Positions 1 to 35,084 of a DNA stretch of 35,084 bases are shown one piece after another. The stretch spans positions 1-35,084 of the forward strand of contig JAIYDB010000035.1 of the NCBI GenBank assembly GCA_027487695.1, read 5' to 3'. The translations under genes and the position numbers were made by a program. Positions within the stretch are counted from its first letter, which is position 1. Each line of letters opens with the position of its first letter. The DNA is from Cytophagaceae bacterium (lineage in GTDB: Bacteria > Bacteroidota > Bacteroidia > Cytophagales > Flexibacteraceae). Under the pieces are notes generated by a model, which worked only from the letters and a program-made list of their open reading frames with translations, did not search any database and was not told the origin of the DNA.

Positions 1-34
1 CGTAATCAAATAAATCACAGTTCAGACAATACAA

Positions 35-100
35 ATCCCGAAGGGATGGCATTATTGTAGCCAAGAAAAAGCCCACCCATACACCAAACTCCGAAGGAGT
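35..100. repeat. Pair of REP-like GAA-loop hairpins
   Basis: Two short hairpins lie 53 bp apart: atccc-gaa-gggat at 35-47 and actcc-gaa-ggagt at 88-100. Both have 5-bp stems around a GAA loop and both are followed by TGxCA. Two stem pairs differ between the copies, and both changes are compensated, so structure is conserved rather than primary sequence. From memory, similar CCGAAGG hairpins are scattered between genes in many Bacteroidota and some are linked to REP-associated transposases. No transposase is present here, so the mobile origin is inference. Confidence 0.5.
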
Positions 101-169
101 GACACCCACACCTAATCATAACACAATGCTTTCCCTTCTAGCTAAAGCCAAAGATTGTGGACTGCCCTA

Positions 170-191
170 GCCACGGGTTAAAACCCGTGGC
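170..191. repeat. Perfect 10-bp-arm palindrome, possible terminator
   Basis: Arms gccacgggtt (170-179) and aacccgtggc (182-191) are exactly complementary around a 2-base centre. The element starts 20 bases beyond the stop codon of the minus-strand gene ending at 212, so in RNA it would form a strong hairpin at the 3' end of the three-gene operon. No clear U-run follows on either strand. It also looks like a dispersed intergenic palindrome of the kind seen repeatedly in Bacteroidota. Which role applies cannot be decided from one copy. Confidence 0.5.
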
Positions 192-211
192 AATTGATAA
201 CAGGAATAAAA

Positions 212-679
212 TTAATAAAACTCAATTGTGGTGACATTAAAGGAAGAAAACCAATAAGGTTCGTATTCATAGCATATTAATACTTTATCTGAAACCCAAA
301 CTGCATTATGATTCTCTGGAATATAATCATCCCAACAAGAACAAGGACCAGCCTCAGTTAACATGTAATTCCCTCGTTTCTTAATTGCTTCTAACCCATT
401 AAAATCTGGATAATTAGTAGAGTTAAAGAAAAAAGACTCCTTTATGCCTCCTCTTTCTCCATAATAATATGTAAAGATTCCTACTGGTTCATTGTCCAGA
501 TATTTCAAAGAATATAGTTTTTTACCATCCTTTAAATAAACCTCCTCTCGAAATTTTTCAAGTTTACCTAGAAATAGTCTTCCCACCGTTACCTTCCTAA
601 CTATAAGGGCACTTTGCCCATTCGAATGAAGTGTAGAGGCAATAAACATAAAAATTGAAATCAAAAAGGTTCTAATCAT
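212..679 (-). CDS. Secreted protein of unknown function (155 aa)
   Basis: The function is not recognised. The N-terminus has a short basic start and a hydrophobic stretch over about residues 4-20, ending near SNGQS, which fits a Sec signal peptide. The mature part is rich in aromatic residues and beta-prone, and has a CSCW motif near residue 113 with one further Cys at about 134. It is the last gene of a minus-strand group, 29 bp after an 81-aa immunity-like gene. The spacing suggests co-transcription from upstream of 1533. A periplasmic or surface partner of the upstream genes is possible, but nothing in the sequence proves it. No lipobox is evident. Confidence 0.6.
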   Translation of the reverse strand: MIRTFLISIFMFIASTLHSNGQSALIVRKVTVGRLFLGKLEKFREEVYLKDGKKLYSLKYLDNEPVGIFTYYYGERGGIKESFFFNSTNYPDFNGLEAIKKRGNYMLTEAGPCSCWDDYIPENHNAVWVSDKVLICYEYEPYWFSSFNVTTIEFY

Positions 680-708
680 TTTAATTCAAAGTTGTTGAAC
701 GGTAAAAC

Positions 709-954
709 CTACTGACCCGCAGCCTCTAAATCCTTTAATGCTTGTAGTATTAACTCTTCTAATTTTTCATTACCAAAATACTGGGGAACTTCTTTTCTAT
801 GCTCTTCATTTTGGACATAATATTCTAAATCATATGCCAAATCATCAAGAATTTCATTTTCCTCTTTTGAGTTCAAAACTTGTTCCTGAAACTCAAAAAC
901 CAATCTATCTCGGTTTTCTTTATCCTTCAATATTCCGATAAGTAGCTCTTTCAT
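709..954 (-). CDS. Small acidic immunity-like protein (81 aa)
   Basis: A very acidic, probably all-helical small protein. Glu and Asp strongly outnumber Lys and Arg, and there is no signal peptide or membrane segment. The central LAYDLEYYVQNEEHRKE stretch followed by YFGNEKLEEL resembles small cytoplasmic proteins often found next to polymorphic or bacteriocin-type toxins. That resemblance is from memory and is not a proven family assignment. It lies 12 bp downstream of a SUKH-like gene and 29 bp upstream of a secreted orphan, all on the minus strand. No toxin gene is adjacent in this window. If it is an immunity protein it is an orphan here. Confidence 0.6.
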   Translation of the reverse strand: MKELLIGILKDKENRDRLVFEFQEQVLNSKEENEILDDLAYDLEYYVQNEEHRKEVPQYFGNEKLEELILQALKDLEAAGQ

Positions 955-966
955 TTTGCAATATAC

Positions 967-1533
967 TTAATCTTCACATCCTAAATGAGTGTAGAAAAAA
1001 GAATAATATCTATCTACATCTCCTGCCAAATCTGCACATTTTAAAGCTTTCACTTTTCTTAAAGATTGATCATTATAAATTTCCTCGTCAGATACTGTTA
1101 AATGAATAAAAACTTGCGCTTCTATTAAAGCATCAAGGAACTTGGCACCATTTGCGGCGCAATAACAAATAACGAAAGTTTGTTCAAAACGGTCTAAAAT
1201 TAAAACTTCTCCAGTTTTTTTGCTTATGACCAAATAATCAACCTCATCTACACCAACTAGATAATAGTCTTCAAACTCAGTAAATAAATCATTAAAACTG
1301 TCTGTTAAACAAACCATACCGAGCTCAACTGTATTACAATCATACTCTGTTACTAATCGTAATAGCTCATCCATTCCATTTGGAATAACCAAAGGATTAG
1401 ACTCCCTTTTTACAGCATTATAGGATATTAAACATCGTTTAATATGCTCACTTGAAGTGTAACCTCGAGAAATCAATTCTTCTTCGGTTGGTGCAATTTC
1501 CTTAAGCTTTACAACAAACTCCTCTGCTTTCAT
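967..1533 (-). CDS. SUKH/SMI1-KNR4-like protein, probable immunity protein
   Basis: A 188-aa acidic cytoplasmic protein with no signal peptide. The middle section (about residues 84-118) has the pattern expected of the SUKH superfamily: an aromatic and acidic FEDYYLVGVDEVDYLVI strand pair followed by KKTGEVLILD, where family members carry the conserved G-x-V and terminal Asp. SUKH proteins are commonly immunity proteins in contact-dependent or polymorphic toxin systems and occur in arrays of unrelated immunity genes. This is the first gene of a three-gene minus-strand operon. Two CAAAnnTA sequences just upstream read as -7 elements on the minus strand. The subfamily (SUKH-4-like or other) is uncertain. 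Confidence 0.6.
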   Translation of the reverse strand: MKAEEFVVKLKEIAPTEEELISRGYTSSEHIKRCLISYNAVKRESNPLVIPNGMDELLRLVTEYDCNTVELGMVCLTDSFNDLFTEFEDYYLVGVDEVDYLVISKKTGEVLILDRFEQTFVICYCAANGAKFLDALIEAQVFIHLTVSDEEIYNDQSLRKVKALKCADLAGDVDRYYSFFYTHLGCED

Positions 1534-1558
1534 AATATTGGAACGTTTAGCTTTAATT

Positions 1559-1578
1559 CAAAATTATATTCAAATATA
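1559..1578 (-). promoter_or_regulatory. Candidate -7 elements for the immunity-like operon
   Basis: Two overlapping-scale matches to the Bacteroidota -7 consensus lie 26-45 bases upstream of the start at 1533: TAATTTTG (1566 to 1559) and TATATTTG (1578 to 1571), read on the minus strand. No TTG at the expected 17-23 base spacing is convincing. Which is used, if either, is unknown. The region is AT-rich, so chance matches are possible. Confidence 0.35.
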
Positions 1579-1677
1579 TAGAGTACTCCGTGTAAAACTG
1601 TAGACATCAATCGTTAATTAATTAAAACTTTGGTAATGGGCTTCTATGATGCCTAACCATTTCCGCCCCAAATCCCC

Positions 1678-1685
1678 TACCTTTG
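1678..1685 (+). promoter_or_regulatory. -7 element TACCTTTG upstream of the ABC-F gene
   Basis: A perfect TAnnTTTG match ends 17 bases before the GTG start at 1703, implying a leader of roughly 10-13 nucleotides. No Shine-Dalgarno sequence is seen, which is usual for this phylum. A clear -33 TTG is not visible at standard spacing. Confidence 0.45.
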
Positions 1686-1702
1686 CCAAAAATAGTTAAG
1701 CT

Positions 1703-3619
1703 GTGAATATCCTTTCTGTAGAAAATCTGGCGAAAGCCTTTAATGAACGTGTCCTTTTTTCTGATCTTACCTTTGGGCTTTCTCAGGGCGATAAAATGGC
1801 CATCGTAGGGGCCAACGGCGCAGGTAAAAGTACACTCCTTAAAATGATTGCCAACTTACTCCCTACCGATAGCGGGGGTATTTCTATCCGTAAAGGCATT
1901 AAGGTGAGTTACTTACACCAGCAGCCGGAACTGCCTGAGGGGGCTACTGCCTTGGATATCATCCTCTCTGGTGATAACCCAAAGGCGGAGGCTACCAAAA
2001 ACTACCTGCACTTTATGGACCATCCAGATAAGTATGCAGATGAGGCTGCCGATATTCTACAAGCCATGGAAGACCATTCCGCTTGGGATTTTGAGCAACG
2101 TGCCATTGAAACTTTAGGTTCATTAAGCATCCACGACCATGAGCAACAGGTAAGTTCCATGAGTGGTGGTCAGCGTAAAAGGGTGGCATTGGCGCAATTG
2201 CTACTATCAGACCCTGACTTGATTTTATTAGATGAGCCTACCAACCACCTTGATTTACAGGCTATTGAGTGGTTAGAGAATACGCTTAGTACTGCTAATA
2301 CTACCCTTATCCTCATCACCCACGATAGGTACTTCTTAGATAAGGTTTGTAATGGCGTTTTTGAACTGGCCGATAAAAAGATATATAGGTACGTAGGTAA
2401 TTATGCCTACTTCTTAGAGCAAAAAGAACTACGCAGGCAAATCCTCCAAAGTGAAATAGAGAAAGCCAAGAACCTCTATACCAAAGAATTAGAGTGGATG
2501 CGCAAGCAACCTCGCGCACGTGGCACTAAAGCACGTTATAGGGTTGAGGCATTTGAGGGCATTAAGGACAAAGCCTTCACCAAGGTAGATGATACCAAAC
2601 TGGAACTATCAGTTTCTAGTATGCGTATGGGTACCAAAATTGTGGAAATGGAGAAGGTGAACAAGCAGCTTGGCGGGAAAACCTTAATCAAAGATTTCAC
2701 ACATACTTTCCAACGCAGAGAGCGCGTTGGTTTGGTGGGACGTAATGGGGTTGGGAAAAGTACCTTCCTCAATATCATTACCCAAAACTTGGCACCTGAT
2801 AGCGGTCGTTTTGAGGTGGGTCAAACAATTAAGTTTGGTTACTATACCCAAGAAAGCATTAACCTTACGGAAAGCAACCGTGTAATTGACGAGGTTAAAG
2901 CAATTGCGGAATACATCACCCTAGGCAACGGCGAACAAGTGAGTGCGAGCAAGTTGCTAGAGATGTTCCTCTTTGCTCCGAAAGACCAGTACGGTGTTAT
3001 CGGTAAGCTTAGCGGTGGTGAACGCAGGAGGCTGCAATTACTAAAGGTCCTTATTGCCAATCCAAACTTCCTGATTCTCGATGAACCTACCAACGATTTA
3101 GATATTGAAACCCTAAATGTGCTGCAAAACTTCCTAGAAAACTACGATGGTTGTTTGATGTTGGTAAGTCACGACAGGTACTTTATGGACCAATTGGTGG
3201 ACCACCTTTTTGTATTTGAAGGCGAAGGCAAGATCAAAGATTTCCCTGGCAACTATACTGATTACCGTGAGTGGCTAGTAGAAAACCGCCAAATGGGCGT
3301 TTCTGGAGGAGTAGTAAAAGAAACTTCTACCCTATCGCCAAAAGAAAAGGAAAAACTAAATGCCGATAAAGGTCATATTGAAGCACCCGATCCACTAACT
3401 CAAATCAAGAAGAAGATGAGTTACAAGGAGCAAAAGGAGCTTGAAAATCTGGATAAGGAAATTCCTGCACTTGAAGCGAAGAAAGCAGCATTAGAAACAG
3501 AATTAGCGCAAGCTACTCATCACGAAACGTTACAAAAACTAGCATCAGAATTGCAAACGTTAGCCAATACCCTAGAAGAAAAAGGCATGCGTTGGTTAGA
3601 ATTGAGCGAAATGGCGTAA
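1703..3619 (+). CDS. uup: ABC-F ATPase, Uup-like
   Basis: A soluble 638-aa protein with two ABC domains and no membrane segments, the hallmark of ABC-F translation or ribosome-associated ATPases. Domain 1 has Walker A GANGAGKST (about residue 36), signature SGGQRKR (152) and Walker B LLDEPTNHLD (174). Domain 2 has GRNGVGKST (346), SGGERRR (436) and LILDEPTNDLD (457). Between them is the charged ABC-tran linker (about 240-290, with the QPRARGTKAR segment). A C-terminal coiled coil (about 570-638) is typical of Uup. The start is GTG at 1703; the next in-frame ATG precedes Walker A too closely to be plausible. Substrate specificity (housekeeping Uup or antibiotic-resistance ABC-F) cannot be read from sequence; the coiled-coil tail favours Uup. 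Confidence 0.92.
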   Translation: MNILSVENLAKAFNERVLFSDLTFGLSQGDKMAIVGANGAGKSTLLKMIANLLPTDSGGISIRKGIKVSYLHQQPELPEGATALDIILSGDNPKAEATKNYLHFMDHPDKYADEAADILQAMEDHSAWDFEQRAIETLGSLSIHDHEQQVSSMSGGQRKRVALAQLLLSDPDLILLDEPTNHLDLQAIEWLENTLSTANTTLILITHDRYFLDKVCNGVFELADKKIYRYVGNYAYFLEQKELRRQILQSEIEKAKNLYTKELEWMRKQPRARGTKARYRVEAFEGIKDKAFTKVDDTKLELSVSSMRMGTKIVEMEKVNKQLGGKTLIKDFTHTFQRRERVGLVGRNGVGKSTFLNIITQNLAPDSGRFEVGQTIKFGYYTQESINLTESNRVIDEVKAIAEYITLGNGEQVSASKLLEMFLFAPKDQYGVIGKLSGGERRRLQLLKVLIANPNFLILDEPTNDLDIETLNVLQNFLENYDGCLMLVSHDRYFMDQLVDHLFVFEGEGKIKDFPGNYTDYREWLVENRQMGVSGGVVKETSTLSPKEKEKLNADKGHIEAPDPLTQIKKKMSYKEQKELENLDKEIPALEAKKAALETELAQATHHETLQKLASELQTLANTLEEKGMRWLELSEMA

Positions 3620-3670
3620 GGAAGTCGGCAAAGTTCAGATGTAAGTTTCATTTTGAAAATCAAGTACCAA

Positions 3671-3719
3671 AAGGGGCATAATTCGCCAAAACACACCCAA
3701 TTATGCTCCTTACCTTTTT
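3671..3719 (+). terminator. Intrinsic terminator after the ABC-F gene
   Basis: The left arm at about 3671-3683 and right arm at 3699-3711 pair through ggcataatt/aattatgct with one G-U, around a 15-base loop. The T-rich cctttttta follows at 3713-3720. It lies about 50 bases past the stop. Confidence 0.6.
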
Positions 3720-3793
3720 AAGAGCATGACCATTAAATTGCTCACTATCACCATTTAATAGACAGATTTACACATTAAAATTAATTTCGGTAT

Positions 3794-3801
3794 TATTTTT
3801 G
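3794..3801 (+). promoter_or_regulatory. -7 element TATTTTTG upstream of the secreted barrel gene
   Basis: A TAnnTTTG match lies 61 bases upstream of the ATG at 3863 and downstream of the ABC-F terminator. No good -33 TTG is visible in the expected interval. Confidence 0.4.
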
Positions 3802-3862
3802 CTTGGCAAAACTATACTTACCAAATTGCGTGTAAGCATTTTGGCAAATTACAAGGCATTCT

Positions 3863-4927
3863 ATGAATTTTAAGCTACTTTCATTACTATCGCTATTACT
3901 TTTCGGTGCTGCTGCACAAGCCCAAACCGAGGTAAATTGGACTCCCACTACCAATTTAGGCGGAAAAGAAAACTGGACTCTTTTGCTGAACAAATCATTA
4001 GAAGCCAACCAAAAGCATAAGTACGCAGGTGCTTGGGAACAAAGCATTATGTTCTTTGAATTGCAGGCTGTAAATCCTGCAAGTAGCTTAGAAGCCTTAA
4101 AGAGCCATATAGCGACCCAAAATGAAAATGGCACTTTTAAAGATGGTAACAACTTGCCTCTTTGGGTATTAGCAGTAGAAGATTACGTTAAGAACCACGG
4201 AAACAGAAAAGTAAGCGAGCCATTCTTTGCGCCTTTACTCCGCCAAATTGACTGGATGGAAAAGAATTGCAAGGCAGGCGAAGGCTATAGATTCCCAGGT
4301 GAAGAAGGCAAATATTACCCAGAATCGGGCAGTGGTGCTTCAGTAGAAGCTACCAGTATGGCTTATTTACTGTATAACCACGCAGCAATGTGGTCTATCC
4401 GTATTGGTTCAGATCCTAAAGAATATACAGCTAAGGCAAAAGAAATTCAAACCTATATCAATACTAGACTTTGGAAAGATAACTTGAACGCCTATACCGA
4501 TGAGGGTAGCAATACAGTAACTGCTGAAACTATTTGGCCAATGGCATTATTTGCTTCAACCCCTCCGAAGGCAAGAGCAATTTGCGACACCTATATTTTG
4601 AAGACTAACTGGTTTTTAACCAAACACCCAATGCCACTTGAAAAAGGCGATGCTGCAGTAGAAAATACCTATACCTACTTCGCTGCCAGAGGTGCTTGGA
4701 TGTTCGGTCGTCATAATGCTTGTCTTACCCTAATTTCAGAGTCTCTAAACGATGCAGCTGCCGTAGCTAATAGTCAAAATGCAATCTATCGTTGGTATGC
4801 AGCTAAAGGTGGCAACCCAAGTAACTTAAAAAACAAGGGTACTGCCAACGAAAAAGGTTATGCAGGTACAAACCCTATTTGGGCAATGATAGCTTGGTAC
4901 GATTTCGTATTGAAGAACAAGATTTAA
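3863..4927 (+). CDS. Secreted six-hairpin (alpha/alpha barrel) glycosidase-like protein
   Basis: A 354-aa protein with a clear signal peptide: basic start, leucine-rich core, probable cleavage after AAAQA at about residue 21. The mature protein alternates amphipathic helices with aromatic-rich loops, including LPLWVLAVEDYV, the small-residue stretch GSGASVEATSMAYLLYN, and ETIWPMALFAS following LWKDNLNAYTDEG. This layout resembles (alpha/alpha)6-toroid glycosidases such as GH15, GH37 and GH63 relatives. I cannot assign catalytic acids or a substrate. It has no T9SS sorting tail, so it is probably periplasmic or Sec-exported. It is a stand-alone gene between two terminators. A non-catalytic toroid protein is the main alternative. 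Confidence 0.6.
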   Translation: MNFKLLSLLSLLLFGAAAQAQTEVNWTPTTNLGGKENWTLLLNKSLEANQKHKYAGAWEQSIMFFELQAVNPASSLEALKSHIATQNENGTFKDGNNLPLWVLAVEDYVKNHGNRKVSEPFFAPLLRQIDWMEKNCKAGEGYRFPGEEGKYYPESGSGASVEATSMAYLLYNHAAMWSIRIGSDPKEYTAKAKEIQTYINTRLWKDNLNAYTDEGSNTVTAETIWPMALFASTPPKARAICDTYILKTNWFLTKHPMPLEKGDAAVENTYTYFAARGAWMFGRHNACLTLISESLNDAAAVANSQNAIYRWYAAKGGNPSNLKNKGTANEKGYAGTNPIWAMIAWYDFVLKNKI

Positions 4928-4947
4928 TTACCCAAGAAAGACTTTAA

Positions 4948-4985
4948 AAAAAATCGTGCTGAAGCAATCATAAGCACGATTTTTT
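4948..4985 (+). terminator. Strong intrinsic terminator, 13-bp stem
   Basis: The arms aaaaaatcgtgct (4948-4960) and agcacgatttttt (4973-4985) are perfectly complementary around a 12-base loop. The final T run serves as the termination tract. It sits 21 bases after the stop at 4927 and only 15 bases before the ATG of the next gene, so the lipoprotein at 5001 must be expressed by read-through or from a promoter inside this element. Confidence 0.85.
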
Positions 4986-5000
4986 CGTTTATTAGCTGTT

Positions 5001-5432
5001 ATGGTAGTTCGGATAGTGCTAGGTTTCTTGTTGGGGATAGTTGCCACTATTTTGGGTTGCAATGGTGGTGAAGACGAACCTTATATAGATAATGTTCCAG
5101 TTCGAGTAGAAGTAATCCTTACCAACATAGAAGCCCAACCTTTGAGGGTGTATCCAAATATCCTGATACTGAATAATGTAGGTGTAAAAGGAATTGTATT
5201 ACACCAAAGTGCCCCTAATGTATTTGTGGCTTATGATAGAGCCTGCAGTTTCAGACCATCACAAGCTTGCGAAAGGCTAAGTCTACACAGTAGCGGATTG
5301 TATTTGGTTGATAGTTGCTGCCGATCTCAATTCAACCACGATGGTAGCATACGTATAGGTCCAGCCTATCGACCTTTGAGATATTACACCACCACTTTTT
5401 TAGCAGCAAACAGATTGCTTATCGTGAACTAG
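5001..5432 (+). CDS. Rieske-fold-like lipoprotein lacking iron-sulfur ligands
   Basis: A 143-aa protein with a hydrophobic N-terminus and a lipobox ILGC at about residues 17-20, so probably a lipoprotein. The C-terminal half follows a Rieske layout: YDRACSFRPSQAC for the first ligand box, DSCCRSQF for the second, then DGSIRIGPAYRPL, which matches the conserved Rieske tail DGxxxxGPAxxPL. In a true Rieske protein the boxes are CxH and CxxHGSxF. Here the first His is Phe, the second-box Cys is Asp and its His is Cys, so [2Fe-2S] binding looks lost; disulfides could replace it. Similar ligand-poor lipoproteins are, from memory, common in Bacteroidota. Function is unknown. It overlaps the convergent gene by 4 bp. 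Confidence 0.75.
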   Translation: MVVRIVLGFLLGIVATILGCNGGEDEPYIDNVPVRVEVILTNIEAQPLRVYPNILILNNVGVKGIVLHQSAPNVFVAYDRACSFRPSQACERLSLHSSGLYLVDSCCRSQFNHDGSIRIGPAYRPLRYYTTTFLAANRLLIVN

Positions 5433-5674
5433 TTGGCTTTGCCGGTGTATTGGTTCCAAGCACGCCAAAAACGGAATAGACTATAAGCTATAAACAAGAC
5501 ACCCATCACCTTAGGCACATCTGGTCCTAAATTCTTAAAGTATTCAGAATATACTACCATAGCTGCACCAGAAGCAAGGTAAGCAGTGCCCATAGTAAAG
5601 CCCATTATTCCCTTTGCCACTTGGGCGGGACGTCTTTTATTAGATGGTAAACCTCTTTCTCTAGTAAGTGCCAT
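5429..5674 (-). CDS. Small two-helix membrane protein (81 aa)
   Basis: A short basic N-terminal tail (to about residue 20) is followed by two predicted membrane helices, about 22-42 (GIMGFTMGTAYLASGAAMVV) and 55-70 (VMGVLFIAYSLFRFW), then a short polar end. There is no signal-peptide cleavage site, so it is probably an inner-membrane hairpin protein. Its function is not recognised. It has its own -7 element (TACCTTTG at 5696 to 5689) with a leader of about 8-10 bases. Its stop codon overlaps that of the convergent lipoprotein in a CTAG tetranucleotide. Confidence 0.7.
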   Translation of the reverse strand: MALTRERGLPSNKRRPAQVAKGIMGFTMGTAYLASGAAMVVYSEYFKNLGPDVPKVMGVLFIAYSLFRFWRAWNQYTGKAN

Positions 5675-5688
5675 AATTATTAAAAAAG

Positions 5689-5718
5689 CAAAGGTAAACC
5701 AAAGCTTAGGTTTACCTT
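5689..5718 (-). terminator. Terminator of the adhesin operon overlapping a downstream -7 element
   Basis: The arms aaggtaaacc (5691-5700) and ggtttacctt (5709-5718) are perfectly complementary around an 8-base loop. On the minus strand a T-rich tract (tgctttttta) follows, so this terminates the adhesin gene ending at 5756. The distal arm also contributes most of TACCTTTG (5696 to 5689), a match to the -7 consensus for the next minus-strand gene starting at 5674. Terminator and promoter therefore share the same bases. Confidence 0.7.
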
Positions 5719-5755
5719 ACTTTCAATAAATAAAACGTAGTTAGCGTTAGGTTTG

Positions 5756-8700
5756 TTATCTTCTTAGGATGGTTAACAAACCGTAGTATCTGCTTGGGCG
5801 TTCGCCAAAGGCTTCAACTTCAAGATAATAAACACCATCTGATAGTCCCTGACCATCAAAATCGTTTTGGTAATTATTACTGCGGAAAACCTCAGTTCCA
5901 TACCTATTGAATACACGCACCCTATGGTTAGGATATAGTAGGATATTAGTGATAATCACCCTATCGTTAATTCCATCGCCATTCACAGTAATTACATTAC
6001 CTAACGGCCTTAATGGGTTACTGAAGTTTAGCACTATTCTATTACTCCAGCTGTATAAATCGCCGTTGTTTTGAAGTGCCTTAATTCTGTAAACTTGGGT
6101 AAAGCCATCTCCCCCATTCTGGGCAGTAAATGTGAAGTTACTGGCAGAAGTTTGTGTGAGGTATTGTAGTGTGCCTGCATTATCTACCTCACGGTAAATT
6201 TCATAACGAGCAACACCCGTTGGCCAGCCTACAAACTCATTCCAAGCAAGGTTAGTGGATTGAGTTTCATCTACACTTGCACCCTTTAAAGTAAGCATTC
6301 GGAAAACTTCGCCACCTAGTTCAGTACCGCATTGGTTATTCACATTAGCGGTATATTCAAAGGTTTCTGTACTGCTACCTAGTTGTTGACGGTATTCAGA
6401 GGTGCCTCTTTCTAAATTAGCTTGGGTTACAAAGCTTTCACCTAAACCAAAGGCTCTTCTACCTATGGCAACTTTTCTATCAGTAGGCAGCTGATTGAAG
6501 TTAGCCAAGCTATAGGTTACAATTACCAACGAGTCATTATCCTCGTCACGGGTTAGGTTTATCACCTTTAATTCTGAATTATCGTACCTAATTGGCATAG
6601 GCAAACTATCGTTAGAGCAACCATTAGCAGTAACTTCTAAAACAGTTAGCTTTTTTGGTCCTGCCTCTAACCAGTTTATGACAATGGCAGTATCAAGGCT
6701 ACCACTAGGGTCTTCGCCTACAAAGGCACCACCTTCAATTCTCCAGAAGAATCTTGAGCCACGCAAGCCCGAAACTTGGTATTGCTTATTCAATAAATCA
6801 GTACTACAAAGTAGGCTATCATAAGAACTAGAAAGCTGAGTTCTAGGCACTTCAAATACCTCAACATCGGCAGGAATAACTCTACCTACACAACCATTAG
6901 AAGTTGTTTCACGAACCTGAATCTGGTACCTACCGGCAGTTCGCCATTCTATGTTAATTCTATTTCCAGAACTTGGCTGCAATACAACCCCATTACTAGG
7001 GTTCACTTGCCATTCATAAGTACTTCCATTAAAGCCGTTTATCTGATAATTACTTGGCTGATTAGTAGCACAAATAGAAGCCGTTCCGAAAACAGTTAGC
7101 GTATCTCTTGGCGACTCGTAAACATTTACGGTTAAGGTATCAGAGAAACCTTCACAACGAGAGGTAGAAGTATTACTATTTTCCTTAATCCAAATTTTAC
7201 CTACACCAGCACCGCTCCATCGTATTCTTATTTGAGGGTTTCCTTGTACTTCGCCTGGCTCAATAGTTCCAAGTCCGTTAGTAAACCAAGTATAAGTAGA
7301 ATTAGCGGTGAAGCCTGTTGTATAAGTCTGTACCAGAGGCTCTGAAGTACACAAGCGTGCAGCACCATCGGCAGTAGTAGGTTTTAAGCGTTCGTTAATG
7401 GTGATAATGATAGAGTCCTTAGTTCCTACGCAACCGTATTGGTTAGTAGGTACAACACTAATTCCAGCATTTTCTAAGGCAGAACCCCAGTTAACAGTTA
7501 TGTTTGATGTTCCTTGACCTGTAGCAATAGTACCACCTCTTACTTGCCAGTTATACGTATAGCCTGCATTATTAGGTACAGAATAACTTACCCCTAACAC
7601 ATCTGGACATACCCTTAACGATGGGAACTCCACTGGGTATTGTAACGGTCTAGGGTTAGTAATTACGTTAACAGTATCGTAATTGGTGCAACCATTGCCT
7701 AAGATTACTTCAAAAACTAGCTTTGTAGTGTCTGGCACTTGGCTAGTATTAGTATAGCTCACAGTTACAGAGCCTCCTTCAGAAAGCACCCTGCCAGTTT
7801 CAAGATCTGTCCAACGTCTTATTCTGTCAGTAGTACCAACTGCATTGCCCAGAGTAATTGAATCACCTGAACAAATAGCAGTATCTCTACCCGCATCGGC
7901 AATTGGCTTAGAATTAGTAGTTACAAACACAGTATCTTTTTTCTGGCAACCTGTTATTCGGTCAATCACATTCAGAACAACTGTATCAATAGTAAAGTTG
8001 CTGCCATCTGGAATAGATTTTCTAAATGAAACTCGAGCTGTATTTCTATTGCTTAAATAAGTAATAGGCGACCATTCATAGGCGTATCTATCCACACTAT
8101 CAGTACCAAGAATAGCAACAGCATCTGAACACAGCTGTGCCCTTGGTGCTAAATCATTGATAGGTAATGGCTGAATCCCTGCATAAACTGTGATTAACGT
8201 AGTACAACCTGTTAATCTATTGGTTTTCAGTAATTGATATCTTCTTGTAACCAATTGCTGGGTAGCATTTTGAATTACGAAATTCGCAGTAGGCACAGTA
8301 TCGTTACTGATATCTAGGTTTGGAGTCCACCTATAACTATAAGTAGCCAAATCGCCTGGTTCACCAATGCTTCCAACACTTCCAGAACAAGCAAAAGTGG
8401 TATCACCTTCAATTAAATTAGGTGGTGATGGATTTATACTTACATCAACCGTATCTTTATCAGAGCAGTTGGTCCTTACATTAAGCTTTTCAAGAACGAT
8501 GGTTTGGGTTATGGCTGCTGCTGTAGTATTGTTTACTCTAAAAGTAGGCTGAGCTAAATTGGCATCGTTCAAGTTACCTACTAAACCTGGTCGTAGTCCG
8601 TTTAATAAGCTCCAAGTATAAACATGGTTACGCTCTGGAGCTTCGCCACCTAAAACGGCAGGCACATTAGGACAAACTACCAAATCAGTGCCTGCTAAAG

Positions 8701-11700
8701 CCACCACTTGCGGTCTTACACGCATCGCAAAACGAGCAGAGTCTAAGCAGCCAGTTGTTTTATTAGTGATAATTAAAGTATATCGAACGGTATCCTCTAT
8801 TCTAGAAAGGTTTTCCTTTTGGAAAACAGGATTCGCCAATGTATCTGATGATAAGAATGCAGCAGGCACCCACCTATATCTGAAACCAGCCACAGGTGCA
8901 GCCCCTATTTGAGCTAGTTCATTTGAGCAAGCAGTATCTTTCCTTCCAACGATAGGACGTGGATTAGGTTCCACTTTTACAACAATAGTATCCTTGTTTT
9001 CACAACGTGTAGTACTATCAGTTACCGTTAAAATATAACGAGTAAAGGTTGGGGCTGTATCAGGATTTACACCCCTAACTACTGGCTGAGCAAATTCATG
9101 ATTGATTAATCCCATAGCTGGGGACCATCGATACCTTAAACCAGGAATAGGAGGAGCACCCAAAATAGCAGATTGTGCAGGGCAAAGGGTAACTGTATCA
9201 ACAGTACCAGCAATGGCAACTGGCAATGGTTTTATGGTAACCAGTACCGTATCTAAGTTAACACAATTGGTAAGGCTATTGGTGATGGTCTTTTTAAACC
9301 CAATTGCAATAGGATTTGAAGTAGGGTTCTGAGCTAATACCCTCACTTGAGCACCAGTTATGCTAACCAAACCTCCAGTTACCAACAAATTATTGGTAGA
9401 AAGCGGCTCCCATATATAGGTTTCGTTCGCTAAGGCAGGGGCACCTATTTGAACCACCACATTAGAACAAGTAGCTGTATCTGGTCCCGCAGTTTTTGAA
9501 GGCTTAGGATTTACTGTGATTAATACAGGAACTGTATTTATACAACCCGAACCTAAATCTGTAACCCTTACTTGGTAAGTTATTATTTGTGGAACAGTTC
9601 CATTGTTTGTCAATGTAATAAATGGATTAGCTACTGTAGTATCAGAAAGACCAGATCTAGTTAACCATTCATATCTATAACCAGCAGTTGGAATATTATC
9701 AAACAAGGTTGGAACCTCCGAACAAACAGATAGCGTTGTTCTATTCATGGTCGGCGTTGGTGCCACATCAATCACTACGGTATCTAAACCTGGACAACCC
9801 AAGGCTACATTTGTTGCTGTTAGGAACCAAGTTACCCTTCTATAAACAGTTCCTGAATTGAAATATGCTCTAGTAACAGTTGGTCCATTCACAACCTGAC
9901 CTTCAGAATTTCGCCAAACATAGCTAAAGCCCGGCTGTGGGGTAGTTCCAAAAGTATAAGTAGCTCCATTACAAACTGAATCGTCTGGTGCTTTTACGAT
10001 AGCTGGTTGCCCTTGAACAGTAAAGATTACTGTATTAATACCGAAACCGCAGCTAAATGGTCCCGTTACAACATATCTATAAGTAAAGCTCCCACCAGGT
10101 GGCACAGTATCCCAACGTACCCTTGGATTAAAGTTGGTATTACCAGAGTTAACAAAGTTTCGTGTATCTATCCAGTTAATTGAATAGCCTGGAGGTACAT
10201 TAGAAATCCCTAATCGTATTTCCTGCCCTTGGCAAGCAGAGGCATTGGCATTTAGCCTTAAGTTTTGAACTGTATTAACTAGTACTGTATCGCGCTGAAT
10301 GCAACCATTTGAACTCAAACTACTTACAATATATGCAGTAGTATCGGTTGGGGTGGCAGTAGGGTTGGCTATATTCGGATTACTTAAACCAGTTGTAGGA
10401 CTCCAAGTATAAATGCCATTACCACCAGTTACATTTAACTGTATGGTTTCGCCTTGACAAATAGTACGATTGGTGTTAGTTGTAGCTTGTAATGGGGGGA
10501 TAAGCTCAGTAACAACTGGTACTGAAACAGAATCTTTACAGCCACCGTTTGCTGCACTTGCAGTAGAAACTATCCTAATAAAATTGCTCGTACTACCCGT
10601 AGTCCACCGAACACCAATAGATGTAGTATTATTCGGATTACCTACAAGTGTACCTCCTTGCACCTTCCAAACTGAACTTGAATTAGCAGTAAGGTTAGGT
10701 ACGGTATAAGTGTAAACAGTATTATCGGCACAGGTTCTGTTCTGGCCGCTTATCACTCTTGGTCCTCTAAATGGACTTACGTTAATCGTAAATACAGCTC
10801 TTGTTGTAGAAGGCGGGCAACCCTTATCGGCAGCGGTAACCCTTACCACATAAGTACCTAGTACACTACAATTGGTATTCCAGTTGAAAGAAGTTTGAAC
10901 GCTGCCATCGCCAGTAACTCGAGCTAACGTTGCTCTTGGACCAGTATAACCATTGGCACCACTAATAATATCGGCCAATGGTTCAATGCTTAAGCTATCG
11001 CCCTCAGGATCATTATATCCAAAGTTAAAGTTTACGCTTTGCCCTGAAGTGATATTATAAACTGTTGGCAGCGAAGAAGGAGTAATTGTAGGCGGTTGGT
11101 TAGGCGGACAGTCGTTAGGACCGTTACCTGTTTCCCTTACCACAAATTGAAGTTCTCGTCGTGTAACCCCTATAAGCGTATCTGATAAACCTTCCCTTGC
11201 TCGATATTCTGATATCTCAAGGGTAACAGAATATTGCCCTGGTACCGTAGCAAAATAAGTAGAAAGTCCAGAGCTCGCATTGATACTGGCTAAACTCCCA
11301 TTGGTAGTTCCAAAAGGCTGACTAGGCGTAAACCCAGGTAACATTGGGATAATTGCAGGCGGCAGATACGTTGGTGGCTGTGGTAAACGCTCGCCATTGA
11401 ATGGTGCGCCAAAAGAATACTGAAGCCTATCACCGTCAGGGTCAACCGCTGTATTGATAAAGGTATTGCTTATATTGGTTAACATAAACGGAATAGCAAT
11501 ATCAGTAAACTGCGGGCTACTATTCGGAAACTCTCCTGGTGATGGAATTATGGCCTGAAATGTATTTCCTTTATCGTTACCGTTGCCAAGGTTTTCTGTA
11601 TTGTTTCTATCGGCAGTTCTGTGGTAAGCGATATATCCAGAGGCATCAAAAGGCAAATCAACCGTATATTCAAACCAGTTATACCATATTCTTATCCCAT

Positions 11701-12091
11701 TTAAGCAAGTTAATGTACAGCCGGGAGGAGTGCGCGGTGAAGTTTCACCTTTTTGCATAGTGATGACACGGTTATCAATCCTTGCTCCTGTTGATCTTCT
11801 GTAAATGGCAATCTGGGGTCTAGGGTTTTCGCCTTCTCTTGCAATTGCTCCCCAGTTAATTGTATCTGACGGATTGTTAGGGTCGCCAATTGGTTGATAG
11901 TTACTACCAGGACCCGCCCACACATACATCGATAGCTTTATGCTATATCTGAAAGTATTGGTATTCGACTGAAAACCAATATACCTATAGGTGATTTCTC
12001 CTCCCATTACGTGGGTGGCATAACTTTCTTGAGTAATACCTAAAAGTACTACTACCAAGTAAAACAGTCTTAATATATGTTTAACTTTCAT
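5756..12091 (-). CDS. Giant T9SS type B adhesin-like protein with about 16 Ig/PKD-like modules
   Basis: A 2111-aa secreted protein. A signal peptide covers about residues 1-25, and the mature start ATHVMGGEITYRYIG is the characteristic N-terminus of giant gliding-motility-associated proteins. An N-terminal beta domain reaches about residue 330, with DPDGD near 220. A DPEGDS-type cadherin-like unit follows at about 340-440. About 16 modules of roughly 87 aa then run from about 445 to 1840. Each opens with a Cys (TCADN, ICQGE, VCNGA, VCSEV, LCPAQ and so on), contains a YxW strand and closes near GC..DTV. Next is an Fn3-like segment (about 1925-2020) and a type B sorting domain (from about 2027) with NGDGIND, VRVFNRYGTEVF and a DGVYYLEV strand. 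It probably acts as a cell-surface or secreted adhesin. It lies 35 bp after the 1200-aa gene with no terminator between, so the two are probably co-transcribed. Confidence 0.93.
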   Translation of the reverse strand: MKVKHILRLFYLVVVLLGITQESYATHVMGGEITYRYIGFQSNTNTFRYSIKLSMYVWAGPGSNYQPIGDPNNPSDTINWGAIAREGENPRPQIAIYRRSTGARIDNRVITMQKGETSPRTPPGCTLTCLNGIRIWYNWFEYTVDLPFDASGYIAYHRTADRNNTENLGNGNDKGNTFQAIIPSPGEFPNSSPQFTDIAIPFMLTNISNTFINTAVDPDGDRLQYSFGAPFNGERLPQPPTYLPPAIIPMLPGFTPSQPFGTTNGSLASINASSGLSTYFATVPGQYSVTLEISEYRAREGLSDTLIGVTRRELQFVVRETGNGPNDCPPNQPPTITPSSLPTVYNITSGQSVNFNFGYNDPEGDSLSIEPLADIISGANGYTGPRATLARVTGDGSVQTSFNWNTNCSVLGTYVVRVTAADKGCPPSTTRAVFTINVSPFRGPRVISGQNRTCADNTVYTYTVPNLTANSSSVWKVQGGTLVGNPNNTTSIGVRWTTGSTSNFIRIVSTASAANGGCKDSVSVPVVTELIPPLQATTNTNRTICQGETIQLNVTGGNGIYTWSPTTGLSNPNIANPTATPTDTTAYIVSSLSSNGCIQRDTVLVNTVQNLRLNANASACQGQEIRLGISNVPPGYSINWIDTRNFVNSGNTNFNPRVRWDTVPPGGSFTYRYVVTGPFSCGFGINTVIFTVQGQPAIVKAPDDSVCNGATYTFGTTPQPGFSYVWRNSEGQVVNGPTVTRAYFNSGTVYRRVTWFLTATNVALGCPGLDTVVIDVAPTPTMNRTTLSVCSEVPTLFDNIPTAGYRYEWLTRSGLSDTTVANPFITLTNNGTVPQIITYQVRVTDLGSGCINTVPVLITVNPKPSKTAGPDTATCSNVVVQIGAPALANETYIWEPLSTNNLLVTGGLVSITGAQVRVLAQNPTSNPIAIGFKKTITNSLTNCVNLDTVLVTIKPLPVAIAGTVDTVTLCPAQSAILGAPPIPGLRYRWSPAMGLINHEFAQPVVRGVNPDTAPTFTRYILTVTDSTTRCENKDTIVVKVEPNPRPIVGRKDTACSNELAQIGAAPVAGFRYRWVPAAFLSSDTLANPVFQKENLSRIEDTVRYTLIITNKTTGCLDSARFAMRVRPQVVALAGTDLVVCPNVPAVLGGEAPERNHVYTWSLLNGLRPGLVGNLNDANLAQPTFRVNNTTAAAITQTIVLEKLNVRTNCSDKDTVDVSINPSPPNLIEGDTTFACSGSVGSIGEPGDLATYSYRWTPNLDISNDTVPTANFVIQNATQQLVTRRYQLLKTNRLTGCTTLITVYAGIQPLPINDLAPRAQLCSDAVAILGTDSVDRYAYEWSPITYLSNRNTARVSFRKSIPDGSNFTIDTVVLNVIDRITGCQKKDTVFVTTNSKPIADAGRDTAICSGDSITLGNAVGTTDRIRRWTDLETGRVLSEGGSVTVSYTNTSQVPDTTKLVFEVILGNGCTNYDTVNVITNPRPLQYPVEFPSLRVCPDVLGVSYSVPNNAGYTYNWQVRGGTIATGQGTSNITVNWGSALENAGISVVPTNQYGCVGTKDSIIITINERLKPTTADGAARLCTSEPLVQTYTTGFTANSTYTWFTNGLGTIEPGEVQGNPQIRIRWSGAGVGKIWIKENSNTSTSRCEGFSDTLTVNVYESPRDTLTVFGTASICATNQPSNYQINGFNGSTYEWQVNPSNGVVLQPSSGNRINIEWRTAGRYQIQVRETTSNGCVGRVIPADVEVFEVPRTQLSSSYDSLLCSTDLLNKQYQVSGLRGSRFFWRIEGGAFVGEDPSGSLDTAIVINWLEAGPKKLTVLEVTANGCSNDSLPMPIRYDNSELKVINLTRDEDNDSLVIVTYSLANFNQLPTDRKVAIGRRAFGLGESFVTQANLERGTSEYRQQLGSSTETFEYTANVNNQCGTELGGEVFRMLTLKGASVDETQSTNLAWNEFVGWPTGVARYEIYREVDNAGTLQYLTQTSASNFTFTAQNGGDGFTQVYRIKALQNNGDLYSWSNRIVLNFSNPLRPLGNVITVNGDGINDRVIITNILLYPNHRVRVFNRYGTEVFRSNNYQNDFDGQGLSDGVYYLEVEAFGERPSRYYGLLTILRR

Positions 12092-12126
12092 CTATATTCT
12101 TTTGAAGGAGGCCAGTAATTGTAGGC

Positions 12127-15100
12127 TTATAATTTATTCAATTTAAAGGTTCTCTGTTCGCCATTAACAAGAACTTGAACTAAATAAATGCCTGTTTTCA
12201 GATTACCAATATTCATTTGCTTTGTTCCTATGCCAGACTCTACCGTTTCTGTAATCATCGTTTTGCCAAGTACATCAGTAACTAAAACCTTAAAGTTTGA
12301 TCCCGCAAAACTACCCACCTGCCATTGTAATTTGAATTGATTACTAGCAGGGTTCGGGTATAAACTAAAGGAATTAAGCATTTCAGATTTTGCATTAGCC
12401 GGATCAATTACCAAAATGGCATAGTCTTCAATTTGTCCTGTAAAAGGAGCCTCGCAAGCGTTGGCAATAACACCAGCCTGATCGGCTCTTACTCTCATTC
12501 TTAATGGAACAGATTTTACAGCGTTTCTTGGCGCCTGTACGTTAATAGAATGTTCTAAACCTGTGCTTGCCAATACGCGCTCAGAGTTATCGAACGAGGC
12601 ATTGTTATTCCAGTCTATCCAAGCCATTACACTTTCTTCAAAAATAGTGTTAGTGCGTACAGATAACAAGTAAGCTGTATCCGGATGCAGGTTGGTTTGA
12701 TACAAACAACTATTGTTTACATAACCTTCTTCAAAAGCCGAATTTGAGTTATGGTTTATCGTTTTAAGGGTTACATTGTAAATACCTGAAATACTGAAAG
12801 CAGTTGCATTTGTAGGATTGGGAGAACAAGCAATTGGCAATGGCGAATTATTAAACCTAACTCTGATTGGGTTTGGAAACACAAATGTATCGGCACCAAA
12901 AGTATTATTTACAATTAAAGAAACAGTATAATTACCTTCTGCAGAGTAAGTATGGCTAGGGTTCTGAAGAGTGCTAGTTGCATTATCGCCAAAGTTCCAT
13001 AACCAAGAGGTAGGATCAAAACCGCTGCTATCAGCAAATTGGGCTAATGCGCTACAAGTAATATTTGTATATCCAAATTTTGCAACAGGCGCTCTGTTAC
13101 TAGCTTCAATATCTAAACCGTAATCTTCTACCTGCCCAAAGCTATTTAAGCAAGGGTCCACTAAGTCGTTAAAATCAACCGAAATTCTTAGTCTTGTTCT
13201 TCCGCTTCTTGCCGCTTGTGGTATCACAAACGAACCATTAAATGGATTAATACCACTGCTTGCCTGCAATACCAATTCAGAACTTGAGAAGTTACCATCT
13301 TTATTCCAATCGGCCCAAACGCCAATAAAACCTGCGTTTACTTGTTGACTTATTGTAATACTAACTGTTTGACCTCTAGTAACTGTTGCAAATTGTGAGC
13401 ACGCAAAATCTCTGTAGCCTTCTCTGGAATCGGACGTTGAATTATTTACTGTAAGGAAATTAACGTTGGTAATACCAGTAGTTGCTTGCGGCGATGTAGC
13501 AATTGGGGTGCAATTAGACGCAACCAAACCATTCGATTGCAATACTCTCACATAGTCAGTTCTTGTTAGTGAATCGGTTCCAAAGGCATTAGTAACTACT
13601 AATTTCACAGAATATGTACCCGGACTACTAAATGTAAAGTTAGGATTACGCTGTGTACTTGTACCTAAATTATTCCCAAAAGTCCAACGATAGGTGGTTG
13701 GAAGGTATAAACTACTATCAGTAAATTGAAAATACCCAGTACAATTGGCTCTATCTGTAGTACCAAAACGTGCCTGAGGTGCTCTATCAGGATACTTACA
13801 AATCACTACAATATCTTCTACTTCTCCTTGTGCTAAATTAGAACAAGCATTAAAGGTATTATTGCTTGATACCACCATACGCAAGCGCAAAGGTGTATTT
13901 TGCAATACGGTTAAGGCAGGGTTAATATTAGAGGTAATTTGCCCACTAGTGGTTTGGCTGTTTAAAATAGTTTCTGAGTTATCGAACCTGCCATTATTGT
14001 TCCAGTCAATGTAAACTTTTACAAAACTGGGAAAACCAGGATTGGATCGAGGACAAAAAATAGTAAGAACATTAGCAACCCCTGGGGTTAGAAACGCACC
14101 TCTATTACAAGTATTATCTCTATAACCTTCTGTACCAGCTCCAGAAGTATAATCTAATGTCCCAAGTCTAACTCTGGTAATGCCGTAACTTGAGCTCGCA
14201 TTGGCAATTGTAGGTGAACAATTGTTCAAAGCTGGAACAGAACCAAAAATACGAACTGCATTTGGTTTGACTACGGTATCTGAACCAAAGCTATTTGATA
14301 CTCTTAGTTCTACATTATAAGTACCAGGATTTATGTAAGTATGGGTTACGTTAGGCAAGGTTGTAGTTCTTGTATTACCATCGCCAAAGAACCATTGGTA
14401 ACTACTTCCGCCAACATTACCACTAAAGTTAAACTCCCTAGTAAATTGACATAAGCTGGTATCTAACTGCTCGAAATCTGCTTCTGGACGGGTAGTAAAG
14501 CCTGATACTATTACGGTATAATCTTCATACTGACCGTGAATCATCCCATTACAAGCGCTAAAATCAGAACCTGTAAAGTCTGAACCCACACGTAGCCTTA
14601 AAGGCACACCAGTTAAAGCATTGCTAGGAACAATAATTCTTACATTGTGCGATGTAGCATTGGTTTGAGAGCCAATGAGTTCAGCTGTTGAAAACTCGCC
14701 ATCGTTGTTTGCATCAAGCCAAACCTTAGTATCTTGACCTTCAGAGGCTGAACCATTAAAGGTAATTCTATACACGCCACTAGGAACCATTCTGGCCCTA
14801 AACCTACAGCTATAGTCTTGGTATCCGGAAGTATTTGGCAATCCAGTTGTGTTAATATTGAGCAATCGTAAGTTGGCAATGGTATATCCACAACATGGAG
14901 TAGCTGCACTTGGCGAACAAATATTAGCTTGGGCAACAGTATCGTTTAATACAATGAAGTTTTCTTTAGTAATCGTATTAGTGCCAAATGGGTTTTGGAC
15001 TACCAGTCTAATGGTATAAACTCCATTCCTATCATACGTATGAACAGGATTTTGATTAGTGCTGCTATCACCATCGCCAAAAAACCAACGCCATTGGGTG

Positions 15101-15729
15101 GGAGCATTTACACTTTCATCAAAAAAGGAAACCGTTGGAGAACATACAATAGAATCGGCAACAGAAAAACGAGCTGTAGGCGGCGATGAATTTTCTATAG
15201 CAATAATTGAAAAATCTACTCCCTGCCCTATTTGAGGGGTAAAACAAGGACCAATATTACTGTTCGTGGTTCTATCAGAAACTAATCTAACCCTCATTTT
15301 TCTGCCTAGAGGTACAGAAGTAGGCAAGGTAAATGAACCGCTATGAGAAATAGCAGCACCAGCATAAACCTGTTCCAAATTAGGATCAAATGAGTTATCA
15401 AGGTTTAAGTCGATATAGATTCTTAAGTTTTCATTAAAATTTGGACCTGTTCTTACAGTAAAATTGTAAGGCCTATTTCTGATAATTGAGATAGGAACAC
15501 CACAATACAAATTCTTGTACCCTTCAGTAGCACCAATGGCAGTGTAGTTTAATGTAGCAAAACGAACACTTCTAATTCCAGACCCAAATGCTCCAGCAGC
15601 AGGATCAGTAGCGTTACCAGGGCTACACTGAGCAACCGTATCGCACTGAGCAACAGCAACTCCTTGGCACAAGCCTAAAAGTAAAAGAACAATAAAACTT
15701 AATTTCGCAGGGTACTTTAGTAAACTCAT
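12127..15729 (-). CDS. T9SS type A substrate with alternating GEVED and PKD domains
   Basis: A 1200-aa secreted protein. A signal peptide ends near VAVAQ (about residue 28). Five GEVED-type domains are seen, each with a GYxxxxC opening, a WxDxNxDGxFxxxE-like calcium-style loop and a closing GQxEDY motif. They alternate with four PKD domains at about residues 186, 415, 655 and 885, recognisable by WxFGDG or WxFG, NPxHTY or an equivalent, and G-x-Y-x-V-x-L-x-V. The last 85 residues (from about 1115) are a type A sorting domain with SLYPNPAS, VLVTDVLGK and GIYLVQV. Type IX secretion and cell-surface or extracellular location follow from established knowledge of this tail. Target ligand is unknown. 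This is the first gene of the two-gene minus-strand operon. Confidence 0.94.
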   Translation of the reverse strand: MSLLKYPAKLSFIVLLLLGLCQGVAVAQCDTVAQCSPGNATDPAAGAFGSGIRSVRFATLNYTAIGATEGYKNLYCGVPISIIRNRPYNFTVRTGPNFNENLRIYIDLNLDNSFDPNLEQVYAGAAISHSGSFTLPTSVPLGRKMRVRLVSDRTTNSNIGPCFTPQIGQGVDFSIIAIENSSPPTARFSVADSIVCSPTVSFFDESVNAPTQWRWFFGDGDSSTNQNPVHTYDRNGVYTIRLVVQNPFGTNTITKENFIVLNDTVAQANICSPSAATPCCGYTIANLRLLNINTTGLPNTSGYQDYSCRFRARMVPSGVYRITFNGSASEGQDTKVWLDANNDGEFSTAELIGSQTNATSHNVRIIVPSNALTGVPLRLRVGSDFTGSDFSACNGMIHGQYEDYTVIVSGFTTRPEADFEQLDTSLCQFTREFNFSGNVGGSSYQWFFGDGNTRTTTLPNVTHTYINPGTYNVELRVSNSFGSDTVVKPNAVRIFGSVPALNNCSPTIANASSSYGITRVRLGTLDYTSGAGTEGYRDNTCNRGAFLTPGVANVLTIFCPRSNPGFPSFVKVYIDWNNNGRFDNSETILNSQTTSGQITSNINPALTVLQNTPLRLRMVVSSNNTFNACSNLAQGEVEDIVVICKYPDRAPQARFGTTDRANCTGYFQFTDSSLYLPTTYRWTFGNNLGTSTQRNPNFTFSSPGTYSVKLVVTNAFGTDSLTRTDYVRVLQSNGLVASNCTPIATSPQATTGITNVNFLTVNNSTSDSREGYRDFACSQFATVTRGQTVSITISQQVNAGFIGVWADWNKDGNFSSSELVLQASSGINPFNGSFVIPQAARSGRTRLRISVDFNDLVDPCLNSFGQVEDYGLDIEASNRAPVAKFGYTNITCSALAQFADSSGFDPTSWLWNFGDNATSTLQNPSHTYSAEGNYTVSLIVNNTFGADTFVFPNPIRVRFNNSPLPIACSPNPTNATAFSISGIYNVTLKTINHNSNSAFEEGYVNNSCLYQTNLHPDTAYLLSVRTNTIFEESVMAWIDWNNNASFDNSERVLASTGLEHSINVQAPRNAVKSVPLRMRVRADQAGVIANACEAPFTGQIEDYAILVIDPANAKSEMLNSFSLYPNPASNQFKLQWQVGSFAGSNFKVLVTDVLGKTMITETVESGIGTKQMNIGNLKTGIYLVQVLVNGEQRTFKLNKL

Positions 15730-15829
15730 ATCGTGAATTAATGGAGCAGCTTAGGCGTAAATTTGGCTAAAGTTAGTTGCCAAAAGAAAAGCTGAATTGT
15801 TCGGATAAAATAAAGAACCTCAGTATTTT

Positions 15830-15900
15830 GTTTTGGCAAGCAATAAGCAGCCAAAACTAAGACACTTTTCAGGGGTATAAAGTTGCTTATACAGAAAAGT
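15830..15900 (-). promoter_or_regulatory. Promoter region of the adhesin operon with two dyads
   Basis: TAGTTTTG reads on the minus strand at 15859 to 15852 and matches the -7 consensus. It is overlapped by an inverted repeat GTTTTGGC (15830-15837) / GCCAAAAC (15850-15857). Immediately upstream in the minus direction is a bipartite dyad: ACTTTTC (15864-15870) with GAAAAGT (15894-15900), enclosing GTATAA (15875-15880) with TTATAC (15887-15892). The arrangement suits protein operators over the -7 and -33 regions. Start-site use is not proven, and the implied leader is about 120 bases. Confidence 0.4.
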
Positions 15901-16134
15901 ATTTAGCTTAGTTTGTGATAAAGGTACGACAGATATAGCAGAAAATAAAAGTCCAAAACTTGGCTTTAGGAAACCGCCTAAAATTACCTATAAAAAAAGC
16001 AGGATCAATGTTTAGATACAACACAAGCATCTTATAACCAATATATTAAATAAAAAAAATCATCAAATAATACCACTATCAATTAAATCTAAAAAAAACT
16101 TAACATCTCTGCACATTCTGGCTTAATAAATACA

Positions 16135-16142
16135 TAACTTTG
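16135..16142 (+). promoter_or_regulatory. -7 element TAACTTTG for the prs operon
   Basis: A perfect TAnnTTTG match, 56 bases before the ATG at 16199 and 20 bases before the in-frame TTG at 16163. The upstream region is T- and A-rich without a clear -33 TTG. Confidence 0.5.
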
Positions 16143-16198
16143 GCGAGCTGAAAAACAGTAGTTTGCAAGCTGAAAACAGCACCGCCCACAACCCTTAT

Positions 16199-17128
16199 AT
16201 GGAGCCCTCTGTAAAAATTTTCGCAGGTACCGGATCGCGCTATTTGGCCGAACGCATATCCCACTTTTATGGTAAACCTTTAGGAGCCATAACCATCCAA
16301 AAATTTAGTGACGGCGAAATTTGCCCTAACTACAACGAATCGATCAGAGGAGAATCGGTTTTTATCGTGCAAAGCACTAACCCGCCTGCCGATAATTTAA
16401 TGGAGCTATTCTTACTCATAGATGCCGCCAAAAGGGCAAGTGCTCATGAGGTAATTGTAGTAATCCCTTATTTTGGCTACGCAAGGCAGGATAGAAAAGA
16501 TAAACCTAGAGTGGCCATTGCAAGTAAGTTAATTGCCAATTTATTGACCGCTGCAGGCGCTAACCGATTGATGACCTGCGATTTACATGCTGGTCAGATT
16601 CAAGGATTTTTTGATTTTCCAGTAGATCATTTAGACGGGTCTGCAATTTTTATTCCTTATGTTAACTCACTTAACCTAAAAAACTTTATCTTTGCAGCCC
16701 CAGATGTGGGAGGTGTGGGCAGAGCCCGTAACTACGCATCGCATTTTGCAACAGAAATGGTGGTTTGCGATAAACATCGGAAGCGTGCCAATGAAATTGC
16801 AAGTATGCAAGTAATAGGCGATGTAGAGGGTAAAGACGTGATCTTAGTAGATGATATGATAGATACCGCCGGTACACTTTGCAAAGCTGCAGAAATAATT
16901 ATGCAGAAAGGTGCTTCAAGCGTTCGCGCTATAACCACCCATGCAATATTAAGTGGCGATGCTTACAATCGTATTGAAGACTCGGTTCTTACAGAACTTG
17001 CTGTTACCGATACTATTCCGCTTAAGCAACCAAGCGAAAAAATTAAAGTGCTTACAGTAGCCTCATTGTTTGCTGAAGCAATTAAAAGAGTACACGGACA
17101 TGAAAGCATTAGCTCATTGTTCATGTAA
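16199..17128 (+). CDS. prs: Ribose-phosphate pyrophosphokinase
   Basis: Makes PRPP from ribose 5-phosphate and ATP in the cytoplasm, feeding purine, pyrimidine, His and Trp synthesis. From the ATG at 16199 it is 309 aa, the usual class I length. Visible hallmarks are VKIFAGTGSRYLAERI at the N-terminus, the FSDGEI segment, the flexible ATP loop near YARQDRKDKPR, the metal-binding CDLHAGQIQGFF, and the PRPP loop VDDMIDTAGT. An in-frame TTG at 16163 would add 12 residues of low-complexity sequence; the ATG matches family N-termini better. It is followed after 30 bp by rplY, a common prs-rplY pairing across bacteria. Confidence 0.96.
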   Translation: MEPSVKIFAGTGSRYLAERISHFYGKPLGAITIQKFSDGEICPNYNESIRGESVFIVQSTNPPADNLMELFLLIDAAKRASAHEVIVVIPYFGYARQDRKDKPRVAIASKLIANLLTAAGANRLMTCDLHAGQIQGFFDFPVDHLDGSAIFIPYVNSLNLKNFIFAAPDVGGVGRARNYASHFATEMVVCDKHRKRANEIASMQVIGDVEGKDVILVDDMIDTAGTLCKAAEIIMQKGASSVRAITTHAILSGDAYNRIEDSVLTELAVTDTIPLKQPSEKIKVLTVASLFAEAIKRVHGHESISSLFM

Positions 17129-17158
17129 TTATCAGTTCAATCAAATTCCTTTAAATAA

Positions 17159-17725
17159 ATGAAATCAGTAGAGATTGTAGGGTTTCAAAGAGCGAATCTC
17201 GGTAAAACCGACTCAAAAGCACTTCGTGCTGAGAGTAACGTTCCTTGTGTATTGTACGGCGGTGAAGAGCAAATTCACTTTTACGTACCAGTAATTCTAT
17301 TCCGTCCGTTGGTATATACACCAAATGCGCACGTAGTAGATTTGAATATCGAAGGCCGCAAATTCACGGCAATTCTTCAAGATATTCAGTTCCACCCAGT
17401 GAACGAAAGTATCCTTCACGCCGATTTTCTTCAACTTTTTGAAGATAAGCAAGTAAAAATTAACGTACCTGTTAAAGTTAAGGGCGTAGCAGTTGGTGTT
17501 ACCAAAGGTGGTAAACTAAACCAAAAGCTACGTAAGGTTAAAGTTATGGCTTTACCTGCTCAACTTCCAGATTTCGTTGAAGTTGATGTAGCTCACCTAG
17601 ATTTAGGTAAAACCGTAAAGGTTAGTTCTATTGTTGCTGATGGCTTTACCATTTTGGCTGCGCCAAATGTTCCAGTTGTTACCATCGATATCCCACGTGC
17701 GCTAAAAAGCCAACGCGGTAACTAA
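17159..17725 (+). CDS. rplY: 50S ribosomal protein L25/general stress protein Ctc
   Basis: A 188-aa two-domain form (L25 domain plus C-terminal TL5/CTC domain), which binds 5S rRNA. The N-terminal L25 domain shows [22 protein letters not shown] and the later [16 protein letters not shown] strand. The second domain begins near [22 protein letters not shown], with the [20 protein letters not shown] region characteristic of CTC proteins. It lies 30 bp after prs and 44 bp before rpmE2 on the same strand with no terminator until 18042, so the three are probably one operon. Confidence 0.95.
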
Positions 17726-17769
17726 TACTCGCTTATCAACATAACTTAACCTGTAAAACAGAACAGTCC

Positions 17770-18015
17770 GTGAAAAAAGATATTCACCCTAAATACGAGC
17801 CAGTAGTTTTCCAAGACTTAAACTCTGACTATAAGTTCTTAACTAAGAGCTGTGCTACTAGCAAAGAAACTATTGTTTGGGAAGATGGTAACACCTACCC
17901 ATTGTTAAAAGTTGAAGTTAGCTCTAACAGCCACCCATTCTACACTGGTAAAAATGTGTTTATTAGCACAACTGGCCGCGTAGAAGCCTTCAATAAGAAA
18001 TACAAGAAAGCTTAA
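17770..18015 (+). CDS. rpmE2: 50S ribosomal protein L31 type B
   Basis: An 81-aa ribosomal protein starting at GTG 17770. The translated start [16 protein letters not shown] is the conserved L31 N-terminus, so the GTG is secure and no upstream ATG fits. It lacks the zinc-binding CxxC pair of type A L31 and has only one Cys (near residue 28), which defines the zinc-independent type B form. The conserved SHPFYTGK and [10 protein letters not shown] motifs are present. It is last in the prs-rplY-rpmE2 operon and is followed by a strong terminator. Confidence 0.96.
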
Positions 18016-18041
18016 TCAAGCTTAATAAGTAATTCAGAAAC

Positions 18042-18077
18042 AAATGCCTCAATAGATAACCCTATTGAGGCATTTTT
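18042..18077 (+). terminator. Intrinsic terminator of the prs-rplY-rpmE2 operon
   Basis: The 14-bp arms aaatgcctcaatag (18042-18055) and ctattgaggcattt (18062-18075) are perfectly complementary around a 6-base loop, followed by TT. It lies 26 bases after the rpmE2 stop. Confidence 0.9.
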
Positions 18078-18152
18078 CTATTTCAGCAATACTGATTACC
18101 TTTACATAAAATAAGGTATCTAATTTAAAGATCTCCTATTTTTTTGTGCTCT

Positions 18153-19583
18153 ATGATTCAAACAACCGGAATAAGCAGTCTGCAAATATTAGGCGAACTC
18201 TGCCAAAGCACAGGTACCCTTTTGTGGATAGGCCAACCATCCGAATATTTTGAAACAGAAGTATCGGTACTTTTAGATTGCGGACAACGCTTTAAATACA
18301 TTTCTTCTTGCAATGAAATAAGCAATTGGGAACATTTTTTCAGCAGTAATAACACCACCATTGTCATAGTTAATGCCGCTATTCTATCAGAAACGGCTTT
18401 TAAAAACTGCCTTAATAGTTTAATTGAAGTTCAAATACCAGTTCTGAAATACAATGCAGATAGCAACCACTTAGAGCTGATAAACATTAGAGAAGTTCAT
18501 AACCCTCCAGTTCCTGAACTAAACTCGCCTGATTTAAGTAATCTGCTATCGTCGCAAACTATTCTTATAACAGGTGCTGCAGGTAGCATAGGGTCAGAAC
18601 TTTGCAGGCTAATATGTTTGATAGGTAATAACAATAAGCTTATCCTTTTAGATGTGGCTGAAAGCCCGCTATATGAATTATGGAGAGAGCTAGGCTACCT
18701 TGCACCAGAACTAGATATTGTTCCCATAGTAGCCGATATTGCCGATAGGCAACACCTTTCAAGGCTTTTTGATACATACAAGCCTAATTATATATACCAC
18801 GCAGCTGCAGGCAAACAGTTACCATTAATGGAAGGCAATGCCTACCATGCCATTAAAGTAAATGTATTAGGCACTTGGAACCTTGCCCAATTAGCTATTG
18901 AACACCAAGTAGAATGCTTTACTATGGTGAGTACCGATAAGGCGGTTGCCCCTAGCAGCGTAATGGGTGCTACTAAAAGAGTAGCCGAAATTTGCCTACA
19001 ATCGTATAATACGCCAGATAGCAGAACCCGCTTTATAAGTACGCGTTTTGGAAACGTTTTAGGAAGCAATGGTTCAGTAGTGCCACTATTTGAACAGCAA
19101 ATTGCACAAGGGTATTTAACAATTACCCATTCAGCAATGACCCGCTATTTTGTTTCAGTTTATAAGGCTTGCATGCTCATTCTGAATACAGGTTTGCTAA
19201 ACTCTCAGAATGCCTTGTACGTTTTTGATATGGGTAAGCCATACAGCATTTTGCAGCTAGCTAAGCAAATGATTCACTTGGCAGGGAAGAAAAGTAGCGA
19301 GGTTCAAATAGAAGAAATAGGCATAAGACCTGGCGAAAAACTGCACGAATCAATGGTAGAAGCTAACCAAAATACCCTTAAAACAGAAATATCTGGTATT
19401 TATAAAGTGCAAGACAATCCTTACCCAAAAGGGATGATTACAGGCTGGTTAGAATATATGGAGCGTAATATTGGCAAATGGTCTGAAACAGAGCTGCTTA
19501 TTTCATTACAAGAGATATGCCCATCGTTACCATTGCAAAGCAAACCGCTCAAAACAAGGAAAGAAACAGCATCAATTAAATAA
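18153..19583 (+). CDS. FlaA1/CapD-type nucleotide-sugar dehydratase, soluble form
   Basis: An extended SDR-family enzyme related to UDP-GlcNAc 4,6-dehydratases used for surface polysaccharides. The NAD-binding motif TGAAGSIGSE is at about residue 140. The active-site region STDKAVAPSSVMGATKRVAE follows at about 265; Met takes the place of the usual YxxxK Tyr, as in large CapD/WbpM-type members. GIRPGEKLHESM is also typical. Full-length CapD proteins usually carry four N-terminal membrane helices. Here the first 130 residues look like a shortened nucleotide-binding-like domain with no membrane segment, so the enzyme is probably cytosolic. ATG at 18153 is preferred over an in-frame TTG at 18144. 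Substrate is inferred, and no glycosyltransferase is nearby. Confidence 0.85.
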   Translation: MIQTTGISSLQILGELCQSTGTLLWIGQPSEYFETEVSVLLDCGQRFKYISSCNEISNWEHFFSSNNTTIVIVNAAILSETAFKNCLNSLIEVQIPVLKYNADSNHLELINIREVHNPPVPELNSPDLSNLLSSQTILITGAAGSIGSELCRLICLIGNNNKLILLDVAESPLYELWRELGYLAPELDIVPIVADIADRQHLSRLFDTYKPNYIYHAAAGKQLPLMEGNAYHAIKVNVLGTWNLAQLAIEHQVECFTMVSTDKAVAPSSVMGATKRVAEICLQSYNTPDSRTRFISTRFGNVLGSNGSVVPLFEQQIAQGYLTITHSAMTRYFVSVYKACMLILNTGLLNSQNALYVFDMGKPYSILQLAKQMIHLAGKKSSEVQIEEIGIRPGEKLHESMVEANQNTLKTEISGIYKVQDNPYPKGMITGWLEYMERNIGKWSETELLISLQEICPSLPLQSKPLKTRKETASIK

Positions 19584-19630
19584 TTGATAAAAAAGTAGCT
19601 AATTTGAATCATTGATATTCAAGTTAAGCA

Positions 19631-21253
19631 ATGCGTTTTCCTTTCAAGCAATTTCTTTATTCTATACTATTATTATTGGTTGCCTTTAAAGGCAAGGCAC
19701 AAACTATTCAAGATGTTGAAAAAATCCCATCTGATAGTTTAAGAGGCCACCTTTACCCTTGGCGTGCAGCTATTGATGTGCTTAACTATAACATCAACCT
19801 AGAAGTAAAGCCAAAAACCAAGACCATAAACGGTTTTGTAACAATAAGTTTTAAAGTATTAAAGCCCACTAAACTATTACAATGGGACTTAGATACTGCC
19901 CTACAGATAAGCCATATTACCAGCAAAAATCCAACAATTAGCCAAGCTTCAATTAAACGAAAGCATAGCGCAGTATTCCTTCAAACCAATTCGGTTCTAA
20001 CAAAAGGAATTTACAAGATAATCTTACATTATGCCGGCAAGCCAAAAGAAAGCAAACAACCACCTTGGGATGGTGGCTTTGTTTGGAAAACTGATAGCAC
20101 TGGCACACCTTGGATAGGACTTGCGGTAGAAGGCGAAGGGGCAAGTTTATGGTTCCCTTGCAAAGACCACCTATCTGATAAGGCAACTTTTATTGTTACC
20201 TGTACGGCTCCAAAACCATTAAAATACATAGGAAACGGTAAGCAATTTTCTTACCATGAAACCGATACCACCACCACTACAACTTGGGGTGTTGCAGCAC
20301 AAGCCCCCACATACTCAATTAGCTTGAATATAGGTAGGTATCAGCACATACCAGATAGCATGATAGGACTGAAAGGAAAACTGAATCTGGACTATTACGT
20401 ACTACCAGAAAACATTGAAAAAGCAAAAACCTACTTCAGCAAAGAAGTAAAACCAATGATAACTGCCTTTGAAAAAAGGCTAGGACCCTACCCATTCTAT
20501 GCAGATGGATATGCACTTATTCAAACACCATATTGGGGAATGGAGCATCAAAGCGGAATAGCCTATGGCAACAACTTCGTTAAGAATAAGGCAAATATGG
20601 ACTTTATCATAGTTCATGAAAGCGCACATGAATGGTGGGGAAACAGCCTCAGTTGCTCAGATCATGCTAATATGTTTATACAAGAAGGATACTGCACCTA
20701 CAGCGAATTTCTGTATTTGGAAGAAACTAAAACGCACGAAGAAATAGAAATATGGCTTAAACACCACTACAACCAAATTAGGAATAAATACCCAATGCGT
20801 GGTCCAGAACACATTAATTACCTAAATTCTGATACCGATATATACTACAAATACGCGCTAGTTTTATATACTATAAGGCAACTAATTGGCGATACAAAGT
20901 TTAATGACTATCTCAAAAATTTCTACAACTCAGGCAAGAATAAGTCAATAACCTATGCACAGTTTCAAGCTAGTAATACAAAATATCTAGGCAAAAAATA
21001 CGCAAAACTCTTAGAATGGTACATAACCAATTCCCAACTACCAACCATACAATATAAAAAAACCAAGAATGGAGTTTATATTCGTTGGGATGTAACCAAG
21101 CTATCAAATATAGCAATCCCTATAGAAGTACAACACATAACAAGGGACGTAAGTCTTAGTAATACCTGGCAGAAAATAGCTCCATCTGCTCCCAATATTG
21201 AAATAAAATTAGCAAAACCTTACCTACTATTTAACCTGCAGCAAATAAGGTAA
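19631..21253 (+). CDS. Secreted M1-family metallopeptidase
   Basis: A 540-aa gluzincin aminopeptidase. A signal peptide covers about residues 1-23, ending near GKAQT. The zinc site is HESAH at about 326, followed after exactly 18 residues by the third ligand Glu in QEGYCTY, as M1 requires. The substrate-binding GAMEN motif is replaced by WGMEHQSG at about 301-308, a variant I recall in other Bacteroidota M1 enzymes. An N-terminal beta-saddle domain (about 40-230) is present. The protein ends soon after the catalytic and linker region and lacks the long C-terminal helical domain of PepN. It has no T9SS tail. It lies 47 bp after the dehydratase and 39 bp before the kinase. Confidence 0.9.
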   Translation: MRFPFKQFLYSILLLLVAFKGKAQTIQDVEKIPSDSLRGHLYPWRAAIDVLNYNINLEVKPKTKTINGFVTISFKVLKPTKLLQWDLDTALQISHITSKNPTISQASIKRKHSAVFLQTNSVLTKGIYKIILHYAGKPKESKQPPWDGGFVWKTDSTGTPWIGLAVEGEGASLWFPCKDHLSDKATFIVTCTAPKPLKYIGNGKQFSYHETDTTTTTTWGVAAQAPTYSISLNIGRYQHIPDSMIGLKGKLNLDYYVLPENIEKAKTYFSKEVKPMITAFEKRLGPYPFYADGYALIQTPYWGMEHQSGIAYGNNFVKNKANMDFIIVHESAHEWWGNSLSCSDHANMFIQEGYCTYSEFLYLEETKTHEEIEIWLKHHYNQIRNKYPMRGPEHINYLNSDTDIYYKYALVLYTIRQLIGDTKFNDYLKNFYNSGKNKSITYAQFQASNTKYLGKKYAKLLEWYITNSQLPTIQYKKTKNGVYIRWDVTKLSNIAIPIEVQHITRDVSLSNTWQKIAPSAPNIEIKLAKPYLLFNLQQIR

Positions 21254-21292
21254 AATTAGGCTGAGTTTAATAATTCAACGCACTCTACGAAA

Positions 21293-24200
21293 ATGAATAC
21301 CCAGTCTGAACATAAAACATTAAAGGAAAAGTACCAGCAGTTGGAACTTGAGCTTGCCGCGGCGAGGAAAGAAATCGACTATTTAACCACAGAAAATACA
21401 AGATTAATTGAAGCCCGCAATTCAGGAAATTCAACAAATAACTTAGCAAATACAAAACCGAATAATGTTCCATTGTACTGGGACGAGCTTTTAAGTAAGA
21501 TATACGAAAATAGCCATTCAGCCATTTTAATATTTAATACTACTAAACACGAGGTAGTTAGTGTTAATAAACGAGCAATTGAATTATTTGAAGCAGAAAG
21601 CACTAGTCAGTTCCATTCTTCCTACCAGCCTGAGCTAGAATTTGTAAAAACAACCGAAAAAGACCTAGCTGCACTATACAGTCAAGTAAAAGAAAAGGGT
21701 AAAGCTTCAAGGCTATTTCATTACAAAACTTTTAAAGGAAGGCCATTTTGGGGATTGTGCCAAATACAAAGTTTTGATTTCAACAATGAATCAATTCTTG
21801 CAATAAGAATTAGTGATATTAACGAGCATCTGAAGGAAAAAGAAGTTTCAGAAGCAATTATAAGTACTTACTACCAACTAACCGATAGTATCAATAATAT
21901 TGCCATAATTACTTTCAATACAGATTTTGTATGCACGCTAATGAGCGGCCAATATGCTGAAAAAATTAATCTAAATTCAAAATATTGTGTAGGCAAGCAC
22001 ATTTCAGATATTGCACATCCTGAATTCTTAGAAAAGAATATAAACGCCTTACAAATAGCCAAAAAAGGCAAATCTGAAACCTACTACTTCTTATTTAACA
22101 ACTGCTATACCCAGGCCGATATAGTACCTATTAAAAACAATAAAAACGAAGTACTAAATATAATGGTTTTGTTACAAGACCGAACCATTGAATACCAAAG
22201 AGAACAAACTTTATTATTGAACGAAGAACTGCTGAATGGCAGCTTTATGGAATCGCCAGTGGCAATGGCATTGGTTGATATAGAAAGTGGCGAATTCATA
22301 AAGAAAAACAACTTTAGCAACAAATTATTCCATAAATACCAAATTCCACAACAATTCACATACTTTCAGCTTATCAAAAGCTTGCCATTTGATAACCCAA
22401 TTCTACAAGACCAACTTTTAGGGCTAAAGAAAAACAACAGCTTCTATGAACAAGCCAAGTTTAATTTTCCTAATACCACTCCCGGCTATTTACAAATAGC
22501 CATGCGTAAAATAAATATAGGCGATAAAAAATACGCTCTATTTATTTTGACCGATATATCTGAAATTATTATAAAACAGCAAGAGCTACAAGATAGCAGA
22601 GAGTTGTTGAACGCTCTTTACCAAAATACTTCATTCGGTCTTTTATTAATCAGAAAATCAGACCTAGTAATAAAAGGAGCCAACTCTACCATTCTTGGCT
22701 ATATAAATAAACGGAATGAATTAGATGTTATTGGCGAGGTGTTTGAAAAACCTTTTGGTGAATTACTATCTACACTAAATAGAAGTGCATTTAAACTACT
22801 TAACAATAGCAGTGAGTCAATAAAAGGGGAAACTTCTGGCACCGATGCATATGGCAACAATAAGCACTTTTCTTTTGAAATAACTAAAATCAATCAAAAT
22901 GAAATAGAATATTACTTAATTAATATTTCAGATAACACTGATAAAATAAAGCATGAATTACAACTACTAGAGAACAAAAATCTCCTTAAAATAGTAGTTG
23001 AATCTTCGCCATTTCAAACTTATTTGTGCGAGGGTCCTGAGATGAAGGTAATAATGGCTAACAGCATTGGCTATAATTCACTAGGATATAATTTACTAGA
23101 GGAAATAAAAGGAGTTTCTTTAATATCGTTCAAAAACATAATAGCAAAACAATACGAAGAAATATGGAGTACTGCTATTGAAAACAATACTTCCGACAGA
23201 TTTGAAATTGAGGTTAACTTTCCAAATAACCCCAATAAAAGTTGGTTGCAAATTTTCTTGAAAAGAGTAAAAACAGAACAGGGAACACTCACCTTAGTTA
23301 AGGCAATAGATATTACAAAACAAAAAGAATTACAAAATGAACTATTCAGAAGTCAACAAATTATTTCAGAAATATTCAACCAAAGTACCGATGCTATTTT
23401 TGTAAGGAATGCAATAAATAATGATGAAATTATTTGCAATCAAGTAGCTTTAGATTTATTTGACGCTGAAAGTAAAACACAGTTTGCTTCAAAGCTTATA
23501 AGTGATTACGCGGCAGATGATGTTACACCTGAAAGAGAACTAGAATTCCAAAATCAACTATTAACCAAAGGCTATTCTAAAGAAGATTTTCATTTTAAAT
23601 CACTAAAAGGTAGAACTTTCTGGGGCTATACAAGGGTAAAAACCTTTTCTGTAGAAGATGAACTTTATATTCTATACATAGTAACTGACATCTCTGAATT
23701 TAAGGAAAAAGCAAAACTGCTTGAAGAAAATGAAAAGAACTTCAAACAGCTATTCTACAATAACCCTCAGGCTATGTTTATTGTAGAATCAGATAGCGAG
23801 GTAATTATCGATGCCAACAATGCTGCTCTAAAACAATACGGATATGTAACAGAAAATTTTATAGGGCGAGAAATAAGTTTATTAGGTGGTTGCAATACAA
23901 AATGCCTAGAATTTGACGAAGAAACTCAAATCGAAAACTACGGAACTGTTTCCCATAAAAAGGCCGATGGCACTGAAATTTTTGTTGACCTAAAGAAAAC
24001 TTCTATCTTAAGATCAGCTCCAGGCAATTACAAGCTATGCATAGCTAGTGATATTACTAAGTTAAAAGTAATTGAAAATGAACTTATACAAAGTAAGTTT
24101 TATTTAGAAAATATTATTAATACCGATCCGAACCCAATTTTCGTGAAAGATTTACAGGGCAATATGGTATTGGTTAATAAATCATTTGCCAGAGTTGCCA

Positions 24201-25471
24201 ATAAAAAGATTGAAGACATCATCAATAAAAATGAAAGAGATTTATACCCTCCAAACGAATTAGCCTTTTTTGAAGAAACCGATAACTTAGTTTTAAAAAG
24301 CAACAAGCTCTGTTCTTTTGAACAGAACGATGTAAATACACCTTTCCACAAAAAACAGCATTTTATTACCTATAAAACACCGCTTGTATTACAAGATAAT
24401 AAAGTAAATATTTTGGGTGTTATGGTTGATATTACCAGCCAAAAAGAAGCTGAACTTGAGATGGCTCGCAGAGGGCAGCTTTTTAACTTCGTTTTTAATA
24501 ATAGTACCGATGCTCTTTTTATTGTTGACACGAGTACTGATTTAATAATGGACGTTAATGAACGTACACTCCAAATGTTTGGCTATGGTTCTAAAAACGA
24601 TTTTATTGGCAAAGATGGAACACGACTACAAGTACGTGATTTTACTAATGAGGAATTAAAATCAATACAAAATGATATTGAATTATCAGGCGGCTTTAGC
24701 AGAGAAGTTGAATACGAAAGAAGAGATCGTACCACATTTTGGGGCAGTTTAGCAGGGAGTGTGTTTATGGTGGGTGGCAAGAAATACTACTTAATAAGAG
24801 TATTAGACATCCAAAAATCTAGAGAATATCAGGATGCGCTTGCTAATTCTGTTCACGAAAAGGAAATACTTATAAAAGAAGTACACCATAGAGTAAAAAA
24901 TAACATGGCTGTAATTAGTGGTCTGTTACAATTACAAAGCAGTTACTTTAAAGATAAGGCTACCAGAGAAGCATTTAAAGAGGCGCAAAACAGAATTAAA
25001 GGCATGGCACTTATACATGAAATGCTATACCAGACAGATTCTCTCACCCATATTAATTTCGGAAGATATATCAATACATTAGTTGGCAATATCCAACGTA
25101 GTATGGAACAGCACTGCCCAATTTACGTAAACCTAGATATTTCAAACGATACCATTGATTTGATATCGGCTGTGCCTTGCGGACTAATCATAAATGAACT
25201 AATAACTAATTGTTATAAGCATGCATTTACGGATAGGCCTAAAGGCACTATTTGGATTACATATAAACTTGTAGAAAACAACTATATTATTACAGTTACA
25301 GACGATGGAATTGGGCTTCCTGCTGAAAAGTTAGAACTAAAGAAACAGAATAGCTTAGGTATGATTCTGATCACTGAACTAACCAGGCAGTTAAAAGGCG
25401 AAATTTTGCTTGTATCAGAAAATGGTACTAAATACACACTTACCTTCCCTCAAAAGGAAGAATCTAAATAA
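21293..25471 (+). CDS. Cytoplasmic nine-PAS sensor histidine kinase (HisKA_2 type)
   Basis: A 1392-aa protein with no signal peptide or membrane helix. An N-terminal coiled coil (about 5-45) is followed by nine PAS-like units starting near residues 62, 192, 313, 437, 563, 690, 815, 936 and 1062, a regular spacing of about 125. Most end in a DIS/DIT-type strand leading into a short coiled coil. Units 1, 6 and 9 share a GRxFWG-like strand and may be duplicates. The kinase core begins with KEVHHRVKNNMAVISGLLQLQ (phosphoacceptor His at about 1195), then an ATPase domain with NELITNCYKH (about 1301), DDGIGLP (1336) and NSLGMILI. HisKA_2 kinases usually signal to a separate response regulator; none is in this window. 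The ligand is unknown, and no haem or flavin signature is evident. Confidence 0.93.
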   Translation: MNTQSEHKTLKEKYQQLELELAAARKEIDYLTTENTRLIEARNSGNSTNNLANTKPNNVPLYWDELLSKIYENSHSAILIFNTTKHEVVSVNKRAIELFEAESTSQFHSSYQPELEFVKTTEKDLAALYSQVKEKGKASRLFHYKTFKGRPFWGLCQIQSFDFNNESILAIRISDINEHLKEKEVSEAIISTYYQLTDSINNIAIITFNTDFVCTLMSGQYAEKINLNSKYCVGKHISDIAHPEFLEKNINALQIAKKGKSETYYFLFNNCYTQADIVPIKNNKNEVLNIMVLLQDRTIEYQREQTLLLNEELLNGSFMESPVAMALVDIESGEFIKKNNFSNKLFHKYQIPQQFTYFQLIKSLPFDNPILQDQLLGLKKNNSFYEQAKFNFPNTTPGYLQIAMRKINIGDKKYALFILTDISEIIIKQQELQDSRELLNALYQNTSFGLLLIRKSDLVIKGANSTILGYINKRNELDVIGEVFEKPFGELLSTLNRSAFKLLNNSSESIKGETSGTDAYGNNKHFSFEITKINQNEIEYYLINISDNTDKIKHELQLLENKNLLKIVVESSPFQTYLCEGPEMKVIMANSIGYNSLGYNLLEEIKGVSLISFKNIIAKQYEEIWSTAIENNTSDRFEIEVNFPNNPNKSWLQIFLKRVKTEQGTLTLVKAIDITKQKELQNELFRSQQIISEIFNQSTDAIFVRNAINNDEIICNQVALDLFDAESKTQFASKLISDYAADDVTPERELEFQNQLLTKGYSKEDFHFKSLKGRTFWGYTRVKTFSVEDELYILYIVTDISEFKEKAKLLEENEKNFKQLFYNNPQAMFIVESDSEVIIDANNAALKQYGYVTENFIGREISLLGGCNTKCLEFDEETQIENYGTVSHKKADGTEIFVDLKKTSILRSAPGNYKLCIASDITKLKVIENELIQSKFYLENIINTDPNPIFVKDLQGNMVLVNKSFARVANKKIEDIINKNERDLYPPNELAFFEETDNLVLKSNKLCSFEQNDVNTPFHKKQHFITYKTPLVLQDNKVNILGVMVDITSQKEAELEMARRGQLFNFVFNNSTDALFIVDTSTDLIMDVNERTLQMFGYGSKNDFIGKDGTRLQVRDFTNEELKSIQNDIELSGGFSREVEYERRDRTTFWGSLAGSVFMVGGKKYYLIRVLDIQKSREYQDALANSVHEKEILIKEVHHRVKNNMAVISGLLQLQSSYFKDKATREAFKEAQNRIKGMALIHEMLYQTDSLTHINFGRYINTLVGNIQRSMEQHCPIYVNLDISNDTIDLISAVPCGLIINELITNCYKHAFTDRPKGTIWITYKLVENNYIITVTDDGIGLPAEKLELKKQNSLGMILITELTRQLKGEILLVSENGTKYTLTFPQKEESK

Positions 25472-25489
25472 TTCATTTACTTTCAGTTT

Positions 25490-25537
25490 ATAATACAAAG
25501 GGCATTTATGGTATACCATAAATGCCCTTTGTATTAT
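25490..25537. terminator. Perfect 48-bp palindrome, bidirectional terminator
   Basis: Bases 25490-25513 and 25514-25537 are exact reverse complements with no spacer. The centre is ggta/tacc and the outer part is ataataca/tgtattat. It sits 18 bases after the kinase stop and 17 bases before the ugd stop, so it can fold in transcripts from either side. In RNA a few central bases must form the loop, leaving a stem of about 22 bp ending in A/U-rich bases. Confidence 0.85.
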
Positions 25538-25554
25538 TAATCTTGAACTTTAAA

Positions 25555-26871
25555 CTACTTAGCTACAATAGTTTTTCTGCCTATGCTGTAGTAGGTGAAG
25601 CCATATTCTTCCATAATTTCTGGCTCATACAAGTTTCTGCCATCAAAAATTACTTTGTTAGAAAGCTTCTTACTTAAGTAATCCATATCAGGTGTTCTAA
25701 ATTCTGGCCACTCAGTTACAATTAATAGTGCATCGGCACCATCCAGAACCTCGTACTTATCTTTACCGTAGTAAATTTTATCGCCAAGAATTTCTTTTAC
25801 ATTGTTCATACCTTCAGGATCGTAGGCACGAACACTGGCACCTGCCGCTAACAAAGCATCAATGTTATATAAACTTGGTGCTTCTCTTATATCGTCGGTA
25901 TATGGCTTGAAAGCCAATCCCCAAATAGCAATGGTCTTACCTTTTAAATTATTACCGAAGTAATTAGAAATAGAAGGCATTAGCTTAGTTTTCTGGTCTT
26001 CATTTACTGCCATTACAGAATTAAGAATACGGAAATCATATCCGTTCTGTACTGCAGTATGGTGTAGGGCTTGCACATCTTTAGGGAAACAGCTACCGCC
26101 ATAACCAATACCAGCAAAAAGGAAACGCTTGCCTATACGGCTATCAGAACCTATACCAATACGTACCTTATCAACATCTGCACCTACCCTTTCACAAAGG
26201 TTAGCTACTTCGTTCATAAAAGTAATTTTCATGGCAAGGAAACTATTTGCTGCGTACTTAGTCATTTCAGCACTACGCTCATCCATAAAAATCACTGGAT
26301 TGCCTTGGCGTACCAATGGAGCATAAAGTTTTTCCATTAGGTGCTTAGCCTTTTCGCTGCTGGTACCTATTACCACCCTATCAGGCTTCATAAAGTCATC
26401 TACAGCAACACCTTCACGTAAGAACTCTGGGTTACTAACCACATCAAATTCAACTTTTGCATTTGGAGCAATAGCCGCATGAACCTTATCGGCAGTACCT
26501 ACTGGCACAGTACTCTTATCAATGATAACTGTATACTGGTGTAATAATGGACCTAAGTCCGAAGCCACCTTAAGAATGTACTTTAAATCGGCACTACCAT
26601 CTTCCCCTGGAGGTGTTGGCAATGCCAAAAATATGATTTGGGCATCTTGAATACCTTCCTTTAAATCGGTTGTAAACTTCAAAGAACCAAATTCTAGATT
26701 CTTCTTGAACAATACTTCTAAGCCTGGTTCGTAGATAGTGATAACGCCATTTTTAAGGCTATTGATTTTGCGCTCGTCAATATCAATACAGTAAACTTGG
26801 TTACCTGTTTCGGCAAAGCAAGTACCTGTTACCAAGCCAACGTATCCTGTTCCTACAACTGCAATTTTCAT
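25555..26871 (-). CDS. ugd: UDP-glucose 6-dehydrogenase
   Basis: Oxidises UDP-glucose to UDP-glucuronate with 2 NAD+, providing a precursor for acidic exopolysaccharide. The 438-aa length is typical. It starts with the Rossmann motif VVGTGYVGLVTGTCFAE. Further hallmarks are EPGLE, PTPPGEDGSADL, STVPVGTA, NPEFLREGVAVDDF, the catalytic Cys in GIGYGGSCFPKD (about 262), and the C-terminal GLAFKPYTDDIREAPS and FDGRNLY. Family members can act on related UDP- or GDP-sugars, so glucose specificity is likely but not certain. It is convergent with the histidine kinase and divergent from the barrel gene, so probably monocistronic. Confidence 0.94.
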   Translation of the reverse strand: MKIAVVGTGYVGLVTGTCFAETGNQVYCIDIDERKINSLKNGVITIYEPGLEVLFKKNLEFGSLKFTTDLKEGIQDAQIIFLALPTPPGEDGSADLKYILKVASDLGPLLHQYTVIIDKSTVPVGTADKVHAAIAPNAKVEFDVVSNPEFLREGVAVDDFMKPDRVVIGTSSEKAKHLMEKLYAPLVRQGNPVIFMDERSAEMTKYAANSFLAMKITFMNEVANLCERVGADVDKVRIGIGSDSRIGKRFLFAGIGYGGSCFPKDVQALHHTAVQNGYDFRILNSVMAVNEDQKTKLMPSISNYFGNNLKGKTIAIWGLAFKPYTDDIREAPSLYNIDALLAAGASVRAYDPEGMNNVKEILGDKIYYGKDKYEVLDGADALLIVTEWPEFRTPDMDYLSKKLSNKVIFDGRNLYEPEIMEEYGFTYYSIGRKTIVAK

Positions 26872-26890
26872 TTTGAAAAAGTTCTTTAAG

Positions 26891-26898
26891 TATATTTG
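26891..26898 (+). promoter_or_regulatory. -7 element TATATTTG upstream of the barrel gene
   Basis: A TAnnTTTG match lies 51 bases before the ATG at 26950. A TTTG occurs at 26872-26875, but the 15-base gap is shorter than usual. A small dyad GGTGC/GCACC (26909-26924) follows in the leader and could be a repressor site or leader hairpin. Confidence 0.35.
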
Positions 26899-26949
26899 AA
26901 GTTCTCAGGGTGCAAATTAGCACCTTATCATTAAAATAACTGCCTAATA

Positions 26950-27741
26950 ATGTGCCAAAACCATAAAATATATATTAAGTTATTATTATGTACTTTGCTT
27001 TTAGGAGCGCAATCCCTTGAATGTAAGGCACAAAGCCCTTCTGTAGATGAAGAGCAAGGCAAAAGACACGCTTTCTTATTTCCTGTTGGTTTAAGTGCGG
27101 CAATCCCAGAAGGCGACTTGAAAGCCCAATATGGTTCTTTCGGTATTTTAAACATTGGAGTATTTTATCGCACTAAAAACAACTGGCTTTTTGGGACCGA
27201 TTTTAACTTTTTCTTTGGTTCAAACGTAAAAATTAATCCATTAAGCGATTTATATATTAGCAATAACAATATGATTGGCAACGATGGCTTGCCTTCCAAT
27301 GTTACCCGTAGTTTCAGGGGCTTACTTTCCCCTACCATTAAAGTTGGAAAAGTATTCCCTAAACCTATTGGCAAAAAAGCCGATGAAAATAGTGGTATTG
27401 CAGTTATACTTGGCGCAGGCTACATGGGACACAAAATCCGTTATGCCGATGAAAGCCGAAATATCCCTATCCTTCAATCAGATGTTGTTAAAGGTTATGA
27501 TAGGTTAAGCACAGGACTAGGACTTCAGCAAACGCTATCATACCTGTATTTAAGCAAAAGCCGAACTGTAAACTTTACTATTGCTTTAGATTTTTACCAA
27601 GGCTTTACCCAAAACCGCAGAGTTAATTACGATTTACGAAGCACCTTGCCTGCCAATCGGTTAGATTTAATGTATGCCATTAGGATAGGCTGGGTACTTC
27701 CTGTTTATGGACAAAGAGCTAATGAGTTTTACTATTATTAA
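26950..27741 (+). CDS. Outer-membrane beta-barrel protein
   Basis: A 263-aa exported protein. The signal peptide has a hydrophobic core at about residues 8-20 and probable cleavage after CKAQ. The mature sequence consists of alternating amphipathic strands with aromatic belts (GILNIGVFYRTKNNWLFGTDFNFFFGS, TVNFTIALDFYQGF, YAIRIGWVLPVYG) and ends in an aromatic FYYY. These are features of small outer-membrane barrels of about 8-10 strands. The Gly-rich stretch IAVILGAGYMGHKIRYAD resembles the porin-type opacity-protein pattern. The specific function is not recognised, and it does not look like PorT, PorV or SprF to me. Divergent from ugd and followed by a strong bidirectional terminator. Confidence 0.75.
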   Translation: MCQNHKIYIKLLLCTLLLGAQSLECKAQSPSVDEEQGKRHAFLFPVGLSAAIPEGDLKAQYGSFGILNIGVFYRTKNNWLFGTDFNFFFGSNVKINPLSDLYISNNNMIGNDGLPSNVTRSFRGLLSPTIKVGKVFPKPIGKKADENSGIAVILGAGYMGHKIRYADESRNIPILQSDVVKGYDRLSTGLGLQQTLSYLYLSKSRTVNFTIALDFYQGFTQNRRVNYDLRSTLPANRLDLMYAIRIGWVLPVYGQRANEFYYY

Positions 27742-27757
27742 AATTTAGGGAACTTTG

Positions 27758-27798
27758 CCAATAAAAAAGGCACCGCTGCGCGGTGCCTTTTTTATTGG
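27758..27798. terminator. Bidirectional intrinsic terminator, 19-bp perfect stem
   Basis: Bases 27758-27776 pair perfectly with 27780-27798 around a TGC loop. The GC-rich core ggcaccgc/gcggtgcc is flanked by an A6 tract on one side and T6 on the other, giving a U-run in both directions. It lies between the convergent barrel gene and sppA, 17 and 25 bases from their stops. Confidence 0.92.
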
Positions 27799-27822
27799 TA
27801 GGAAATCGTTGAAGCAATATAA

Positions 27823-29595
27823 CTAGCGCATATCTACATTAAGCAATAGCTTAGCTTGTATGCCATTCATCTTTTGTAGAGTTCTGGCTTGCATTACCAA
27901 AGGATATAGCTCACCAAACTGAATTTTCTCAATTTTAGTAGTTGCCTTTGTTTCAAACGATTCTGCTAATTCCTCAAAGAAGGTTTTTACCTTAGGCATA
28001 TACACAATGCTATATTCTGTTGGCTTAAGTTTTGCCTTTTTGGCAGCCATAGCAATAGCATCGTCTAAGTTGCCCAGCTTATCAACCAAACCTCTTTCTT
28101 TCGCTTGTAAACCGCTCCAAACTCTACCGCTGGCAAGCGCCTTAATGCTGTCTTGACTTAGCCTTCTACCTTGTGCTGCCTTTGAGGTAAACTCCTCATA
28201 AATCTGCTCTACACTTCTTTGGATAATAGCTCTTTCGGCAGGCCTCATTTCACGGGTTACATCACCCAAATCTGAATACAAACCAGTACTAACACCATCT
28301 GTTGTGATACCAAGCTTATTGTTCAACATTCCTTGGGCATTAAACAACAAACCAAATACCCCTATAGAACCTGTAATAGTAGTTGGCATTGCCACAATAC
28401 TATCGCAGCCCATTGCCATATAGTAACCGCCGCTTGCAGCAACATCGCCCATTGAAGCTATAACTGGCTTCACTTTGCGAAGTAACTGAATTTCACGCCA
28501 CATAACATCAGAAGCTAAGGCACTACCACCTGGTGAGTTAATTCTAATTACGACCGCCTTAATATTTTCATCGTCTTTCGCTTTACGAATTTGCTCATTA
28601 AACTCATCTGAACCAATACCATTTTGAGAGGTTGAACCATCAATTTCTCCTTTGGCAATGATAACGGCAATTTTACTTTTCGCATCCTTATTTTCAGAAC
28701 CATTGCTTTCCCAATCGTTACCTAAATAATCGTCGTAATCAATGTAATTCAGCTCTTTCACTTTCGATACTTTCATACGCTTCAAGAAATCGGCCTCAAC
28801 TTCATCCCAGTAAATAGCACCGTCAATTACGTTTAACCTTACGCCATCTTGTGCATTTTGAACAAGGAACGAATCAGAAATCTGACGCATACGCACTGGC
28901 TCAATTTTTCTACTGGCAGCCATTTGGTCAACCATTTGTCCGTAAATGCTATTCAAGAAGCTAGTGGTTTGCTCTCTGTTGGCAGGACTCATTTTATCTA
29001 ACAAGAATGGCTCAACAGCACTCTTGTAAGTACCAACTCTAAAAACTTCAGGCTTAACTTCTAACTTATCTAATGCTCCTTTAAAGAAAGGAATTGTAGT
29101 ACCTAAGCCATTCAATTCCATATTGCCACCTGGATTCATATACACCTTATCGGCAGTAGAAGCTAGGTAATACGCACCTTCGGTATAGTATTCGCCGTAG
29201 CTTACAATAAACTTCTTGCTCTTTTTGAACTCTACAAGAGTTTCACGCAGTTCTTCCAAAGAAGCCATACTAGCTAGTAAAATACCAGACTCCAAATAAA
29301 TACCTTTAATCTTAGGATCAGTAGCAGCTTTTTCAATAGCGCTTTTCAACTGCAACATACCTAAACCCATCGGTTCATTATTGAACTTGGCAAAAGGATC
29401 GTCAGCCACGCGTTCCACTAAATTTCCTGAAAGGGAAATTTTAAGGATACTATTATCTTTCACTGCCACCGTTTCATTGCTTGAACTACTAGCGGCAGCC
29501 CCAGCAATAATGCCAATGAGTACCAACACTAATAGAAAAGTGAAAATGATGCTGGCTACCAATGAACCAAAGACTATTTTTATAAAACCTTTCAT
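27823..29595 (-). CDS. sppA: Signal peptide peptidase SppA, 67K type
   Basis: A membrane-bound serine protease that degrades cleaved signal peptides. It has 590 aa, the size of the duplicated long-form SppA. One N-terminal membrane helix (about residues 8-35) anchors it. The catalytic Lys is in the first domain, VGTYKSAVEPF (about 190). The nucleophilic Ser is in the second domain, DVAASGGYYMAMGCDSIVA (about 388). INSPGGSALASD and TGSIGVFG are also typical. It is monocistronic by position: a terminator follows it and a divergent clpS precedes it. A -7 candidate is at 29655-29662, with a dyad near the expected start of transcription. Confidence 0.95.
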   Translation of the reverse strand: MKGFIKIVFGSLVASIIFTFLLVLVLIGIIAGAAASSSSNETVAVKDNSILKISLSGNLVERVADDPFAKFNNEPMGLGMLQLKSAIEKAATDPKIKGIYLESGILLASMASLEELRETLVEFKKSKKFIVSYGEYYTEGAYYLASTADKVYMNPGGNMELNGLGTTIPFFKGALDKLEVKPEVFRVGTYKSAVEPFLLDKMSPANREQTTSFLNSIYGQMVDQMAASRKIEPVRMRQISDSFLVQNAQDGVRLNVIDGAIYWDEVEADFLKRMKVSKVKELNYIDYDDYLGNDWESNGSENKDAKSKIAVIIAKGEIDGSTSQNGIGSDEFNEQIRKAKDDENIKAVVIRINSPGGSALASDVMWREIQLLRKVKPVIASMGDVAASGGYYMAMGCDSIVAMPTTITGSIGVFGLLFNAQGMLNNKLGITTDGVSTGLYSDLGDVTREMRPAERAIIQRSVEQIYEEFTSKAAQGRRLSQDSIKALASGRVWSGLQAKERGLVDKLGNLDDAIAMAAKKAKLKPTEYSIVYMPKVKTFFEELAESFETKATTKIEKIQFGELYPLVMQARTLQKMNGIQAKLLLNVDMR

Positions 29596-29625
29596 ACTGA
29601 AATATCTTGAATAAGGTAAATGAAT

Positions 29626-29662
29626 TGCATTAATGTTTGAGCTTTAATGCACAGCAAAACTA
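29626..29662 (-). promoter_or_regulatory. sppA promoter candidate with TGCATTAA dyad
   Basis: TAGTTTTG on the minus strand (29662 to 29655) matches the -7 consensus. Immediately downstream in the minus direction an 8-bp inverted repeat, TGCATTAA (29626-29633) and TTAATGCA (29644-29651), is separated by 10 bases and covers the likely start of transcription. It could be an operator or a leader hairpin. Confidence 0.4.
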
Positions 29663-29796
29663 AAGAAACAATTGTTAGCTAGGTTAACTTTTGCAGCCAA
29701 ATGGCAATACCTACTGATTTAAGGACTAAAAATGTGATAGATAGAAATCCAAAAACCGCTTTCTAAAAATTATCCAAAAAAAGTGGCAAGTATACC

Positions 29797-29830
29797 TTGA
29801 ACTAAATTCAGCTTTTTTTCTATATTTTTG
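29797..29830 (+). promoter_or_regulatory. clpS promoter, TTG-N23-TATTTTTG
   Basis: TTG at 29797-29799 and TATTTTTG at 29823-29830 are separated by 23 bases, within the range reported for Flavobacterium-type promoters. The -7 box ends only 4 bases before the in-frame GTG at 29835, so the mRNA may begin at or just before the coding region. Confidence 0.5.
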
Positions 29831-29834
29831 TGCT

Positions 29835-30134
29835 GTGTTTAATCCAATGAACAAAATGCAACCATTCGAATTACCAGAATACGAAGGCGTACTTTTACTG
29901 GAAGAAGTAGTTGATGAAAAAGAACTTGTTGTTTACAACGACGATATCAACACTTTTGACCACGTAATTAATACCCTTATTCAGGTTTGTGGGCACCAAC
30001 AACAACAGGCGGAACAGTGCACTATTCTTATCCACACAGTAGGTAAGTGTTCAGTTAGGTTGGGTAGCTATGAAGAATTAGTACCTATGCGTACTGGCAT
30101 TGTTGATAGAGGCATTTGTGCCGAAATCTTATAA
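29835..30134 (+). CDS. clpS: ATP-dependent Clp protease adaptor ClpS
   Basis: Delivers N-degron substrates to ClpA/ClpC-ClpP. The core LVVYNDDINTFDHVINTLIQVCGH matches the ClpS hallmark (NDD plus T-F-x-x-V) that forms the N-end residue pocket. The later segments ...QAEQCTILIHTVGKCSV and LRLGSYEELVPMR-like stretch to the end also fit the fold. As given it is 99 aa. The GTG at 29835 is adjacent to the -7 element; ATG at 29847 or 29856 are equally possible starts and would leave a leader of 10-20 bases. Only the N-terminal extension changes. It is a single gene with its own terminator. Confidence 0.93.
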   Translation: MFNPMNKMQPFELPEYEGVLLLEEVVDEKELVVYNDDINTFDHVINTLIQVCGHQQQQAEQCTILIHTVGKCSVRLGSYEELVPMRTGIVDRGICAEIL

Positions 30135-30163
30135 AACACTGTCAATTGAGCCACAAAAGTTTG

Positions 30164-30190
30164 AACCTCGTATAATCGCGAGGTTTTTTT
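30164..30190 (+). terminator. Intrinsic terminator after clpS
   Basis: The arms aacctcg (30164-30170) and cgaggtt (30179-30185) pair around an 8-base loop, followed by a T run to 30190. It lies 30 bases after the stop. Confidence 0.85.
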
Positions 30191-30344
30191 CTGCGTAAAA
30201 TTTAGGGTGAGCAAATACGCTATCAGCATTTTTTTTGCTTATTGCCTTTCTGTTTGGATGTTAACCATTCAAATTCTTAAATTTTCAGCTTTAAATTCTG
30301 CGAAGTAGCCACAAGGCTGCTTTCTTTTGCATAATATTGCAACA

Positions 30345-31940
30345 ATGGCAAATTCATTATTCAAGAAAAAATCCCTCGAATCGGTAATGGCTGAAGCCCA
30401 TGCTAACGAGGGTGGTTTAAAGAAAACCTTAGGCGCCTTTAACCTGATTGCATTAGGGGTAGGTGCTATTATTGGTGCAGGCCTATTCGTAAGAACTGCA
30501 GCAGCTGCATCTGACGCTGCGGGTCCTGCAGTAACCTTAGCCTTTGTATTGGCGGCTTTAGGCTGTGCCTTTGCTGGCTTATGTTATGCAGAATTTGCTG
30601 CCATGATTCCTATCGCTGGTTCAGCCTATGCTTATGCCTACATTACTTTAGGTGAATTAGTAGCTTGGATTATTGGCTGGGCATTGATTATGGAATATGC
30701 GCTTGGTGCTGCCACGGTTTCCATTGCCTGGTCCGAATACCTCAATAACCTGCTCGGGGGAGCCATACCCTATGAATGGTGCCATTCGCCGTTTGAGTCG
30801 CTACACTTTGTAACTGGCGATAAAATTGCTCAGTTCTTAGCGGCAGATGCAGGATTAGCCAAGTTTGTGAAGGATGGTACCTTGTACCTTTCTGAAGATA
30901 TTATGAAAACCTTACCTGCAAATTTAGTTGATTTGGTAAGCGTTACACAAGGACTTATCAATGCGCCTGCATTGATAATCTTAGCTTTAATGACTATGGT
31001 TTTAATCAGAGGTACGCAAGAAAGTGCCTTTATCAATGCCATTATTGTATTCATTAAAGTAGCTATTGTATTGCTATTTATTGCCATTGGTTGGGGTTAT
31101 ATTAACCCTGCTAACTATACGCCGTATTTCATTCCTGATAACTTCGTAGGACACGAAAGCTTCTTCAAGCACGGATGGGGTGGTGTTGTAGGTGGTGCAG
31201 CCATTGTATTCTTTGCCTTTATTGGTTTTGATGCGGTAAGTACTGCAGCCCAAGAAGCGAAGAACCCTAAGCGCGATATGCCAATTGGTATCTTAGGTTC
31301 ATTGGTAGTTTGTACCATACTTTATGTATTGTTCGGACACGTACTTACAGGCGTTGCAAACTGGGAAGAGTTTAAAACCGCAGGTAAAGAAGCATCTGTA
31401 ACCTATGTAATTCAGAAATACATGATCGGATATGAGTGGTTAGGCACTAGCGTAACGGTGGCTATTTTAGCTGGTTTCTCGTCTGTAATTCTGGTAATGT
31501 TAATGGGCCAAAGCCGTGTATTCTTTACCATGAGTAACGATGGACTTATCCCTAAAGCCTTTGGTGATTTACACCCTAAGTTCCGTACTCCATTTAAGAG
31601 CAATATTATCCTATTTATATTCGTAGGCTTATTTGCTGCTTTCGTACCAGGTTCAGTAGCGGGCGATTTAACTTCATTCGGTACCTTATTTGCATTCGTG
31701 GTAGTATGTGCTGGCATCCTTGTAATGCGCAAGCAACAACCAGATGCCCCACGTCCTTTCAAAACACCATTAGTACCATTAGTGCCAGTCTTAGGTATTT
31801 TGGTATGCGGATTTATGATTTCAGCTTTAGATAAAACTACCCTTACCGTTGCCTTAATTTGGATGGCAGTAGGTTTAGTAATCTACTTCTTATATAGCAG
31901 AAACCACAGTAAGCTTAGAAAGCTCAATAGCGGTAAATAA
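30345..31940 (+). CDS. APC-superfamily amino-acid permease (CAT type)
   Basis: An inner-membrane amino-acid transporter of 531 aa from ATG 30345. The alternative in-frame TTG at 30327 adds only six residues and is less likely. The N-terminal polar segment is followed by the APC signature FNLIALGVGAIIGAGLFV (helix 1) and ITLGELVAWIIGWALIMEYALG. The IAFxGFDAVSTAAQEAKNPKRDMP-like helix 6-loop region is typical of the cationic amino-acid transporter group. About 12-14 hydrophobic segments run to the C-terminus. The substrate (Lys, Arg or a neutral amino acid) cannot be inferred. A terminator precedes it and its stop codon lies inside a hairpin at 31926-31948. Confidence 0.92.
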   Translation: MANSLFKKKSLESVMAEAHANEGGLKKTLGAFNLIALGVGAIIGAGLFVRTAAAASDAAGPAVTLAFVLAALGCAFAGLCYAEFAAMIPIAGSAYAYAYITLGELVAWIIGWALIMEYALGAATVSIAWSEYLNNLLGGAIPYEWCHSPFESLHFVTGDKIAQFLAADAGLAKFVKDGTLYLSEDIMKTLPANLVDLVSVTQGLINAPALIILALMTMVLIRGTQESAFINAIIVFIKVAIVLLFIAIGWGYINPANYTPYFIPDNFVGHESFFKHGWGGVVGGAAIVFFAFIGFDAVSTAAQEAKNPKRDMPIGILGSLVVCTILYVLFGHVLTGVANWEEFKTAGKEASVTYVIQKYMIGYEWLGTSVTVAILAGFSSVILVMLMGQSRVFFTMSNDGLIPKAFGDLHPKFRTPFKSNIILFIFVGLFAAFVPGSVAGDLTSFGTLFAFVVVCAGILVMRKQQPDAPRPFKTPLVPLVPVLGILVCGFMISALDKTTLTVALIWMAVGLVIYFLYSRNHSKLRKLNSGK

Positions 31941-31948
31941 CCGCTATT
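31926..31948. terminator. Hairpin spanning the permease stop codon
   Basis: The arms aatagcggt (31926-31934) and accgctatt (31940-31948) pair perfectly around a 5-base loop. The permease TAA (31938-31940) is in the loop and arm base. The convergent exonuclease gene stops at 31956. There is only a weak T tract (ccttttagg) on the plus side, so termination efficiency is uncertain. Confidence 0.45.
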
Positions 31949-31955
31949 AAGCCTT

Positions 31956-32699
31956 TTAGGTTAATAAAATGCTATCGTCGCTTAGTTTAGGTAAGCCGTG
32001 CAAACGCAAATAAACCTGAGCAGTAAGTGCAACATCGGCCAAAGCTTGTTGCTTTAAGCCTTCTAAATTACCCGTTTCGTGAAATTCCTTTTGAAAAGCC
32101 CGATAATCGGGCTTTTTTGGTTCTTCTACTATCCCCAATAAAATCACTAAAGCCTGTAGCGATACAAAATAGCGCGATTCACCAAATCGCCACATATCCA
32201 TCGTGTCCATTAGGTTAAGTTCCCAAGGCTTTTTGTGCAGGGTATTTAATGCGAAAGGAATTGGTAAATTGTTAATCACCAAACGCCTAGCGATAAATGG
32301 GAAATCAAAATCTTTTCCATTATGTGCTACCAAGGTTAACTGTCTGTTATTAAACCTATTGGCTTTCAGAATTTCCAGAAATTGAGCGAGTAAAGCTTCC
32401 TCGTTTTCACCTGTTAAAACAGTGGTTCGTAGCTGCAAACTACCATCGGCCATTTTAGGGAAATACCCCATTCCAATACAAACCACCTTGGCAAATTCTG
32501 CATATAAGGCAGCTCGTTGTTCAAAAATAGCTTCTGCATCAGTATCTTCTGCTTTGGCAATTCTGGCTACTTTACGTTCCCATAGATATTGCATAGCAGG
32601 ATTTAAGTCAGCAAGGTTTGGCTTTACCGATACCGTTTCAATATCAATAAATAGCAACGTATGCAGGTGCTTGCGGTAGTCAATATCTTGGAATGCCAT
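31956..32699 (-). CDS. PolB-like 3'-5' exonuclease (DnaQ fold)
   Basis: A 247-aa predicted exonuclease of the PolB-associated DEDD family. Exo I is LLFIDIET (Asp and Glu at about 18-21). Exo II is LVAHNGKDFDFPFIARRL (about 127). Exo III is carried by the later DVALTAQVYLRL (about 220), which supplies the last Asp. The conserved KVVCIGMGYF and MDTMDMWRFG stretches fit the family. It is stand-alone with no polymerase domain. A minus-strand -7 candidate TAACTTTG (32743 to 32736) lies about 36 bases upstream of the start. Cellular role is probably DNA or RNA repair or proofreading, but is unproven for this family. Confidence 0.88.
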   Translation of the reverse strand: MAFQDIDYRKHLHTLLFIDIETVSVKPNLADLNPAMQYLWERKVARIAKAEDTDAEAIFEQRAALYAEFAKVVCIGMGYFPKMADGSLQLRTTVLTGENEEALLAQFLEILKANRFNNRQLTLVAHNGKDFDFPFIARRLVINNLPIPFALNTLHKKPWELNLMDTMDMWRFGESRYFVSLQALVILLGIVEEPKKPDYRAFQKEFHETGNLEGLKQQALADVALTAQVYLRLHGLPKLSDDSILLT

Positions 32700-32735
32700 T
32701 TAGAACTATCAAGTAAAGTAATAGGATACCCCGAA

Positions 32736-32743
32736 CAAAGTTA
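32736..32743 (-). promoter_or_regulatory. -7 element TAACTTTG upstream of the exonuclease gene
   Basis: CAAAGTTA on the plus strand reads TAACTTTG on the minus strand, identical to the prs -7 box. It lies 36 bases upstream of the ATG. No CAA (minus TTG) occurs in the expected -33 interval. Confidence 0.45.
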
Positions 32744-32816
32744 ACGGGTAGCTGGTGGATTGAAGATGTAAAATGCGGTTATTTGGATATATATTTCGCA
32801 CTTAACTATTTTTATA

Positions 32817-34142
32817 ATGCAAGTACTTCAAGCCCAATTGCTCAAATTTGAACAGTATATTCAAAAGCAGGCCATCTGTCAATCATTTGCAGCAAATGAA
32901 AAGGTTTTGGTTTGCGTAAGTGGTGGTGCCGATTCTGTACTCTTACTGCATTTATTAAAGTTATACACCTCTTGGGATTTATTCGTTTGCCATACCAACC
33001 ACCAATTACGTGGCGATAGTTCTGATTCTGATGAGCAATTAGTTAGAAACTATGCCCAAGAAAACAACCTGCCTATTTACGTACAGGTGGCAAAGCCTAT
33101 CACCTTATCGGAAGATGGTTCTTATGAATTAGAAGCCCGCAAATTGCGTCGGACTTTTCAGGATGATCTTTGCGCTGAACATCAGATTAACTGGGTAGCT
33201 ACGGGTCACCACTTGACCGATAGTTTTGAAACTGCATTGATTAACTTAATCAGAGGTTCGGGTATTACAGGTTTACGAGGCATCCCTTTCAGAAATGGTA
33301 ATCGCATTCATCCTTTACTTTGCTTTACTAAGGAAGAGGTAGAAGAACTATGTAAGGAACTAGGCCTGACCTTCAATACCGATGCTTCCAATGCGGATAC
33401 CAGTATTAGACGTAACCAATTACGCTTGGAAGTATTGCCGATTTTAAAGGCAATGAACCCGAATTTGGAGCATACTTTCGCAGCGAATGCCTTGCGTATT
33501 GAAGCGATAGACGATTACTTGAACACCACAGCTGAATACGCCATCAATCCTTCAGAAATAGAACTGGAACGTATTAACGATGCTATTCTTCCTGAACTCT
33601 GGCTTCGAAAACAGAACGATGGTAGTTCTTATGCTAACTATTTAAATGCCTGCCAAACTGCGAATGACCTCCAAACAGGGGAAAAAGTACAAATAGGCTC
33701 CACTTTTTGGGTGCGTGATAGAAACTTACTATTAAAAACTGAGGCCGAAAATCATTATCAAATTACCCTAAATGCTGAGAACCAATGGCAGTACCAAGGT
33801 CCATTTTTTCAGATATGGAAATTGGCAAACATTGGAACTGAATTGATATTTGATAGCAATTACTTGCATTTAGAAGAACACCAAATAACTAACCTAATCG
33901 TTCGCAATTGGCTCCCGGGCGATTATGTACTCATTAACCAAGGACGCTCAAAAAAGAAAGTAAGCGACTTACTAACCGATGCTAAGGTAAGCGCGGCATT
34001 AAAGCCAAACTGGCCCGTAATTACAAATTCTGAATTAGCAGGGGAGGTTATTTGGGTACCAGGCGTAAGGCTATCTGATACCTACCACAAGCGAAATTTT
34101 GCTTGTCCCGTATCGTTTGGGTTTGCAATTGTGCAATCTTAA
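32817..34142 (+). CDS. tilS: tRNA(Ile)-lysidine synthase
   Basis: Converts C34 of the CAU-anticodon tRNA-Ile to lysidine, so that it reads AUA; an essential tRNA modification. The 441-aa length is normal. The PP-loop ATP motif VSGGADSVLLLHLL is at about residue 33. The CHTNHQLRGDSSDSDEQ loop, the ATGHHLTDSFETALINLIRGSG helix and the IRRNQLRLEVLP segment follow. The C-terminal TilS domain is marked by VRNWLPGDYV and GRSKKKVSDLLTDAKV. The promoter is weak: TATATTTC about 25 bases upstream is one base off consensus. The stop overlaps the convergent gene's stop in a TTAA tetranucleotide. Confidence 0.95.
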   Translation: MQVLQAQLLKFEQYIQKQAICQSFAANEKVLVCVSGGADSVLLLHLLKLYTSWDLFVCHTNHQLRGDSSDSDEQLVRNYAQENNLPIYVQVAKPITLSEDGSYELEARKLRRTFQDDLCAEHQINWVATGHHLTDSFETALINLIRGSGITGLRGIPFRNGNRIHPLLCFTKEEVEELCKELGLTFNTDASNADTSIRRNQLRLEVLPILKAMNPNLEHTFAANALRIEAIDDYLNTTAEYAINPSEIELERINDAILPELWLRKQNDGSSYANYLNACQTANDLQTGEKVQIGSTFWVRDRNLLLKTEAENHYQITLNAENQWQYQGPFFQIWKLANIGTELIFDSNYLHLEEHQITNLIVRNWLPGDYVLINQGRSKKKVSDLLTDAKVSAALKPNWPVITNSELAGEVIWVPGVRLSDTYHKRNFACPVSFGFAIVQS

Positions 34143-34576
34143 AATTGAATCAGACCAAGTGTATCAGGCTTCCTCTTTTCGTCATAAAATACCTCTTTCA
34201 CATAGGTGAGTTTCCCTTTAAATGGCAATAGACCTAAGGTTGAAAGGGTATCAGAATCGTTTTTCTTATCGTTGTAAAAGAAGTTAACGTTTAAAGCTGG
34301 ACCACCATCTGCTGCTTGAATAACAACTTTTGAGCAACCCCTGCAAATACTACAACCTATCTTTGTGATGTAAAACATCCCTAGGCTATCTGCTTTGATA
34401 GCAACAGTTTCCTTAGATAAGGCATAATTCTGTTTTGCTGGGATAAAGTGCATCACTACACTATCGCATTTGGTTTCAGCGCAACTTAGCTTTTCATCTA
34501 CTACCCTACCGTGATGGTCGCAGCTTGTTAAAATTGCTAACAACGCTACTAGCCCTATAATTAGAAAATTACGCAT
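34139..34576 (-). CDS. Small lipoprotein with a Cys-rich motif, unknown function
   Basis: From ATG at 34576 it encodes 145 aa. An in-frame ATG four codons upstream (34588) is less suited to a signal peptide. The N-terminus MRNFLIIGLVALLAILTSC has a clean lipobox LTSC, so the mature Cys is lipidated. The GRVVDEK opening, a mid-protein ADSLGMFYITK strand and an overall beta content suggest a carboxypeptidase-regulatory-like beta-sandwich, a loose resemblance only. A CSICRGC cluster (near residue 78) is unusual and could bind metal or form disulfides. It lies 36 bp downstream of a DUF4293-like gene on the same strand and overlaps tilS by 4 bp. Confidence 0.65.
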   Translation of the reverse strand: MRNFLIIGLVALLAILTSCDHHGRVVDEKLSCAETKCDSVVMHFIPAKQNYALSKETVAIKADSLGMFYITKIGCSICRGCSKVVIQAADGGPALNVNFFYNDKKNDSDTLSTLGLLPFKGKLTYVKEVFYDEKRKPDTLGLIQF

Positions 34577-34624
34577 ATCTATCTGCAAACAAGACCTATA
34601 AAATAAACTGTTGCTTCAATTTGT

Positions 34625-35084
34625 TTAGCGTAACCTATCCATTGATCGCACCAACTGCTCATCTTTTCTGATGAATCTATTGGCTGCCATATTCAAGAAC
34701 AGAGCAACGAACGGCAAATACAAGCCTACTTCATTAAAGCCAATGAACTTAGGGTCGGTAACTTCCTCCGCTATTTTAATGCCCATAAACGTAGTTACAC
34801 CTGTTGCCAAAATAGTAAGGCTAAAAGCAATACCCAGTTTCATTTGCATAAGTCTGTTCTTGTATTGCGTTATAGAAAAAGCCAAAATAACTATCCCTAA
34901 AATTGCACTAGCCGCTATATACCAATTACTTGAAGCCGATACTGCTGTATTGTTCAATGTATTTGCAGTAGCTGCATAATCAGTTCTTGCCCAAGCATCT
35001 AAAACAACATTCTTGGTTTTATCAGGACTTGTTTTGCTCCATATAGGCACAAACAAAAACACAGATAGGGCAACAATAGATAGC
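34625..35084 (-). CDS. DUF4293-like membrane protein, 5' end cut by window edge
   Basis: The open frame continues past the last base of the window: upstream of the first in-window GTG (35062) the same frame encodes further hydrophobic residues (LSIVALSVFLFVPIW), which read as the first membrane helix. The true start is therefore outside. Further helices are at about the in-window segments WYIAASAILGIVILAFSI, LGIAFSLTILATGVTTFMGI and VGLYLPFVALFLNMAANRFI, ending in a basic KDEQLVRSMDRLR tail. Four helices and a short basic C-terminus match the Bacteroidota DUF4293 family as I remember it. Function is unknown. It is probably in an operon with the lipoprotein downstream. Confidence 0.75.
   Translation of the reverse strand, partial: LSIVALSVFLFVPIWSKTSPDKTKNVVLDAWARTDYAATANTLNNTAVSASSNWYIAASAILGIVILAFSITQYKNRLMQMKLGIAFSLTILATGVTTFMGIKIAEEVTDPKFIGFNEVGLYLPFVALFLNMAANRFIRKDEQLVRSMDRLR

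Follow-up and report, generated by a model that had tools for sequence, protein, structure and literature searches.

Several soluble histidine kinases of the HWE/HisKA_2 type, among them EL346, Brucella LOV-HK, PhyK and LovK, combine a HisKA_2 core with PAS input and have no membrane helix. One single-domain regulator is reported to receive phosphate from HWE/HisKA_2 kinases and also to act on other kinases (PMC5964349). Long PAS arrays have been described as well, and a cyanobacterial histidine kinase with up to 19 PAS domains has been published (PMC10468136). Multi-PAS HisKA_2 cassettes, in which a long PAS array is joined to a HisKA_2 core, are found in Bacteroidota and cyanobacteria. The kinase considered here, P0001, is like all of these in its general design. 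It is encoded within 35,084 nucleotides of DNA from a Cytophagaceae bacterium, the whole of which is referred to below as the window.

Domain organization of P0001

The P0001 gene (positions 21,293–25,471, forward strand, as are all features given with coordinates below) begins with ATG and encodes 1392 amino acids. Searching the whole protein against Pfam returned HisKA_2 (E = 1.1e-28), HATPase_c (5.8e-12) and PAS families. The HisKA_2 match (PF07568) scored 104.4 bits against a curated cut-off of 22.3, or 102.6 bits when the domain was isolated, and the HATPase_c match scored 50.3 bits against 26.4. The dimerization/phosphoacceptor domain and the HATPase_c domain span 24,848–25,468, from residue 1186. 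HHRVKNN lies at residues 1198–1204, with the phosphoacceptor presumably the histidine before RVKNN, H1199, and the N, G1 and G2 boxes of the HATPase_c domain are all present as NEL, DDGIGLP and SLGM. This is the single HisKA_2 match in the draft genome, which is 96% complete. The N-terminal segment (residues 1–59; 21,293–21,469) is probably helical or a coiled coil, and residues 10–41 gave a sub-threshold match to a coiled-coil family in the whole-protein search. No membrane helix was found in P0001, the maximum Kyte-Doolittle mean over 19 residues being 1.46.

Between these ends lie nine units, U1 to U9, with boundaries that were placed by eye at residues 60, 188, 306, 433, 558, 684, 811, 934 and 1060. 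The successive spacings, the last from U9 to the kinase, are 128, 118, 127, 125, 126, 127, 123, 126 and 126 residues. P0001 is confirmed as a soluble histidine kinase with nine PAS units, HisKA_2 and HATPase_c, and the first-pass annotation was right to describe a cytosolic sensor with no membrane helix, a HisKA_2 core and nine units at a period of about 125 residues.

Sequence and predicted fold of the units

Examined unit by unit with Pfam, U1 (21,470–21,853), U7 (23,723–24,091), U8 (24,092–24,469) and U9 (24,470–24,847) exceeded the PAS cut-off, U2 (21,854–22,207) and U6 (23,342–23,722) gave weak PAS matches, and U3 (22,208–22,588), U4 (22,589–22,963) and U5 (22,964–23,341) gave none. A profile built on 252 PAS units taken from other kinases of the HisKA_2 type, which was reached by iteration from P0001's own units and is not fully independent of them, matched all nine (U1 4e-11, U2 1.3e-7, U3 9e-4, U4 2.2e-6, U5 3.1e-10, U6 2.9e-12, U7 1.2e-14, U8 1.6e-16, U9 1.4e-18). 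Because a match stronger than that of U3 occurred in 4 of 200 shuffled copies of P0001, U3 is insecure by this profile alone. With hhalign, U5 was clear as a PAS unit; U3 scored 20.8 at a probability of only 23 (best of 30 shuffles, 11.9) and U4 scored 19.8 at a probability of only 18 (best of 30 shuffles, 12.6).

U3 and U4, weak by sequence, are assigned as PAS by predicted fold. In AlphaFold2 models, the strands and helices of all nine units follow the PAS order (mean pLDDT 80.9 and 78.4); the alignments used were rich in PAS rows, which favours a PAS-fold outcome. U7 was modelled without a long helix F. Matches of the models in the PDB included PpsR, DosP, NifL and FixL. The first-pass annotation had named fewer than nine predicted PAS folds as grounds for giving up its reading, and the prediction was PAS-like in every unit.

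Relationships among the units

The FWG strand previously noticed in units 1, 6 and 9 is present at residues 152, 776 and 1149, and the three units do form a subfamily; within P0001, strong links occur only among them (z 17–29). Weaker links join U7 with U9 (z 13–15), U3 with U6 (z 9–11) and U5 with U7 (z about 8), while U2, U4 and U8 lack strong links to the rest of the P0001 units. A single diverged repeat as the source of all nine units was rejected, strong kinship being limited to U1, U6 and U9. Compared with 265 units of other HisKA_2 kinases, U1 and U6 are mutual best matches, and no unit found in 59 genomes comes nearer to either of them. One of the two has probably arisen from the other by copying, and sequence comparison suggests that both are lineage-specific copies. 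The nearest units to U9 lie outside P0001 (unit 7 of L124, unit 3 of L113 and the last units of the family relatives), and U1 and U6 likewise resemble L124 and L113 more than they resemble U9. The expectation that the units resemble one another more than they resemble outsiders therefore holds for U1 and U6 and fails for U9.

U8 and U9, the conserved penultimate and kinase-proximal units, are an old pair common to the family relatives, and U2 has a counterpart in G004 and, more weakly, in G007, so the earlier view that units other than the FWG type have simply diverged was mistaken. When the units of four family relatives were compared one at a time, an FWG-type unit was found only at the kinase-proximal place, with FWG in G006, G009 and G004 and IWG in G003; in three of the four, from genus g4, the U8-type unit is duplicated instead. 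FWG is not supported as a ligand signature and is read as a subfamily mark. That a different unit is repeated in P0001 and in g4 offers a small natural series on the growth of PAS arrays.

Genomic neighbourhood

A profile search found no response regulator among the window's open reading frames (ORFs) of at least 80 residues, and the ORFs scanned with Pfam or NCBIfam, some of the small ones among them, gave no match to a REC, GGDEF or transcription-factor domain. The first-pass annotation had reported as much for the window; its broader description of a kinase with no visible partner holds there and fails genome-wide, where candidate receivers lie on other contigs. An M1-family peptidase gene on the same strand (19,631–21,253) ends 39 nucleotides upstream of P0001. 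An M1 peptidase adjoins the kinase in G000, G004 and G007, the last two of genus g5; among the matches listed for the other eight family genomes, none adjoins a HisKA_2 match, and of 148 genomes from the order at least 116 carry M1 homologues at 1e-20. Given this patchy adjacency and the commonness of M1 peptidases, the gene was rejected as a functional partner and is read as shared gene order.

Related kinases often do have a neighbouring regulator. In a set of 87 related kinase frames with at least 400 nucleotides downstream, a regulator lay directly downstream in 47; in the remaining 40 it was elsewhere within two ORFs (9), present as a receiver in the same frame (1) or not found (30). The 80 related loci are the best of 582 picked out by patterns that required HHRVKN-type motifs, and so no random sample. 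Among the 17 frames with at least five PAS units, 13 had a regulator directly downstream and three had none. Orphan status is thus a minority condition among long arrays, yet it is common to the family's sister kinases, as judged by a downstream script that missed regulators adjoining L104 and L112, seen from their coordinates. A quick version of a kinase-domain tree weakly groups P0001 with G003, G006 and G009 (support of 82 on an open fork). One member of the order groups with Larkinella and Dyadobacter in this tree, which points to Cytophagales as the order.

Candidate partners

The draft genome encodes 21 receiver domains. When these were ranked with a profile of 47 adjacent partner receivers, P0002 (contig C59), a second orphan kinase with an N-terminal REC domain, PAS units, HisKA and HATPase_c, scored 139.7 bits, P0003 (contig C102), a single-domain regulator, scored 81.2, and the next receiver 59.3. 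Leave-one-out scores of the partners were 128–177 for 46 of the 47, with one at 16.9, so that P0002 falls inside the partner range and P0003 below it. Pairing does not follow from a high score: among 12 control receivers with no listed kinase nearby, two reached 142 and 147.

Across the 148 genomes, a receiver match (E-value of at most 1e-20 against a profile built from 36 of the partner receivers) was found in 55/55 genomes with HisKA_2 versus 22/93 without, and in 55/55 versus 21/69 when only genomes of at least 2.7 Mb were counted; the counts were made by hand, and the relatedness of the genomes inflates the Fisher test that was run. Proteins of the P0002 kind have precedent as partners, with REC proteins carrying HisKA and HATPase_c directly downstream of HisKA_2 kinases at L124, L119 and L136. 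At L161 the downstream REC protein carries only HATPase_c, which brings the total to four of ten partners scanned. P0002 is matched at 2.4e-78 or better in all 11 family genomes, with a partner-class receiver at the front of the homologue in 10; in G006 the gene start is cut by the contig end. In G010, the only HisKA_2 match has its own neighbouring regulator, yet a P0002 homologue is present, so the partner of P0002 could be another kinase. No gene adjacency joins P0001 to P0002 or P0003, and the closest long-array cassettes carry LytTR-size regulators, not receiver-kinases. A photolyase beside P0002 was considered as a link to light and dropped, none being found in the 11 P0002-homologue loci, each taken with at most 1.5 kb of flanking sequence.

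Proposed function and alternatives

P0001 may be a soluble kinase that reads several cytoplasmic signals via its chain of nine PAS modules. These predicted folds, joined by helices, would bind ligands or relay changes along a helical spine, with the conserved U8–U9 pair feeding into the HisKA_2 core. Autophosphorylation would occur on the histidine of HHRVKNN, a motif present in P0001, and the receiver classes suggest that phosphate could then pass in trans to the N-terminal receiver of P0002, perhaps also to P0003. The odds that P0001 is a multi-signal PAS kinase of this kind, with partner-class receivers as its phosphotransfer targets in trans, appear even. A two-tier circuit, in which P0001 controls P0002 through its N-terminal receiver, the unlinked genes are kept together in one family and the array grows by copying a different unit in each genus, is a good deal more tentative. 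Were the C59 route true, one orphan kinase would control another. In a genome with one HisKA_2 match, the ranking supplies the orphan kinase with a concrete, testable candidate partner, and the receiver profile could help to propose partners for further orphans of the HisKA_2 type.

Most of the PAS units may instead bind no separate ligand, the array being mainly a long dimerizing helical spacer in which a single unit or a few truly sense (U9, perhaps also U1 and U6), a possible if somewhat doubtful reading that is compatible with any choice of partner. Consistent with it are the sequence weakness of U3 and U4, the variable unit count among family relatives (5–6 versus nine in P0001) and the absence of LOV (GxNCRFLQ-type) and CxxC patterns from P0001 by pattern search. 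U9 contains neither Cys nor His; with regard to FixL-type haem ligation, U5 also has no His, and U6 has H767 only. However, all nine predicted folds are PAS-like, and PAS domains can bind ligands without Cys or His.

Other readings concern the route of the phosphate. It is unlikely, though worth weighing, that the main target is P0003, as a phosphorylation hub in the manner of MrrA or SdrG, while P0002 answers to something else. P0003 ranks second of the 21 receivers, six kinases of another HisKA_2 clade in the same family (L029, L096–L100; support 98) precede regulator frames of 123–136 residues scoring 91–109, and a published hub takes phosphate from several HWE/HisKA_2 kinases (PMC5964349). 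The 81.2 bits of P0003 nevertheless stand well below the range of 128–177, and P0003 may be the remnant of that other cassette after kinase loss. A classical regulator as the target, whether LytTR, NtrC-like or another, as in relatives, seems less probable again. Ten multi-PAS HisKA_2 kinase records (L130, L135, L145, L148, L151, L152, L157, L159, L160 and L187) are followed by a regulator of 248–259 residues, LytTR by Pfam for L160 and by length and look for the other nine, and sigma-54 activators with a partner-class receiver follow HisKA_2 kinases in G026, G075, G014 and G033; against this, the genome's own LytTR-looking receivers (L038, L043 and L047, judged by eye) reach only 35–58 bits. 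L043 adjoins a weak HATPase_c match. A degenerate or inactive kinase is very improbable: beyond the missing adjacent regulator nothing speaks for it, and the intact motifs and the HisKA_2 score of P0001 speak against it.

Comparison with described kinases

The predicted structure of P0001 from U6 to the C-terminus, searched with Foldseek, returned Brucella LOV-HK (6ph4) at rank 1 and EL346 (4r3a) at rank 5. In contrast to these kinases, PhyK and LovK, which have one or two PAS domains and come from Alphaproteobacteria, P0001 has nine non-LOV PAS units and comes from Bacteroidota. The long-array cassettes L160, L124 and L152, with 11, nine and eight PAS units by profile, differ from P0001 in having a regulator directly downstream. 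In this respect P0001 is closer to the orphan kinases of its own family in G003, G006, G009 and G004, for which no regulator was found directly downstream and which are 40%, 38%, 36% and 33% identical to it over U8–U9 and the kinase; that of G004 shares the M1 peptidase neighbour. These relatives have five or six units by profile (L074, L075 and L077 six, L076 five) rather than nine, although an N-terminal stretch in the six-unit G004 kinase, with room for a seventh, matched no P0001 unit; the U8-type unit is doubled in g4, whereas the FWG type is repeated in P0001. The first-pass annotation called the sensor unusually long. Nine PAS units are indeed long, but not exceptional in kind beside the 11 of L160 and the published cyanobacterial kinase, which follows the same long-array principle with more units (up to 19; PMC10468136). 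P0001 is a long example of an already known kind of sensor kinase.

P0001: A Soluble Multi-PAS Kinase

P0001 is a single open frame (window 21293-25471, + strand, 1392 aa) in a draft genome of 2.89 Mb (129 contigs, 96% complete), of which the window is contig C77. The first-pass annotation had described a cytosolic protein with a HisKA_2 core, and this was borne out: Pfam matched PAS families, HisKA_2 and HATPase_c, and no membrane helix was found by hydropathy. The kinase is real: a long, soluble HisKA_2 protein with multiple PAS units, U1-U9, starting at residues 60, 188, 306, 433, 558, 684, 811, 934, and 1060, and the kinase part at residue 1186.

When Pfam was run per unit, four units were above cut-off, two were weak, and three were undetected. 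A profile made with 252 PAS units taken from other kinases matched 9/9 units, with the U3 match beaten by 4 of 200 shuffled copies of P0001; hhalign placed U3 and U4 low yet above shuffles, and U5 clearly as PAS. AlphaFold2 models of U1-U5 (mean pLDDT 80.9) and of U6 to the C-terminal end (mean pLDDT 78.4) have the PAS order of elements in every unit, U7 being without the long helix F, from input alignments rich in PAS arrays, which favours a predicted PAS fold. Both models have a pTM of 0.39, and therefore inform on the unit folds and not on the relative arrangement of units. Foldseek matches of the two were PpsR, DosP, NifL, FixL, and LOV-histidine kinases. On these profiles and predicted folds the earlier count of nine PAS units is accepted, U3 and U4 being weak in sequence. 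No LOV or CxxC pattern was found in P0001 by pattern search. U9 contains neither Cys nor His, which speaks against a putative cofactor held there by either residue.

Probable Growth of the PAS Array

U1, U6, and U9 (the FWG type) had been proposed as relatives, and their mutual scores agree: 174 for U1-U6 (z 24-29), and 110 and 124 for U1-U9 and U6-U9 (z 17-21). Weaker links join U7-U9 (z 13-15), U3-U6 (z 9-11), and U5-U7 (z about 8). Closer kinship to each other than to outside units held for U1 and U6 but not for U9. In a comparison with 265 units from other HisKA_2 kinases, U1 and U6 were reciprocal best matches (67.4 bits), followed by unit 7 of 9 in the kinase L124 (55.1 and 50.1 bits); own U9 ranked only fourth for each, and its own best matches were external (L124 unit 7 at 85.9, and unit 3 of 3 in L113 at 85.5). 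Across 59 genomes, U6 again found own U1 first (60.8 bits), then a unit of G014 (53.5), with own U9 at 39.3 bits beneath four outside units. By these scores, one of U1 and U6 is most likely a copy of the other, and their source may be either U9 or a unit of FWG type in a different protein.

Four family relatives were compared unit by unit: L074, L075, and L076 of genus g4, and L077. In each, a strong FWG-type signal is confined to the final unit (z 18-23 to U9, 9-16 to U1/U6), and the penultimate one resembles U8 (z 22-42). The g4 kinases have a further U8-like unit just before it (z 17-21); this adjoining pair appears to be a second, separate duplication. Repetition of the FWG type in P0001 and of the U8 type in g4 points to array growth through unit copying, the copied unit differing between genera.

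Genomic Neighbourhood

An M1 peptidase gene, common in the order, ends 39 nt upstream of P0001. A homologue also adjoins the kinase in two genomes of genus g5 (G004, G007) and, among the matches listed, in none of the other eight family genomes. We take this adjacency in g1 (the genus of P0001) and g5 to reflect common descent of the locus, and it supports orthology of the kinases. Elsewhere in the window, two minus-strand genes encode proteins with type IX secretion tails, one of 2111 aa (5756-12091; CHU_C, PKD_6, Ig_7) and one of 1200 aa (12127-15729; GEVED, PKD, Por_Secre_tail). In a quick tree, the kinase of L142, a record titled Kuenenia (Planctomycetota), fell among Flavobacteriales, possibly from a mis-binned contig.

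Candidate Partners

As first reported, no response regulator is seen in the window: a profile search of its ORFs of 80 aa or more found no receiver domain. Among 87 related kinase frames with room downstream, from 80 loci (the best 80 of 582), a regulator directly follows the kinase in 47 and lies elsewhere within two ORFs in nine; one carries a receiver within its own frame, and 30 have no regulator. For the 17 frames with at least five PAS units, these counts are 13, 1, 0, and 3. Long-array relatives in this sample are thus mostly regulator-flanked and the orphan P0001 is a minority case, as are the family relatives L003-L006, likewise without an adjoining regulator. Because the partner proposal rests on receiver ranking, this count leaves its odds unaffected. 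Outputs were scanned for 10 of the 47 regulators (LytTR 2, GGDEF-EAL 4, HisKA-HATPase_c 3, HATPase_c with a second receiver 1); in another four order members, the outputs are sigma-54 activators. HWE/HisKA_2 kinases tend toward outputs often without a DNA-binding domain, according to PMC10359499.

The genome has one HisKA_2 match and 21 receiver matches, 19 above cut-off. Ranked by a profile of the 47 partner receivers, P0002 (contig C59) scored 139.7, P0003 (contig C102) 81.2, and the next 59.3 bits. The 47 themselves scored 128-177 when left out, with one exception at 16.9; ten of 12 control receivers scored at or below 78, and the other two 142 and 147. P0002 (1012 aa) is an orphan kinase: an N-terminal REC is joined by PAS (three stretches in Pfam), HisKA, and HATPase_c, and the middle of the protein has no Pfam assignment. 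It is matched at 2.4e-78 or better in 11/11 family genomes. P0003 (129 aa) is a receiver domain alone. A photolyase/cryptochrome gene (L193:3933-5500) ends 133 nt upstream of P0002 on the same strand. Other receivers of this genome include a lone 136-aa response regulator within an apparent surface-polysaccharide gene cluster (L080, contig C100), and a 246-aa protein (L087, contig C110) whose receiver is C-terminal (residues 127-239) and whose N-terminal region resembles an Hpt domain by eye.

HisKA_2 is present in 55 of 148 genomes of the order. With a profile of 36 partner receivers and a match threshold of 1e-20, all 55 had a match, versus 22 of the 93 without HisKA_2 (55/55 versus 21/69 among genomes of at least 2.7 Mb); nine of the 148 had no match to this profile at all, and none of these has HisKA_2. 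Fisher values, from genome counts made by hand from match lists, were 6e-23 and 6e-18, both too small owing to genome relatedness. The association supports the receiver class rather than a specific pair with P0001. Of the results here, the partner proposal is the most useful, and it is still unproven.

Comparison with Known Systems

In PMC5964349, the single-domain regulator MrrA is fed by several HWE/HisKA_2 kinases and hands phosphate on to other kinases; PMC9981736 deals with a related receiver motif. HWE/HisKA_2 kinases are enriched among those lacking membrane segments, according to PMC10359499. In a literature search, 'nine PAS domains' as a phrase turned up in one paper, in another sense; up to 19 PAS domains in a single histidine kinase are on record (PMC10468136). 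Long PAS arrays in histidine kinases are already known, and P0001 joins that known kind.
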